A stretch of DNA of 64,000 bases from Veillonella montpellierensis DSM 17217 (lineage in GTDB: Bacteria; Bacillota; Negativicutes; Veillonellales; Veillonellaceae). Position numbers and translations under genes: made by a program. The notes under the pieces are model-generated. The model was not told where the DNA came from. It saw nothing but the letters and a program-made list of their open reading frames with translations, and made no database searches. Location of the stretch: the NCBI RefSeq assembly GCF_000426745.1, contig NZ_AUFY01000002.1, positions 1-64,000 on the forward strand, read 5' to 3'. Below are positions 1 to 64,000 of this stretch, piece by piece. The first letter of the stretch is position 1. Every line of letters starts with the position of its first letter.

Positions 1-1
1 A

Positions 2-58
2 ATCATCATATTTATACTTATTGTGTGTTTGATTCTATATATTTTGTGTGGTAAATAA
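2..58 (+). CDS. C-terminal end of small membrane protein (partial)
   Basis: Eighteen codons plus TAA, cut by the window edge. The peptide is identical to the C-terminus of the intact copy at 1913-2071 (ending ILYILCGK). It is the tail of a hydrophobic phage-type membrane protein. It is included because the repeat unit proves the reading frame. Nothing can be said about its start. Confidence 0.6.
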   Translation: MIIFILIVCLILYILCGK

Positions 59-67
59 TTTAATAAC

Positions 68-95
68 AAAGCCTTGTACCCAGTGCAGGCTTTTT
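68..95 (+). terminator. Intrinsic terminator after small membrane protein, copy 1
   Basis: AAAGCCT pairs with AGGCTTT across a short loop and is followed by a T run. Equivalent hairpins occur at 851-879 and 2081-2109 in the other repeat copies. Confidence 0.7.
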
Positions 96-198
96 ATATT
101 ACATTTTTAGTATTGCAGGCGAAAAGAACAAGACTCTAACGTGAGGTGTGGCTCACGAAAAGTAAGGGTAATGAGAAGTTAATTATAAGGAGGTAACT

Positions 199-321
199 AT
201 GACTAAAGAGAAACTATTAGCATTAGGACTAACTGAGGAGCAAGCTGCTAAAGTTGTCGATGATTATGGTAAAAATTATGTAGCCAAAATACAATTTAAT
301 GTAAAATTTAAAGGTGCCTGA
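199..321 (+). pseudogene. Remnant of phage GP20-type scaffold protein (N-terminal 34-40 codons)
   Basis: After the strong Shine-Dalgarno comes ATG and a 40-codon frame beginning MTKEKLLALGLTEEQAAKVV. That opening is characteristic of phage minor structural protein GP20 (capsid scaffold) as I know the family. These proteins are normally far longer with a coiled coil. Here similarity stops after about 34 residues and a TGA ends the frame, where the sequence runs into an unrelated nuclease-like domain. I read this as a recombination scar at a phage head-gene locus. Family assignment rests on recognition of the N-terminus only. Confidence 0.55.
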
Positions 322-562
322 TTTTAAGAGCGGTAGTAAAACATATAAACTAAAAACGCCTAAAGGTAACGGTAAAAATACAATTTATGACGCAATAAAT
401 AAAAATAAAAAGTAATCCAATAGATTTGTTATTTCTCTTGACGAAACAGAAATAGATATTCAATCAGCTGAATTGTAAATTAAAAAGGTATTTAATACAA
501 TATATAAAAAATGTAAGAAAAGTTATTTTGATACAAAACAAGAAAGTAATAAAATCATATAA
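317..562 (+). pseudogene. Broken CdiA-C-like nuclease toxin domain
   Basis: One frame reads on from the GP20 scar with the motif KTPKGNGKNTIYDAI, then a VISLDETEID stretch, then IKKVFNTIY. This order resembles the C-terminal tRNase domain of CdiA-type contact-dependent toxins (CdiA_C), which is also found at the C-termini of phage Mu F-like head proteins. Two in-frame TAA codons (413-415 and 476-478) interrupt it. Each sits where the family tends to have glutamine, so each could be a CAA to TAA change. There is no own start codon and it is certainly non-functional. The family call is from motif memory; a profile search would settle it. Confidence 0.5.
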
Positions 563-564
563 AA

Positions 565-631
565 AAAAGGCGATTAGTCTCTCTACCAGATATACAAATA
601 TATCAACGGGGCAAAGAAACAATCACCTTTT
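565..631 (+). terminator. Long-loop inverted repeat after nuclease remnant
   Basis: AAAAGGCGATT and AATCACCTTTT form a nearly perfect 10-11 bp stem (one mismatch) with a loop of about 45 nt and a short T run. Plausibly the terminator of the degraded toxin gene. Confidence 0.4.
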
Positions 632-682
632 ATTACTTAGATTATATCTAACTTTCTTTATTTTTTCAATGGGACTAAGTCT

Positions 683-841
683 ATGAAACTATTATTTCTA
701 CAAGTATTATTTTTAATCATTAACAGGATATTTGAGTTGCAGCTGCCATTGTGGTTTTTATGGTTGCCAATGATTATAGTGGGGATAATTATATTTATAA
801 TTATTGCGTGTTTGATTCTATATATTGTGTGTGATAAATAA
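683..841 (+). CDS. Small hydrophobic phage-type membrane protein, 52 aa
   Basis: A 52-codon frame, MKLLFLQVLF...ILYIVCDK, with one or two membrane segments and a Leu-Trp-Phe-Leu-Trp centre. It is too short for many gene finders, but a second intact copy (1913-2071) differs mostly conservatively, which supports real coding. The pattern recalls the small 'transmembrane Fragile-X-F' proteins found in phage structural clusters. No strong ribosome-binding site is visible. An immunity or holin-like role is possible, but I cannot show it. The 64-residue open frame on the opposite strand is its shadow. Confidence 0.55.
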   Translation: MKLLFLQVLFLIINRIFELQLPLWFLWLPMIIVGIIIFIIIACLILYIVCDK

Positions 842-850
842 TTTAATAAC

Positions 851-879
851 AAAGCTTTGTACCTAGTGCAGGGCTTTTT
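851..879 (+). terminator. Intrinsic terminator, copy 2
   Basis: AAAGC...GGGCTTTT hairpin directly after the small membrane protein, at the same place as in copies 1 and 3. Confidence 0.6.
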
Positions 880-985
880 ATATTGTTTTTTAGTATTGCA
901 GGCGAAAAAGAATAAGACTGTAACGTGAGGTGTGGCTCACGAAAATTAAGCGTAACGAGAATTTTAATTATAAGGAGGTAAATAA

Positions 986-1477
986 AAAAAAGAAGTACCT
1001 AAAGAACGAATTGAAGAAGGCGGTCTAGAATATTTAAATGGCACTACTAATCATAAGCGTGAACGATTACTTGGCGTACATAGGGATAAAGCTGTAGAGG
1101 AAGGGATGTTGTGGACACAAAAGGCTAGAGGATATAGCGGAAAAGTATTAGAAAGTCGCTTGCCTAAGATAGATGTAAATGTTATTCTGAACTCAGAAGT
1201 GGCGACAAATAAACGCTTAGCTATTAGTCAATTTAAATTTATTCCTCTAGGTACAATAGTGGAACCAAAACGAATTATTGCAGGGGTGGGTAGTGATAAG
1301 GATTTACGAGCCTCTGTTCGATTGGTCGAAAAGTATAATACTAATGCTATTGGATGGAGTAAGTTGATGGGGATAATTCCATCAAATAAATATATTTTTG
1401 ATATTCATTGGTATTATCATAAAGATACAGGCCCTATAGAGTTTAAAATTAAGTCCGAAAAAGAAAGGAGAAAATAG
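986..1477 (+). pseudogene. Orphan C-terminal toxin module (no start codon)
   Basis: An open frame of 163 codons runs from just after an in-frame TAA, next to the Shine-Dalgarno of repeat copy 2, to TAG. The first in-frame ATG is only at 1106, inside what looks like one continuous domain. That is expected for a toxin C-terminus detached from its long carrier. It is rich in Lys, Arg and His, with a C-terminal motif IFDIHWYYHKDTGPIEFKI. I do not recognise the toxin family. A putative immunity gene follows after 1 base. It may be silent unless recombined onto an intact carrier, or expressed as a 123-residue fragment from ATG 1106. Confidence 0.55.
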
Positions 1478-1478
1478 C

Positions 1479-1748
1479 ATGAAAGTTAGATATAAAGGCG
1501 AATCATTTGGAGTTGATGGTTTAACCAATAACAAGATTTATGAGTGCGTTGCTATTGAGCATCCTTTCTTGCGAATTATTGATGATTCAGAAGAGGATTA
1601 TTTATATGATATTCTTACTCCGAGGGATTTAAACAGTGAGGCACAAGGCGTATGGGAAATCATTGAGGATGACGAGAATAATAGCCTAAAGAAGGCAATT
1701 GAAGATTACACTCATGTTGATTTTGGAACGTGGATTACAAAAAAATAA
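1479..1748 (+). CDS. Putative immunity protein of the orphan toxin module, 89 aa
   Basis: A small acidic protein starting MKVRYKGESFGVDGLTNNKIYECVA, with a mid-section DDSEEDYLYDI and an acidic centre. It looks like the compact beta-rich proteins that sit next to phage and polymorphic toxins in Firmicutes. GAAAGGAG lies 8-9 bases before ATG, and the gene begins 1 base after the toxin frame, so the two are coupled. Its acidity against a basic neighbour fits toxin neutralisation. The immunity role is inferred from position and composition. It could alternatively be a small phage protein of unknown function. Confidence 0.6.
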   Translation: MKVRYKGESFGVDGLTNNKIYECVAIEHPFLRIIDDSEEDYLYDILTPRDLNSEAQGVWEIIEDDENNSLKKAIEDYTHVDFGTWITKK

Positions 1749-1794
1749 CATTCAAACCGCTTACTTAGTAGGTTGTTTTTTAGTAAAAGGTGTG

Positions 1795-1862
1795 AAAAAG
1801 ACACCAACGCCTCACCCTAACACATTACGTGTTATCAAGGGGTAAGGATTGATGTCTTTTAT
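1795..1862 (+). terminator. Long terminator hairpin after immunity gene
   Basis: AAAAAGACA...TGTCTTTT closes a long imperfect hairpin containing ACCC/GGGGT and an inner AACAC/GTGTT stem, followed by a T-rich stretch. Confidence 0.6.
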
Positions 1863-1912
1863 TAATTAAATTATAGCGTATTTTCTTTATTTTTTAAAGA
1901 TGATTAAGTACT

Positions 1913-2071
1913 ATGAAATTACTATTGCTACAAGTATTATTTTTAATTATTAACAGGATATTTGAGTTGCAGCTGCCATTGTGGTTTTTATGGTTGCCAA
2001 TAATTATAGCGGAAATCATCATATTTATACTTATTGTGTGTTTGATTCTATATATTTTGTGTGGTAAATAA
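1913..2071 (+). CDS. Small hydrophobic phage-type membrane protein, 52 aa (second intact copy)
   Basis: Paralogue of 683-841, identical in length, reading MKLLLLQVLF...ILYILCGK. Substitutions are largely conservative (for example MIIVG versus IIIAE in the membrane core), so the frame has been maintained. An in-frame TGA lies four codons upstream, so the ATG used here is the first possible start. The function is unknown. It belongs to the repeat block that links toxin-type modules to a GP20-type start. Confidence 0.55.
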   Translation: MKLLLLQVLFLIINRIFELQLPLWFLWLPIIIAEIIIFILIVCLILYILCGK

Positions 2072-2080
2072 TTTAATAAC

Positions 2081-2109
2081 AAAGCCTTGTACCCAGTGCA
2101 GGGCTTTTT
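2081..2109 (+). terminator. Intrinsic terminator, copy 3
   Basis: AAAGCCTTG...CAGGGCTTTTTA hairpin after the small membrane protein. Confidence 0.65.
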
Positions 2110-2215
2110 ATATTGCCTTTTTAGTATTGCAGGCGAAAAGAACAAGACTGTAACGTGAGGTGTGGATTACGAAAAGTAAGCGTAACGAGAAGTTTAATTA
2201 TAAGGAGGTAATACA

Positions 2216-2323
2216 TGGTGTAAATCAAATAAAATATTAATGCATACCTTTGAATCATTGTATGTAATCAAGGATAAGAAGAATGGTATTTTCAGTGATT
2301 TAATTGTTCTGAATAGTATGTAG
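2216..2323 (+). pseudogene. Short coding remnant after third repeat
   Basis: After the third Shine-Dalgarno, ATG-GTG-TAA stops at once. Another frame stays open for 35 codons (…MHTFESLYVIKDKKNGIFSD…) to TAG. It may be the C-terminal scrap of another cassette protein. I do not recognise it and it is too short to classify. Confidence 0.25.
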
Positions 2324-2468
2324 ATGTTTTTTCTCTACGATAAGATATATTTTAATCATAGGGAGGGAAAAAGACATAAAGAAAGATAGGGCAGAAAAGA
2401 TAATCATATATATTTTAGAAAGTAAATATGAAAATTCATTACTAAATTCATTGCATACGTTTTTACCA

Positions 2469-2498
2469 TTGACCGAACATATATTCGCATGGTATAAT
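2469..2498 (+). promoter_or_regulatory. Sigma-70 type promoter overlapping a LexA box
   Basis: TTGACC (2469-2474) and a perfect TATAAT (2493-2498) are separated by 18 bp, upstream of the LysM gene. The first LexA-like box lies inside the spacer, an ideal place for repression. Confidence 0.75.
2474..2487 (+). promoter_or_regulatory. LexA (SOS) box 1
   Basis: CGAACATATATTCG differs by one base from the Firmicutes SOS palindrome CGAAC-N4-GTTCG. It sits between the -35 and -10 elements. Confidence 0.75.
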
Positions 2499-2509
2499 TT
2501 CCATGTAAA

Positions 2510-2523
2510 CAAACAAATGTTCG
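2510..2523 (+). promoter_or_regulatory. LexA (SOS) box 2
   Basis: CAAACAAATGTTCG also differs by one base from CGAAC-N4-GTTCG. It lies around the expected transcription start, 36 bp downstream of box 1 (start to start). Confidence 0.65.
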
Positions 2524-2574
2524 TAGATTTTATGTTCTATATTATGGTTATAAAATGTATAAGGTGGAGATACA

Positions 2575-2886
2575 ATGAAACGACAAATATATATGATGGT
2601 GACATTATGCTTGATGATAATGATTGGTTATCATGTAATGGGAGAAACTGTTGTATTAGATACAAACAATGTACAGCTAGTTACGGTATCTCATGGAGAT
2701 ACTATTTGGAGTATTGCAGAAAAAAATTCGTCAAATGATGTAGACATAAGAGATGTAGTGTATTCGATTAAAGATTTAAATCATATTGAAAAGTCTGGAG
2801 AGTTAGTGCCTGGCAGTAAGTTAAAAATACCAACTATTAAAGTAGTTAAACCATTATTTGATACTAGTTATATAGCTAGAAACTAA
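2575..2886 (+). CDS. yneA: LysM-domain SOS cell-division inhibitor (YneA-like)
   Basis: 103 residues. An N-terminal hydrophobic segment (about residues 5-22) acts as signal or membrane anchor. A LysM peptidoglycan-binding domain follows: VTVSHGDTIWSIAEK, a central DIRDVVYSIKDLN, then PGSKLKIPTI. B. subtilis YneA has this layout and blocks division during DNA damage. The two LexA-like boxes on its promoter strongly support the same role. A GGTGGAG site precedes ATG. YneA is usually next to lexA, but here the neighbours are a toxin-cassette remnant and a recombinase. The symbol is by function and architecture, since YneA sequences diverge quickly. Confidence 0.75.
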   Translation: MKRQIYMMVTLCLMIMIGYHVMGETVVLDTNNVQLVTVSHGDTIWSIAEKNSSNDVDIRDVVYSIKDLNHIEKSGELVPGSKLKIPTIKVVKPLFDTSYIARN

Positions 2887-2922
2887 AATAATGTGTCCAG
2901 TGTATAAGTTAACATGACATAT

Positions 2923-2980
2923 AATAGCTCCTAATAGAAACTTTTACAGTATCAGTAGAATTTCTATTAGGAGCTATTTT
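2923..2980 (+). terminator. Strong intrinsic terminator of the LysM gene
   Basis: A perfect 18-bp inverted repeat (AATAGCTCCTAATAGAAA and its complement) with a 20-nt loop and a TTTTG tail. The 243 bp from here to the recombinase hold nothing else I can identify. Confidence 0.8.
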
Positions 2981-3223
2981 GTCGATGATAATTTATATAA
3001 ATTGATATATCACTATTATTTTTATAGCGTACGTTAAGTGTGGTATTTTTAATTTAAGAAATATACTTTCTAATATATAGAACGGTATCTTTTTGTAATT
3101 CTCTAATACATAGTAAGCTTATGTGTTTAACATAAAACTTTTACACATGGCAATGCTCATTTAGACCATATAAAATTATGTAAAGAATGTAAATTCTAGA
3201 TAATAGTATATTTTTTGCGGCTA

Positions 3224-4234
3224 CTATTTTCTTTTGTTAAAGATAGAAGAGATAGGATTATCTACAAATTTATTAGCTTCATTAATATAGCGTCTAACCA
3301 TGTTAACACTATGATGACGTGTTTGCCGCATGATATTTCTTTCTTCTACACCATATGAGGCAGCAGTTGTAGCAAAACCATGTCGAAGACTATGTGCACC
3401 ATACATATCAGGTTCTAATCCAATGAGTGATACATATTTTTTTACAATATTGGCAACACTTTTGTCACTTAATGCTGTTTTTCTAAGGGAACCATTTTTT
3501 GTAAATCCTCTGAATAATGGACCAGATTTAATATGAGATAAGGCCAACCATTTTTTTACATGTGTTACAGCGCATAATTCTTTCGTGTCGATATATGGTA
3601 TAGCGACGATTGCTCCTTGACCTTCTTGATCGGCTTTAGAGGAGGCAATAAAAATTTCCATGCCATTAGGAGAAAATGTAATATCTTCTACTGTAATGGC
3701 ACTTATTTCACTGCGTCGAAATGCACCCATAAATCCTAATAGTAAAATTGCCTTATCTCGTGTGGCAACAATGTCAATGTCAATTGTTGTTTCGTTAATA
3801 TAGTTGATAATATCCTTGATATCTTCCAATAGTAAGGGGGTTTTCCCTTGTTGGAAAGTACCTTTAAATCTTCTAATGCCTCGGAGCGCACTTTTTACTA
3901 GTGGTGAGGTACATGGGTTGCTAGATAATCCAGAAGCATTTAAATTTTCAGAAATAGCACTGATACGTCTTGATATAGTATTAGCTTTTGCATAATCAGC
4001 CAAATCATTAATATAATTAACAATTGTTTCTGGTGTGGGTGGAAATGGTTCTACGTGATTATAGTGACACCAATCAACAAAGTCAGACCAATCCGATTCA
4101 TAGGCATCAATAGTATGTTCAGCTTTAGATAGTAAAATACTTTTCTTGGCTTTTGCTGATAATTTAGTGCTATTTAGCAACTGATCATTATGACGCAAGA
4201 AAAAGTGTTGCGTATTAGATTTTATAGTCATCAT
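3224..4234 (-). CDS. Tyrosine recombinase, Cre/XerD-like
   Basis: 336 residues. The N-terminal core-binding domain (about 30-135) includes DWCHYNHVEPFPPTPETIVNYI and ISRRISAISENLNASGL, an arrangement resembling Cre and related phage/plasmid recombinases. The catalytic domain keeps the signature residues: Arg in GAFRRSEIS, His-x-x-Arg in AHSLRHG, His in RQTRHHS and the nucleophile Tyr in VRRYI. It makes staggered strand exchange through a 3'-phosphotyrosyl intermediate. No other integrase-type gene is near. A 43-bp inverted repeat 115 bp upstream of the start may be its target site. It may be the integrase of the decayed phage-like region, or an independent resolvase or invertase. Confidence 0.85.
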   Translation of the reverse strand: MMTIKSNTQHFFLRHNDQLLNSTKLSAKAKKSILLSKAEHTIDAYESDWSDFVDWCHYNHVEPFPPTPETIVNYINDLADYAKANTISRRISAISENLNASGLSSNPCTSPLVKSALRGIRRFKGTFQQGKTPLLLEDIKDIINYINETTIDIDIVATRDKAILLLGFMGAFRRSEISAITVEDITFSPNGMEIFIASSKADQEGQGAIVAIPYIDTKELCAVTHVKKWLALSHIKSGPLFRGFTKNGSLRKTALSDKSVANIVKKYVSLIGLEPDMYGAHSLRHGFATTAASYGVEERNIMRQTRHHSVNMVRRYINEANKFVDNPISSIFNKRK

Positions 4235-4348
4235 ATCTCCAATTTAATATTTGTATAACAGTATCATATAGTAGTGTACAATTGCATGATACATTATATA
4301 TAGAATTATAGATATATATGTGTATTATATCATGCATATATTATTATA

Positions 4349-4391
4349 CCACATTACTTCCGATAACGATATATTATCGGAAGTAATGTGG
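4349..4391. repeat. Perfect 18-bp inverted repeat with 7-bp spacer, candidate lox-type site
   Basis: CCACATTACTTCCGATAA and its exact complement flank CGATATA. There is no T run on either side, so a terminator is unlikely. Arm-spacer-arm geometry with a 6-8 bp spacer is what tyrosine recombinases use, and the inner arm (ATTACTTCCGATAA) looks like a relative of the loxP arm (ATAACTTCGTATA). It lies upstream of the recombinase. Only one copy is seen in the window. Confidence 0.55.
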
Positions 4392-4641
4392 TTGAGTGTA
4401 GATACTGCCTAGGTTCTATTATTTGGAGTTGTACCATGAGTTGTACCGTCAGTATACCCGTATTTGTTCTAATACACTCTTACGAGTTCCTATGGATTTA
4501 CGTGTACTGCATATGCAAGAAATAGATTATCTTAAACTAATTGTATTAGAGAAATTTTTTAATTAATACTAGTATGTAATACATGTGATATATATTGATT
4601 ATAGACATTGATACATCTTTAATATACTCAATTATCAATGG
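4392..4641. other. Intergenic stretch without recognised gene
   Basis: Between the inverted repeat and the DUF1848 gene, both of whose neighbours are transcribed leftward. It contains a tandem pair of GAGTTGTACC decamers about 14 bp apart (near 4425-4450) and AT-rich DNA. No convincing reading frame or RNA is visible. Confidence 0.4.
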
Positions 4642-5571
4642 TTAAAATTCTAATCTCATTTGATTGTCAACCCAACTTGATTCACTAGCATCATATATGA
4701 TATCTAAAGGTGTAGATGTACCTATTAAAAATGGTGATTTAGGGTTATGTTGCTTCATGTTGTATCTTACTGTGGCTATATCGGTATTGGCATAGCAATA
4801 CCGACAGAAATGACCACAGGAATTATATATCCCGATATCATCATGGATAAAACAATTACATTGCTTTCTGGCTGGTGGTTTATTAGGCAATATAAGATTT
4901 GTTTGAAAAGCACGTTCAAAGGTATTTTTAGTAAAACACCCAGATGTGTCAGCCCCTAGTGATGTATAATCAATCAATTCCCCACAAGTCTTAAGTTTCA
5001 TTCCATAAGAATTGGCAATAGTTACTAACGCTTCTATAACTTTATAAGTTTCTATTTTTGTTGGTCGACAAAGAGTTGAAAAATTACGACGCACTTTTGG
5101 ATATAAATCAATAAAACTTACAATAACTGTATCTGTATAATCTTTTAGCTGTTTTGCAATATAGTTAAATGTACGTAGATGATACTCTAACGTATATGTA
5201 GACGTGAAAAAAATAGGATCATATCTCCACACTAATTGATAAGGCGATACATAGTTTGATAGTTGTTTGAAAGTCTTAATAACGTTGTCAATTGATGGAA
5301 CATTGGGCTCTATATCTTTGCCATATCCAGTTATTGTTACATGCCAATACTGTCTGTAAGATGCTAATAATTTCATATATGTCAGCATTGGCTTAGGATT
5401 TTTACTACAAAATATAATACCATCAATTATAGTGGGATGGAGTATATATCGCTTTACGGATAACTTATGATAAGGATTACGCACTAACACATATCCATCT
5501 TGTATTCGATTAGCAAACCACTCTGCATAAAAAGCAGGTATATCTGTACGTTGTCCTGTTTGTAATATCAT
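4642..5571 (-). CDS. DUF1848 family protein, probable Fe-S protein
   Basis: 309 residues from the ATG that overlaps the pepD stop as ATGA; an in-frame ATG 11 codons upstream is less likely. The N-terminus MILQTGQRTDIPAFYAEWF...VLVRNPY and the C-terminal cysteine cluster (CNCFIHDDIGIYNSCGHFCRYCYAN) are diagnostic of DUF1848. The CxxxCxxC-like spacing recalls radical SAM proteins, and several close family members are annotated as such, but the reaction is unknown. Translation appears coupled to pepD. There is no clear independent Shine-Dalgarno. Confidence 0.8.
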   Translation of the reverse strand: MILQTGQRTDIPAFYAEWFANRIQDGYVLVRNPYHKLSVKRYILHPTIIDGIIFCSKNPKPMLTYMKLLASYRQYWHVTITGYGKDIEPNVPSIDNVIKTFKQLSNYVSPYQLVWRYDPIFFTSTYTLEYHLRTFNYIAKQLKDYTDTVIVSFIDLYPKVRRNFSTLCRPTKIETYKVIEALVTIANSYGMKLKTCGELIDYTSLGADTSGCFTKNTFERAFQTNLILPNKPPARKQCNCFIHDDIGIYNSCGHFCRYCYANTDIATVRYNMKQHNPKSPFLIGTSTPLDIIYDASESSWVDNQMRLEF

Positions 5572-7043
5572 TTCATGGCCAACACTTCTATTAATATATG
5601 CCACATAGTTACAAAGGATGTAAGCTCCATTCGTTCTTGTGGTGTATGTAAATCATAAATTGTAGGACCTATAGATATGCAATCAATATCTTGCATATAT
5701 TGGGAAAAATAGCTACATTCTAGACCTGCATGTACCATTTCTAGTTCAGCACGCGTACCTAATAGGTGCATTCTCGCCTTTTGAAATTTATCTCGTAATG
5801 AGGATTCCTTTTTAAAAGCCCATCCAGGATATGTCATTAGGCAATGACTTGTTATGGTTGTCATTGAATTTGTGATAGCTTCAATATTTTGAAAAATAAA
5901 GCTAGCTTCTTGGGTGTCTACACTTCTAATTTCGCCGTATATGGTTATACTATTTTCTACAGTTTTAATACGTCCGATACTATTGGAGGTATGAATGAAG
6001 TCTTGTATAGTATCATCTTTTTTTATAATACCTACCGGAACGCTTAGTAATAGAGAAAGTAATTCATTTTTGCAGATGTGACTCATAGGAAGCTGACTTG
6101 TTATCCGTGGAGCTATAGATAATGAAATATGTGGATCACTATGCTGATAGCGTTCTTTTAATTTTTTTTGTTCGAAAGAAAGCCATACATTTATTTTTGA
6201 TAGTTCATTGTGTGGAATGGCAATAATTGCTTGCGCATTTCGTGGTATTGCATTAGAGGCTGCCCCACCATTTATTGCTATAAGTTCTATTTTATCAGTA
6301 GATATATATGTTTTTAAGTTGATAAGACTAGTAGCTAGTTCAATGATAGCATTTGCTCTTTGGCGGTGAATATCTTCTCCGGAATGACCGCCAATGCCAC
6401 CATCTATTTCTACAGACAATGTTGTATACTCTTGACTGATAGGCATACGGTTAAGAGTTTGAGTAAGCATAAAACTAGCTCCTCCAGCACTACTGACGGT
6501 AAGTCGTTGGTCACTAGAACTATCAATATTAATTAGCTCTTTTCCTTTCAATAGCGAATAATCTAAGTTTGCCACACCTGTAAAGTCTGTCTCTTCCGAT
6601 ACAGTAAACACTACTTCCAAGGCCGGATGAGATAATGTGGTATCTGCTAATATGGCTAATCCATAGGCTAATGAGATACCATCATCAGCTCCTAATGTAG
6701 TGCCATTCGCCATAAGAAAGTCTTCTTTAATGATTAATTCTAATGGATCCGTGGAAAAATTATGAGTACTTGTGGGAACCTTTTCACATACCATATCCAT
6801 ATGTCCTTGTAATATAACAGGAGCTAGGTTCTCATATCCTGGTGCAGCAGGTTTGTAAATAATAACATTCCCTACTTTATCTTGTATGTATGATAAGCTT
6901 TGTTCTTTTGCAAAATCAACTAAAAAGTTACTAATTTTTTCTTCGTGACCTGATTGTCTTGGGACTTGTGAAATTTTCCAAAAATAATAGGCAATATTAT
7001 TCGGATTGTACTTTTCTGTTAGTAAATCAAGTGTAGTAGGCAT
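5568..7043 (-). CDS. pepD: Aminoacyl-histidine dipeptidase (PepD, M20 family)
   Basis: 491 residues, the usual length for cytosolic Zn-dependent PepD-type dipeptidases that cleave Xaa-His (carnosine-like) dipeptides. Metal and catalytic motifs are present: QGHMDMV (His ligand plus catalytic Asp), LGADDG (bridging Asp), SEETDFTG (Glu base) and GGHSGEDIHRQRANA. AAGGAG lies about 10 nt before ATG. It forms a two-gene unit with the DUF1848 gene through an ATGA overlap. It is probably used for peptide catabolism. Confidence 0.9.
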   Translation of the reverse strand: MPTTLDLLTEKYNPNNIAYYFWKISQVPRQSGHEEKISNFLVDFAKEQSLSYIQDKVGNVIIYKPAAPGYENLAPVILQGHMDMVCEKVPTSTHNFSTDPLELIIKEDFLMANGTTLGADDGISLAYGLAILADTTLSHPALEVVFTVSEETDFTGVANLDYSLLKGKELINIDSSSDQRLTVSSAGGASFMLTQTLNRMPISQEYTTLSVEIDGGIGGHSGEDIHRQRANAIIELATSLINLKTYISTDKIELIAINGGAASNAIPRNAQAIIAIPHNELSKINVWLSFEQKKLKERYQHSDPHISLSIAPRITSQLPMSHICKNELLSLLLSVPVGIIKKDDTIQDFIHTSNSIGRIKTVENSITIYGEIRSVDTQEASFIFQNIEAITNSMTTITSHCLMTYPGWAFKKESSLRDKFQKARMHLLGTRAELEMVHAGLECSYFSQYMQDIDCISIGPTIYDLHTPQERMELTSFVTMWHILIEVLAMK

Positions 7044-7170
7044 AGGCTATATACTCCTTCATGTTTGAAAACAAAGAAAAAACTATATACTAGTATTTTA
7101 CTTTGTTTTGATATTCATTATATAATATATGTTCATTATAATAAATTATTCAGTAAAATAGGAGAAAACA

Positions 7171-7917
7171 TTGTTACATACATTAAAAGACCTTACTAGT
7201 ATTGATAAGACAAGAAAAGAATATATTATTTCTTATTGGAATGAACGAGCAGAAGGTTTTACCACTCTTAGAAGTCATGAGCTGCATAGTGAAAAATATT
7301 ATTTATGGAAAGATGAAATCATTAAGCATATACCGGATCATCCGGTACGGATTTTAGATGTTGGTTGTGGAGCTGGATTTTTTTCGATGTTACTCGCCTC
7401 TATGGGACATACTGTCGTCGGTATTGATATGTCCTCTAATATGATAAAGGCGGCTCATAAGCTCGCTAATTCTGAAGGATATAAAATTGATTTTCAACTT
7501 ATGGATGCAGAAAGATTGCTATTTGACAATAATTTCTTTGATGTTGTTATTGCAAGAAATGTTACATGGAATTTACCTCACCCTTGTCATGCTTATCAAG
7601 AGTGGCTTCATGTATTAAAACGCAATGGTATTTTGTTAAATTATGACGCAAATTATGCAAAAAATCATGTTACACAATTATCAGTAAAGAGTCATGCTCA
7701 TAAGGATATATCCCCTACTCTGTTGGCTAAATGCCAATCCATTTATGAAATGTTACCAATTAGTCATTATACTAGACCAGATTGGGATAAAGAGATACTA
7801 GAACAATATCATCCGCAACAATGTATCGTTGATACAACTGTGGGGTCTCGTATATATGAAATAGAGGATGAATTTTATATTACGGCACCCATGTTTTGTA
7901 TAAAGGCTATCAAGTAA
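7171..7917 (+). CDS. Class I SAM-dependent methyltransferase
   Basis: 248 residues, starting at TTG with AGGAG 7 nt upstream. The Rossmann motif I ILDVGCGAGFFSMLL (about residues 64-78), the acidic motif VVGIDMS and the post-motif DVVIARNVTWNLPHP define a UbiE/COQ5-type methyltransferase fold. The substrate cannot be read from the sequence. The gene is divergent from pepD with a 127-bp promoter region between. It stands alone on the plus strand and ends in a palindromic terminator. Confidence 0.85.
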   Translation: MLHTLKDLTSIDKTRKEYIISYWNERAEGFTTLRSHELHSEKYYLWKDEIIKHIPDHPVRILDVGCGAGFFSMLLASMGHTVVGIDMSSNMIKAAHKLANSEGYKIDFQLMDAERLLFDNNFFDVVIARNVTWNLPHPCHAYQEWLHVLKRNGILLNYDANYAKNHVTQLSVKSHAHKDISPTLLAKCQSIYEMLPISHYTRPDWDKEILEQYHPQQCIVDTTVGSRIYEIEDEFYITAPMFCIKAIK

Positions 7918-7932
7918 TATTACTTGATAGCC
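7905..7932. terminator. Perfect palindrome between convergent genes
   Basis: GGCTATCAAGTAAT and its complement form a 28-bp perfect palindrome that overlaps the methyltransferase stop codon. On the minus strand it is followed by TTTATA, so it may terminate the ClC/recO transcript, and the methyltransferase transcript less well. Confidence 0.6.
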
Positions 7933-7960
7933 TGAGTACTTTCTGTAGTTCTAGATATAA

Positions 7961-9214
7961 CTATAGGGATTTCTTGTTACATAGTTCAACAATAATCATG
8001 GAAGTGCCCATGCATATGCAGATGGGAAAAAAATAAGAGGGAGAAAATCTTGATAATTCTAATAAAAATATAATAGCCGTTAAGTGCATTTTTTGAGCAC
8101 ATCCTAGAAACGTAGCAGCGCCGACTACAGTGCATACTTCTAATGGTAATGTGTATAGAGGTAATACACTATTCCAGATAGCTCCACCTATAAAGGCCAA
8201 TAGGCTACCTAGCATCATGGATGGTGAAATACGACCACCATAAGCGCCTGCTATCGTTGCTAATAGTAAAGCCCCCCATTTTGTAGCAAATAAGCCAACA
8301 GCATAGGACCAATCTAGACTAGTAGTGAATGCTAAGTATACACCAGGTTTACCATTTCCTAGAATTTCTGGAAAGTATATACTCATAATTCCGATTATTC
8401 CAAATGATACTATGGATACAGGAATCATATACCAACTAGTACGAGGTAGTATAGATAGTTTAGAAAAGGATTTATTGAAATAATGAACACTGATACCAAT
8501 ACATAGGCCCATAAGAGCGGCCCATATGATTAAGTAATCTGTAAAGGATACAGATGATAGTGGATATTGTAAAGTATCCCCTAGTCCCATACGTACTACA
8601 AACGTGGCAATAGAACAGGATAATAAGGCAGCGATTATATGATGCATTGACCAAGATAGTAATAGAGTTTCTAAAATAAAAATTGTTGATGATAATGGTG
8701 CGTTGTATACTGCAGCGAGGCCAGCACCGGCAGCGCAAGCGAGTAGGACTCTTTTGGTATTGTTATCTAGTGTCGTATCCCAATTGGTCCATTTTAACCA
8801 CCCTGTTGTTAAGGCTACACTCATTTCACGCGGTGCTACTTCTCTGCCTAATGGAGAACCTAAAGCGACAGTAATAATTTGTAATATAGGATGCAATATC
8901 ATTGTTCCTATAGGCATTGATATTGCATTATTTTGTATCACTTTTTTTATATCCGTAATGCCAGAACCATATCGATGTAATAATACCCAGCCAAGCCCCG
9001 TCAATACACCACATAGTAAGAGTACTAATAGTCTATGTAGTGGAGTGGATGTTTCAACTAAGATTTTAAAGGATGTATGTGTTGTTGAATTTCCTGATCC
9101 AAAGGCTAATTGTTGGACTACATGTAATAATTCTGTTAATACAATACCAATCATTCCAGCTAACAATCCAATAACAATAATGGTTATTAATACTCGTATA
9201 TTTGTGACTTTCAT
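7961..9214 (-). CDS. ClC-family chloride channel/transporter
   Basis: 417 residues, about ten membrane segments. Recognisable ClC selectivity motifs appear in divergent form: GSGIT (usually GSGIP), LGREVAP (usually GREGP, gating Glu retained), GGRISPSMMLG (GxFxP region), and the AGAGLAAVYNAPLSSTIFILE helix. It would move Cl- or another anion, possibly as a proton antiporter. The start overlaps the recO stop as ATGA, implying co-translation. No CBS domains follow. Substrate and coupling are unknown. Confidence 0.85.
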   Translation of the reverse strand: MKVTNIRVLITIIVIGLLAGMIGIVLTELLHVVQQLAFGSGNSTTHTSFKILVETSTPLHRLLVLLLCGVLTGLGWVLLHRYGSGITDIKKVIQNNAISMPIGTMILHPILQIITVALGSPLGREVAPREMSVALTTGWLKWTNWDTTLDNNTKRVLLACAAGAGLAAVYNAPLSSTIFILETLLLSWSMHHIIAALLSCSIATFVVRMGLGDTLQYPLSSVSFTDYLIIWAALMGLCIGISVHYFNKSFSKLSILPRTSWYMIPVSIVSFGIIGIMSIYFPEILGNGKPGVYLAFTTSLDWSYAVGLFATKWGALLLATIAGAYGGRISPSMMLGSLLAFIGGAIWNSVLPLYTLPLEVCTVVGAATFLGCAQKMHLTAIIFLLELSRFSPSYFFPICICMGTSMIIVELCNKKSL

Positions 9215-9957
9215 AAGACTATATCCTTTAGAAATTGTACTGATTGTAATTGATCATTGAGTTGATAGGCAGCATAGGCATACAATAGAAACTCTATTTT
9301 TTGCCATACTGATTTATTCAAATTAATCGTTTCTTTATGGTTCCATTGATATGTTAAGACTTGCAACAAACCGCTTTGGACTTCACTTGTTATGGGAGAT
9401 GGTGTTATATGTGCTAATTCTTTCCAAAATTCAGAAAGACCATTATTGCTAAGGATAGCTTCTCTATCTGGTGTGAATCCAGCTAACATTAATAATTGCC
9501 ACCCCATAATCAATGAGGCCAGTTTAATCGATTTTGTATGTATCATTTGAGAGAATTGATTGACTAACTCATACAATGATGTATCCATATCTTCTTTGGC
9601 GGTTAGTTTAAGAATTAATTCACTGATAATTGATGTATAGGCAATGCTTTCCAAATTTCCTTCAATAGTAGAAAAAATGGTAATACCATCAATTTGCTCT
9701 ATATGGTAATGATCACGAGTAGGATTGATAGTAATATATATCTTACTAAATGGGGTTAAATAACTGGCATTTTTTAATCTCTGTAAGCGTTTATGATCCA
9801 TGGTGCATGTAATTAAACCGCAGTGATAACTAATTAGAGTAAATTTAGAATAATTTTTAAGTTTTTTTCGCCAAATTACGATAGCTTCTGTTGTTAGGGT
9901 GTTTTTAAAATTAATCATACGTTTAACTCTCATATCATAGCCTGTAAAAGTGTACAT
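9211..9957 (-). CDS. recO: DNA repair protein RecO (divergent)
   Basis: Up to 248 residues. An N-terminal OB-fold-like part begins TEAIVIWRKKLKNYSKFTLISYHCGLITC, and a mostly helical C-terminal part follows. The position directly behind phoH-ybeY-era is the usual recO position in Firmicutes, and length fits. The C-terminal CxxC zinc motif of many RecO proteins is absent. The start is uncertain: Met14 (9918) has GAGAG 8 nt upstream and fits the family length better than Met1. RecO loads RecA at gaps with RecR. The identification leans on context. Confidence 0.7.
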   Translation of the reverse strand: MYTFTGYDMRVKRMINFKNTLTTEAIVIWRKKLKNYSKFTLISYHCGLITCTMDHKRLQRLKNASYLTPFSKIYITINPTRDHYHIEQIDGITIFSTIEGNLESIAYTSIISELILKLTAKEDMDTSLYELVNQFSQMIHTKSIKLASLIMGWQLLMLAGFTPDREAILSNNGLSEFWKELAHITPSPITSEVQSGLLQVLTYQWNHKETINLNKSVWQKIEFLLYAYAAYQLNDQLQSVQFLKDIVL

Positions 9958-10073
9958 TATTCATTTACTATATAACTATAATTTTTAGGATATATAGTGG
10001 TGAAAATAGATAAAACGCTAGCTAATAGGCACGCTGAATTCTATTACTTGCTTATTAGTTATGGAACATACAG

Positions 10074-11399
10074 TTACATCTTATTGGATTCTATATCTAT
10101 AGATTCGTTTAAGGGCTCTGCTTTCAATCGTGTGATGCGGTATCCTTGCAATCCTAGTACTTTAAATAGATACCCGCTTGCTTCAACAGTATCACCAATA
10201 CAAGGCGTTCGCTCTAATAAACCAAAAATATAGCCACCAATTGTATCTTCTTCCACATTACTAAATTCTACATTCATCAATGACTCTACGTCATCAACTA
10301 GCACTTTACCATCAAATTCAAAGGAACCATTATCATATTGGACGGTAGGAGGCACATTTGATTCGTGTTCATCTTGTATATCGCCAACTAATTCTTCAAT
10401 AATATCTTCTAAACCAACAAGACCTACCATACCTCCGTATTCATCAACCACGATAGCTTGATAAATACGACGCGTGCGCATGTACTGTAATAAAGTTGAT
10501 AATTTCATAACTTCTGGAATGGTTAAAATATCTCTGCGAATTGTTTTTAAACTGGATTTTGCCTCTGCCTGATGTTCCATTAAATCTTTAATGTGAATTA
10601 AACCAATTACATGGTCTTTGTCTTCTACACATAGGGGATATCGAGTATGAACAGTAGAGCGAATTGTATTCATAGTTTCTTCAAAGCTATCTTCTAGAAA
10701 TACACAATCTACATCTTGACGTGGTATCATAACTTCTTTAGCCATGCGATCTACAAAGTCAAATACATTATCGATTAATTCACTTTCCACATGGTCTAAT
10801 TCACCTTCCATATGGCTCCGATTAATCATCATTCGTATTTCATCTTCAGTGTGGACGAGATCGAGTTCTGTTCGATAAGGTGTTTCAAAAGGTGTTAATA
10901 ATAAGTTGCCTATTCGGTTTCCAAACCAAACAAATGGTTTAATTAATTTTCCAATTAATACAACAATTGTAGCACTAGTACTGATGTACTTTTCAGGAAA
11001 TGATAAGCCGAGTGCTTTAGGAATGATTTCTCCAAAAATAAGAATAATCATGCTAATGATGAGTAGAATAATAGCATCTAATAATAATCCTACCCAAGAA
11101 TGCATAATATTTAATTTAACTTGACATATATCTATAATACTTCCTATAAAATTACTAGTTAGGACGGCTAATAAAATAATGAAAAAAAGTATTAAAAATT
11201 GTGTTGTATTAATGAATTGTTCAGGTTGTTTATATAAGTTTTTTAAAAAATTTTTTTTATCTTCACTTAGTGTTTTCATATCATCTACATGTTCTTCTCG
11301 TAGACGTGCAAATGAAAACTTGGCAATTACTAAAAAATTTATAATTAGTAAACAAATAATTGCAATTAACAGTGGTACTACCCCATCTATTATATCCAT
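10074..11399 (-). CDS. CorC/HlyC-type CBS-domain membrane protein (hemolysin family)
   Basis: 441 residues. A DUF21/CNNM membrane domain has four hydrophobic segments in the first 200 residues (INFLVIAKFSFARLREE at the start). Two CBS motifs follow (VMIPRQDVDCVF...RYPLCVEDKDHVIGLIHIKDL and TRRIYQAIVVDEYGGMVGLVGLEDIIEELVGDI). A C-terminal CorC_HlyC domain completes it. Members are implicated in Mg2+/Co2+ efflux; 'hemolysin' is historical. It lies between era and recO in an apparent operon. Confidence 0.88.
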   Translation of the reverse strand: MDIIDGVVPLLIAIICLLIINFLVIAKFSFARLREEHVDDMKTLSEDKKNFLKNLYKQPEQFINTTQFLILFFIILLAVLTSNFIGSIIDICQVKLNIMHSWVGLLLDAIILLIISMIILIFGEIIPKALGLSFPEKYISTSATIVVLIGKLIKPFVWFGNRIGNLLLTPFETPYRTELDLVHTEDEIRMMINRSHMEGELDHVESELIDNVFDFVDRMAKEVMIPRQDVDCVFLEDSFEETMNTIRSTVHTRYPLCVEDKDHVIGLIHIKDLMEHQAEAKSSLKTIRRDILTIPEVMKLSTLLQYMRTRRIYQAIVVDEYGGMVGLVGLEDIIEELVGDIQDEHESNVPPTVQYDNGSFEFDGKVLVDDVESLMNVEFSNVEEDTIGGYIFGLLERTPCIGDTVEASGYLFKVLGLQGYRITRLKAEPLNESIDIESNKM

Positions 11400-11458
11400 T
11401 ATGAAAATAAATTCCTTTCCATGATCCTATTATTATAATAATATTCTATCATTATGTA

Positions 11459-12349
11459 TTATTTATACCCTAGCTCTGACAATATAGCTGATTTATTACG
11501 CCAATCCTTTTTTACTTTTACCCATAAATCAAGAAAGACTTTAGTAGCTAATAAACGTTCTATATCTTTTCTTGCACTAGCACCTATTTCTTTAAGTAGA
11601 GTGCCGTGCTTTCCTATGATGATACCTTTTTGGGAGTCACGTTCACAGTAAATCGTAGCTCGTACATACATAGTTCCATCAGATCGAGTTTTTATTTCAT
11701 CAATATCAACGGCAATAGCATGTGGAATTTCATCACGAGTAATCAATAAAATTTTTTCCCGTATAATATCTGAAATAATAAGACGTTCTGGTTGATCAGT
11801 TATCATATCGTCTGGAAAATATTGTGGACCTTCTGGTAAATTTTTGGCCAACTCCTCTAATATGACAGGAAGATTACTTTTTTCTTTAGCAGAAATAGGA
11901 ATAATATCTGCAAAAGGATAGGCAGATTGATAAGTAATAATATTTTTTACTATTTCCTCTTTTGTTAATGTATCAATTTTATTAATTAATAAAAAAACGG
12001 GAACAGTCACTTTTTTTAGTTGTTCTATAATAAAATTATCACCAGGTCCACGTTTTTCGTTGCCAGCTACAACAAATAATACAGCTTCTATTTCTTTTAA
12101 TGATTCCACTGCTGCATTAACCATAAATTCACCTAATTTGTGTTTTGGTTTATGAATACCAGGTGTATCCATAAAGACAATCTGTTTTTCATCATCTGTA
12201 TACACACAGATGATACGATTGCGTGTCGTTTGTGCTTTGTCGGAAACGATAACGATTTTATCATCTATTAATGCATTAATTAATGTAGATTTTCCTACAT
12301 TAGGTCTACCTACAACAGCCACAAATCCCGATTTAAATGGTTTATTCAT
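11459..12349 (-). CDS. era: GTPase Era
   Basis: About 296 residues from Met5 of the longest frame; the AGGAT of GAGAGGAT lies 10 nt upstream. G1 GRPNVGKSTL, G2/G3 region DTPGIHKPKHKLG, G4 NKID and G5 SAKEK are all present. The C-terminal KH domain includes GIIIGKHGTLLKEIG, which binds the 3' end of 16S rRNA. Era assists 30S assembly. The gene overlaps the ybeY end by 8 bp, and ybeY abuts phoH, giving the classic phoH-ybeY-era order. Confidence 0.95.
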   Translation of the reverse strand: MNKPFKSGFVAVVGRPNVGKSTLINALIDDKIVIVSDKAQTTRNRIICVYTDDEKQIVFMDTPGIHKPKHKLGEFMVNAAVESLKEIEAVLFVVAGNEKRGPGDNFIIEQLKKVTVPVFLLINKIDTLTKEEIVKNIITYQSAYPFADIIPISAKEKSNLPVILEELAKNLPEGPQYFPDDMITDQPERLIISDIIREKILLITRDEIPHAIAVDIDEIKTRSDGTMYVRATIYCERDSQKGIIIGKHGTLLKEIGASARKDIERLLATKVFLDLWVKVKKDWRNKSAILSELGYK

Positions 12350-12815
12350 TATATGGAGCATCCTCTCTTACATAGTTTAAATTACTTAGTATAAATTCTT
12401 CTTCTTTTCGCATAATAGCTTTGTCTTCATCTGTCATATGGTCATACCCTAAAATATGTAGGCATCCATGGGTAGTTAAATAGGCTAATTCTCGTTCAAA
12501 ACTATGGCCATAGGTATTGGCTTGTTCAGCAGTTCGCTCTAAAGAAATAATTAAATCACCTAATAAATGCGATTCTTCCTCCCCTTGCCACTCATTTCCC
12601 TCATTTAGCGCAAATGATAACACATCAGTAGGTCGATCAATGTGACGATATGTATAATTTAATTTATGAATCGTTTCATTATCGCATAAAAGAACACTCA
12701 TTTCATCATTTTCTAAGCCATATACACGGGAGACTTCATTGCAGACTAGTTTAATTACTCGTTCTACTTCTTGATTCACAGAGGTCCCGTCGGCATAACT
12801 AATGGTAATTTCCAT
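12342..12815 (-). CDS. ybeY: Endoribonuclease YbeY
   Basis: 157 residues, typical length. The zinc-binding motif HGCLHILGYDH near residue 115-130 is intact. YbeY is a metal-dependent RNase for 16S rRNA 3'-end maturation and ribosome quality control. Its ATG follows the phoH TAA with no gap, and its 3' end overlaps era, so all three are probably co-translated. Confidence 0.95.
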   Translation of the reverse strand: MEITISYADGTSVNQEVERVIKLVCNEVSRVYGLENDEMSVLLCDNETIHKLNYTYRHIDRPTDVLSFALNEGNEWQGEEESHLLGDLIISLERTAEQANTYGHSFERELAYLTTHGCLHILGYDHMTDEDKAIMRKEEEFILSNLNYVREDAPYNE

Positions 12816-13793
12816 TTACGTATCCAATTCCTTTCTTTCATTATGTAATGCATATACATCATAGGCTTTAATAATCTTACCTACTAAATCATGTCTTACC
12901 ACATCTTCATCGCTAAAATATATCATACTAATACCTGATATACGGCGTAATACTTTTTCAGCTTCGCTTAATCCAGATATCGTTCTATGAGGTAAATCAA
13001 TTTGTGTTTTATCACCATTAATCACCATTTTAGATTGATTACCAAGTCGTGTTAAAAACATTTTCATTTGCTCAGGTGTTGTGTTTTGTGCTTCATCTAA
13101 AATAATAAAAGCATTTTCTAGTGTTCTACCGCGCATATAAGCAAGTGGTGCTACTTCTATAATACCACGTTCCATATAACGTGTGACTTGTTCTATGCCA
13201 AACATATCGTGTAATGCATCATAGAGTGGCCGTAAATAGGGATCTACTTTTTCTTGTAAATCACCTGGCAAATACCCTAATCGCTCACCTGCTTCAACAG
13301 CAGGACGGGTTAAAATTATTTTTTCTACATCTCTATTTTTTAAATAAAATGCTGCTAACGCAACGGCTAAAAAGGTCTTTCCTGTACCAGCAGGGCCAAT
13401 GCCAAACGTAATAGTGTGATTTCTAATACTATCTACGTAAGACTTTTGTCCTTCTGTTTTTGGGGTAATGCTTTTACCACGAATAGATACATTTAAAGTA
13501 TCTTCAAACATAGTATGCAATAGATGGACTTTATTTTCTTTAACTAATTTAGCTGCAATTTTTGTTTGTTGTTCATTAATTGTACTACCTTGTTGATATA
13601 AAAATACTAACTCTTTTAATACAATTATAAATTGATTGACGATTGTGTCATCACCGTTTAGGATAACCATATCGCCACGACTTGTTACGTGACAAGGTAG
13701 CTGTGATTCAATAATACTTAAATGTTTATTTTGATGACCTAAGATTTGTGCAGCTAATTCATAGTTAGGAAATGTAAACATTTGTTGACTCAT
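12816..13793 (-). CDS. phoH: PhoH family ATPase
   Basis: 325 residues. A Walker A GPAGTGKTF at about residue 130-140, a Walker B region AFIILDEAQN and downstream SEAEKVLRRI match PhoH (PhoL-type). The N-terminal part before the ATPase carries a small KH-like region. The family is linked to RNA metabolism and works alongside YbeY. The ATG has no obvious Shine-Dalgarno (an AT-rich leader precedes it), so Met5 is an alternative start. Confidence 0.92.
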   Translation of the reverse strand: MSQQMFTFPNYELAAQILGHQNKHLSIIESQLPCHVTSRGDMVILNGDDTIVNQFIIVLKELVFLYQQGSTINEQQTKIAAKLVKENKVHLLHTMFEDTLNVSIRGKSITPKTEGQKSYVDSIRNHTITFGIGPAGTGKTFLAVALAAFYLKNRDVEKIILTRPAVEAGERLGYLPGDLQEKVDPYLRPLYDALHDMFGIEQVTRYMERGIIEVAPLAYMRGRTLENAFIILDEAQNTTPEQMKMFLTRLGNQSKMVINGDKTQIDLPHRTISGLSEAEKVLRRISGISMIYFSDEDVVRHDLVGKIIKAYDVYALHNERKELDT

Positions 13794-13996
13794 AATAATT
13801 TTTAGTATAGTAATAGAGGATATTCCTTAATTTTAATAAATCTCTAACTACTATATTCTCCTTTCTAACCGGATGAAATAAAACGATAGCTATAACAGTG
13901 TATTATTTGTAATAAAGCTACTAGTAGAAGAACAAAAGTTTATGGCTATATGAATTACAAAGTAATTAAGATAATCATTAATTAGTAGATGGTATC
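13794..13996. other. Short intergenic region
   Basis: Promoter region for phoH plus the end of the upstream radical SAM unit. ATTAAGATA (13965) and TATCTTAAT (13993) form a weak inverted repeat without a T run. Nothing else is visible. Confidence 0.3.
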
Positions 13997-14989
13997 TTAA
14001 TGGTTTGAACTGCCTGTATTAGTAGTGTTTATAAATTTCCTTATAGCAGAACCGTTTAGATAGTTACATAAATCGCCTTGATAGGCATTTTTTTCTTCTA
14101 ATGCATGATCGATTAAGTCTTGAATGCGCCACCATCCCATAGACCAATTCGTAAATAAAGTATTATCTTCAGGGGCCCTGCCCACTAATCGTTGAAGGAC
14201 AATAGTAGGAGATAGATAGCGAATAAATGTGACAACTCGTTCAACATACTCCTCTACACTAATGAGATTTAATTCACCAGCTTCATACCAGTTAGCCATT
14301 AGCGTATTTTTAACAATATATAATGCATGAAGTTTTACTTGATCAACATCTAATGCGGATAGAATCTTAGCACCTTCTATGACGTCTTCCATAGTATCCC
14401 ATGGAAGATTTAATATCATATGTACACATACATTAAAGCCAAAGCGCTTAATACGTAATACTGCATCAATGAGCTCTGCCATAGAATGCCCACGATTGAT
14501 TTTTTTTAAGGTGTGATAATTTACAGTTTGTAATCCTAATTCAATATATATATCAATGTTTTTTTCTTCTGAAATTTTTTTTAGAACCGACAAATATTCA
14601 TCGGAAATGCAATCTGGTCGAGTGGCAATTGCTATTCCAACAGCTGTATCAATACAACCTGCAGTCATATAATTTTTAAAATCTTCTAATGGTAGATAGG
14701 TATTACTAAAATTTTGATAATAAGGAATATATTTATACGCTTTATATTTAGGCGCTATATGGGCAATGTTTTCCTCTAATTGTTGTTTCACTGTCATCCA
14801 AGCAGGGCGATTTTCATAACCCGCACCAATTTCTCCACAAAACACACAACCACCTACACCAGCAGAACCATCACGATTTGGGCATGTGAGTGGTAAGGCA
14901 ACTGGTAATTTATAGACTTTCTCCCCATATTTAGCTCGAAGCCACTGAGAATATACATTATAACGTTTCGTTTTTTGATTAGCTTCCAT
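13997..14989 (-). CDS. TIGR01212 family radical SAM protein (YhcC-like)
   Basis: 330 residues. The N-terminal sequence YGEKVYKLPVALPLTCPNRDGSAGVGGCVFCGEIGAGYEN is typical of the YhcC/TIGR01212 group, in which the [4Fe-4S] cysteines lie in an expanded C-x-n-C-x2-C arrangement. Later GLQTVNYHTLKKINRGHS and VCVHMILNLPWDT are barrel motifs. The biochemical role is not established. It overlaps the preceding DUF4080 radical SAM gene by 11 bp and probably shares its transcript. Confidence 0.88.
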   Translation of the reverse strand: MEANQKTKRYNVYSQWLRAKYGEKVYKLPVALPLTCPNRDGSAGVGGCVFCGEIGAGYENRPAWMTVKQQLEENIAHIAPKYKAYKYIPYYQNFSNTYLPLEDFKNYMTAGCIDTAVGIAIATRPDCISDEYLSVLKKISEEKNIDIYIELGLQTVNYHTLKKINRGHSMAELIDAVLRIKRFGFNVCVHMILNLPWDTMEDVIEGAKILSALDVDQVKLHALYIVKNTLMANWYEAGELNLISVEEYVERVVTFIRYLSPTIVLQRLVGRAPEDNTLFTNWSMGWWRIQDLIDHALEEKNAYQGDLCNYLNGSAIRKFINTTNTGSSNH

Positions 14990-16763
14990 AAGACTCCTCT
15001 TTCATAGCAGGACGAATAAAAGGCTTGACAGTATTCATTACATCAATAATAATAGGTGTTTTTTCATTGACACGCATGTAATCATCATTAGTATTTTGAT
15101 TAATACCTAAATAGTCTACTGTTGCAGCAGATAGATTGACTTCAAAGTAATTTTGACGAATACGACGCCATTCTTTAAAGGAATATTCTGGTATATAACG
15201 GCGGACTAATTGTTCATCTTTCCAAAAATATTCGCTGGATTGTAGCAATTTTTTTGACTGCACAGGCAATCCGATTGTTTCAGTGCGAATTTTTCCTTTA
15301 TAGCTAATAATTACATCATATTGCAATAATTCTATGGCCACTATATCGTTATGTTTTTTAAAAAAAGAATATAAAAATTCTATTTTATCTTTATCATTCA
15401 GATTGCGCTTATGATTATCGGCTGCAAGCCATGCTTTGGTCATGTTAGAAAAATAATCAAATGCACTTTCTCGATTATCAATCAGTTGTTTTCCTATATA
15501 GGTGAATACAGTTCGATACCGTTCACTGTTATAAAATCGTTCAAATACATCTTCAAAATACTTTAAAAATCGTACATCTTCATAAGGTAGTACATGGGAT
15601 CCTAATACTTCATAAGGTGCTAATGGATCAAATATATAGTGATAGTCATCCATAGCGCGAATACCAGACCCTTTTAATAGCTTTAAAAAGCCGATTTGTA
15701 AAGCGTGCGGTTGTAAACTAAATAAGTCGTCAAAAGAAAGGCCGAATCGTTTTTTGGTTTCATGCGGCAATCCTACTATTAAATCCATATGTACATGGGT
15801 ATTCCCACTTTCTATAATAGGATGAATTACTTTTTTTATATGTTGCCAATTATTGTAGCGATGTATGGCCTTTAATGTTTTTGGATAGGTGCTTTGAACA
15901 CCCACTTCAATTTGGATACGTCCTTTGGGGGCGTTGCATAAATAGGAAACTTCCCGTTCCCCCATTAGTTCAGCTTCCATTTCTAGATGAAAGTTAGTAC
16001 GTGTATCAGCTTGACTTATAAATTCCATAAGGGGAAGATGATGCATAGGCGCACAGTTGAATGTGCGATCGACAAATTTTACTTGTTTTACATGATGGTC
16101 AATGAACCATTGTAATTCAGAAATTGTACGTTTTTGTGGGAAAAATCTTACTGTGTTTTTATTACCTGATAAACAATACTGACATGAAAAAGGACATCCA
16201 CGGGAGGATTCGTAATAGATGATTTTGTGTGCTAAGTCGCTCATGTCTTCTTCTGTATAGGGAAATGGAATTACGGATAAATCTTTTACTTCTACAACGC
16301 TAGATGAGCCGCAAGGTTGTCCATGTACATCTCGACCACGAATTCCATCAATAGTGTAATTTTCTAATGTTTTATAGGTAGATAAATGTTGAATCAGTGC
16401 GGTAAAAACCTCTTCTCCTTCACCTTGTACAATATAGTCTACGGAAGGTGCACGATGTAAAATTTCATCGGCTACATAGGATACTTCTGGACCGCCTAAA
16501 ACGATAATAATATCTGGTTTTACTGTTTTTAATAAGGCTACTACATGAAGCGTCATTTCAATATTCCAAATATAACAGGCAAAGCCAATAACATCAATAT
16601 CTCGTTCTGTAATATCACTAAGGATATTCAAAACAGGCATATTAATAGTATATTCTACTATATCATATGCCTGTCCTTGACTTTTACCATACGCTTTTAA
16701 ATAGCGCAATGCTAATGAAGAATGTATAAATTTAGAATTTAAAGTCGTTAATACTACGTTCAT
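14979..16763 (-). CDS. B12-binding radical SAM protein, DUF4080
   Basis: 594 residues from Met14 of the open frame; GAGGT precedes this ATG by 5-6 nt. An N-terminal cobalamin-binding-like Rossmann domain (MNVVLTTLNSKFIHSSLALRYLK, GGPEVSYVADE) is followed by the radical SAM motif ESSRGCPFSCQYCLSG and a C-terminal DUF4080 domain. Such proteins use cobalamin plus SAM chemistry in many pathways; this subgroup has no assigned substrate. Paired with a second radical SAM gene by an 11-bp overlap. Confidence 0.88.
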   Translation of the reverse strand: MNVVLTTLNSKFIHSSLALRYLKAYGKSQGQAYDIVEYTINMPVLNILSDITERDIDVIGFACYIWNIEMTLHVVALLKTVKPDIIIVLGGPEVSYVADEILHRAPSVDYIVQGEGEEVFTALIQHLSTYKTLENYTIDGIRGRDVHGQPCGSSSVVEVKDLSVIPFPYTEEDMSDLAHKIIYYESSRGCPFSCQYCLSGNKNTVRFFPQKRTISELQWFIDHHVKQVKFVDRTFNCAPMHHLPLMEFISQADTRTNFHLEMEAELMGEREVSYLCNAPKGRIQIEVGVQSTYPKTLKAIHRYNNWQHIKKVIHPIIESGNTHVHMDLIVGLPHETKKRFGLSFDDLFSLQPHALQIGFLKLLKGSGIRAMDDYHYIFDPLAPYEVLGSHVLPYEDVRFLKYFEDVFERFYNSERYRTVFTYIGKQLIDNRESAFDYFSNMTKAWLAADNHKRNLNDKDKIEFLYSFFKKHNDIVAIELLQYDVIISYKGKIRTETIGLPVQSKKLLQSSEYFWKDEQLVRRYIPEYSFKEWRRIRQNYFEVNLSAATVDYLGINQNTNDDYMRVNEKTPIIIDVMNTVKPFIRPAMKEESYGS

Positions 16764-17138
16764 GTATACCTCGTCGTAATTCATCGAATGAGTTGGTCTC
16801 ACCGTCTATCATCATAATACTATTATTATATCATAGATTACCTAAAGGATAACAGTACACATTGCTAGATACGGATCTGTCTTGAATTCGTATAATGATC
16901 TACTGATAAAACTATTCATTGTATTACACAATCAATATGGCAAAATTACTATTATAAAGTTAATTATAAAATTTACAGATCATGTGTGCAGTTACTGAAA
17001 TTTAGTAGTTAGTATAGCCTTTTGTTGTCAGTCGAATTGATTACATCTACATAGTGCTATATATTTTACTTGTTCCTATCGTTAATAATCAGTATAATAG
17101 ACAATGCTAATATAAAAATTATGTATGTGAGGTATGGT

Positions 17139-18041
17139 ATGAATTCTGAAAATTATAAAAATTACACGCTTGGTTTGGGTACATCGTTAGCAGCTTATGT
17201 TTTATGGGGGTTATTACCTCTATACTGGGCTATGTTATCGAAGCTTGATTCTAATAGCATACTAGCACAAAGAGTCATTTGGACAGCTCTATTTGTGCTT
17301 GTATTAGTATTAATCACACAATCTAAAAAATTCATTAATGATATATTTCAGTTGTGGAAAGAGAAAAAACGAATTCTTTTGTTAGTCATTGCTTCACTGT
17401 TAATTAGTATTAATTGGCTCGTATATATATGGGCAGTTAATTCCAATCATGTATTAGACACTAGCATCGGTTACTATATGACACCGTTATTAAATGTTGT
17501 GTTAGGACGTGTCATATTTAAAGAATACATTATTACAGCTAAAAAAATTAGTGTATGTATAGCAGCCATAGGCATTATTATATTGACGATTCAATTGGGA
17601 ACGTTTCCGTGGATTTCTATAGCACTAGCAGCAAGCTTTGCTTTATATGGTGCTGCAAAAAAACAGTTACAACTTAACCCTTTTTCTAGTATTGCCTTAG
17701 AATCTATTTTGATTTCTCCTTTAGCGATATATTATTTACTATGTGTTAATCCTCTATCATGGACATACTATTCAAGTAGTACTATTGATATCGCCTTATT
17801 ATTAATTGGTACGGGACTTATTACAGCAGCACCTATGATTTTGTTTTCCTTTGGAGCGAATCATTTACCATTAAATTTATTAGGATTCCTACAATATATT
17901 TCTCCATCAATAGCATTAATATTGGCAGTATTTTATTTTCAGGAATCTTTTGATTGGCCACAATTATTAGCCATTAGTTGTATATGGATTTCTTTAGTCA
18001 TATTTAGTATGTCTGAAAGATTTATCATTACAAAAAAATAA
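17139..18041 (+). CDS. rarD: EamA/RarD family transporter
   Basis: 300 residues counted from the ATG preceded by GAGGT; the longer frame adds 23 residues with no ribosome-binding site. Ten hydrophobic segments; the opening LGLGTSLAAYVLWGLLPLYWAML and NWLVYIWAVNSNHVLDTSIGYYMTPLLNVVLG match the RarD subgroup of drug/metabolite transporters. E. coli RarD is tied to chloramphenicol phenotypes, but the natural substrate is unknown. Single-gene unit with a strong terminator. Confidence 0.88.
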   Translation: MNSENYKNYTLGLGTSLAAYVLWGLLPLYWAMLSKLDSNSILAQRVIWTALFVLVLVLITQSKKFINDIFQLWKEKKRILLLVIASLLISINWLVYIWAVNSNHVLDTSIGYYMTPLLNVVLGRVIFKEYIITAKKISVCIAAIGIIILTIQLGTFPWISIALAASFALYGAAKKQLQLNPFSSIALESILISPLAIYYLLCVNPLSWTYYSSSTIDIALLLIGTGLITAAPMILFSFGANHLPLNLLGFLQYISPSIALILAVFYFQESFDWPQLLAISCIWISLVIFSMSERFIITKK

Positions 18042-18080
18042 TAAGGGTAAGCATATTATAACCATTATATATGATAAAGT

Positions 18081-18134
18081 AGTAAGCCTCAGTATGATAA
18101 TCTATTGTATTGATTATCATACTGAGGCTTTACT
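18081..18134. terminator. Bidirectional terminator between rarD and glpT
   Basis: A stem of over 20 bp (AGTAAGCCTCAGTATGATAATC against its complement with one bulged base) with a 9-nt loop between convergent genes. Confidence 0.8.
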
Positions 18135-18173
18135 GTGTAATCATAGAAATTCATATGGTCTATAGGGTATAGA

Positions 18174-19502
18174 CTAATTAATATATTGTGATTTTTTATC
18201 GCCTAATGTTAAAAGCAAGAAAATAATTGCTAAAATACATGCACCTACGAGAGCTACGAATCCCCCGTCCCATCCATATAAGTCCACCATAAGTCCCATG
18301 AAGGCACCGGCACCAGCAGAACCAACGAGATAACCAAGTAATCCAGTTAAACCGGTAGCTCCACCAGTAGCTTCACGAGGAACCATATCAGCTGCTTGTA
18401 AACCAATCATCATAACTGGTCCATAAATTAAGAAGCCAATAGCGATTAAAGCTAAATTATCGATAAGTAAATTACCTGCTGGATTGAACCAGTACACGAG
18501 AATTGCTAAAATAACAAATACCATAAATAAAATTGTAGCTGGTGCACGTCTGCCACGGAATAATTTATCGCTTAAATAACCACTTACTAGCATGCCTGGG
18601 ATTCCTGCCCATTCGTATAAGAAATATGCCCAACGCGAGCCTTCTTTAGAAAAACCTTTTATGGCAGTCAAATAAGTTGGAGCCCAACTGACAACACCAT
18701 ATCGGATAAAATAAACGAAAATATTAGCAATTGCTAGATACCATAAAAATTTGTTATGAAGAATATATTTGCTAAATACTTCTTTAAATGATTTTTTATT
18801 TTCTTCTACATGTTTGTCGGGATAATCATTTTTATATTCTTCAATAGGTGGCAATCCACAAGATTGAGGTGTATCTTGCAATAAGAAGAAGGTAATTATG
18901 GCAAGGATTATAGAAATTAATGCAGGAAAGAAAAAGATACTATGCCATGTACCAAATAAGAAAATACCTAATGTAGCTAATGGCGCGATAATACCGCCAC
19001 CTAAATTATGTGATACATTCCACCATGACCACCAGGCTCCGCGTTCTGTTTTAGAAAACCACGTTACCATATTTTTAGCATATGGAGGATATCCCATCCC
19101 TTGGAACCAACCATTTAGAAAGGCTAGTACGCACATGATTGGAATACTACTTAATATACCAGGCACTGTACCAAATAATAGCATTACAAATGCACTTAAT
19201 AATAAACCAGCAGTAGCAAAGAATTTAGGATTTGATCGGTCCGATACATTCCCCATTACAAATTTACTAATGCCATAGGCAACAGATAACATGGTCATGA
19301 CAATGCCAAGATCAGCTTTTGTATACCCATATTCAGCAATCATATATGGAACAGCTAAACTAAAATTTTGGCGAATTAAATAAAATGTAGCATATCCAAG
19401 AAATGTGCCAGCAAATACTTCTTTACGCAATCGATTATAGGTTGCATCAATTTGACTTTCTGGTAAGCGTTCCTTGAATGGAGCTGGTGAAAATATTGAC
19501 AT
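18174..19502 (-). CDS. glpT: Glycerol-3-phosphate:phosphate antiporter GlpT
   Basis: 442 residues. Similarity to E. coli GlpT runs over the whole length: SIFSPAPFKERLPE at the N-terminus, VMGNVSDRSNPKFF, GWFQGMGYPPYAKNMV, DTPQSCGLPPIEEYKNDYPD and the C-terminal YGWDGGF block. The two phosphate-binding arginines (YLIRQN and VYFIRYG) and the conserved SHN histidine are present. It imports glycerol-3-phosphate in exchange for Pi. GGGAGG sits 10 nt before ATG; a TTG three codons upstream is too close to that site. No other glp genes are beside it. Confidence 0.93.
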   Translation of the reverse strand: MSIFSPAPFKERLPESQIDATYNRLRKEVFAGTFLGYATFYLIRQNFSLAVPYMIAEYGYTKADLGIVMTMLSVAYGISKFVMGNVSDRSNPKFFATAGLLLSAFVMLLFGTVPGILSSIPIMCVLAFLNGWFQGMGYPPYAKNMVTWFSKTERGAWWSWWNVSHNLGGGIIAPLATLGIFLFGTWHSIFFFPALISIILAIITFFLLQDTPQSCGLPPIEEYKNDYPDKHVEENKKSFKEVFSKYILHNKFLWYLAIANIFVYFIRYGVVSWAPTYLTAIKGFSKEGSRWAYFLYEWAGIPGMLVSGYLSDKLFRGRRAPATILFMVFVILAILVYWFNPAGNLLIDNLALIAIGFLIYGPVMMIGLQAADMVPREATGGATGLTGLLGYLVGSAGAGAFMGLMVDLYGWDGGFVALVGACILAIIFLLLTLGDKKSQYIN

Positions 19503-19511
19503 ACAAACCAA

Positions 19512-19862
19512 TCCTCCCTAAAATATAACTTTATAAAAATTATGTTATTATATTCATTCTTGCTATGAGTGTTGTAATGAACTAATAACTACTCCCCATG
19601 ATAGCATGATTTACAGGTGCTAGCAATTATGATGAATATACATCGATTAATTGCTTACAACCATAGAATTAAGTGACACTTTCGATTTATTATTGAGTTG
19701 TATATATGCATACATATCTTAATGTATAAAATTATTTTATTAAAATGCAATAAAACTATATAAAATGGCTTGTTCTTAATCATTCAAGTTATAAAATTAA
19801 CCTACTAACTATCAATACATTATAATTAGTTTTGCCATTTTCACTAGTTCTTATTGGAATCA
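19512..19862. other. AT-rich intergenic region upstream of glpT
   Basis: About 350 bp of AT-rich DNA, holding the glpT promoter region. I see no gene, structured RNA or clear operator in it. Confidence 0.4.
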
Positions 19863-20036
19863 TTATTTTATTTTCTCATATAATCGTTCCAGTCCCTGAC
19901 GTGTAACAAGCCAATTCTTTCCTGATTTTATAGCTTCATCATGTGTAAACTGTTTATTTGTATACCTCTTTAAGCAACATTGCTTGATTGAGTCCGCTGG
20001 AATATCCCAACGTTCCCCTGCCTCTTGCGTTGTCAT
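19863..20036 (-). CDS. Small helix-turn-helix protein (possibly 5'-truncated)
   Basis: 57 residues: MTTQEAGERWDIPADSIKQC, then a charged middle, then SGKNWLVTRQGLERLYEKIK. The pattern resembles short helix-turn-helix/antitoxin-like proteins of Firmicutes mobile regions, where 'SGKTWLVTREAMERLYG' is a recurring ending. The ATG has only a weak site. Six codons upstream, in the same frame, is another ATG with a proper AGGAG, but a TAG lies between (ATG-AAA-CTA-TAG). The gene may carry a nonsense mutation, or start internally. No partner toxin gene is beside it. Confidence 0.5.
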   Translation of the reverse strand: MTTQEAGERWDIPADSIKQCCLKRYTNKQFTHDEAIKSGKNWLVTRQGLERLYEKIK

Positions 20037-20132
20037 TACATCCTATAGTTTCATAATACTCCTAATATGATTAATAAATTATATACTGATAATATATAAT
20101 AAAAGCGCTAAAAATTTGAAATATAAGATTTA

Positions 20133-20474
20133 TTAGAAGAATAATCCTGTTAATAAGGAAATAATCAAACCAATAACGGCAATTATTCCAAAGCCGATTA
20201 AGTAGATTCCTCCAAAGATGATAATACTTATAATCACTGCTATTAGAATAGCGGCAATAGCAAGTTTTAGTAATAATGATTTTGGAGTCACTGTATATAC
20301 TTTAAAATTTTGGTATTCATAGTGAGTGCGCTTTGAATTAGCATGTTGTGAGGTTATAGGTTCATCATGAATCTCTTCGCCTTTTTCATCAAGCGTTATA
20401 CCATCAAAAGTTTGATGATCTTCATCAGTCAAGATAGTTGTATTAGATGTATTGTGTATAGTTTCCTTATTCAT
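20133..20474 (-). CDS. Hypothetical membrane protein, 113 aa
   Basis: Starts at Met7 of the longest frame, where GGGAGA lies at the right distance. A hydrophilic, acidic N-terminal half (about 60 residues) is followed by two closely spaced membrane segments (LLLKLAIAAILIAVIISIII and LIGFGIIAVIGLIISLLTG). Predicted cytoplasmic tail plus hairpin in the inner membrane. I do not recognise the family and the neighbours (gatB and a helix-turn-helix remnant) give no clue. Confidence 0.6.
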   Translation of the reverse strand: MNKETIHNTSNTTILTDEDHQTFDGITLDEKGEEIHDEPITSQHANSKRTHYEYQNFKVYTVTPKSLLLKLAIAAILIAVIISIIIFGGIYLIGFGIIAVIGLIISLLTGLFF

Positions 20475-20505
20475 CGTATCTCCCATAAGCATACACTATT
20501 TATGA

Positions 20506-20547
20506 GAAGAAACAGAATTATGTGTCTTCTCATAATTCTGTTTCTTC
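20506..20547. terminator. Perfect 17-bp inverted repeat, probable gatCAB terminator
   Basis: GAAGAAACAGAATTATG and its complement around an 8-nt loop. It lies downstream of gatB and just upstream of the 113-residue membrane protein gene on the same strand. The T run is weak, so it could also act as a 5' leader hairpin of that gene. Confidence 0.5.
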
Positions 20548-20688
20548 TACTCATATATAGGAAGAGTATTAATGTAATATATTGTTTATATAATATAGTC
20601 AAACATATAGATAGATTGAAGGTCTACAAATATAAGATGATACTGAATTATATATAGTTATATAGATAGATACGAACTACTATATAGG

Positions 20689-22131
20689 TTATGCATGTAA
20701 CAGTTTCTGTAATAATTGATTTACAAGACCTGGATTTGCACGACCTTTACTTTCTTTCATAACTTGACCGACTAAGAAACCAATCGCCTTATTATTTCCT
20801 GATTTTACATCTTCTACTGGCTTTGGATTGTTAGCGATTACTTGCTTTACAATTTCTTCAATAGCACTCGTATCCGTAATTTGTACTAATCCTTCTTCTT
20901 TTACAATTGTATCGGCATCTTTTCCTGTATTCCACATAGAAACGATTACTTTTTTAGCAATTTTCCCAGAGATAGTACCTTTTTCAATCAATGCAATCAT
21001 AGCGGATAATTGTTGAGGTGTTACTTTCGCTTTGTCAAAAGTTAGATTATTTTCGTTCACCATTTTAGATAAATCACCTAACATCCAATTTGCTACAGTT
21101 TTAGGATCAGAGCCAGCTGCAATAGCAGATTCAAAGTATTCAGCAGATTGTCGAGTAGATGTTAAAATAGTTGCATCTTCACGAGATAATTTAAGCTCTT
21201 CTATAAAACGTGCTAACTTTTGATCAGGTAATTCAGGTAATGATTGGCGTGCGGCTTCAATTTGTTCATCAGAGATAATAATAGGTACTAAATCTGGTTC
21301 TGGGAAATAACGATAGTCATTTTCTTTTTCCTTCTTACGCATCGATAATGTAATACCTTGTGCATCATCCCATGTACGTGTTTCTTGTACAACACTGCCA
21401 CCATCTTCTATTAATTGGGCTTGGCGCAGTGCTTCATACTCAATGCCTTTTTGAATACCTGTTAAGGTATTCATATTTTTTATTTCTGACTTAGTACCTA
21501 ACTTTGTATCTCCCATTAATCGAATCGAAATATTGGCATCACACCGTAAACTGCCTTCTTCCATACGACAGTCAGATACATCTAAATATTGCAGAATGGA
21601 ACGTAGTTTTTCTACATATGCTTTAGCTTCTGCCCCAGAACGAATATCTGGTTCTGATACAATTTCTAATAAAGGCACACCAGTACGATTATAATCAACA
21701 TTTGATGAATTGGAGTCAGAAATAGTATTACCACTATGTACGAGTTTACCAGCATCCTCTTCCATATGGATACGAGTGATGCCGATACGACGAGTATTAC
21801 CATCTACTTCGATATCTAAATATCCATTTAAGCAAATTGGTAAATCATATTGTGAGGTTTGAAAATTTTTAGGCAAATCAGGGTAATAATATTGTTTTCT
21901 ATCGAATTTATTAAATTGTAATATATCACAATGCAATGCTAATCCTACTTTTATAGCGTAGTCGACTACTTTTTTATTAATCACAGGTAAAACACCTGGT
22001 AAGCCTAAACAAACTGGACATACGTGGGTGTTAGGGGCTCCACCAAATTCAGTAGTACAACCACAGAAAATTTTAGATTTAGTTTTTAGCTCTGTATGAA
22101 CTTCTAAACCAACGACTGTTTCATATTTCAT
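20689..22131 (-). CDS. gatB: Asp-tRNA(Asn)/Glu-tRNA(Gln) amidotransferase subunit B
   Basis: 480 residues, normal length. The N-terminal signature [23 protein letters not shown] with zinc cysteines (CPVCLGLPG), the [20 protein letters not shown] block and the C-terminal GatB/YqeY tail ([13 protein letters not shown]) are all present. It activates the mischarged tRNA side chain before amidation. The ATG overlaps the gatA stop as ATGA. Gene order gatC-gatA-gatB is canonical. Confidence 0.97.
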
Positions 22132-23585
22132 AGAATAACCTCCCCAGTTGGTGCGACGCTACTACATTCAGGACAAGCTTGCTCGAATGTATAGGCAGTA
22201 CGAAGTAATACTTCTTCTCCCATAGCCGGTGCTAATAATTGCATACCAATTGGTAAACCATTTGATGATATACCAGCAGGAATACTTATGCCAGGAATAC
22301 CAGCTAAATTAACTGGGACTGTACAAATATCTTCTAAATACATAGCTAATGGATCATTAATTTTTTCACCAAATTTAAATGCTGTATGTGGTGCTGTTGG
22401 CGTTAATAATATATCGCATTTAGCAAAAGCATTATCAAATTCATTTTTGATCAAACGACGAGTTTTTAGTGCTTTTAAATAATAGGCATCATAATATCCA
22501 GAGCTAAGTACATAAGTACCTAACAAAATACGACGTTGTACTTCTGGACCAAAGCCTATAGTTCTCGTTTTAGTCGACATTTCTACTAAATTATCAGCGT
22601 CAACACGTAGTCCATAGCTAACACCATCATAACGGGCTAAATTTGAACTCGCTTCCGCTAAGGCTACGATATAATAGGCAGACAAACCATATTTAATAGT
22701 CGGTAAACTAACTTCAATAATATTAGCCCCTAGTCGTTTATAGGTTTCAACAGCGTTATCTAATGCATTACGCACATCTGCATCTAATGCATCGGTATAA
22801 AATTCTTTTGGTAGTCCAATTGTTACATCTTTTACATTTTGTATTAATGCTTTTGTATAATCAGGTCGATCGCCAGGGATAGATGTGGAATCCTTTTCAT
22901 CGTGTCCAGAAATAGCGTTTAGCACAATAGCAGCATCGGTTACATCACGAGTAACAGGGCCAATTTGATCTAAGGAAGAGGCAAACGCAATTAATCCAAA
23001 TCTGGAAACATTGCCATAAGTAGGCTTTAAGCCGACAACGCCACAATAGGATGCGGGTTGACGAATGGACCCCCCTGTATCAGATCCTAAACTCCAAATA
23101 GCAGAACCAGAGCTAACAGCAGCGGCACTACCACCTGAAGATCCACCAGGTACATAGTTAGTATTCCATGGATTCGTTGTTTTTTTTAAGGCAGAGTTTT
23201 CTGTAGAGCCACCCATAGCAAATTCGTCCATGTTGACTTTGCCTAAGCTAATGTAATTATTTTTTTCTAATTTTTCAATAACTGAAGCATTATATGGAGG
23301 AATAAAGTTTTCTAGCATTTTAGAAGCACAGGTAGCAGGTTGTCCTTGAATACAGATATTATCTTTTATAGCGCCGGGAATACCTGCTAACATAGGAATT
23401 GATTCACCAGCAGCAATTTTCTTGTCAATCGTTTTTGCTGTAGCTAAGGCTTCTTCGTGCGAATCTGATAAGTATGCGTTAACAGTCGGTTCTACCTTTT
23501 CTTTATGTGCAATCATGGCTTGGGTTAATTCAACTGCAGATATGTCTTTGTTGACTAATTTATTATGTAAATCGTGAATTGTCAC
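22128..23585 (-). CDS. gatA: Asp-tRNA(Asn)/Glu-tRNA(Gln) amidotransferase subunit A
   Basis: 485 residues from a GTG start ([10 protein letters not shown]) with GGAGG 7 nt upstream; the longer frame with MFPSTSCC runs back into gatC and has no support. Amidase signature: Lys in AIKDNICI, the SSGGS motif ([15 protein letters not shown]) and the nucleophile Ser in [11 protein letters not shown]. It hydrolyses glutamine and supplies ammonia to GatB. Confidence 0.96.
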
Positions 23586-23596
23586 TGCTATGCCTC

Positions 23597-23887
23597 CTAT
23601 TCTTGAACAACACGAGGTACTCGGAAACATCCGTCATCCTCTTCTGGTGCATTGGATAGTGCTAAATCATGATCTAATGATGGTTTCATTACATCCTCAC
23701 GTAAAACATTGTGCAATTCTACTGCATGAGGCATAGGAGTCACACCTTCTAAATTTAGTTCATTTAATTGATCTACATATGTTAAGATATCACTTAAGGC
23801 TTTTTCGGTTTCATCCATTTTTTCATCAGGAATGCTTAAACGAGAAAGAAGCGCAATATTTTTAATTTCTTCCTTAGTAATTTTCAT
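23597..23887 (-). CDS. gatC: Asp-tRNA(Asn)/Glu-tRNA(Gln) amidotransferase subunit C
   Basis: 96 residues from the ATG with AAAGGATG upstream. ITKEEIKNIALLSRLSIPDEK and the C-terminal DGCFRVPRVV are the GatC hallmarks. It wraps around the A-B interface. First gene of gatCAB; a TATAAT-like -10 lies about 30 nt upstream. Confidence 0.95.
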   Translation of the reverse strand: MKITKEEIKNIALLSRLSIPDEKMDETEKALSDILTYVDQLNELNLEGVTPMPHAVELHNVLREDVMKPSLDHDLALSNAPEEDDGCFRVPRVVQE

Positions 23888-24148
23888 GAATACACATCCT
23901 TTCAAACAAGTATACGCCTATCATTATACTACAAAATATAGTGAAATAAAAAGAATTATAAGGGAATAAATAGTAGTCTAATCACCGTTTCAGTATATGC
24001 ATTAGGTTTCTAGATTTATGAAATGGTAGTTTTGGATATATATTTTATGGACCCTAGTAATATGCATCTATCATCATTAGTAGCATAATATATGACGTAG
24101 AAGTAATAAAAATCAATAATACGTTAAAGGATAGATTTGCTGGATGCT

Positions 24149-28347
<4,199 letters not shown>

Positions 28348-28376
28348 AGTACTTCCTTTCATCCATTCACACACAT

Positions 28377-28409
28377 AATAAAAACGTTGCAAAATGCAAC
28401 GTTTTTATT
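28377..28409 (-). terminator. Terminator of the pyrophosphatase gene
   Basis: AATAAAAACGTTGC and its complement around a 5-nt loop, with T runs on both strands. It lies between ppaC and pcrA. Confidence 0.8.
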
Positions 28410-28422
28410 ATGTACTACTCTT

Positions 28423-29703
28423 TTATTTCATTGCACCTAAAATTGGAGGGACAATTTGCTTTTTACGAGACATTGTTTTTTCTAAGAAGATGGCGTTGTC
28501 TGACACTTCTTTGCCGAAGGCTTTCTTGACTGTATCAGTTATATCACCACTAAATATTAAATCAGTACTTTCTTCTAAAATATTAGTAATCATTAAGTAG
28601 GAACCTATATATCCATTACTTTGACGCAATTCTTCTAATGCTTTTATGATAGATGACTTGCGATTTAAAATATCTGTCGTATCCATTACAGATATTTGTC
28701 CGATAGAAATAGTGTCGTTACCAGCGGAAAATTCTTTCATATCAGTGCGCACAAGTTGTTCATCAGATAAATCAGATACATCGGCACCAGCTTTTAATAA
28801 CTCCATACCATAGGTCTCTAAATCTACACCAGCAATAGTAGCTAGTCGTGTAGCTGCGTCTTTATCTTTTGGGGTACAAGTTGGAGAACGGAATAAAACT
28901 GTGTCTGAAATAATAGCAGATAACATTAATCCCGCAATATTTTTAGGAATATCTTGATTCATTTGCCAATACATATTAGAAATAATAGTAGAAGAACACC
29001 CTACAGGTTCATAATGAATAAAAATAGGATTTTCTGTAACTAATCCACCTATTCTGTGGTGATCAATATTTTCGATGATTTCTGCTTCATCAATATCATC
29101 AATAATTTGTTTAGCTTCATTGTGATCAACTAAAATAACTTTTTGTTTTTCTTTAGGTGGTTCTGCATTAGCCCATACCATACCTAAATAAACACCATCT
29201 TCTACAACAGGAAATGCACCGCTATGACCACGATTAAAATCACTTAATTTTAGAGATGGTGAAATTACTTGACACGCAGTTGTTTTTGCAATTTCTCCAG
29301 CAGTAATAGTAAGATTTTTTCCATTTAATGCATCGCTCATAGCATCTAATAAATGTTTTGGGGTAATGACACCTATGTACGAAGAACCGTTAACTACAGG
29401 AATACGATTCATCCCTGTTTCTTTGCGCCAAGCATCAATAGCTTTTAAATCAGCGTTTGTATCTATCCCATCGATTGAAACTAATACATCTTTCACTCGT
29501 ACAGCAAAACTTGTATAAATTTCAGGTTGTTTGAATCCAAAATAGTTGAGAGCAAATGAAGTTTCTTTATTTGCTTTTCCAGCACAAATTGCTTTTGCAT
29601 TAACACCTAATTGTTGCTTTAAATTAGCATAAGCAATAGCCGAACATATGGAGTCGGTATCAGGATTTTTATGTCCTGTTACTAAAATTGTTGATTTACT
29701 CAT
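28423..29703 (-). CDS. ppaC: Mn-dependent inorganic pyrophosphatase with CBS pair (family II)
   Basis: 426 residues from the ATG with AGGTGAT upstream. DHH-family motifs: GHKNPDTDSICSA, LVDHNEAKQ, NIDHHRIGG and the C-terminal substrate-binding SRKKQIVPP. Between the first two lies a CBS pair (about residues 65-185, MNRIPVVNGSSYIGVITPKHLL and GAFPVVEDGVYLGMV). CBS pyrophosphatases are regulated by adenine nucleotides. The DRTGG insert seen in many is absent by length. Confidence 0.92.
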   Translation of the reverse strand: MSKSTILVTGHKNPDTDSICSAIAYANLKQQLGVNAKAICAGKANKETSFALNYFGFKQPEIYTSFAVRVKDVLVSIDGIDTNADLKAIDAWRKETGMNRIPVVNGSSYIGVITPKHLLDAMSDALNGKNLTITAGEIAKTTACQVISPSLKLSDFNRGHSGAFPVVEDGVYLGMVWANAEPPKEKQKVILVDHNEAKQIIDDIDEAEIIENIDHHRIGGLVTENPIFIHYEPVGCSSTIISNMYWQMNQDIPKNIAGLMLSAIISDTVLFRSPTCTPKDKDAATRLATIAGVDLETYGMELLKAGADVSDLSDEQLVRTDMKEFSAGNDTISIGQISVMDTTDILNRKSSIIKALEELRQSNGYIGSYLMITNILEESTDLIFSGDITDTVKKAFGKEVSDNAIFLEKTMSRKKQIVPPILGAMK

Positions 29704-29913
29704 ATATATCACCTCATACATTGATACTTATTGGTATTTATCTTACTTTTAACTCTATAATTATAGCATATTTTATAAATTTTCTTCAATTAGTCACCTT
29801 GAGAATACATAAGGAATATGACAAACGAGAAATGAGTTATGATATTACGTATAGCACGATTGCTTATTATTAGTCTATTAGATAGGTCATAAATGGAAAT
29901 TAACCTATACGCT

Positions 29914-32900
29914 TTAATCATTACGTTGGCCTAATTTTTCAATTAGAATGAATAACATGGGAATGATAAAGATACCAAATATAGTTGCTGTAGTCATACC
30001 TGCTACAACGGTTATCCCCATGGATATACGTGAAGCAGCACCAGCGCCACTTGAAAGTGCTAATGGTATAGTACCAAGAATAAACGCTAACGATGTCATA
30101 AGAATAGGTCGTAAGCGAATTTTAGAAGCCTCAATAGCAGCGGATACAAAGTCCATTCCATGATCGACACGAATTTTAGCATATTCTATGATGAGAATTG
30201 CATTTTTAGCAGCTAATCCTACTAATGTTAATAATCCTATTTGAAAGTATAAATTATTTGATAATAGGAAAAATCCGGTAAAGTTTAATAACATAGGGAC
30301 TACTACGGCTCCAAAAATACCAGAAGGAACGGAGAAAAGTACAGCAAATGGTACTTTCCAAGATTCATATAAAGCGGCTAAGATTAAGAATACAAATATT
30401 AAACCGAGTCCCAGTATAATAGCCGATTGTGTACTAGCCTTGCTCTCTTCTCGAGATTGATCCGCCCATGAAATAGAATATCCTGAAGGTAATGGAATTG
30501 CTTTTAATGCGGCCATTGCATCGCCAGAGCTTCCAGTTGGAGTTACATTGATTCGTATTGCTAAGGCATTATCAAATCGTGTTAATGTAGCAGCGGATCC
30601 AGATTGTTTTTTAGTAATATAATTAGCTATTGGTACTGATTTACCTGAGGAATTTTTAACGTAAATCATATGTAATGCATCTGTATTTTGCCTAAATTCT
30701 TGGTCGGCTTGGAGCATTACTTTATAATTTTTACCAAATTCTGTAAAGTCATTCACTTGCAAACTTCCGTAGAATCCTTGTAAAGCTGTATAAATATCTG
30801 TTAATGCAACTCCATCATGTGCCGCTTTATCACGATCAATCGCAAAATCTAATGTCGGTGTTGTATTACTAAATGTCGTAAATGCACGTGCAATGGATGG
30901 ATCTTGATTAGCTGCTGCTACAAATTCTTTAGCAACATTTGCCATAGAATCAGTGCTATCTCCGGCCTTATTGATTAAGTACATAGTTATACCTCCAGTT
31001 GCACCAAGTCCTGGTATAGATGGTGGGTTGAGGGCTAATACAGTAGCTTCTGGTACTTCTTTTCCTGCAAAGCCAAAGGTTTTTCTGATTTTGGTATTTA
31101 ATTGTTGTTCCATTCGAGTTCGTTGATCCCAATCATGTAGTGCTGCAAAGATAGCACCTGCACTTGATTTTTGACTTCCTCCTAATAAGTCAAATCCTGA
31201 TACAGCAAACACAGTTCGTATATCTGAATCGCTTCGTAAAAAATTAGCTATTTTTTCTAGGGTCATATTAGTTCTTGAATTAGTTGCTCCGTCAGGAAGA
31301 TTGACAGCTACGATATAAAAACCATTATCTTCACTTGGTACAAATGTAGTCGGTGTAAGTTTTAATGCGCCTAAAGAAGTAACTACAAATATTACTAATA
31401 CAAGAATCGATAACCATAACTTTTTGCTTAGTTTAACAAGAGCAAATCCATACCAATTCGTGAACTTATCAATCCAAGCATTAAAACGCTGCAGCCCACG
31501 ATGAATAATATCCTCTTTTTCCTTTAATTTGTGTGGTCTCAACATTGTGCCACATAAGGCTGGAGTTACTATAAGGGCTACCATAGCCGATATAATGACT
31601 GATACGGCTATGGTTAAAGCAAATTGTTTATATAATATACCTGTCATCCCGCCCATAAATGATACAGGCACGAAAACGGATACTAATACAAAAGCAATGG
31701 CTATAACTGGGCCTTGTACATTTTTCATAGCCGCTAAAGCAGCTTCTTTAGGCCGTAATCCATTATATTTCAATTCATATTCTACAGCTTCTACTACTAC
31801 AATGGCATCATCTACGACAAGACCGATGGCTAATACCATAGCAAATAATGTTAATGTATTAATTGAAAAGTTTAATACTTGGAATGCTGCAAATGTACCT
31901 AATAAAGATACTGGTACAGCAATCATAGGGATAATTGTAGAACGCCAAGATTGTAAAAAGATATACACAATTAATAAAACTAATAATAAAGCTTCTACAA
32001 ATGTATGTAGTACTTCCTCAATGGAAGCGGTTACAAACTCCGTATTGTCAACAACGATATTGTATTCCAAATCTGGTGGAAAGTTTTTAGATTCTTCTTC
32101 TAACACCTTACGTACTTCTTTAATTGTTTCTAATGCATTGGCATCATTGGTTAAAGAAATAGCAAAACCTGCAACTGGTTTGTTATTAACTTGTGCTACA
32201 AAGTCATAGCTTTTACTAGCTAATTCAATTCGTGCAACATCTCGTAAATGCAATACATTACCATTTATATTAGACAATGAAATATTGCCAAATTCTTCGA
32301 CAGATTGTAATTTACCATTTACTTTAATAGGGTATTCAAATTGTTGATCCCCGTTAGTAGGATTAGAACCAATCGTACCAGCAGCGGCCTGCTTGTTTTG
32401 CATTTGTAGTGCTTTAGTAATGTCAGCAATAGTAATATTATAGAGAGCCATTTTGGATGGATTTAACCAAACACGCATAGCGTAATCTGCTCCAAATTCT
32501 TGGACTGACCCTACCCCATTGATAGACTTTATGGCATTCATTAAGTAGTTACTACCATAATTTTTTAAGAATACATCATTATAGGTCCCATTGGGGGAAT
32601 TAAGACTAAATATAAATGCCATATCCCCCGTTGATTTTACTGTAGTAACACCTATGTTTTTTACTTCACTTGGTAATGCAGCTTCTGCTGCTGCCACACG
32701 ATTTTGTACATTTACTGTATCCATATCTGCATCAGTCCCCTGATCAAATTGGATAGATAATGAATAAAAACCATTATTAGAGCTATTAGATACCATATAA
32801 TCCATATTTTGTACACCAATAACTTGGTTTTCGATAACAGAGGCAACAGTGTTATTAACTATTTCTGCTGTTGCTCCAGGATATATGGCTCTCACTTGTA

Positions 32901-33027
32901 CAGTGGGTGGTGTAATTTGTGGATATTTAGCTACTGGTAAATTTACCATAGATAGGACACCAATCAATGTAATAGCAATAGCAATAACAATAGAAAATAT
33001 AGGTCGGTTAATAAAAAATTTGGACAC
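29914..33027 (-). CDS. RND multidrug efflux permease, AcrB/MexB (HAE1) type
   Basis: 1037 residues, GTG start with AGGAGG upstream. MSKFFINRPIFSIVIAIAI and PVAKYPQITPPTVQV at the N-terminus are typical of HAE1. Twelve membrane segments with large periplasmic loops; TM4 carries LAIGLVVDDAIVVVEAVE with the proton-relay Asp pair. It pumps hydrophobic drugs, dyes or bile salts across a diderm envelope. Follows its adaptor in one operon under a TetR gene. No outer-membrane TolC-type gene lies here. Confidence 0.95.
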   Translation of the reverse strand: MSKFFINRPIFSIVIAIAITLIGVLSMVNLPVAKYPQITPPTVQVRAIYPGATAEIVNNTVASVIENQVIGVQNMDYMVSNSSNNGFYSLSIQFDQGTDADMDTVNVQNRVAAAEAALPSEVKNIGVTTVKSTGDMAFIFSLNSPNGTYNDVFLKNYGSNYLMNAIKSINGVGSVQEFGADYAMRVWLNPSKMALYNITIADITKALQMQNKQAAAGTIGSNPTNGDQQFEYPIKVNGKLQSVEEFGNISLSNINGNVLHLRDVARIELASKSYDFVAQVNNKPVAGFAISLTNDANALETIKEVRKVLEEESKNFPPDLEYNIVVDNTEFVTASIEEVLHTFVEALLLVLLIVYIFLQSWRSTIIPMIAVPVSLLGTFAAFQVLNFSINTLTLFAMVLAIGLVVDDAIVVVEAVEYELKYNGLRPKEAALAAMKNVQGPVIAIAFVLVSVFVPVSFMGGMTGILYKQFALTIAVSVIISAMVALIVTPALCGTMLRPHKLKEKEDIIHRGLQRFNAWIDKFTNWYGFALVKLSKKLWLSILVLVIFVVTSLGALKLTPTTFVPSEDNGFYIVAVNLPDGATNSRTNMTLEKIANFLRSDSDIRTVFAVSGFDLLGGSQKSSAGAIFAALHDWDQRTRMEQQLNTKIRKTFGFAGKEVPEATVLALNPPSIPGLGATGGITMYLINKAGDSTDSMANVAKEFVAAANQDPSIARAFTTFSNTTPTLDFAIDRDKAAHDGVALTDIYTALQGFYGSLQVNDFTEFGKNYKVMLQADQEFRQNTDALHMIYVKNSSGKSVPIANYITKKQSGSAATLTRFDNALAIRINVTPTGSSGDAMAALKAIPLPSGYSISWADQSREESKASTQSAIILGLGLIFVFLILAALYESWKVPFAVLFSVPSGIFGAVVVPMLLNFTGFFLLSNNLYFQIGLLTLVGLAAKNAILIIEYAKIRVDHGMDFVSAAIEASKIRLRPILMTSLAFILGTIPLALSSGAGAASRISMGITVVAGMTTATIFGIFIIPMLFILIEKLGQRND

Positions 33028-33038
33028 GTTATTACCTC

Positions 33039-34178
33039 CTATTTACCAGTAGATTCTAATTCATTTTTGCTAATACATTTGGCCTTTACGATAGCACCAT
33101 TTTTTATTTTAGTAATACCATCTACAACAATTTCGTCGCCAGTAGCAACTCCAGATTTTACAATCGTATAAATTCCCTGTGTTCCTGCTATTTCAATTGG
33201 TTTTTGAGTGACTTTTCCGTTTTCATCAAGAATATAGATAAAATTCTTATCCAATACTTGGACAATTGCTCTGGATGGTACTAATATGGCATTGTTAACA
33301 ACCTGTCCAGGAACCATTACAGTAGCAAACATATTAGGTATTAACAAGCCGTCAGGATTAGGGAAAGAAGCTTTTATAATTAATTTACCCGTACCAGGAT
33401 CTAATGTCTTAGCAGATTGCATGATGGTTCCCATATATGGATATAAAGAACCATCGCCAAGTTTAAGTTGTAATTTGTTATTTGCTCCAAGTCCGAATTC
33501 TTTCATAAGGCTCAAATACTCAGCTTCTGTAAGACTGAATTGAACAAAGATAGGATCAATAGAATCGATGGTAACTAATGTTGTTTGTCCTGCTGTTACA
33601 TAGGTTCCTAAGTCGACATCATTCATTTCAAGGGTTCCAGTGAATGGTGCATATACGATAGTATCTGAAACATTATTTTCTGCAATTTGCATAGCTGCTT
33701 CATCGGCATGTACTGCAGCCATAGATTGTTCTGTTGTAGCAGCTTGTGTATCTACTGTTTGTTGAGCAATTGCATTGTCATTAGCTAGTCGTTGATACCG
33801 TTCTAAATCACGACGGGCATTTTCATAGGCAGCATTTGATCTGGCTACTCTAGCTTGAGCACTAGCTAAATCAGCTTCATATTGACGAGAGTCTAATTTA
33901 TATAGTGGTTGTCCAGCCACTACATGATCGCCACCTTTTACATATTTTTCGATAACATAGCCTGTTACACGTGCATGAATAGCAGTTTTGTTTTGTGCAA
34001 TAATCGTGCCAGTATAAGAAGAATTAGTTTGTACATCTGAACTAGAAAGTTTATAGGAGTTGACGATAATATCTCCTTTTGGTGGTGCCTGATGTCCACA
34101 TCCTGTAGTACCTATCATGACTATAGACAGACTTATAGCTGATAGTAATACTACTAATTTAGTGTTAAATAATTTCAT
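33039..34178 (-). CDS. RND efflux periplasmic adaptor lipoprotein (AcrA type)
   Basis: 379 residues from the ATG with GAGGAG 8 nt upstream. A signal sequence ends in a lipobox-like GTTGC (Cys near residue 27). Biotinyl-lipoyl-like and hairpin segments follow (VTGYVIEKYVKGGDHVVAGQPLYKLD, then a coiled coil with ADLASAQARVARSNAAYENA), then a beta-barrel part (DSIDPIFVQFSLTEAEYLSL). It bridges the inner-membrane pump to an outer-membrane channel. 11 bp separate it from the pump gene. Confidence 0.93.
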   Translation of the reverse strand: MKLFNTKLVVLLSAISLSIVMIGTTGCGHQAPPKGDIIVNSYKLSSSDVQTNSSYTGTIIAQNKTAIHARVTGYVIEKYVKGGDHVVAGQPLYKLDSRQYEADLASAQARVARSNAAYENARRDLERYQRLANDNAIAQQTVDTQAATTEQSMAAVHADEAAMQIAENNVSDTIVYAPFTGTLEMNDVDLGTYVTAGQTTLVTIDSIDPIFVQFSLTEAEYLSLMKEFGLGANNKLQLKLGDGSLYPYMGTIMQSAKTLDPGTGKLIIKASFPNPDGLLIPNMFATVMVPGQVVNNAILVPSRAIVQVLDKNFIYILDENGKVTQKPIEIAGTQGIYTIVKSGVATGDEIVVDGITKIKNGAIVKAKCISKNELESTGK

Positions 34179-34196
34179 TACTGTAACTCCTCTCAT

Positions 34197-34742
34197 TTAA
34201 CGGATTATCCCTTTTAGTATAATATCAGTCCCTTTTAGACAGTATTGATAACATTCATCTAAGCTTTTAGAATTATCATAAAATATAAGCTGCATAAGAC
34301 CTTTCATCAATAAAATAGTTGTATCAATATCTAGGTTACGAATTTTCCCTTTTTTTTGTGCTTCCCATAAAAACTCTTTTAGCTCTTGCCAATCTTTTTC
34401 TGTACGCTTTGTACAAAATTCTAATACATCAGGCATTTTAATATATAACTCACGATAATACTCTCCTTGTAATGAGCTAAAAATAGGCGAACGATAGGAA
34501 AAATACTTTATCAATTTTTCTTCTACCGTTAATGTAGTATCGATTAGTATAGCATGATGTACTTTATGAAAGTCGTTTACTAAGTTATTTATAATTGTTT
34601 CTATAATTTCTTGTTTTGATGAAAAGTGCTCATATAAAGTACGTTTACTGATGTTCAAATTTTTAGCTAAATCATCCATTTTAAACATAACACCTTGTGT
34701 TTCAATGGCAATTTTAGCAGCTTCTAAAATTTTATCTTTCAT
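34197..34742 (-). CDS. TetR family transcriptional regulator
   Basis: 181 residues. An N-terminal helix-turn-helix (ILEAAKIAIETQGVMFKMDDLAKNLNISKRTLYEHFSSKQEII) and a C-terminal all-helical ligand domain. First gene of a three-gene operon with the RND adaptor and pump, so it most likely represses its own operon and responds to pump substrates. A candidate operator overlaps its promoter. Confidence 0.9.
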   Translation of the reverse strand: MKDKILEAAKIAIETQGVMFKMDDLAKNLNISKRTLYEHFSSKQEIIETIINNLVNDFHKVHHAILIDTTLTVEEKLIKYFSYRSPIFSSLQGEYYRELYIKMPDVLEFCTKRTEKDWQELKEFLWEAQKKGKIRNLDIDTTILLMKGLMQLIFYDNSKSLDECYQYCLKGTDIILKGIIR

Positions 34743-34790
34743 ATGGTCCTCGATATATAAGTAGAATTAGTAAAAACTTAAAAAGGCTAA

Positions 34791-34835
34791 TTCAGTACCA
34801 CATTTAATTTTACTGAAAAAAAAGAGGTGTGTCAA
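34791..34835 (-). promoter_or_regulatory. Promoter and candidate TetR operator of the RND operon
   Basis: On the minus strand TTGACA (34835-34830) and TAAAAT (34812-34807) are 17 bp apart. TTCAGTA (34791-34797) and TACTGAA (34811-34817) are a 7-bp inverted repeat with centres 20 bp apart that overlaps the -10. This suits a TetR dimer pair. The promoter is well supported; the operator is inference. Confidence 0.6.
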
Positions 34836-35015
34836 ACATCCCCCATCTATTGTAATATAGATATATTGTGGCATATTGCTTATAAAGCTTTCTAAAACAT
34901 GTAAGTATTAATATCTTCTCATAGAATTTTTATATCATGTGTTAAAGCATTTTTTATATCATTATGGAGAGGTAGTGCTGCGGGCGCTTCTGTTCTCATA
35001 TGATAGGATTTGATA

Positions 35016-35044
35016 TTGACAATAGTAGGTATGACTTTTATAAT
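35016..35044 (+). promoter_or_regulatory. Consensus promoter of ssrA
   Basis: TTGACA and TATAAT, both perfect, with a 17-bp spacer. The mature tmRNA 5' end lies about 17 nt downstream of the -10, leaving a short leader to be processed, as expected. Confidence 0.88.
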
Positions 35045-35060
35045 GAAATAACACATACCT

Positions 35061-35404
35061 GGGGATGTAAAGGTTTCGACAGGGGCGAGTGTGGTATAAA
35101 TAGCGAGTCGGCGTTCCATTAGGCCGATAAACGGTGGAAAACATTTAAACGCAGAAGAAAATTTTGCATTAGCTGCATAAGCTACGTTCTTCTATCTCTG
35201 GCCCGTAGGGATAGAAAGAACGTCAAACAACGGGCTAGCTTAATTTAAAGACTCATATAAATTAAGTAAAATTACATGAGTTAGAAATAGTCTAGTTTGT
35301 TAATGTACAAAAACTATTTTGAAATCATCAAACATTAACTGCACTCGGAGAAGTTTATATGGCAACGCTTTTGGACACGGGTTCGACTCCCGTCATCTCC
35401 ACCA
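35061..35404 (+). ncRNA. ssrA: Transfer-messenger RNA (tmRNA)
   Basis: 344 nt. The 5' end GGGGATGTAAAGGTTTCGACAG and the 3' end with a T-arm GGTTCGACTCCCG and acceptor CATCTCC-ACCA pair as a tRNA-like domain, with CCA encoded. The tag frame at 35151-35180 reads AEENFALAA then TAA, ending in the LAA degron typical of ssrA tags. With SmpB (38699-39169, encoded nearby) it rescues stalled ribosomes. A Rho-independent terminator follows. Confidence 0.96.
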
Positions 35405-35417
35405 TCTATATAGTATT

Positions 35418-35453
35418 AACAGTAATAAGAGATAGTTTTTATTACTGTTTTTT
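35418..35453 (+). terminator. ssrA terminator
   Basis: AACAGTAATAA pairs with TTATTACTGTT, followed by TTTT. Confidence 0.85.
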
Positions 35454-35460
35454 AGTAGAA

Positions 35461-35541
35461 AACAGCAACATCTTATGCATGATTTGTTAGGCGTAATATT
35501 CTATAATTTTACGGACTAGTTCTTGCTTAGATGTTGCTGTT
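35461..35541. repeat. Inverted repeat with 55-nt centre
   Basis: AACAGCAACATCT (35461-35473) and AGATGTTGCTGTT (35529-35541) are exact complements. The centre carries an AT-rich stretch with TATAAT. The rest of the gap up to bioF (35542-35710) shows nothing else. Function unknown: possible leader structure or trace of an insertion. Confidence 0.5.
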
Positions 35542-35710
35542 TATATGTATAATAAAATTAATTTTACTGCTTATATACGATAATACAGACATACTCTGTT
35601 GTTTTTATAGTATAATTCTCTTCTTATGTATAGAGGAGTTTCATGGAGTGTGGTCATGCAGTAATAATTGTACATATACTTTACTGGAAGTGAGTTGTAT
35701 ATCCTATTTA

Positions 35711-36871
35711 TCATGTATCATTAAAAATAGATATAAATGCATCCACTACTTGATTCAATTGTTCTTCTGTATGGGAGGCAGTAACTGTTAAACGTAATCT
35801 TGACTCCCCTTTTGGTACAGTGGGCGGTCTAATCGCAGTTACTATAATACCATTTTCTTTCAATATATCTGATAAGCGTAATGCTTTTTCTGCATTACCT
35901 ACAATAATCGGGAAAATAGGTGTATGTGAGGTAGCTAAAAGACCTATTCGTTGTAATCGGTTGGATAAATATTTTACATTATTATATAATTTATCAATCA
36001 AAGTGGTATCTGATTCGATTAGTTCTAATGCCGCTAAGGCAGTGCCTATATTAGCAGGCGCCAAGGCAGTAGAAAAAATAAAAGGACGGCTAGTATTTAT
36101 TAGATAATCAGAAATAATAGAGTTTGTTGCAACAAATCCACCAACAGAGCCGAGTGCTTTACTTAGTGTACCAAGTTGTATATCTACTTTATGAGCTAGA
36201 TGATAATGATGGGCACTTCCTTTACCATTTCCTATAACACCAGTGGCATGGGCATCATCTACCATTAATAAGGCATTATATTTTTCTTTTAGCCAAACTA
36301 ATTTATCCAGTGGTGCTATGTCCCCATCCATACTAAATACGCCATCTGTTACAATTAATTTATTTTGACTTTGATTGCCATAAGATTGTAATTTTTTCTC
36401 TAAATCGTTCATATTACAATGTTCATACGTAATAATATTAGCTTTACTCATGCGACAACCATCGATAATAGAAGCGTGATTTAAGGCATCGCTAAAGATG
36501 AGATCATCTTTTCCCATTAGGGCACTAATAGTTCCTACGTTTGCCATATAGCCTGTGTTAAATACTAGAGCCTTTTCCGTCTCTTTATAGGTGGCCAATT
36601 CTTTTTCTAATGTAGTAAATAATTTATGCGTACCATTAATTAGTCTAGAACCACCAGAACCTGTACCGTATGTTTCTAGTGCACGTATAGCCGCTTGTAT
36701 AACTTTAGGATGATGTGTGAGGCCTAAATAGTTATTAGAGGCCATCATTACATACTCTTTCCCTTCTAATACAACTGTTGAGGGAGACTTAGGGTAATAT
36801 TCTGTACAATGACGATATAATTTTTCTATTCTTTTATTTTCTAATAACGTTATATATTTAATTAAATTCAT
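35711..36871 (-). CDS. bioF: 8-amino-7-oxononanoate synthase (BioF)
   Basis: 386 residues; PLP-dependent alpha-oxoamine synthase. Motifs: MASNNYLGLTHHPKV, GTGSGGSRLINGTH, DALNHASIIDG, MVDDAHATGVIG and the PLP lysine in LGTLSKALGSVGGFV. It condenses pimeloyl-CoA with alanine. KBL and other family members share the fold, but the bioW neighbour and the upstream BirA operator favour BioF. AAGGAAT lies before ATG. It is 190 bp downstream of bioW, where I see no second BirA site. Confidence 0.88.
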   Translation of the reverse strand: MNLIKYITLLENKRIEKLYRHCTEYYPKSPSTVVLEGKEYVMMASNNYLGLTHHPKVIQAAIRALETYGTGSGGSRLINGTHKLFTTLEKELATYKETEKALVFNTGYMANVGTISALMGKDDLIFSDALNHASIIDGCRMSKANIITYEHCNMNDLEKKLQSYGNQSQNKLIVTDGVFSMDGDIAPLDKLVWLKEKYNALLMVDDAHATGVIGNGKGSAHHYHLAHKVDIQLGTLSKALGSVGGFVATNSIISDYLINTSRPFIFSTALAPANIGTALAALELIESDTTLIDKLYNNVKYLSNRLQRIGLLATSHTPIFPIIVGNAEKALRLSDILKENGIIVTAIRPPTVPKGESRLRLTVTASHTEEQLNQVVDAFISIFNDT

Positions 36872-37061
36872 AGCATATTCCTTATCAATATAGTGATATA
36901 GTTGTTATTTCTAAAAATTACTTATAAAAATGAGCGCTATTCACTATGAATACTAACATATCTACTATTTTGTAATTAATTTTTACATATATTAGATTGT
37001 ATATATGTTAGCACTACTTCAATAAATTACTACTTTGTGTAGTAGATTGTACGAATAACTT

Positions 37062-37808
37062 TTATTTTATACATGCATGATTTATATCAACTAGTACATC
37101 AGTATTTTCTAAGTAATCTATAATAGGTTCTACTGGCATATGAGGTTGAATAAAAAATACGCGTCCTCCCATAGGTGATGAAGGAACTTTCATTTTACTA
37201 ATTCTATGATACGTATGATTACAACTGACATAGCCAATTACGTATTCTGGATCATCTGACCAACATAGTTCTCCTAATACACCGTTACAAGATGATACCT
37301 TACTAGCCAATGTGAGTGCTTCATACATATGGTGTTTACCTGAAAGAACTGTATTAGATTGTATAGCATCCATATGACTTACTCGAATACCACGATCATT
37401 AGTAGAATCTAATCGTTTGCCTGTTACGGCATCCAGTAATATGGCACCACGCATATTGGTTGTTAATGTAAGCAATAATTGGATAGCACGATTACAGGCA
37501 GTTGGAGTGATACCACTTTTTACTAATAAATCTGTAGCAGTTGCATGTCCTTCCTCTACAGAATTGACAGTATGAGTTTCTATCGGTAAGCTGTTAATAT
37601 AGATGACGTTGTCTTTATTAACGGTATCAATAGTAAGATTAATATAGTCTGCTTGTCCCTTGGCATGATGTAAAGCCCTAGTGATTAATTCTGATGCAAT
37701 GGTAGATAACTCGTTATCTGCTACAATCCGTTCTGCACCTGAAATATGTGTACCTCCTGTTTCATGCGATCCACCTTTGGCTGCTCTCATTCGAATACTG
37801 TATAACAT
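37062..37808 (-). CDS. bioW: 6-carboxyhexanoate--CoA ligase (pimeloyl-CoA synthetase)
   Basis: 248 residues from the ATG with AAAGGATT upstream (the longer frame adds 10 unsupported residues). The N-terminus MLYSIRMRAAKGGSHETGGTHISGAERIV is diagnostic of BioW. SNDRGIRVSHMD and the proline/glycine-rich GGRVFFIQP also fit. It activates free pimelate to pimeloyl-CoA, the entry step to biotin in organisms without BioC/BioH. It feeds BioF directly. Other biotin genes (bioA, bioD, bioB) are not in the window. Confidence 0.93.
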   Translation of the reverse strand: MLYSIRMRAAKGGSHETGGTHISGAERIVADNELSTIASELITRALHHAKGQADYINLTIDTVNKDNVIYINSLPIETHTVNSVEEGHATATDLLVKSGITPTACNRAIQLLLTLTTNMRGAILLDAVTGKRLDSTNDRGIRVSHMDAIQSNTVLSGKHHMYEALTLASKVSSCNGVLGELCWSDDPEYVIGYVSCNHTYHRISKMKVPSSPMGGRVFFIQPHMPVEPIIDYLENTDVLVDINHACIK

Positions 37809-37918
37809 AATATAATCCTTTATCAATTTACTTATCATTCATTATTACTTTATAATACAAGTGATGACGAGTTAGTATCATCTTTCACTTGATAGGAAAT
37901 TAAAAAATTTCTTCTTAA

Positions 37919-38413
37919 TTAGGATAGGCAACTTGTTGTGGCAGACAGTGCTTTACTGCGCTTTACGACTAGTACCATGACTTTTGATAAAATAGGGGCC
38001 ATTATTGCAGTGAATATCATGCCTGGAACGGCTGCAGCTACCAATGCAATACTTAGTTTTCCAAAGAATATACCTAGGGAAATTCGGGATAATGTAGAAG
38101 CGATTGGGCCAGCAATTATAATTGATAGTATATGACGTTGGCCAAGATATATGATTAGTCCTACGATTAATCTAAATTGTAGGGCAATCATAACATTGAC
38201 TATTGTTTGCGTACCGAGTAATAATCCCAACAGACTTGAAATACATCCTGCAATAATGTATTTTTTAAATCCAAAAGATACACATATTACAATCGCTAAC
38301 GGCGCAGATAATTGAAATTCTAATCCAGGTATAAGATTAGGAATTTTGATAGCCCCTACAATACTAATTAAAGCAGCAAGAATAGCAATTTTGATAATAG
38401 ATTTTGTTTTCAT
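37919..38413 (-). CDS. Small integral membrane protein of the biotin locus (ECF S-component-like)
   Basis: 164 residues, Met2 chosen because GAGGTG lies 5-8 nt before it. Five to six hydrophobic segments; the opening KIAILAALISIVGAIKIPNLIPGLEFQLSAPLAIV recalls substrate-binding S-components of ECF vitamin transporters. First gene before bioW and bioF and directly behind a BirA-type operator, so its expression should respond to biotin. It could import pimelate, biotin or another precursor. It does not carry an obvious BioY signature as far as I can see. Confidence 0.65.
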   Translation of the reverse strand: MKTKSIIKIAILAALISIVGAIKIPNLIPGLEFQLSAPLAIVICVSFGFKKYIIAGCISSLLGLLLGTQTIVNVMIALQFRLIVGLIIYLGQRHILSIIIAGPIASTLSRISLGIFFGKLSIALVAAAVPGMIFTAIMAPILSKVMVLVVKRSKALSATTSCLS

Positions 38414-38435
38414 CACAGCACCTCGATAAACAAAA

Positions 38436-38468
38436 TTGTTAACTAAAATAATAAAATAAGGTTTACAT
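38436..38468 (-). promoter_or_regulatory. BirA (biotin repressor) operator
   Basis: TTGTTAACT, a 15-bp spacer, then GGTTTACAT. This matches the BirA half-sites TTGTAAACC / GGTTTACAA with the standard 14-15 bp spacing. It lies 22 bp upstream of the small membrane protein start, so it probably controls the membrane protein-bioW-bioF unit. Confidence 0.75.
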
Positions 38469-38522
38469 TTGATTTAATTATAAATAAAGTTGTTTTAATT
38501 ATCAATAAGAAATTTAAAATAT

Positions 38523-38575
38523 AAAAGAGAATGCCCTACAGTCAATACTTAATAGACTATAGGGCATTCTCTTTT
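38523..38575 (-). terminator. smpB terminator
   Basis: A 16-bp inverted repeat (AAAAGAGAATGCCCTA and complement) with a T run on both strands. It lies downstream of smpB and upstream of the biotin locus. Confidence 0.85.
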
Positions 38576-38698
38576 AGAGATATATAATTTTATAGGACCA
38601 TACAATGCTAGTTTCACTTATTTATGTATCAAAGCTCAGATGAGTACATAAATAGATGCAAGCATAGCTATGATACTAGTAATTTAATGATAAGAGGA

Positions 38699-39169
38699 TT
38701 AATATTTTTCTTGTTCTCGTAAGCGACGTTGAATGTCACGCTTTGCATCACGATCTGCTATATCATGACGTTTATCATAATTTTTTTTACCAGTTACTAA
38801 TCCTAATGTAACCTTTACATAACCATGTGCATAGTGAAAGTTAAGAGGAATTAAAGAGTATCCTTTTTCCTTAATCTGTCCTAATAATTTATGAATTTCA
38901 GACTTATGCATAAGTAATTTTCGTGTTCGTTCAGGGTCATGATTAAATCGATTACCTTGATCATAAGGGCTAATATGAACTTGATATAGTAAGATTTCCC
39001 CATTTTCAATACGACAAAAACTATCTTTTAAATTTATTTTTCCTTGACGAATTGATTTTATTTCTGTACCAGTTAATGCAATTCCTGCTTCAAATGTATC
39101 ATGAATATTAAAATCATGTCGAGCTTTACGATTATCTGTAATTAAAGAATTGCTCGTTTTTTTAGACAT
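38699..39169 (-). CDS. smpB: SsrA-binding protein SmpB
   Basis: 156 residues. RKARHDFNIHDTFEAGIALTGTEIKSIRQGKINLKDSF and the C-terminal GLVTGKKNYDKRHDIADRDAKRDIQRRL tail, which mimics codon-anticodon contacts in the empty A site. Required for tmRNA-mediated rescue; ssrA is 3.3 kb away on the other strand. It follows rnr, whose product degrades the non-stop mRNAs, so the two are functionally linked. Confidence 0.96.
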   Translation of the reverse strand: MSKKTSNSLITDNRKARHDFNIHDTFEAGIALTGTEIKSIRQGKINLKDSFCRIENGEILLYQVHISPYDQGNRFNHDPERTRKLLMHKSEIHKLLGQIKEKGYSLIPLNFHYAHGYVKVTLGLVTGKKNYDKRHDIADRDAKRDIQRRLREQEKY

Positions 39170-39184
39170 AGCTATCTCCTTTTG

Positions 39185-41629
39185 TTATATATGCTTCTTC
39201 TTAGCACAGCGAGTTTTATGTTTTTTCTTTCTCGGGTTTTTTTCATTATTTTTATCTTTGTAGTGTAATTTTTTTATATAGTATTCTTCCGTGTCATTGT
39301 AGAGCTCACTATTTTCTAGATTGCTAGAAATATTTGATATTGATTTATACTTATTACTAGTTTTGTGATGATGAGAGGCGGATGTGCGATCTATTTTTCT
39401 CTTGTCTTTAGTATGGTGTGTTTTATGAATTTCTTTTTTCTTACGGGAATAATCAGTTTTTTTAGAATTACTATTCGCATTTTTCTCTAGTTGATTTTGT
39501 AAGCTCCGTAGATTATCAACCTTGCCAAGTACAAAGTCGATTTGTTTTTTCTCTATGTCCGCTTTAATTAAGGTTACTTCAACCTCTTGACCTAATCGAT
39601 ATATTTTACCAGTCCGTTTTCCAACTAATACAAAGTGCTCTTCTTCATAAAAATAATAATCATCATTCATCATATTAATATGGACAAGACCATCAATGCC
39701 ATTTTCTAGTTCTACAAACATTCCAAACGATGTAATACTACTAACTTTTCCTATAAAAGTATCACCTATAAATGGCACCATATATTCTGTTTTTTTCAAA
39801 TCTTCTGCATCTCGCTCAGCTGCTACAGCTATCTGTTCTTGTTTTGATGCATGCTCAGCAGCTTTCATTAAAAACTGTTCACTATAATCACGTTTTATAT
39901 ATCCAGATGACCAATGTAAGTTAGCCTTTAACAATCTGTGCACCATTAAGTCAGGATAGCGACGAATGGGGGAAGTAAAATGTGTATAACAGGATGAGGC
40001 TAATCCAAAATGACCTTTGTTTTCAGTACTATATTTAGCTTGTTGCATGGAGCGTAATGTCATTATTTGTGTCACTGCTTCAAAATCAGTACCGTTGCTA
40101 TAGTTTAAAAATTCTTGTATGGCTTTAGGTGTGATTGTGTTTGCATCAAATGTAGTAGAAGAGCCTAGATAATGAGTAACGGTTTGTAACTGATTTAATT
40201 TCTCTTCACTAGGCTTTTCATGAATACGGTAGATAGAGGTGTGTTGCGTTTTTTCTAAATGGGAAGCTACGGTTTCGTTAGCTAGTAACATACATTGTTC
40301 AATTAACTCTTCGGCTAATGTACGTTCCCTTTTTACAATTCTAAGTGGAGTTCCATCAGTATCTAATAGTACTTTATATTCGGGAAAATTAAAATCTAAG
40401 GCTCCTGATTTTTTCCTCATAGCTTTTAGAATCTTAGATATTTCATATAATAATCGAATCATATCCATGAAAGGCGCTAAATCATCAGGTATAATCTGTT
40501 GGGTAATCGCTTTATAAACTTCTTTATAGTTACAGCGACGCCCCACATTGATAATAGAAGGTGCTATTTTATAATTTACCACTTTCCCATGAGCATTAAT
40601 CTCCATGATACATGTCATAGTATTTCTGTCTTCATGAGCATTTAAACTACAAATGTCATTAGATAATATTTCTGGTAACATGGGCACTACACGATCTACT
40701 AAATATACACTAGTTCCGCGATTATAGGCTTCTTGATCAATAGCACTACGAGATGTTACATAATGACTTACATCAGCGATATGCACGCTTAATTCAAAAT
40801 GACCATTATCTAATCGTTTAGCGCTAACAGCATCGTCTAGGTCTTTTGCATCTTCCCCATCGATAGTGATAACCAACTCATCGCGTAAATTCATGCGTGA
40901 TTGATTATAGTCAACAGATTTCGATATAGCACTACTTTCATCGATAACTTCTGCGGGAAAGGAACATGGTATATGGTGGTTAGCCATGATTAGACTAATA
41001 TCTAATCCGGTATCTCCCTTATAGCCTAAAATCTCAATGATTTTACCTTCTGCTTTTTTTGTTTCTGTTGGCCACTGTGTAATTTTTACTAGAACTTTAG
41101 CACCAGAACGAGCATCTAGTGCATTAGATAAGTCTATATAAATATCATCACCTAGTCGTTCGTCAATCGGTGTAACAAAGCCAAATTTTAATAATCGATC
41201 ATACGTACCTACAATTGTTTCGTTAGCATGTTCTAAAATTTTGACAATCATTCCTTCGCGATGATGATTTGTACTTGGCGAATCAGACAATAAACGCACT
41301 AGTACTTTGTCATTATGCATAGCTTTATAACGATTACTTTCACTGATATAAATATCTTCGACGCCATTTGGCATTAGTACAAAGCCATATGTTGATCGAT
41401 ATGCTTTATAAATACCTTCAAATTCTTCATAGGCGGTACCAAAAGAATATACTTGGTAATTAGTTGTACATAAAATACCTTCGTTCGCTAATTGCCGAGC
41501 TATTTTGATACAATTGTTTAATGTATCTGCGCCCTTTATATGAAGAATATAAGCAGCATCTTCAATATGATAGGATTCAGGTGCAATTTCTTTAAAAAAA
41601 GAAATTAACTGTGTTCGTATAGAATTCAT
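39185..41629 (-). CDS. rnr: Ribonuclease R
   Basis: 814 residues. N-terminal helix-turn-helix and cold-shock domains, the RNB catalytic block (DELVITIDGEDAKDLDDAVSA with the metal-binding Asp cluster), and a C-terminal S1 domain (GDTFIGKVSSITSFGMFVELENGIDGLVHI). It ends in a long Lys/Arg/His-rich tail of about 90 residues. A 3'-5' exonuclease on structured RNA, and partner of trans-translation. The tail is longer than the core family needs and probably engages the ribosome or RNA. Confidence 0.95.
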   Translation of the reverse strand: MNSIRTQLISFFKEIAPESYHIEDAAYILHIKGADTLNNCIKIARQLANEGILCTTNYQVYSFGTAYEEFEGIYKAYRSTYGFVLMPNGVEDIYISESNRYKAMHNDKVLVRLLSDSPSTNHHREGMIVKILEHANETIVGTYDRLLKFGFVTPIDERLGDDIYIDLSNALDARSGAKVLVKITQWPTETKKAEGKIIEILGYKGDTGLDISLIMANHHIPCSFPAEVIDESSAISKSVDYNQSRMNLRDELVITIDGEDAKDLDDAVSAKRLDNGHFELSVHIADVSHYVTSRSAIDQEAYNRGTSVYLVDRVVPMLPEILSNDICSLNAHEDRNTMTCIMEINAHGKVVNYKIAPSIINVGRRCNYKEVYKAITQQIIPDDLAPFMDMIRLLYEISKILKAMRKKSGALDFNFPEYKVLLDTDGTPLRIVKRERTLAEELIEQCMLLANETVASHLEKTQHTSIYRIHEKPSEEKLNQLQTVTHYLGSSTTFDANTITPKAIQEFLNYSNGTDFEAVTQIMTLRSMQQAKYSTENKGHFGLASSCYTHFTSPIRRYPDLMVHRLLKANLHWSSGYIKRDYSEQFLMKAAEHASKQEQIAVAAERDAEDLKKTEYMVPFIGDTFIGKVSSITSFGMFVELENGIDGLVHINMMNDDYYFYEEEHFVLVGKRTGKIYRLGQEVEVTLIKADIEKKQIDFVLGKVDNLRSLQNQLEKNANSNSKKTDYSRKKKEIHKTHHTKDKRKIDRTSASHHHKTSNKYKSISNISSNLENSELYNDTEEYYIKKLHYKDKNNEKNPRKKKHKTRCAKKKHI

Positions 41630-41663
41630 AGACTCTCACTTTTGTTGATAATTAGTTATATAG

Positions 41664-41689
41664 AAAAAAGCCTGCATAGCAGGCTTTTT
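41664..41689 (-). terminator. Terminator between secG and rnr
   Basis: AAAAAGCCTGC / GCAGGCTTTTT hairpin 2-3 bp after the secG stop; partial read-through into rnr is possible. Confidence 0.75.
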
Positions 41690-41691
41690 GA

Positions 41692-41937
41692 TTAATATTG
41701 ATTAAGATAGGCACCAAGTATAAGACTTAAGACCGCAAAAATAATGCCTAATATAATCGTACACTTTGATAAAAAGCCATCTAATCCAGTTTCTCTTCCA
41801 CCAAATGATTGGTCAGCGGCACCAGAAACACCACTTCCCATTCCTGCTGTTTTAGAAGATTGAAAAATTACTGATAAAATTAATAGAATAGATACAATTA
41901 CTTCGACTACCATTAAAAATGTTCTCACAATAATCAC
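41692..41937 (-). CDS. secG: Preprotein translocase subunit SecG
   Basis: 81 residues with two membrane segments and the middle motif VIFQSSKTAGMGSGVSGAADQSFGGR, close to the SecG consensus QxGKGxGLxxAFGG. Boosts SecYEG translocation. Lies after sigH and before rnr-smpB, a common Firmicutes order (secG-rnr-smpB). Confidence 0.93.
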   Translation of the reverse strand: MIIVRTFLMVVEVIVSILLILSVIFQSSKTAGMGSGVSGAADQSFGGRETGLDGFLSKCTIILGIIFAVLSLILGAYLNQY

Positions 41938-41949
41938 CCTTCTTAATTA

Positions 41950-42606
41950 CTATACATTCTGTTCTTTAGCTAAGCGCTCTTCTAAATACTTATCTAATTT
42001 ACGTTTTACACGTTGTAATGCATTATCGATTGATTTTATACTACGACCTGTTTCTTCAGCGATGGTTTGGTAAGGTTTACCATCTAAATATGCTAATAAG
42101 ACTTCCCATTCTAGGTTGCTTAACATTTTTCCCATCATTAATTCAGTATCTTTGAACTGTTCTTGACTAATTAACAATTCTTCTGGATCAGTAATCGCCC
42201 TTTCTGAAAGCATATCCATCAAGGTTCGTTCAGATTCCTCTGTATAGATAGGCTTGTTTAAAGATACATATGAGTTAAGCGGCATGTGTTTTTGTCTAGT
42301 GGCAGCCTTAACAGCTGTAATCATTTGTCTAACAATACAGATTTCAGCAAAACCATGGAATGAAGCTTGTTTTTCTGGCTTAAAGTCGCGGATAGCTTTA
42401 TACAATCCAATCATTCCTTCTTGAATAATATCTTCATAATCAGCTCCCATCAGAAAATAGGATCTTGCTTTAGCACGAACAAAATTTTTATACTTGTTTA
42501 CAATGAAATCAATAGCAGAGTCATCATCTTTTGTTTGTGCAAGTTTAATAAGAGTTTCATCTGTCATAGTCCTATAGTCAGATGTTTCCTTATGTATCGT
42601 ATCCAT
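41950..42606 (-). CDS. sigH: RNA polymerase sigma factor, SigH family
   Basis: 218 residues. Sigma-70 region 2 (GADYEDIIQEGMIGLYKAIRDFKPEKQASFHGFAEICIVRQMITAVKAATRQKH) and region 4 (LEWEVLLAYLDGKPYQTIAEETGRSIKSIDNALQRVKRKLDKYL). The opening and position after yacP match Bacillus SigH, the stationary-phase/early-sporulation factor. If the host is non-sporulating, its regulon must be different (competence and stationary-phase genes in other Firmicutes). Downstream is secG, without the usual rpmG-secE-nusG. Confidence 0.9.
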   Translation of the reverse strand: MDTIHKETSDYRTMTDETLIKLAQTKDDDSAIDFIVNKYKNFVRAKARSYFLMGADYEDIIQEGMIGLYKAIRDFKPEKQASFHGFAEICIVRQMITAVKAATRQKHMPLNSYVSLNKPIYTEESERTLMDMLSERAITDPEELLISQEQFKDTELMMGKMLSNLEWEVLLAYLDGKPYQTIAEETGRSIKSIDNALQRVKRKLDKYLEERLAKEQNV

Positions 42607-42826
42607 AGTATCCTTGTCCTATTAATAAAACAAATATACATACCATTATACTTGATAGTTATTAATTCTGCAACTTTCTATCAAATACATAAAAATATCT
42701 CTACGAAGTATCTGTATAGATAAGGTGCTATGAAATATATAGCGTATTCTGCAACATATGATTCGTATCTAAAAAAGAGTAACCAATAATGATAGATACA
42801 CATCATAAAAATCAAACTGCAATAGA

Positions 42827-43363
42827 TTATTTTAATCCACGACGTATTTTTTCTAATTTTTCTGATATGGAAGTATCTAGTAAAGACCCTAGTTCATTAC
42901 GTTTGATTTGTATAGCATCTCTTGTATGGTCATTTTTATAATGGTTCCGTTCTTCTTCTTTTGAAAGTTGAACCATTCTCCATAATTCGTGAGCAGGAAT
43001 ACGTAATCCTCCGGAACCTAAGATTTGCGTTTGTTCAGCTCCGTCTGAGGTTACTACATAAATATGTTTATATTGCCCTTTTTCATCAAATACTTTCTTT
43101 TCAATATACGAGTCTGCTGTTAATCCCGGTGAAGTATATACTTCAATAAAATCATCTGTAATATATTCTTCTTTAGGCATTGTATGAGCATATTGTCCGT
43201 CGTACACTAATATGATAAAGTAACCTTTATACTTTCCATAATTTAGTAATATATCACGTAATTGTAGACGTGCATGCTCCAATGATTCATTGGCTAGTGA
43301 TTGTAAGTCTATCCAGGAAAAAATGACATTATATCCATCTATAATTAAAATATCCTTATTCAT
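42827..43363 (-). CDS. NYN-domain ribonuclease, YacP/Rae1 family
   Basis: 178 residues. DILIIDGYNVIFSW with its metal-binding Asp, then VYDGQYA and VVTSDGAEQTQILGSGGLRI, are the PIN-like NYN motifs. B. subtilis Rae1 (YacP) cuts mRNA in the ribosomal A site. The ATG overlaps the rlmB stop as ATGA, so the two are co-translated, as in Bacillus. Confidence 0.9.
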   Translation of the reverse strand: MNKDILIIDGYNVIFSWIDLQSLANESLEHARLQLRDILLNYGKYKGYFIILVYDGQYAHTMPKEEYITDDFIEVYTSPGLTADSYIEKKVFDEKGQYKHIYVVTSDGAEQTQILGSGGLRIPAHELWRMVQLSKEEERNHYKNDHTRDAIQIKRNELGSLLDTSISEKLEKIRRGLK

Positions 43364-44091
43364 ACTAACCTCTGGCGCAACGCTTCATACATGAGAACTG
43401 CAGCAGCCACTGATGCATTTAGAGAGTTAATAACACCATTCATGGGAATTCTAATTAGAAAATCACAGGATTCTTTAACAAGACGACTAATTCCTTTTCC
43501 CTCATTACCTATAACTAGTACAGTAGGTACTGTCATATCGGCTTCATATAAAGTTTTATCTCCATCCATATGAGCCCCCATCACCCAAAAGCCTTGCTTT
43601 TTTAACATGGTAATGGTTTGTACCACATTGCCTACTTGTATGAGAGGGATAGATTCAATGGCACCAGCCGATGTTTTGGCAACCGTAGCATTGATAGGTG
43701 CATTATGTCGCTTAGGAATTAGTACCGCTGTGGCACCAACACATTCAGCTGTACGAATAATAGCTCCCATATTGTGAGGATCTTCAATACCATCTGTCAA
43801 AATTAGTAGTGGTGCTGTACTTTTAGAGAAACGCTGTAATATATCGCCTAAATCTTGAAATTTGATACTACTAACGAGCGCCACAATTCCTTGATGGGGG
43901 ATAGTATCAGCATATTTTTGAAGGTGTTTAGCTTTAATTGTTCTAATTTCCACACCTTGTTCTCTAGCTAAGCCTAGTATATCTCTAAAAGCAGAAGAAT
44001 CTTTGCTGTCATCAATTAATATACGTTGTATAGAACGATTGGCACGCAATGCTTCTCGTATAGCATTTTTTCCTACAATATAATTGTCCAC
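43360..44091 (-). CDS. rlmB: 23S rRNA (guanosine2251-2'-O)-methyltransferase RlmB
   Basis: 243 residues of the SpoU/TrmH class. An N-terminal substrate-binding domain (YIVGKNAIREALRANRSIQRILIDD), then the SPOUT motifs LTDGIEDPHNMGAIIRTAE, LVIGNEGKGISRLV and IPMNGVINSLNASVAAAVLMYE, which form the trefoil knot binding SAM. TrmH paralogues act on tRNA, but the length and cysS-mrnC-rlmB-yacP order fit RlmB. Confidence 0.92.
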   Translation of the reverse strand: MDNYIVGKNAIREALRANRSIQRILIDDSKDSSAFRDILGLAREQGVEIRTIKAKHLQKYADTIPHQGIVALVSSIKFQDLGDILQRFSKSTAPLLILTDGIEDPHNMGAIIRTAECVGATAVLIPKRHNAPINATVAKTSAGAIESIPLIQVGNVVQTITMLKKQGFWVMGAHMDGDKTLYEADMTVPTVLVIGNEGKGISRLVKESCDFLIRIPMNGVINSLNASVAAAVLMYEALRQRLV

Positions 44092-44108
44092 ACCTATCTC
44101 CTCTCTAA

Positions 44109-44588
44109 CTACAGCGTTTCTAATGTAATGGAAAATGCTGTATCCATGAATGAATTGAGCCGTTCTTTTTGTTTTGTAATGTATAGAAAACCTAATATAG
44201 CCTCAAACGCAGTACTAGCTCTATACTCTTGAACGCTACTGCTCTTGGGTACATTAACATGACTATTCCTAGCACGTCTAGCTATGAGTGCTTCAGATTC
44301 GTTTAATAAATTAGAAATAGTCGCAAATGATGTAGCTTGTGCTTTGGCATTAATAAAATCAGTAACTAATGCATGTAAAATTTGTACTTTGCTAATAGAA
44401 ATGCTACATAATTCTACTCGTACATACATGGAATATACTGCATCGCCAATATAGGCTAACATAATAGGATCTACAGTTTTAGCTATATCAATAGGGAGTG
44501 ATATTTTTTCATACGCACTACGTATTTCTTTTGCTTTTAGGCGTTTAATTGCTTCTTGCCGTAAAAATTGATACTGTTTAAATTTCAC
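44109..44588 (-). CDS. mrnC: Mini-ribonuclease 3 (Mini-III)
   Basis: 159 residues from a GTG with GGTGG 7 nt upstream, overlapping cysS by 11 bp. An ATG 12 codons earlier is possible but deeper inside cysS. RNase III catalytic-domain-only protein: MLAYIGDAVYSMYVRVEL carries the catalytic Asp, and RRARNSHV...EYRASTAFEAILGFLYI the second acidic cluster. It processes the 3' and 5' ends of 23S rRNA. Confidence 0.9.
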   Translation of the reverse strand: MKFKQYQFLRQEAIKRLKAKEIRSAYEKISLPIDIAKTVDPIMLAYIGDAVYSMYVRVELCSISISKVQILHALVTDFINAKAQATSFATISNLLNESEALIARRARNSHVNVPKSSSVQEYRASTAFEAILGFLYITKQKERLNSFMDTAFSITLETL

Positions 44589-46032
44589 GTTTTTTCCACC
44601 GTGCTCCTTGTGGAGAATCTTCAATAGTAATGCCTATATCTGACAAGCTATCGCGAATTGTATCGGCTAACTCCCATTGTTTTTTCTCTCTACATGTTTG
44701 GCGTATATGCAAGATAACATTCATTAGTTCATCATATTCTTTAGCACCATTACTGTTTTCAGATCCATTCCATGCAGATGATAAGATACCAATGATATCT
44801 GTCATGAATTTAAAAATTTCTTTTACAGTAGCTAATGTTTCTTTACATACAGTTCCGTTACTGCTTTGTACAATTTGGTAATAAATATTAATTTCTTTGG
44901 CTAAGCCAAACATAGAAGAACTGGCAAGTGCTGTATTAAAGTCATCGCACATAGCTTTTTCAAATTCCTCTTTATAATCGTTAGCTTTATCTAACAATGT
45001 AGCTGCTTCTTCAGCACATGGTCCTTCAGGGCAAGATTCTAGATACAGTACATTTTCAATAGCCGTAGTAAATCGTTCTAAGGATTTAATAGCTTCGTCT
45101 AGTCGTTCATCACTGAAATCTAAAGGACTTCTATAATGGGTGCTTAATAAGAAATATCGTAATACATCGGGTGTATATTGTTCTAATATATCTTTAACTA
45201 GGAAAAAATTATTTAAGGATTTACTCATTTTTTCCTGATTAATTGTAATAAATCCATTATGTAACCAATAACGAACTGATGGATGATGATGAGAACAGCC
45301 TTCTGATTGAGCAATTTCATTTTCATGATGTGGGAAAATAAGGTCACTACCACCACCATGGAAATCAAATTCTTCACCTAAGTATTTTTTACTCATAGCA
45401 GAACATTCAATATGCCAGCCAGGTCGTCCTTCGCCCCAAGGACTTGTCCAAGAGGGCTCGCCAGGCTTAGCACTTTTCCAAAGCGAAAAATCCATAGGAT
45501 TATGTTTTCTATCATCAACGTCAATACGGGCACCAGCTTGCATATCTTCCAATGTGCGACCAGATAAATTTCCGTAGTTTTCAAATTTTTCTACACTGTA
45601 ATATACATCACCATCTAGTTCATAGGCATAGCCATTATCAATTAATGATCTAATCATAGTAATAATATCTTCCATATGTTCTGATACACGTGGATATATG
45701 TCAGCTCGTTTTACATGAAGTGCATCCATTACATCAAAATAACTATCAATATAACGATTGGCAATTACACTCCAAGCTACGCCTTCCCCATTCGATGTAT
45801 TAATAATTTTGTCATCAATATCGGTAAAATTTTGTACCAATGTAACTTTATAGCCTACATGCGTTAAATATCTTCTAATCACATCCCATGTAACAAAGGG
45901 GCGAGCATTACCAATGTGAGGGTGGTTATAAGGTGTTACACCACAGACATAAATTTTTGCTTCTCCCTCATGAACAGGTTTAAATAATTCTTTACTTCTT
46001 GTCATGGTATTAAATACAGTAATATCTCTCAT
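44578..46032 (-). CDS. cysS: Cysteinyl-tRNA synthetase
   Basis: 484 residues from Met14 (MRDITVFNTMTRSKELF), 11 nt after GGAGG; the longer frame starts within the leader. KIYVCGVTPYNHPHIGNARPF carries the zinc Cys and the HIGH motif (HIGN), and KMSKSLNNF is the KMSKS loop. Further zinc ligands appear in HIECSAM and HHENE. A T-box leader upstream should raise expression when uncharged tRNA-Cys builds up. In many Bacilli cysE stands before cysS; it is absent here. Confidence 0.96.
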   Translation of the reverse strand: MRDITVFNTMTRSKELFKPVHEGEAKIYVCGVTPYNHPHIGNARPFVTWDVIRRYLTHVGYKVTLVQNFTDIDDKIINTSNGEGVAWSVIANRYIDSYFDVMDALHVKRADIYPRVSEHMEDIITMIRSLIDNGYAYELDGDVYYSVEKFENYGNLSGRTLEDMQAGARIDVDDRKHNPMDFSLWKSAKPGEPSWTSPWGEGRPGWHIECSAMSKKYLGEEFDFHGGGSDLIFPHHENEIAQSEGCSHHHPSVRYWLHNGFITINQEKMSKSLNNFFLVKDILEQYTPDVLRYFLLSTHYRSPLDFSDERLDEAIKSLERFTTAIENVLYLESCPEGPCAEEAATLLDKANDYKEEFEKAMCDDFNTALASSSMFGLAKEINIYYQIVQSSNGTVCKETLATVKEIFKFMTDIIGILSSAWNGSENSNGAKEYDELMNVILHIRQTCREKKQWELADTIRDSLSDIGITIEDSPQGARWKKREI

Positions 46033-46074
46033 CGTTACCGATGCCTCCAATTTCTTAACGTATCTATACATAAA

Positions 46075-46304
46075 AAAAGACCTATCATCTCATACAGAGA
46101 CGATGGCCCGCGGTTCCACTCTGTTAATTGTAGTACACAATCACTCAAACGCATAACGGACGATACCGTACAATCCTACATATCGGAATGTCAGCTCCTG
46201 AAGGCATTTCCTTTATCTATCCGCAAACCCTCTCACCATCAGTTCTCGCTCAGACGTTAGTTTTAAAGTACTTCTTTCAATCATAGCCTTTATGTTTATC
46301 AATA
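46075..46304 (-). promoter_or_regulatory. T-box riboswitch leader of cysS, specifier UGC
   Basis: On the minus strand the core T-box AGAGTGGAACCGCG (46122-46109) is followed by a terminator hairpin ending in seven Ts next to the gene. Upstream, a Stem I pattern GAGCGAGAACTGATGGTGAGAG and then AAATGCCTTCAGGAGCTG are visible, placing codon TGC (46206-46204) in the specifier loop. TGC is a Cys codon, matching cysS. Uncharged tRNA-Cys would stabilise the antiterminator. Confidence 0.9.
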
Positions 46305-46311
46305 TACAATA

Positions 46312-46340
46312 ATTATATATTGATAGATATGAGTTGTCAA
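46312..46340 (-). promoter_or_regulatory. Promoter of the cysS T-box transcript
   Basis: TTGACA and TATAAT on the minus strand with a 17-bp spacer; the start point would be near 46304, in front of the T-box leader. The remaining 270 bp to the gltX terminator hold no other recognised element. Confidence 0.85.
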
Positions 46341-46609
46341 ATTATTTCACTTTTATGTAGATTCATTGGCGGTGTATGTTGATTGCTATGTCTATATAAA
46401 CCTAAATACTTAGTTACTGTATATGTCATAGAAAGCTCTTTTTTACTAAATGATCCTAATTGTTTTCGTCATTTTAGAGAAGCTGTAGACTTGTATAAAT
46501 GCATTAGGTGTTGTATTCATTTTATAGACTAGAGAGAATTTTTCCCATGATTCGTTTCTATAGAGAAAAATCAATAGTGTATACAATCATGAACCATATC
46601 TACACAAAT

Positions 46610-46647
46610 AAAAATAGTACACCTTATATGTAAGATGTACTATTTTT
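46610..46647 (-). terminator. gltX terminator
   Basis: AAAAATAGTACA and its complement form a hairpin with a T run; it lies 15 bp past the gltX stop. Confidence 0.8.
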
Positions 46648-46661
46648 ATAGATACCTATTG

Positions 46662-48131
46662 CTAGTTTAATAAATCGCTAACATGAGTTAAGCGATTTAG
46701 ACATGTGTCTTTACCGAGTAATGTGATGATATTATTTAGATCAGGCCCATGCATTTGTCCAGTTAATGCAACACGAATTGGCATAAATACAAATTTACCT
46801 TTTAGTTTTGTTTCTTTCATAACCGCTTTAATAGCTGCTTTAACTTCATCTGGTGATAGAATTTCCATAGCGGATAATTTATCATGAAAACTAGTTAATA
46901 CTGTATTGGCACTTTCTTCTGCTAGTACAGCTAGTAACTCATCTTTGTGCTCTTTTTCAAGTGTTACTGTATTAGTAAAGAAAAGAGCGACGTGTTCGAC
47001 AATTTGTGCACCAAAACTAATATGATCACGTACAGTAGCACATAACATTGTAAACCAGTCTCGTTGTTCTTCTGTGAGTGTACTAGGCGCATAGCCAGCT
47101 TGTTGTAAATGTGGCAAGCATAATTCTAATAATTCGCTATTAGTGAGTTTTTTCATATAGTTAAAGTTAATCCAGTTTAATTTATCAATATCGAATACAG
47201 CAGGATTTTTGGCTACATGATCCATAGAAAAAGCCTGTATCAATTCATCTTTGGTGAATAACTCTTGTTCGCCTTCTGGTGACCATCCTAATAGTGCTAA
47301 AAAATTTATGAGTGCATCTGGTAAATATCCTAATTGACGATACTGGTCTACTGAGGTTGCACCATGACGTTTAGACATTTTTTTATAATCTTTTCCTAAA
47401 ATTAATGAAATATGTCCAAATTTAGGTATAGACCAGCCTAATGCTTTATAGATAGCAATTTGACGTGGTGTATTTGACAAGTGTTCTTCTGCACGAATAA
47501 CATGTGTGATTCCCATTGTATGGTCATCTACTACAACGGCAAAATTATATACAGGCATGCCATCTGATTTTACAATGACAAAATCTCCAATGCCATTAGA
47601 TTCAAAGGATACGTTACCACGTACCATATCCTCTACAACATAAGTTTCATTTAATGGTACTCGTAAGCGAATAGTAGGTTTACGGCCTTCTTTTTTATAC
47701 GTTTCAATTTGTTCTTCTGTTAATTGATGACAATGACCATTATATTTAGGAGTTTCCCCCTTGTTCATTTGTTTAGTACGTTCTGCATCTAATTCTTCTT
47801 GTGTACAGTAACAATAATATGCTTTTCCTTCAGCTAGTAAACGGTCTACAACGTTTTTGTAGATATCTAATCGTTCTGTTTGACGATAAGGTCCAGCATC
47901 ACCCCCTACGTCAATTCCTTCATCCCAATCCATTCCTAGCCAACGCAAAGCAGCTTTAATATTTTCTTCACTTTCTTTACTGGAACGTGCTAAATCTGTA
48001 TCTTCGATGCGGACGAGGAAAGTACCTTGTTCTTTTCTAGCTAAAAGCCAGTTAAATAAGGCAGAACGAGCTCCTCCGATATGAAAAGGGCCTGTAGGGC
48101 TGGGAGCAAAACGAACTTTCATTGTACTCAT
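46662..48131 (-). CDS. gltX: Glutamyl-tRNA synthetase
   Basis: 489 residues. KVRFAPSPTGPFHIGGARSALFNWL is the class I HIGH region (HIGG), KMSKRHGATSV the KMSKS loop. A CYCTQEELD segment sits in the zinc-binding region. With GatCAB also encoded, the enzyme is probably non-discriminating and charges tRNA-Gln with Glu for amidation; that is inference. AAGGAGAG lies upstream. Confidence 0.95.
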   Translation of the reverse strand: MSTMKVRFAPSPTGPFHIGGARSALFNWLLARKEQGTFLVRIEDTDLARSSKESEENIKAALRWLGMDWDEGIDVGGDAGPYRQTERLDIYKNVVDRLLAEGKAYYCYCTQEELDAERTKQMNKGETPKYNGHCHQLTEEQIETYKKEGRKPTIRLRVPLNETYVVEDMVRGNVSFESNGIGDFVIVKSDGMPVYNFAVVVDDHTMGITHVIRAEEHLSNTPRQIAIYKALGWSIPKFGHISLILGKDYKKMSKRHGATSVDQYRQLGYLPDALINFLALLGWSPEGEQELFTKDELIQAFSMDHVAKNPAVFDIDKLNWINFNYMKKLTNSELLELCLPHLQQAGYAPSTLTEEQRDWFTMLCATVRDHISFGAQIVEHVALFFTNTVTLEKEHKDELLAVLAEESANTVLTSFHDKLSAMEILSPDEVKAAIKAVMKETKLKGKFVFMPIRVALTGQMHGPDLNNIITLLGKDTCLNRLTHVSDLLN

Positions 48132-48149
48132 TATAATAATCTCTCCTTG

Positions 48150-49355
48150 TTATTTTATTTCGTAAATAGAAACTACTGCTTGCGCAGCAATTCCTTCATG
48201 ACGACCAATAGCACCAAGTTGCTCATTGGTAGTTGCTTTGATACTGATTCGATCTACTGGAATATTCATTATAGTGTGTATATTCAGTTTCATGGCCTCA
48301 ATATGTGGTTTCAACTTTGGCGCTTCTGCAATTACCATAATATCTATATTATAAGCTTGAAAGCTATGTTCTTTCAATAAAGAAATTACTTTTTTTAGTA
48401 GTTTCATACTAGAAATATCTTTAAAGATTTCATCATTGGGTGGGAAATAATAACCAATATCACGTAAACCAGCAGCACCTAATAAAGCATCCATTAATGC
48501 ATGGATAAGAACATCAGCATCAGAATGACCGTCTGGTCCTATTGGAGAATCAATCAAAACGCCTCCCAATATACAGGGACGACCTTTTTTTAAACGATGT
48601 ATGTCATAGCCGAATCCAACTCGCATCATAGAGTTTTTCTCACTTTCAAAAATACCTAAATGACTTTTTATAACAGGGATATCATTGGGAGTCGTTAATT
48701 TAACATTACGGTAATCACCTGTAATGACTTTAACAGGTGCTCCTAATAATTCAATTAATGATACGTCATCTGTTCCTATATAGTTATGTATTTTGGCATT
48801 TCGATGAGCTTTTTTAAACAGATCTTTTTTAAATCCTTGTGGTGTTTGCATATGATATAATTCGTTTCGATTTAATGTTTCTTGTATAAATCCTTTTTCA
48901 TCGATCCGTTTAATTGTATCAATAGCAGGAATAGCTGCTACAGCAGCACCATATTGTCTGGCAGATATAGCAACATCATTAAATAATTTTGTCTTTGCAA
49001 CTGGTCTGGCACCATCATGGACAAGAACGATATCAGTAGTATCCATTACTTTAGAAAGTCCTGCTCGTACTGAATCTTGACGTTCCGTTCCGCCTGCAAC
49101 ATACTCTATTATGTAAGGAACTTTTCGATGCAATGTATGCGTTACATAATTTTGAAAATTATGTGACTCACGTTTTAACCGATCTAACTCATGAGTAGCC
49201 CCGACAATAATTACTTGTGCTATATCATCTACATCTAACAGATGAAATAAGTCCCATTGTAATACTGATAAAGGCCCCAAGGAAAGAAACACTTTATTCT
49301 CTTTTGCTTTCATACGGCGGGCTGACCCTGCCGCTAATAGAATACAACTTATCAT
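48150..49355 (-). CDS. ispDF: Bifunctional IspD-IspF (MEP pathway) fusion
   Basis: 401 residues. The N-terminal half (1-230) is MEP cytidylyltransferase: [30 protein letters not shown] and [11 protein letters not shown]. The C-terminal half, from [15 protein letters not shown] (about residue 243), is MEcPP synthase, with zinc ligands in DIH and [19 protein letters not shown]. The fused protein covers two non-consecutive steps of isoprenoid synthesis; IspE (between them) is elsewhere. GAAGGAT precedes ATG. Confidence 0.95.
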
Positions 49356-49371
49356 AATTATCCTTCATATT

Positions 49372-50529
49372 TTAATTATTACTATCTTTTTGTCCATCAA
49401 CACGAGCAAATATCATTTTTCCCGCATTAGTCTGTAAAATAGAGGTTACCATTACATCGATGCTCTGGTGAATATAGGGACCACCATCTTCAATGACAAT
49501 CATAGTTCCGTCATCTAAATAAGCAATACCTTGATTATCTTCTTTCCCAGCCTTAATAATATCAACGCGAATCCATTCACCAGATACTAAGCTTGATTTC
49601 ATTGCATTAGCTAGTTCATTTAGATTTAATACGTGTATCCCTTGTAGACTAGCAACTTTATTCAAGTTAAAATCCGTTGTCAATAATTTTAAGTGTTTAT
49701 CCAAGGCAAGACGCATTAATTTGGTATCTACTTCCTGAATTTCTGGATAATCATCATTAATAATTATAATATCTATGATATTTAATTCCTGCATTTCTCG
49801 AAGCATATCTAACCCACGACGTCCTCTTGTGCGCTTTAGAGAATCTGAAGAATCAGCAATCAGTTGTAACTCTTCTAAAACAAATACAGGAATTACTAAT
49901 GGACCTTCTATAAATCCAGTCTTACATAATTCTTTAATGCGTCCATCAATGATAACAGATGTATCTATTAATTTTGCTACTGTTTGTGCAGTAAATCGTT
50001 TTTTGGCACTACCTTTCAGTAATTCATCTGTTACTGTAAGTTCTCTTGTTTTGTGGGCATTTTTGTTTTCAATCCATGTTGAATATAGAGTTGGCCCTTT
50101 TTGTACCATTAATTTTACACCTAAATATCCTAAAATAGCACTTAGCACTATAGGTATATAAGGTCCTACAAATGGAACGCGATAAAAAGCGACACCAATT
50201 AAGTTAGCAATAATAAGTCCAAATAATAATCCAATGGCGCCGGCAATAAGGTCTTTACTAGGAATACGTGATAAGATTCGTTCTAGTATTTTCGATATAT
50301 GTAAGCCTTGTAATAAAATAGAAGCTGATACTATATAGCCGATAATACCCCCAATAACACCGCCTAATAGGATAGCGATAATTTTAACAGCGGAAACGCC
50401 TAAAATGCCAAAATTTAAAAATTTCATAGCAATTATAGGTGATAACATAGGCATAACACTATCAACAACCATAAATCCCATAATGCCAATTAAAATGGCA
50501 ATTACATATCGTAATAAGTTGAATAACAT
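49372..50529 (-). CDS. PIN/TRAM-domain membrane protein, YacL-like
   Basis: 385 residues from the ATG with a GGGGGTGAGG site. Four membrane helices fill the first 150 residues. A PIN nuclease domain follows (LIDTSVIIDGRIKELCKTGFIEGPLVIPVFVLEELQLIAD, and the acidic LLTTDFNLNKVA), then a C-terminal TRAM domain (GEWIRVDIIKAGKEDNQGIAYLDDGTMIVIEDG). Membrane-anchored RNase or RNA-binding role is suspected. In Bacillus it stands between disA and ispD; here it follows radA directly. Confidence 0.9.
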   Translation of the reverse strand: MLFNLLRYVIAILIGIMGFMVVDSVMPMLSPIIAMKFLNFGILGVSAVKIIAILLGGVIGGIIGYIVSASILLQGLHISKILERILSRIPSKDLIAGAIGLLFGLIIANLIGVAFYRVPFVGPYIPIVLSAILGYLGVKLMVQKGPTLYSTWIENKNAHKTRELTVTDELLKGSAKKRFTAQTVAKLIDTSVIIDGRIKELCKTGFIEGPLVIPVFVLEELQLIADSSDSLKRTRGRRGLDMLREMQELNIIDIIIINDDYPEIQEVDTKLMRLALDKHLKLLTTDFNLNKVASLQGIHVLNLNELANAMKSSLVSGEWIRVDIIKAGKEDNQGIAYLDDGTMIVIEDGGPYIHQSIDVMVTSILQTNAGKMIFARVDGQKDSNN

Positions 50530-50571
50530 AACCTCACCCCCTTTCATGGATACTATATTTTATATTATACT

Positions 50572-51954
50572 CTACGAAGTAAATACTAAGTGCATTGCTT
50601 CTTGAATCGTTTTTACGCCACGAATGGCAATGCCAGAAGTATCTGTTACTTGCGCCATATTACCATTTGGTATAATGAATCGTTTAAATCCTAATTTTTT
50701 TGCTTCCCCTATGCGTTGTTCAATGCGAGGAATACTTCTTACATTACCAGTTAGTCCAACTTCACCTAAAATAATCATATCTGATGGAACTGAACGATTT
50801 TTTAAATTGGATACGATAGCAACAGCAATTGACAAATCACAGGCAGGTTCATTTACTTTAAGACCGCCAATAACATTGACATATACGTCTTTATTACTGA
50901 GTGTACAGCCACACCGTTTTTCTAATACAGCTAGTAGTACAATGAGACGATTTAAATCATAGCCGATAGAAGTGCGACGAGGCATTCCAAATGCAGTAGC
51001 TACTACTAAACTTTGTACCTCTACTAATAAAGGCCTAAGACCCTCTAAATAGATCATAACTGCAGAGCCATTTTCTTCGTCAGATCGTTCGGCTAATAAA
51101 GAAATGGATGGATCTTTTAGTTCTTCAAGACCTGATTCTTTCATGGCAAAAATACCTGTTTCAGAGGTAGACCCAAAACGATTTTTTATAGACCGTAAAA
51201 TTCTAAATTGATAAGAGCGCTCGCCTTCAAAATAAAGAACTACATCCACCATATGTTCTAACATGCGTGGCCCTGCAATATTACCATCTTTGGTTACATG
51301 ACCAATGATGATAATAGGTATATTCTCTTCCTTAGCAAATCGTAGTAATCGTGCGGTGCATTCGCGCACTTGGCTAACGCTTCCAGGTGCTGCATCAATG
51401 GTATCGCAAAACATAGTTTGAATAGAGTCAATAATAATGCAGGCTGGGTGCACCACTAGTGCTTGTGATAAAATATAGTCTAAATTAATATCCGCTAATA
51501 CATGTAACGTAGTATTATTAATTCCTAGCCGCTCAGCACGTACCTTTAATTGTAGCTGCGACTCCTCTCCAGAAGCATATAGAACAATACCTTTCGTGGA
51601 GGCTATATGTGCAGACACTTGTAATAATAAAGTAGATTTTCCAATACCTGGATCTCCTCCGAGTAATATAAGTGAGCCTGGTACAATGCCACCACCTAGT
51701 ACGCGATCTACTTCTATGAGCGTTGTTGAAATACGTTTTATATCCGTTACTTCAATTGTATTGATCGGTGTAGGTTTATTATTAGATTCGCTTACAGTAG
51801 AATTTTTTTGATTTTTTAGTGGCGTATCATACATTACTTCTTCCACTAGTGTATTCCACTGTCCACATTGTGGGCATCGCCCCATCCATTTAGGACTTTC
51901 TGCACCACATTCATTACAAAAGAATACAGTCTTTTTCTTTCCTAATTTTGCCAT
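50572..51954 (-). CDS. radA: DNA repair protein RadA
   Basis: 460 residues. An N-terminal zinc finger (FFCNECGAESPKWMGRCPQCGQW), RecA-like ATPase with GGDPGIGKSTLLLQV (Walker A) and the RadA-specific KNRFG motif (IKNRFGSTSETGIF), then a Lon-like C-terminal domain (DVYVNVIGGLKVNEPACDL). RadA drives branch migration in recombination. AGGAGG precedes ATG. It follows ctsR by 6 bp, with none of the usual mcsA, mcsB or clpC between. Confidence 0.95.
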   Translation of the reverse strand: MAKLGKKKTVFFCNECGAESPKWMGRCPQCGQWNTLVEEVMYDTPLKNQKNSTVSESNNKPTPINTIEVTDIKRISTTLIEVDRVLGGGIVPGSLILLGGDPGIGKSTLLLQVSAHIASTKGIVLYASGEESQLQLKVRAERLGINNTTLHVLADINLDYILSQALVVHPACIIIDSIQTMFCDTIDAAPGSVSQVRECTARLLRFAKEENIPIIIIGHVTKDGNIAGPRMLEHMVDVVLYFEGERSYQFRILRSIKNRFGSTSETGIFAMKESGLEELKDPSISLLAERSDEENGSAVMIYLEGLRPLLVEVQSLVVATAFGMPRRTSIGYDLNRLIVLLAVLEKRCGCTLSNKDVYVNVIGGLKVNEPACDLSIAVAIVSNLKNRSVPSDMIILGEVGLTGNVRSIPRIEQRIGEAKKLGFKRFIIPNGNMAQVTDTSGIAIRGVKTIQEAMHLVFTS

Positions 51955-51960
51955 ATGGCC

Positions 51961-52458
51961 TTACACAACCTCCTGTAAAGTAGAAAGCATTGTTTTGTAT
52001 AATGCACGTACTGCTTGATTTCTTCGATCAGAACGCGTTGTTTCAATAAGACTAGTAAATGCGTCATGCATAAGCATTGCTTCTCGATGCGTCATACCTT
52101 TTGATTGTATCAATGTATATAATTCTTTATCAATATCATCTATTTCAATAAGTCGTTCCTGGTATAATTGTGTTTGTAAATCTTGTTGATACACTTCCTG
52201 GTTATTCATAGGTGCAGGAAGGTTTTTGTCAAGTTCAATAGGAATACGAGTAATACGAATATACCCTCCTAAGCCACGTCTTGATTCTACAATAAATCCT
52301 TTTTCATTAGAAAATCGAGTGCTCAATACATAACTAATCTGTGAAGGAGCACATTCTAATTTATCAGCCAATTCATTGCGTCGTAATATATTTTGTTCAG
52401 GATCTTCTGTTATTTTATCGAGTATAAATTGTTCAATTTTATCTGCCAAAATACTCAT
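51961..52458 (-). CDS. ctsR: Transcriptional repressor CtsR
   Basis: 165 residues from the ATG with AGGTG six bases upstream (a GTG three codons earlier also opens the frame). SILADKIEQFILDKI, a winged helix-turn-helix (RRNELADKLECAPSQISYVLSTRFSNEKGFIVESRRGLGGYIRI) with the glycine-rich wing thermosensor, and a C-terminal dimer domain. CtsR represses clp protease and heat-shock genes. Its normal control partners McsA/McsB and target ClpC are not next to it here. Confidence 0.93.
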   Translation of the reverse strand: MSILADKIEQFILDKITEDPEQNILRRNELADKLECAPSQISYVLSTRFSNEKGFIVESRRGLGGYIRITRIPIELDKNLPAPMNNQEVYQQDLQTQLYQERLIEIDDIDKELYTLIQSKGMTHREAMLMHDAFTSLIETTRSDRRNQAVRALYKTMLSTLQEVV

Positions 52459-52699
52459 ATCTATCACCTAACCTTAGAAAAAACTATTTTTGACTTTTTG
52501 TCTTTTATACTTAAAGTATAGGTAACTTAGTAATAAATGTCAACTCTATACAATCTTAAGACTATATATTTTACTTTTACCCAATATATGGTATGATAAT
52601 GAGTACCAATATACTATGTATATAGTTTATATAATTAAAGTATGTTACGATATGTCAATTATTATAGTTATAAAATCTATTTGAAAGGATGATATATCC

Positions 52700-53206
52700 G
52701 TGTCAGAAGCATTAGGACAGCACTTATTGATTGATTTTTATGCCTGTTTAGGCGAATCCGTATCATCTCCTATTTTATTACAAGAGAGCTTAGCTACCGC
52801 TATGGAAGTTGCTAATCAACATATTGATGAAATAAGTTGTCAAGTAATGGATGATGAAATTGTATTGATTGCTATTGCACCTCATTTTCACGTTTGTCTT
52901 CATACCTATCCAGAATTAGGGTATGTAGCAGTAGATATTTATGAATTTAATAACACCGTACCTGCTACGCTATTAATGAAAGAATTAAAACGTGCATTTC
53001 ATGCAGAAAAAGTAAAAGCTACTAGCATTCGTCGAGCTGATTTCGGTTCAGAACGAGATATGAAGCCTCGTCGTCGTACTACATTGACTGCATTAGGACG
53101 AGTTAATCGCACACGCATTCAAATTAAACAAACAGGGACAAAATTAAAATCAACCGGTACGAAAGTATTTAAAGCCATTACAAAGCAAAATAAAAAAAGA
53201 CAGTAG
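52700..53206 (+). CDS. AdoMet decarboxylase-fold protein lacking catalytic residues, basic tail
   Basis: 168 residues, GTG start with AAAGGATG 8 nt upstream. Residues 1-115 align with SpeH-type S-adenosylmethionine decarboxylase: ALGQHLLIDFYAC at the start, LHTYPELGYVAVDIY in the core. The pyruvoyl-forming Ser63 of the T. maritima enzyme is Phe63, catalytic Cys83 is Phe83, while His68 is kept. Self-cleavage and decarboxylation therefore look impossible. The last 50 residues are Arg/Lys/Thr-rich (KPRRRTTLTALGRVNRTRI and on), suggesting nucleic-acid or membrane-surface contact. Divergent from ctsR. Family fit is good; function is unknown. Confidence 0.7.
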   Translation: MSEALGQHLLIDFYACLGESVSSPILLQESLATAMEVANQHIDEISCQVMDDEIVLIAIAPHFHVCLHTYPELGYVAVDIYEFNNTVPATLLMKELKRAFHAEKVKATSIRRADFGSERDMKPRRRTTLTALGRVNRTRIQIKQTGTKLKSTGTKVFKAITKQNKKRQ

Positions 53207-53230
53207 ATTATTTCATCTACTGTCTTTTTT
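53193..53230. terminator. Bidirectional terminator
   Basis: AAAAAAGACAGTAGA and its complement with T runs on both sides. It overlaps the stop codon of the AdoMetDC-like gene and serves the convergent phosphatase gene too. Confidence 0.85.
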
Positions 53231-53234
53231 TATT

Positions 53235-53906
53235 TTAGGTGTAATCATTTTCCAAAATAACATCTAATACATCTAACGGTGTATCACATAGATATGTAGC
53301 ATTTGCTTTTTTTAATTCTTCTAATGTACCATATCCATATAATACACCAATCCCTTTGCAGTCGTATTCTTTAGCTGCATGCATATCATACATACGATCA
53401 CCAACCATATATTGAACGGTATAATTAGAATTAGATGGTAATAACTGATATGAGGCCTCTAATGCTGCATGCAAAATTCCATCTTTTCGAATAATACCTG
53501 TGTTATAATTAGCACCTTTAATCACATGAAAATATGATGCTAATTGAAAATGTTCTAATATTTCTCTGGCTTGTTCTTCTGGCTTAGCCGTTGCAACAGC
53601 CAGTATATAATTTTTCTTTCGTAAGGTAGATAACACATAAGGAATATCTTGATACACTTTATTTTCAAATTTTCCAATTGATACATATCGTTTTCTAAAT
53701 GCTTGATAATATATATGTGCTTCTGTATCATCCATATGACAATGCTCTTTAAATGAATCGACAATAGGAGGTCCAATAAATAAATTTAAAATGTCATTAG
53801 TAGGAATTGGTAAATCTCCACTTTCTAGAGCTGATTTTATAGAGTTCTTTATGCCCTCTGCGGAATCAGTTAATGTGCCATCTAAATCAAATACAACTAA
53901 CTTCAT
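53235..53906 (-). CDS. HAD-superfamily phosphatase (phosphoglycolate phosphatase-like)
   Basis: 223 residues from the ATG preceded by GGAGTAAGG; the longer frame reads back into msrAB. HAD motif I FDLDGTLTDSAEG, motif II ATAKPEEQAREIL, motif IV VGDRMYDMHAAKEYDCKGIGVLYGYG with a helical cap between. Such PGP/YjjG-like enzymes act on small phosphoesters; the substrate cannot be told. It begins 5 bp after the msrAB stop, so the two share a transcript. Confidence 0.88.
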   Translation of the reverse strand: MKLVVFDLDGTLTDSAEGIKNSIKSALESGDLPIPTNDILNLFIGPPIVDSFKEHCHMDDTEAHIYYQAFRKRYVSIGKFENKVYQDIPYVLSTLRKKNYILAVATAKPEEQAREILEHFQLASYFHVIKGANYNTGIIRKDGILHAALEASYQLLPSNSNYTVQYMVGDRMYDMHAAKEYDCKGIGVLYGYGTLEELKKANATYLCDTPLDVLDVILENDYT

Positions 53907-53910
53907 GTCC

Positions 53911-54897
53911 TTACTCCTTACTAGTAAATAAAGGTAATAAATAACCATAGCCTTCTTCTTCTAACTTATCCAAAGGAATAAATCGTAAAGCAGCCCCATT
54001 AATACAATATCGTTTACCACCTAATTCAGAGGGACCATCATCAAATACATGACCTAAATGTGCATTACCTACTCTGCTTTTTACTTCTGTACGAACCATG
54101 TTATGTGATGTATCACGTGAATAAATAACTACATCATTACTAATGCTTTTAGAAAAACTAGGCCAGCCACAATGACTATCAAATTTATCATTTGAAGAAA
54201 ATAGAGGTTCTCCTGTTGTAATATCTACATAGATGCCTGGTAACATATTTTGATAATATTCACTAGAAAATGGTGGTTCGGTTCCATTTTCTTGTGTTAC
54301 ATAATAGGACCAATTAGGTAAAGTGTCTTTCAGTGTAGTTATATCAGGACATGTATATTCATCTTTGATAATCAATGGTTCATTCATAATAGTTTGTGGA
54401 ATATGGCAATAGCCATGAGGGTTTGCTGCCAAGTATGATTGATGATAGTCTTCTGCCTTATAAAAGTTTTCTAGGGGAGCCACTTCGACAACAATAGGAT
54501 CTTTATATAGAGAACTTATATGTGAACACATGGCTGTAATTGTATCAACATCCTTTTGATCTATATAATAAATACCTGTTCTATATTGACTTCCTATATC
54601 ATTACCTTGTCGATTTATACTAGTGGGATCAATAATTCGAAAGTAATAATGTAATAAACGATATAAACTAATATGGGATGGGTTATAGATTACCTTTACA
54701 GTTTCTGCAAATCCCGTTGTATCTGTGCAAACTTCCTCATACGTAGGATGATTAGTTATGCCATTTGCATAGCCAACCTCGGTTTCTATAACACCATATA
54801 TACGTTGTATATATGCTTCTACACCCCAAAAGCATCCTCCAGCTAAATAGATGATACGATTATCATTTGCTGTATCTATTTTTTTCATTCTACTCAT
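53911..54897 (-). CDS. msrAB: Bifunctional methionine sulfoxide reductase MsrA-MsrB
   Basis: 328 residues. An N-terminal MsrA domain (GGCFWGVEAYIQRIYGV with the catalytic Cys near residue 22, GYANG, GSQYRTGIYY), then MsrB (HCGWPSFSKSI, NAHLGHVFDDGP and the catalytic Cys in KRYCINGAALRF). The fusion reduces both S- and R-sulfoxides. The CxxC pairs of zinc-type MsrB are not obvious. No signal peptide, so cytosolic. AGGAGG lies 5 nt before ATG. Confidence 0.95.
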   Translation of the reverse strand: MSRMKKIDTANDNRIIYLAGGCFWGVEAYIQRIYGVIETEVGYANGITNHPTYEEVCTDTTGFAETVKVIYNPSHISLYRLLHYYFRIIDPTSINRQGNDIGSQYRTGIYYIDQKDVDTITAMCSHISSLYKDPIVVEVAPLENFYKAEDYHQSYLAANPHGYCHIPQTIMNEPLIIKDEYTCPDITTLKDTLPNWSYYVTQENGTEPPFSSEYYQNMLPGIYVDITTGEPLFSSNDKFDSHCGWPSFSKSISNDVVIYSRDTSHNMVRTEVKSRVGNAHLGHVFDDGPSELGGKRYCINGAALRFIPLDKLEEEGYGYLLPLFTSKE

Positions 54898-55028
54898 GGT
54901 ATCCTCCTAATTTATATGATGTTACTATTATACTGGTTTTAATTGGGTTAGCATAGACTCTAAGTAATAACTATGATACACTATATATAGATAAATTTAG
55001 AAATAATAAAAAATATGAAAGAAATATT

Positions 55029-55298
55029 ATGAAATCTACTACAACTATAAATTACTGTCTTAGAGATACTCATACTAAAATATGCACTTGTCGTGGCATC
55101 ACTACGTATACGATAAAAAAAGCTATCAATCAAGGCGCATGTACAATGAAACAAATTCAATCACAAACTGGTGCTACGTTAGGAATGTGTAAAGGTAAAT
55201 ATTGTGCCGCTAAGATTGTAGCGTTACTAAAAGAAGCTAATGTACTTCCCTATCAAATAAAAGACAGTGAGGAATATGATTCAAATAATACACCATAG
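55029..55298 (+). CDS. BFD-like [2Fe-2S] protein, first copy
   Basis: 89 residues. CTCRGITTYTIKKAINQGACTMKQIQSQTGATLGMCKGKYCAAKIVALL carries the four-cysteine pattern C-x-C...C-x4-C of the bacterioferritin-associated ferredoxin (BFD)/NirB/NasA-type domain that binds [2Fe-2S] with helix-turn-helix geometry. Start at ATG after GAAAGAAATATT, a weak site. Divergent from msrAB, tandem with a paralogue 220 bp downstream. Possible electron donor for iron release or an amine/nitrite enzyme, but none is adjacent. Confidence 0.8.
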   Translation: MKSTTTINYCLRDTHTKICTCRGITTYTIKKAINQGACTMKQIQSQTGATLGMCKGKYCAAKIVALLKEANVLPYQIKDSEEYDSNNTP

Positions 55299-55518
55299 TG
55301 AGTTCTTAGATGTATATGAAAGCAGACTCTAATTATTTAATCTACAATCGTATATTTTTAGATTTTTTAGTTTTCGTATAGATTACTCTTTGTGAGGGGA
55401 AATTTCTTATACAAACATCACCCACCTTATCTATACTAGATGTACTTAATTGTATGATAGAAATAAGGAAGGAAATTAGAATAATAAGTATTTATTTAAT
55501 ATAATATAGGAGACTATA

Positions 55519-55743
55519 ATGGATTTTGAAACACAAACTATTCCAGACAGTATTTTAGACAAGTATACAAAAGTTTGTACTTGTCGGAGTATTAGTCGTA
55601 AAACATTAAAAGAAGCCATTCATAATGGTTGCACATCAATTCCACAAATTAAAGAACAAACACGTGCTATGACGGGTTCTTGCAAAGGTAAAAATTGTGC
55701 TAGTAAAATTGTTGCTTTGCTGAAAGAAATGGATGCATTATAA
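55519..55743 (+). CDS. BFD-like [2Fe-2S] protein, second copy
   Basis: 74 residues; CTCRSISRKTLKEAIHNGC...TGSCKGKNCASKIVALLKEMDAL has the same four-cysteine pattern as the gene before it. Well-placed AGGAG precedes ATG. It has its own upstream region of 220 bp, so independent expression is possible. It ends before a strong terminator, in front of the convergent suf operon. Identity to the first copy is roughly half by eye, consistent with an old duplication. Confidence 0.82.
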   Translation: MDFETQTIPDSILDKYTKVCTCRSISRKTLKEAIHNGCTSIPQIKEQTRAMTGSCKGKNCASKIVALLKEMDAL

Positions 55744-55810
55744 CTATATTTTTATTTATTAAGCAATAAACCTGTAAAAATTTATTTTATCATATATGAT
55801 ATACTGCTCT

Positions 55811-55855
55811 AAAAATAGTACCTCTCTGTATCAATACAGAAAGGTACTATTTTTT
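55811..55855 (+). terminator. Terminator of the BFD pair
   Basis: AAAAATAGTACCT...AGGTACTATTTTTT long hairpin with an inner TCTGTA/TACAGA stem. The next 185 bp, to the suf terminator, show nothing I can name. Confidence 0.85.
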
Positions 55856-56040
55856 ATCCATATCATAATTTCATAGAAATCTATTACTATATTTCGCCAA
55901 TTTGATTACATACATGGAGTGATATTCGTATTCTTAATGGTTATAAAATACCAATGAAAATAATCTTCTATCTCCCGTTTATTAGATAGTCAGCGAGAAT
56001 GGTACATATTATTTTGAATCTTTTTTATGTATATTATAAA

Positions 56041-56082
56041 AATAGAGAAAAGTCGAACGAATAGCCTTAACTTTTCTCTATT
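56041..56082 (-). terminator. suf operon terminator
   Basis: AATAGAGAAAAG and CTTTTCTCTATT, an exact 12-bp stem with an 18-nt loop, about 40 bp past the sufU stop. Confidence 0.75.
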
Positions 56083-56122
56083 GTATGAAAGTCACATTTT
56101 TTGATAATGCTTTATACCCTTA

Positions 56123-56548
56123 TTATTTTATCAATGCTTCTTTTAATGTATGCCATGCAAGTACAGCACATTTAACCCTGGCTGGCATATTAGAAATATT
56201 TTTTAATGCGATTGCATCTTCTAATTCTTCTAATTTTTCATCATCAGTTACGTCTTTTTTTATCATTCCTAAGAATAACTCAACTAAACGTAATGCTTCT
56301 TCTACGGATTTACCTTTGATAATATCAATCATCATAGAGGCAGAAGCTTGGCTAATAGCACATCCAGAGCCTGTATAAGCGGCATCTTTTATCATGCCAT
56401 CTTCTATTTTCACTTGTAATGTTAAATCATCACCACAACTTGGATTATGGCCATGTTCAGATACGGTAAATTCATTTAATTCATGCTTATTACGTTTATC
56501 TTGATTATGTTCCAAAATTAGTTCAGTATATAATTGATCCATTTCCAT
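56123..56548 (-). CDS. sufU: Iron-sulfur assembly protein SufU
   Basis: 141 residues, NifU/IscU-fold. The three conserved zinc/Fe-S cysteines are in NPSCGDDL, GSGCAISQASASMM and RVKCAVLAW; the SufU-type insert between the second and third is present. Acts as sulfur acceptor for SufS. Last gene of sufCBDSU; 12 bp from sufS. AGGAG is 9 nt before ATG. Confidence 0.93.
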   Translation of the reverse strand: MEMDQLYTELILEHNQDKRNKHELNEFTVSEHGHNPSCGDDLTLQVKIEDGMIKDAAYTGSGCAISQASASMMIDIIKGKSVEEALRLVELFLGMIKKDVTDDEKLEELEDAIALKNISNMPARVKCAVLAWHTLKEALIK

Positions 56549-56560
56549 ATGGCATAACTC

Positions 56561-57790
56561 CTAATCCTTAAATCCCATAGTAGATCTAACTTTAGTCAAG
56601 GCTAATAAAAAGGCATCTAAATCTTCTTTCCTAGTATAAATATACATACTAAGTCGACTAGAAGCAGGTATATGATAAAAGGCCCCTAATGGTTGTGCAC
56701 AGTGATGACCAGAACGAATAGCAATGCCAAAACTATCCATAATAGTAGCTACATCATGAGGATGTACATCATCAACTGTAAAGGCAATAACGCCATGTTT
56801 TTCTTTAGGATTTTTTGAGCCTAATACATTAATATGCGGTATTTCTAACATTTTAGGTAATACATAGGCTACTAATGACTCTTCATACGCCTCGATTGCA
56901 TCCATACCAAAACTTTCTAAGTAATCGATAGCCGCATGTAATGTTACTGCCCCATGGGCATTGGGTGTACCAGCTTCAAATTTATAGGGTAATTCATTGA
57001 ATGTAGTCGATTGTTCTTTTACATATTCAATCATATCCCCACCTAATAAAAATGGTGGCATCGATTCTAATAAATGGCGTTTTCCATATAAAACACCAAT
57101 CCCTTGAGAGGCACACATTTTATGTCCAGAGAATACAAAAAAGTCACAATCTAAATTTTGTACATCAATTTTCATATGTGGCGTTGATTGAGCACCATCA
57201 AGAACAACAACAGCGCCTACTTCATGGGCACGTTTTATTAAATCTCTATAAGGAAACTCCATGCCTAATACATTACTTACGTGAGCAAAGGCAACAATTT
57301 TAGTGTGACTATCAATTTTATTAATTTCTCCATCACCTAGATGACCAGATTCATCTAAATACATATATTCTAAAATTGCACCAGTCTGATGTGCTACGTA
57401 TTGCCAAGTTACTAGATTCGCATGATGTTCTGCTATAGTGATGACGATTTTATCGCCTTTTGTTAAATTATTTACGCCATAACTATGAGCAATAAGATTC
57501 ATGCTTTCTGTGCTATTGCGAGTAAATATAATTTCTTCACGGTGTTTAGCATTAATAAATTGTTGTACGCGGTTTCGTGCATTCTCGTAGGCTTCGGAAG
57601 CTTCCACTGCTAATATGTGAGATCCACGATGAGGATTCCCGTTATGCATCGACATATGTTCGATTAAGGCATCCATCACAGGTTGTGGAATTTGTGTTGT
57701 TGCACCACTATCCAAATAAATTATGGGCTTTCCATTATGTTTTCTTTTTAAAATGGGAAAATCTTTATATGCGTCTGCAATCGAATTCAT
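56561..57790 (-). CDS. sufS: Cysteine desulfurase SufS
   Basis: 409 residues, group II desulfurase. NSTESMNLIAHSYG, EHHANLVTWQ, DGAQSTPHMKIDVQNLDCDFFVFSGHKMCASQGIGVLYGK (PLP lysine in GHK) and the catalytic Cys in SGHHCAQPLG. It mobilises sulfur from cysteine and passes it to SufU. 11 bp from the sufD stop. AAGGGG lies 5 nt before ATG. Confidence 0.95.
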   Translation of the reverse strand: MNSIADAYKDFPILKRKHNGKPIIYLDSGATTQIPQPVMDALIEHMSMHNGNPHRGSHILAVEASEAYENARNRVQQFINAKHREEIIFTRNSTESMNLIAHSYGVNNLTKGDKIVITIAEHHANLVTWQYVAHQTGAILEYMYLDESGHLGDGEINKIDSHTKIVAFAHVSNVLGMEFPYRDLIKRAHEVGAVVVLDGAQSTPHMKIDVQNLDCDFFVFSGHKMCASQGIGVLYGKRHLLESMPPFLLGGDMIEYVKEQSTTFNELPYKFEAGTPNAHGAVTLHAAIDYLESFGMDAIEAYEESLVAYVLPKMLEIPHINVLGSKNPKEKHGVIAFTVDDVHPHDVATIMDSFGIAIRSGHHCAQPLGAFYHIPASSRLSMYIYTRKEDLDAFLLALTKVRSTMGFKD

Positions 57791-57801
57791 ACTACCCCTT
57801 C

Positions 57802-58860
57802 TTATATCTTCTTACGTACAGCTTCTAATGCTGCTTCTTCAATTAGTTTATCTCCGATACGATCAATAACAGGTCGAATCATAGACTCAACAATAATATG
57901 TTTTGCTTCATTTTCACTAAAACCACGACTCATCAAATAAAATAATTTACTTTGATCAATTTGTCCGGCGCTAGCAGCATGGTTACCTACTACATTGTCT
58001 TCTTTACATAATAATAATGGTAAGGATACTGATTTTACCGTTGGATCTAATAGTAAGCATGTATCTTCTTCAGCACCTTCAGCAGCCACACTACCACGAA
58101 GAAAATCCAAGGTTCCACGGAATGATTTTTTTGATGTATCCCGCAAGGCACCTAATGTATGAATATCACTATAGGTAGCTTTACCAATATGAGTCATTAA
58201 CATAGAAATATCAAACTTTTGAGATTCATTACCTATATAAGCAAGATCATGAATTAATGAAGCTTCCTTACCAGATAAATCATTATCAAATGAATAATAA
58301 TTTTCTTGACCACCGACTTCAATGTTTATAAACTTTACATCGCATTGTTCGCCATAATTAGTATAGCGATGTTCAAAGTGTTGTACATTATCACCTAATA
58401 GTTGGACTTTTTTTATAGTTACTTTAGCTTGAGATCCTGCATATAACTCAGTAAATAACTGCAAATGTGATGGTTCTTCTGTGTTTCCGTGCAAATAGTA
58501 TGTGACAGTTAATTCAGCACCTTCGTCCACATGTAATTGTATACGTGTACGAGACGCATTACCTTTGCCAGACACAGCAATATCAATTTGAATAGATTCT
58601 TTATGATTAGCTGGTACATGTACCGTATATCCTTCAAAAAAGTGATTAGCTACAGCGTCTAATACATGTGCATTAACGCCTGTATAGGTATCCTTTAATA
58701 GAGATTGATCAGCTAATGGTGTGATTATATCCTTATTAGCAGTTATAGTTACTACACCAGAATTAATATCATTACCCCATACACAACCTTCAGTATGATT
58801 AACTTGTAACCATCGGAAAGTTGGTCTAGGCACTTCATTAAACAATAATGTGTTGTTCAT
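57802..58860 (-). CDS. sufD: Fe-S scaffold component SufD
   Basis: 352 residues, second of two adjacent ATG codons chosen for better spacing from AGGAGG. The C-terminal SufBD core is clear: RGTLDFLRGSVAAEGAEEDTCLLLDP, NHAASAGQIDQSKLFYLMSRGFSENEAKHIIVESMIRPVID. The N-terminal half is divergent, as usual. Forms the SufBC2D complex with its operon partners. Confidence 0.92.
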   Translation of the reverse strand: MNNTLLFNEVPRPTFRWLQVNHTEGCVWGNDINSGVVTITANKDIITPLADQSLLKDTYTGVNAHVLDAVANHFFEGYTVHVPANHKESIQIDIAVSGKGNASRTRIQLHVDEGAELTVTYYLHGNTEEPSHLQLFTELYAGSQAKVTIKKVQLLGDNVQHFEHRYTNYGEQCDVKFINIEVGGQENYYSFDNDLSGKEASLIHDLAYIGNESQKFDISMLMTHIGKATYSDIHTLGALRDTSKKSFRGTLDFLRGSVAAEGAEEDTCLLLDPTVKSVSLPLLLCKEDNVVGNHAASAGQIDQSKLFYLMSRGFSENEAKHIIVESMIRPVIDRIGDKLIEEAALEAVRKKI

Positions 58861-58869
58861 CATTACCTC

Positions 58870-60282
58870 CTAACCGATAGAGCCTTCAAGCTCTAAAGTA
58901 ATCAAGTTATTCATTTCTACTGCATATTCTAATGGCAATTCTTTAGATATAGGTTCTACAAAGCCACGAACTAGCATAGCACGTGCTTCTTCTTCACTAA
59001 TACCACGAGTCATTAAGTAGAAAATAGCTTCATCGGAAATACGGCCAATTTTAGCTTCATGTCCTAAATCTACATTATCATTCTCTACAATAATAGTTGG
59101 AATTGTATCGGATTGTGAAATTTCATCTAACATTAGTGATTCACAGGATACAGTAGATTTTGAATGTACTGCATTAGCGGCTATTTTAGTTAAACCACGA
59201 TAAATAGCTGCACCACCACTCTTAGAAATAGATTTAGAATTTACATTACTTGTTGTGTAAGGAGCAGCGTGAACTACTTTACAACCGGTATCTAAGAATT
59301 GGCCTTCTCCGGCAAAGGTAACGCCAGTAAATTCACAATGGGCCCCTTCACCTTTTAGAATACTCATAGGATATAAACATGATACATGGGAACCGAAGGA
59401 ACCAGATACCCATTCAATTGTACCATTTTTGCCAACGGAACAGCGTTTAGTGTTCAAATTGTACATATTTTTGGACCAGTTTTCAATAGTTGAATAGCGT
59501 AAGGATGCGTTATCTTTTACAAATAATTCAACCGCACCAGCATGTAAGTTGGCCACATTGTATTTAGGTGCAGAACAACCTTCGATAAAGTGAGCTTTAG
59601 CCCCTTCCTCAATAATAATCATCGTGTGCTCAAATTGACCAGCTCCAGGTGCATTTAAGCGGAAATATGATTGTAATGGAATTTCTACTTCTACACCAGC
59701 TGGCACATAGACAAAGGATCCACCAGACCAAACGGCGCCATGTAAAGCGGCAAATTTATGATCAGTTGGAGGGATTAAAGTCATCCAGTATTTTTTTACA
59801 ATATCTTCATAGTCGTGTAATGCTGTTTCAATATCAGTATATACAACACCTTGCTTTACTAAATCTTCTTGAATACTATGATAGACAACTTCTGAGTCAT
59901 ATTGAGCACCAACACCAGCTAGTGATGTTTTTTCAGCTTCAGGTATACCTAATCGATCAAAGGTACTCTTTATATCTTCTGGTACATCATTCCAATTCCC
60001 TTTCATATCCACTTTAGGCTTTACATAGGTAATAATACTGTCCATGTTTAATCCACTTATATCTGGCATCCAATTGGGGATATCTAGGGAGTGATAAATT
60101 TTTAAAGATTCTAATCTTTTTTCTAACATCCACTCTGGTTCATTTTTATTGGACCAGATTTCGCGGATGATATCTTCAGTTAATCCTGCATCAGATTTAA
60201 AAGAGTAATCGAAGTCATTTTTTATGTCGTAAACGCCACGATCCATTTCTTCAATCTGTGTTTTCTTTCTTATTTCTTCCAT
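58870..60282 (-). CDS. sufB: Fe-S scaffold component SufB
   Basis: 470 residues. DYSFKSDAGLTEDIIREIWSNKNEPEWMLEKRL, the AALHGAVWSGGSFVYVPAGV block and the C-terminal DLGHEAKIGRISDEAIFYLMTRGISEEEARAMLVRGF are hallmarks. A conserved Cys near the core (SCESLMLDEISQSDTIPTI) is a sulfur-entry residue in the E. coli protein. Follows sufC by 13 bp. Confidence 0.96.
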   Translation of the reverse strand: MEEIRKKTQIEEMDRGVYDIKNDFDYSFKSDAGLTEDIIREIWSNKNEPEWMLEKRLESLKIYHSLDIPNWMPDISGLNMDSIITYVKPKVDMKGNWNDVPEDIKSTFDRLGIPEAEKTSLAGVGAQYDSEVVYHSIQEDLVKQGVVYTDIETALHDYEDIVKKYWMTLIPPTDHKFAALHGAVWSGGSFVYVPAGVEVEIPLQSYFRLNAPGAGQFEHTMIIIEEGAKAHFIEGCSAPKYNVANLHAGAVELFVKDNASLRYSTIENWSKNMYNLNTKRCSVGKNGTIEWVSGSFGSHVSCLYPMSILKGEGAHCEFTGVTFAGEGQFLDTGCKVVHAAPYTTSNVNSKSISKSGGAAIYRGLTKIAANAVHSKSTVSCESLMLDEISQSDTIPTIIVENDNVDLGHEAKIGRISDEAIFYLMTRGISEEEARAMLVRGFVEPISKELPLEYAVEMNNLITLELEGSIG

Positions 60283-60295
60283 CAGTGATAGCCTC

Positions 60296-61039
60296 CTACA
60301 CTAATGCTTTATAGGCATCATATCCTTTTTCTTCTATTTCACCTACTAATGAAGCATCACCAGTTTTAACGATTTTTCCATCAATTAAAATGTGAACAAA
60401 ATCAGGTTGTAATTTTTGAAGAATTGAGTTGTGATGAGTAATAATTAACACTGCATTTTCTTCATTGTGAAAGCGTCGTACACCTTCGGATACTATACGA
60501 ACTGCGTCAACGTCTAGACCGGAATCAGTTTCATCTAGAATTGCTAATTTAGGATTTAAAATCGACATTTGAAGAATTTCATTTTTCTTTCGTTCCCCAC
60601 CACTAAATCCTTCATTCACATATCTAGCCGCATAGGAAGTATCAAACGATAATTCTTCCATTTTTTCTTTTAATTCTTTTTTAAATGCCAAAGCACGTAC
60701 AGGTTGACCTGTTATAGTAGCCTTTGCTGTGCGAATAAAGTTTTCTACAGTGATACCTGGTACAGAAATAGGATTTTGAAAGGACATGAAAATACCTTTT
60801 TTGGCACGTTCATTAACAGGCTCATTTGTAATATCTTCGCCTTCAAATGTAATAGTTCCATTGGTTACCGTATATTTAGGATTTCCAAGAATTGCATTGG
60901 CTAAGGTAGATTTACCAGCACCATTAGTCCCCATGACAACATGAATTTCTCCCTTATTAATTGTTAAGTCTAAACCTTTTAGGATTGGTTTATCTTCAAC
61001 TGCAACTTTCAAATTTTTTACTTGAAGCAATTCAGTCAA
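60296..61039 (-). CDS. sufC: Fe-S assembly ATPase SufC
   Basis: 247 residues with a TTG start 8 nt after AAAGGAG (a GTG three codons upstream overlaps that site and is less likely). ABC ATPase: GTNGAGKSTLANA (Walker A), the SufC-type signature NEGFSGGERKKNEILQM and AILDETDSGLDVDA (Walker B). First gene of sufCBDSU. The upstream leader region contains a terminator-like unit and an 8-bp inverted repeat, so regulation is likely, but the factor is unknown. Confidence 0.95.
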   Translation of the reverse strand: MTELLQVKNLKVAVEDKPILKGLDLTINKGEIHVVMGTNGAGKSTLANAILGNPKYTVTNGTITFEGEDITNEPVNERAKKGIFMSFQNPISVPGITVENFIRTAKATITGQPVRALAFKKELKEKMEELSFDTSYAARYVNEGFSGGERKKNEILQMSILNPKLAILDETDSGLDVDAVRIVSEGVRRFHNEENAVLIITHHNSILQKLQPDFVHILIDGKIVKTGDASLVGEIEEKGYDAYKALV

Positions 61040-61117
61040 AATTTTCACTCCTTTAATATATTACGATGAGTAATCATTAATTATTCTCTATGTTGATTAC
61101 TCTATATACTAGTAATC

Positions 61118-61143
61118 AGTTAAACCAATATCATAGTTTAACT
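61118..61143. promoter_or_regulatory. Candidate operator upstream of sufC
   Basis: AGTTAAAC and GTTTAACT, exact complements 10 bp apart, about 80 bp before the sufC start. Could bind a dimeric regulator of iron-sulfur genes; no regulator gene is seen in the window. Confidence 0.4.
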
Positions 61144-61165
61144 AAAGTATTATGTACAAACAAGC

Positions 61166-61245
61166 AGAAAAAGCGGCATACACTAAAGTGAATACCGCCC
61201 AGTATATAATTTAAGCCACTTCAGCACCATGTACATAATTCTCAT
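61166..61245 (-). ncRNA. Putative small RNA or attenuator leader before suf operon
   Basis: On the minus strand TTGCAA and TATAAT (61280-61275 and 61257-61252) have a 17-bp spacer; transcription would start near 61245. About 45 nt later a hairpin (GCGG...CCGC, loop TAAA, 61198-61173) with five Ts forms a terminator. ATTATGTACA at the RNA 5' end is complementary to TGTACATAAT just past the terminator, so an alternative outer stem could form. A 17-codon frame starting ATG-TAC-ATG lies inside. Fits either a free sRNA or attenuation of suf. Confidence 0.5.
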
Positions 61246-61342
61246 ATACTTATTATACATGGTAAATTACTGGCTTGCAACAAATTCCTAATAATTTACT
61301 ATGAATTTGTGTAATTTCATATATATTCTTATTTAATATGGT

Positions 61343-62602
61343 TTACAGGTGGGAAAAGTCTAAGGTTGCAAATAAGTCATCATAGGTTTCAGCACGACGG
61401 ATTTCAGTAACACTTTTATCGTCGTGTAATAACAATTCAGCAGACCTCAATTTCCCATTGTAATTAAAACCCATAGCATGTCCATGGGCACCAGTGTCAT
61501 GAATAACAATACGATCGCCTATATCGATTTTAGGTAGTGTTCGTTGAATAGCAAATTTATCATTATTTTCGCATAGTGAACCAGTTATATCATATATGTG
61601 ATTTAATGGCGCATTCTCTTTACCGACTACAGTTATATGATGGTAAGAACCATATAAAGCAGGACGCATTAAATTTGCCATACACGCATCGAGACCGATG
61701 TAATGTCTATAAATATCTTTTTTGTGAATCGCTGTTGTTACAAGATATCCAAATGGTCCAGTAACCATGCGTCCACATTCAAAAGCTATTGTTGTATCGC
61801 TCATGCCATTGGATTTTAATGTAGATTCCCATTCATGTTGTATACCTTTGCTTAGTAAATTGAAATCCACTGGGGTTTCTTCGGGACGATATGCAACACC
61901 TATACCACCGCCTAAGTCGATAAATTCAATTATTACTCCCAATTTATTTTTTATTTCTACAGCTAAATCAAAACAAATTTTAGCTGTTCCTACTAAACCA
62001 TTTACATCTAATTCATTAGAGCAAACCATGGTATGAATACCAAAGTGTAAAACACCGCGTTTTTGTGCAAACGTAATAGCTTTAAAAATTTGTTCTCTGG
62101 TCATACCGTATTTTGCTTCTTCCGGAACACCAATGATATCATTACCACCTTCTTTGAGGGAGCCAGGGTTATATCGGAAACACATTGTATCTGGAAATGT
62201 TTCGACTCCGTTGTCCACCAAATATTGTAACATGGTGATATCATCTAAATTTAACAGTGCACCTAATTCTAATGCTTTTTGATATTCGCAAAAAGGAGTG
62301 TCATTCGATGTGAATAAAATATCATGGCCAGTAAGCCCTATTTTTTCGCAAAGTAATAGTTCTGCTAAAGAAGAACAGTCAGCACCGACTCCCTCTTTCT
62401 GTAATAGTTTCATAATATATGGGTTAGGCGTAGCTTTCACTGCAAAATATTCTTTAAATTTTGGAGCCCAATCAAAGGCTTTAATAAACCGACGAATGTT
62501 ATCTATAATTCCTTTTTCATCATAAATATGAAATGGTGTTGGATGGATGGCTATTATCGATTCCAATTCTTCTTCTGTAAAGGGTAATGATTTTGTATTC
62601 AT
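61343..62602 (-). CDS. lysA: Diaminopimelate decarboxylase (LysA-family)
   Basis: 419 residues, PLP-dependent alanine-racemase-fold decarboxylase. Active Lys in YFAVKATPN (near residue 53), HFGIHTMV, FIDLGGGIGVAY and FECGRMVTGPFG in the PLP pocket, and the C-terminal catalytic Cys in TGSLCENNDKFA. Produces lysine from meso-diaminopimelate; related ornithine or carboxynorspermidine decarboxylases share the fold. GAGGAG precedes ATG. Its terminator region overlaps the putative sRNA. Confidence 0.85.
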   Translation of the reverse strand: MNTKSLPFTEEELESIIAIHPTPFHIYDEKGIIDNIRRFIKAFDWAPKFKEYFAVKATPNPYIMKLLQKEGVGADCSSLAELLLCEKIGLTGHDILFTSNDTPFCEYQKALELGALLNLDDITMLQYLVDNGVETFPDTMCFRYNPGSLKEGGNDIIGVPEEAKYGMTREQIFKAITFAQKRGVLHFGIHTMVCSNELDVNGLVGTAKICFDLAVEIKNKLGVIIEFIDLGGGIGVAYRPEETPVDFNLLSKGIQHEWESTLKSNGMSDTTIAFECGRMVTGPFGYLVTTAIHKKDIYRHYIGLDACMANLMRPALYGSYHHITVVGKENAPLNHIYDITGSLCENNDKFAIQRTLPKIDIGDRIVIHDTGAHGHAMGFNYNGKLRSAELLLHDDKSVTEIRRAETYDDLFATLDFSHL

Positions 62603-62813
62603 AGATTTCTCCTCAAACTCTATATGATTAAATATGTATATATTTTTATCCTAATATTCGTTATTATAATATATTTTATAGCATATTACAATTATAACAG
62701 GCATATTTTCTGTATCAATATACAGATTATGCATTATGTATATGTATATGTTTTATATGGAATATACGGACAATTAGATGTATAGACTTTGATTACCTAT
62801 TGACTTCTATCAT

Positions 62814-62850
62814 AAAAAAAGCAGGCTTACATACTAGTAAACCTGCTTTT
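62814..62850 (-). terminator. groL terminator
   Basis: AAAAGCAGG...CCTGCTTTT hairpin with a long A/T run, 50 bp past the groL stop. The other 190 bp up to lysA are AT-rich with no recognised element. Confidence 0.75.
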
Positions 62851-62897
62851 GCATTCGCTCCTATGAGCGCGTGTATGAAATTATATGGATGTATGAA

Positions 62898-64000
62898 TTA
62901 CATCATGCCACCCATACCGCCCATGCCACCCATTGGAGGCATAGCTGGCATTGCTGGTGCATTTTCTTCTACTTTGTCTGCCACAATTGTTTCAGTAGTT
63001 AATACTAAAGAAGCAATTGATGCTGCATTTTGAAGAGCAGAACGTGTTACTTTAGCTGGATCAACAATACCAGCTTTTACCATATCTTCAAATTCTTCTG
63101 TTAATGCATTGAAACCTACACCTTTATCTGTATTTTTAACTTTTTCTACGATAACGGAACCTTCTACACCTGCATTATAAGCAATTTGACGAACAGGTTC
63201 TTCAATAGCACGTTTAACAAGGTTAATACCTGTTTGAACATCACCTTCAGCGTGTAAAGAATCTAAAGCATCCATAATATCAATGAAAGTAGTACCACCG
63301 CCAGCAACGATACCTTCTTCTACAGCTGCACGAGTGGCGTTTAATGCGTCTTCTATACGAAGTTTTTTATCTTTCATTTCTACTTCAGTAGCAGCACCTA
63401 CTTCAATAACTGCTACACCACCAGATAATTTAGCCAATCGTTCTTGTAATTTTTCTTTATCAAATTCAGAAGTAGATTCTTCCACTTGCGCACGAATTTG
63501 GGCAACACGTTGCGCAATGGCAGTTTTATCACCTACACCATCAATAATAGTTGTTTCGTCTTTTGTGATGCGAACTTGACGAGCACTACCTAAATCATCT
63601 AATTCAACGCTATCTAATTTACGTCCCATGTCTTCAGTGATAACAGTGCCACCAGTTAAAATGGCGATATCTTCCAACATAGCTTTACGACGATCACCAA
63701 AGCCAGGTGCTTTTACTGCTACTGCTTTAAATGTACCACGTAATTTATTAACTACTAGTGTAGCCAATGCTTCGCCTTCTACATCTTCTGCAATAATTAA
63801 TAATTCTTTACCTACTTTAACAACTTTTTCAAGAACTGGTAACATGTCGGCAATAGCACCAATTTTGCGGTCAGTAATCAAAATGTATGGCTCATTCATA
63901 ACAGCTTCCATTTTATCTGGGTCAGTTACCATATAAGGAGATAAATAACCACGATCAAATTGCATACCTTCTACTACATTTAAACCAGTTTGTAAAGATT
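62898..64000 (-). CDS. groL: Chaperonin GroEL (partial, C-terminal part)
   Basis: 367 codons, continuing past the right edge of the window. [16 protein letters not shown], then [48 protein letters not shown] and the C-terminal [14 protein letters not shown] tail. About the C-terminal two-thirds of a 60-kDa subunit is visible: apical, intermediate and second equatorial regions. The ATPase-site N-terminal part and groES lie outside. Confidence 0.97.

Follow-up and report, generated by a model that had tools for sequence, protein, structure and literature searches.

A SpeH-derived pseudoenzyme family with a conserved basic tail in the Negativicutes

A short gene of Veillonella montpellierensis DSM 17217 encodes a member of a real and conserved pseudoenzyme family which, as far as was searched, is unreported, the SpeH fold itself being known. 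The gene lies in a 64,000-nucleotide stretch (positions 1 to 64,000 of contig NZ_AUFY01000002.1), hereafter the window. The family is usually single-copy and class-wide in the Negativicutes and descends almost certainly from a SpeH-type AdoMet decarboxylase (AdoMetDC) with repeated loss of catalysis. Our preferred reading, with a probability of about 0.6, is that the protein descends from SpeH, is non-catalytic and owes its conserved function to its fold and its tail, ligand sensing being left aside. Taken separately, a non-catalytic nature of the retained function is highly probable, the tail is probably a working surface and the sensing of SAM or a polyamine by the pocket is doubtful. The features on which the analysis rests are listed below in window coordinates.

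52700..53206, + strand: gene of the tailed SpeH-derived pseudoenzyme, 168 amino acids, GTG start and TAG stop, with PF02675 and TIGR03330 profile matches
52700..53035, + strand: AdoMetDC (SpeH) fold, residues 1-112, from PF02675 over residues 8-112, AlphaFold and a match to 1tlu/1vr7 at Z 17.3
52886..52888, + strand: codon 63 (ttt), Phe in the column of the pyruvoyl-forming Ser
52946..52948, + strand: codon 83 (ttt), Phe in the column of the catalytic Cys
53009..53071, + strand: class-wide motif, residues 104-124, KVKATSIRRADFGSERDMKPR in the window protein, with mean pairwise identity 0.574
53036..53203, + strand: basic tail, residues 113-168, pI 12.0, model pLDDT blocks 52-61
53188..53235, no strand assigned: terminator-like inverted repeat, common to the convergent HAD gene and overlapping the 3' end of the open reading frame
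51961..52467, - strand: ctsR, divergent neighbour of the tailed SpeH gene, PF05848 match of 101 bits

The window protein matches Pfam AdoMet_dc (PF02675) over residues 8-112 (E 4.4e-17, 62.8 bits, cut-off 25) and shares the AdoMetDC fold, but its match to the NCBIfam equivalog of the SpeH type, TIGR03330 (E 1.6e-16, 60.6 bits), stays below the curated cut-off of 75.65. Residues are numbered by profile alignment, positions 63 and 83 being the columns of T. maritima Ser63 and Cys83. The initial annotation of this DNA had described a SpeH-type protein in which Ser63 and Cys83 are both replaced by Phe and His68 is kept, and the PF02675 profile together with codons 63 and 83 bears this out; His64 is retained as well, and the two residues missing are those expected of a SpeH-type AdoMetDC. 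Phenylalanine at residue 63 is chemically unable to form a pyruvoyl group. The Arg/Lys-rich tail that had also been pointed out is equally real, residues 113-168 holding 17 Lys or Arg against 3 Asp or Glu (pI 12.0) and residues 1-112 having a pI of 5.03. This tail is longer in the window's family than in most others and contains, at 53102-53203, T-G-x-K repeats (QTGTKLK, STGTKVF). The inverted repeat at the end of the gene displays T-runs on both strands, the one on the - strand belonging to a predicted terminator call and the one on the + strand being read from the sequence.

Orthologues sharing 57-67% identity are present in all 13 other genomes of the genus (14/14 with its own), which places the tailed SpeH family well beyond chance. 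Matches to the family profile occur in 28/28 genomes of the family, 59/61 of the order (53/53 good genomes) and 357/380 of the class Negativicutes (228/234 good genomes); since the class profile includes the SpeH domain, some of these 357 genomes could hold another SpeD, and a few carry two matches. Direct reading of the tail was confined to 153 genomes, whose tailed members, one per genome, were aligned. Drawn from the 380, this sample takes in every one of the 28 genomes of the family, a range of the other families and, by design, many genomes that lack SpeD; proportions among the 153 are not class frequencies. A scan of 84,980 species for the pattern GDFGS[EIV]xDM returned 87 stretches, 55 of them encoding relatives, and none of the 55 is labelled outside Bacillota; 52 belong to taxa that we take to be Negativicutes and the other three are labelled Bacillota only. 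The taxa include Veillonella ratti, V. seminalis, V. magna, V. intestinalis, Megasphaera, Anaeroglobus and Colibacter, as well as Phascolarctobacterium, Acidaminococcus, Anaerovibrio, Propionispira, Pelosinus, Propionispora, Anaerospora, Lucifera and others. The pattern is blind to tails written otherwise and does not recover the window's genus, and records close to the window are possibly absent from the scan. One genome (G368) encodes an untailed SpeH (L118, G368:C5:129251-129571), left out of the 153 and used as the outgroup of the gene tree, along with a second PF02675 copy (G368:C36:1028-1348) and no E. coli-type SpeD; a genome of the same genus, G367, encodes an intact tailed SpeH (L098).

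Ser63 is kept in 30 of the 153 tailed proteins and lost in 123, where residue 63 has become Gly (79), Cys (16), Phe (14), Ala (8), Thr (4), Val (1) or His (1); the Cys63 or Thr63 forms (20/153) might still self-process. The extent to which the losses are conserved depends on phylogenetic depth. Phe63 and Phe83 are found together in 14/14 genomes of the genus, and Cys83 is replaced by Phe in 49/49 sequences examined in the window's order, of which eight still possess Ser63, but 19 of the 153 proteins, on deep branches, combine the tail with the complete Ser63, His68 and Cys83 set. Such retention by orthologues had been regarded by the initial annotation as a sign of local decay. It does exist at depth, but the losses recur on the tree and the Veillonella copies are under purifying selection, so that local decay is not the explanation. 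In a rapidly built gene tree (110 rows, columns 63 and 83 removed, 36 of 107 inner branches below 80), the state at residue 63 changes at least nine times between Ser and not-Ser and that at residue 83 at least 11 times between Cys and not-Cys, counts which do not separate gain from loss.

A divergent ctsR, as claimed for the window and confirmed there by the Pfam match, adjoins the tailed gene in 22 of the 153 loci (recognized by motif, within the flanks examined). Fourteen of these loci encode the Phe63/Phe83 form of the window's genus, four Ser63/Phe83, one Cys63/Cys83 and three the deep-branching Ser63/Cys83 form. Dead and intact forms are orthologous by this synteny. Enzyme and pseudoenzyme descendants can thus be traced as orthologues, partly at one shared locus, which is a rare case, and the intermediate states are extant, with Ser63 kept and Cys83 lost or the reverse.

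Of the segments compared, the most conserved lies outside the active-site strands. Mean pairwise identity, computed over 4000 random pairs, amounts to 0.304 for residues 5-103, 0.483 for the core strands (residues 62-83) and 0.574 for residues 104-124, which are therefore conserved above the active-site strands. The class consensus of this segment reads K-x-T-x3-RGDFG-x3-DMKPK, with Thr108, Arg112 and Pro123 at 0.99-1.00 conservation; the window protein has Ala113 where the class has Gly (RADFG-SER-DMKP). The tails are basic in 153/153 proteins, with a net charge of at least +4 and a median pI of 11.66, the domain median being 5.87.

The dead decarboxylase fold proposed earlier is supported by an AlphaFold model of the window protein (39 aligned proteins), in which pLDDT blocks are mostly 91-96 in the domain, with lower values at the N-terminus (72) and around residues 81-90 (83), and 52-61 in the tail. 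Across both AlphaFold models, which are monomer predictions, tail blocks range from 44 to 61, and the tail of the window protein is probably flexible. The top solved-structure matches of the model are those of T. maritima AdoMetDC (Foldseek E 8.2e-11), with Z 17.3 and an rmsd of 2.7 over 116 residues in a VIA comparison. This enzyme, TM0655, is a SpeH-type protein of class 1b (1tlu, 1vr7, 1tmi) that the window protein resembles in fold over residues 2-118, at 23% identity, and in His68; the synteny-linked Negativicutes orthologues even hold Ser63, His68 and Cys83. The window protein differs from it by Phe63 and Phe83 and by the DMKP motif and basic tail, which extend beyond profile position 118, where the match to solved AdoMetDC chains stops.

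These data place the family among the descendants of a SpeH-type AdoMetDC, with a conserved basic tail added to the fold. The SpeH domain would form a compact, probably dimeric platform, perhaps with a remaining affinity for SAM, decarboxylated SAM or a polyamine, and would present the RGDFG-x3-DMKP motif together with the basic tail to a partner, be it a nucleic acid, the ribosome or a protein. The charge and conservation of the tail suggest nucleic-acid binding as a candidate activity. More tentatively, the tailed SpeH of the class ancestor may already have had a second job performed through its RGDFG/DMKP tail; catalysis would then have been dispensable and lost repeatedly, and the second job would have kept the protein after loss of the spermidine pathway, as a class-defining regulator or structural factor.

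The platform might equally be a bare one, a ligand-free dead domain that dimerizes and exposes a pair of basic tails to DNA, RNA, the ribosome or a membrane. Just 38% of alignment rows have Glu at residue 72, which we take to be the position of the ribose-binding Glu in T. maritima AdoMetDC, and this is in keeping with an empty pocket. The model also resembles human spermine synthase chain 3c6k_C (Z 11.2 over 3c6k_C residues 5-120, VIA), whose N-terminal domain is associated with dimerization (PMC11203672). We nevertheless consider such a pure scaffold unlikely, as the pocket face is better conserved than a mere scaffold would appear to require: over 154 rows, including one untailed SpeH, column conservation reaches 0.97 for His64, 0.93 for His68 and 0.99 for Asp79, as well as 0.99 for both Asp12 and Cys16.

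The same conservation may be taken to mean that the protein is still an enzyme, running a pyruvoyl-free reaction on SAM or another amino acid with His64, His68, Asp79, Asp12 and Cys16, joined by Cys83 in many other lineages. Since 68 of the 123 Ser63-lost proteins retain Cys83 and His64, His68 and Asp79 stand at 93-99%, some pyruvoyl-free chemistry is possible, and the SpeH fold bears a weak structural resemblance to a phage SAM lyase (6znb, Z 7.5), which may merely reflect a common arrangement. However, Cys83 is Phe throughout the 49 sequences of the window's order, and Cys16, His64, His68 and Asp79, which T. maritima AdoMetDC has too, may be structural. In that enzyme, Ser63, His68 and Cys83 are described as indispensable for self-processing and as taking part in catalysis (PMC10407285). 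A retained enzymatic function is accordingly regarded as improbable, and the non-catalytic reading is preferred.

The genomic distribution of the spermidine pathway bears on another proposal of the initial annotation, a partnership with an active enzyme in the manner of the trypanosome prozyme, in which the tailed protein would bind and control the E. coli-type SpeD of the same cell. A genome search did find a catalytically intact-looking SpeD in V. montpellierensis, of 258 amino acids (G000:C3:39589-40326), with DKSHLTVHTYPE (the DKSH stretch) and DVSTCG intact, and the genome also encodes the spermidine synthase speE, so the cell need not rely on the tailed SpeH for decarboxylated SAM. An E. 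coli-type SpeD is encoded in 28/28 genomes of the family and 224/380 of the class, and a speE match occurs in 312/380 class genomes, 300 of them above cut-off (nine weak matches were scored as absent). The coexistence of both proteins here and throughout the family, and the precedent of the prozyme itself (PMC5201418), speak for such a partnership. But 35 of the 153 genomes keep a dead tailed protein while lacking both SpeD and a speE above cut-off; Ser63 is lost in all 35, 21 of these genomes are at least 95% complete and the tailed protein is their sole PF02675 match. A prozyme role therefore cannot explain the class-wide retention. The SpeD encoded here also belongs to another subfamily, of the TIGR03331 rather than the TIGR03330 type. 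Moreover, Ser63 is kept mostly alongside SpeD (28/30 Ser63-bearing genomes), so its loss does not simply follow the possession of SpeD; with speE present in 30/30 of the same genomes, this association fits an active ancestor. The partnership is thus disfavoured and very unlikely as a general account, a lineage-specific prozyme role within Veillonella being possible.

A weak, below-cut-off speE match is present in three of the 35 genomes (G150, G232, G291). A profile search for nspC covering 46 genomes, the 35 included, gave among the 35 six matches above cut-off and one just under it (G158), the remaining 28 having neither (29 without an above-cut-off match); from their sequences, these 28 genomes appear to show no sign of the SpeD, speE and nspC routes to spermidine. 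In a further 34 of the 153 genomes, a speE match occurs without an E. coli-type SpeD and the sole PF02675 protein is the tailed one, with Gly63 in 33 and Ala63 in G043; among nine such genomes searched, nspC is above cut-off in G301, G305, G319, G323, G061, G074 and G118 and not in G213 and G221. Vpar_0438 appears in a passage of a dual RNA-seq paper (PMC6529473), and its chromosomal position makes it more likely to be the E. coli-type SpeD than the tailed SpeH.

The dead domain is maintained, not decaying, as indicated by low dN/dS in the Veillonella lineage. Nine of 14 pairs were computable, all of this lineage (five Phe63/Phe83, four Cys63/Phe83), and gave values of 0.013-0.164, which are a rough guide, most synonymous distances being near or at saturation; the other five pairs, including all three of Megasphaera type, were saturated at synonymous sites. 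From these sequence comparisons, the Veillonella copies are under purifying selection in both domain and tail. A redundant AdoMetDC gene in the course of being lost, which the recurrent active-site losses could evoke, is contradicted by this selection and by near-universal retention (14/14 in the genus, 28/28 in the family, 59/61 in the order, 357/380 in the class) and is exceedingly improbable.

The genomic neighbourhood was also considered. A conserved operon was rejected as a clue to function, the eight largest neighbour clusters covering 20-27 of 150 distinct target sequences each, antisense frames included, and the ctsR cluster 21; flanks were about 1.5-3 kb and often ended by contig ends. 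Being found at merely 22/153 loci, the ctsR neighbour is no general clue to function. A direct repeat resembling the CtsR box, GTCAAA-N2-4-GTCAAA, precedes ctsR in 13 of 23 distinct stretches (e.g. L005, L006), with a spacer of two bases, or four in L110, and may point to autoregulation of ctsR. It is absent upstream of ctsR in the window, and for this reason no membership of the CtsR regulon is claimed for the tailed gene. A riboswitch or structured leader was likewise discarded, Rfam at gathering scores detecting rRNA and tRNA only, in five of 20 loci. At these five loci (L082, L098, L109, L080, L085) the gene is near rRNA genes, which may explain the many contig ends there. Elsewhere in the window, 53911-54897 (- strand) presumably encodes fused methionine sulphoxide reductases A and B, and 55029-55298 and 55519-55743 encode adjacent, similar small proteins with repeated Cys motifs that we assume may be a tandem BFD-like iron-sulphur pair.

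Several known descendants of AdoMetDC invite comparison. The trypanosome prozyme (5tvm, 5tvf) is a dead AdoMetDC acting as a regulator (PMC5201418), and resembles the window protein in being a dead homologue whose cell also makes an AdoMetDC that is active, or here intact-looking (SpeD). A prozyme-type partner would be expected only alongside an active counterpart; the tailed family is SpeH-derived, has an added basic tail and persists in the 35 genomes where no other AdoMetDC was found. The arginine and ornithine decarboxylases SpeDA and SpeDC have left AdoMetDC activity behind and use a pyruvoyl derived from Ser63 (PMC10407285). Most of the tailed family too would have moved past AdoMetDC activity, but residue 63 is not Ser in 123 of the 153 proteins, the usual residues being Gly, Cys, Phe and Ala, and the window protein, having Phe63, falls outside AdoMetDC, SpeDA and SpeDC, which all rely on that group. 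Fusion proteins of Victivallis vadensis contain a dead C-terminal SpeD domain that has also lost its active-site residues (PMC10407285), whereas the tailed protein is not a fusion. The N-terminal domain of human spermine synthase (3c6k) provides a SpeD-like fold in a non-AdoMetDC setting, but as a domain of a larger enzyme, and no such basic tail is mentioned in the available text of its description (PMC11203672). Among the matches listed in the open-access literature, there is no account of a SpeH pseudoenzyme family in the Negativicutes, and a text search of the main text of PMC10407285 returned no mention of Negativicutes, Veillonella, Firmicutes or Bacillota.

Naming these proteins AdoMetDC from PF02675 only would mislead in the Negativicutes and distort the polyamine pathways drawn for oral and gut Veillonella, Megasphaera and Phascolarctobacterium. 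In members of the class the peptidoglycan carries cadaverine or putrescine modifications (PMC10628300), and a link between them and the tailed protein would be speculation. If the pocket still reads SAM or polyamines, the family would add a new, metabolite-responsive kind to the proteins that bind nucleic acids or the ribosome. Its wide retention predicts an important function in diderm Firmicutes.
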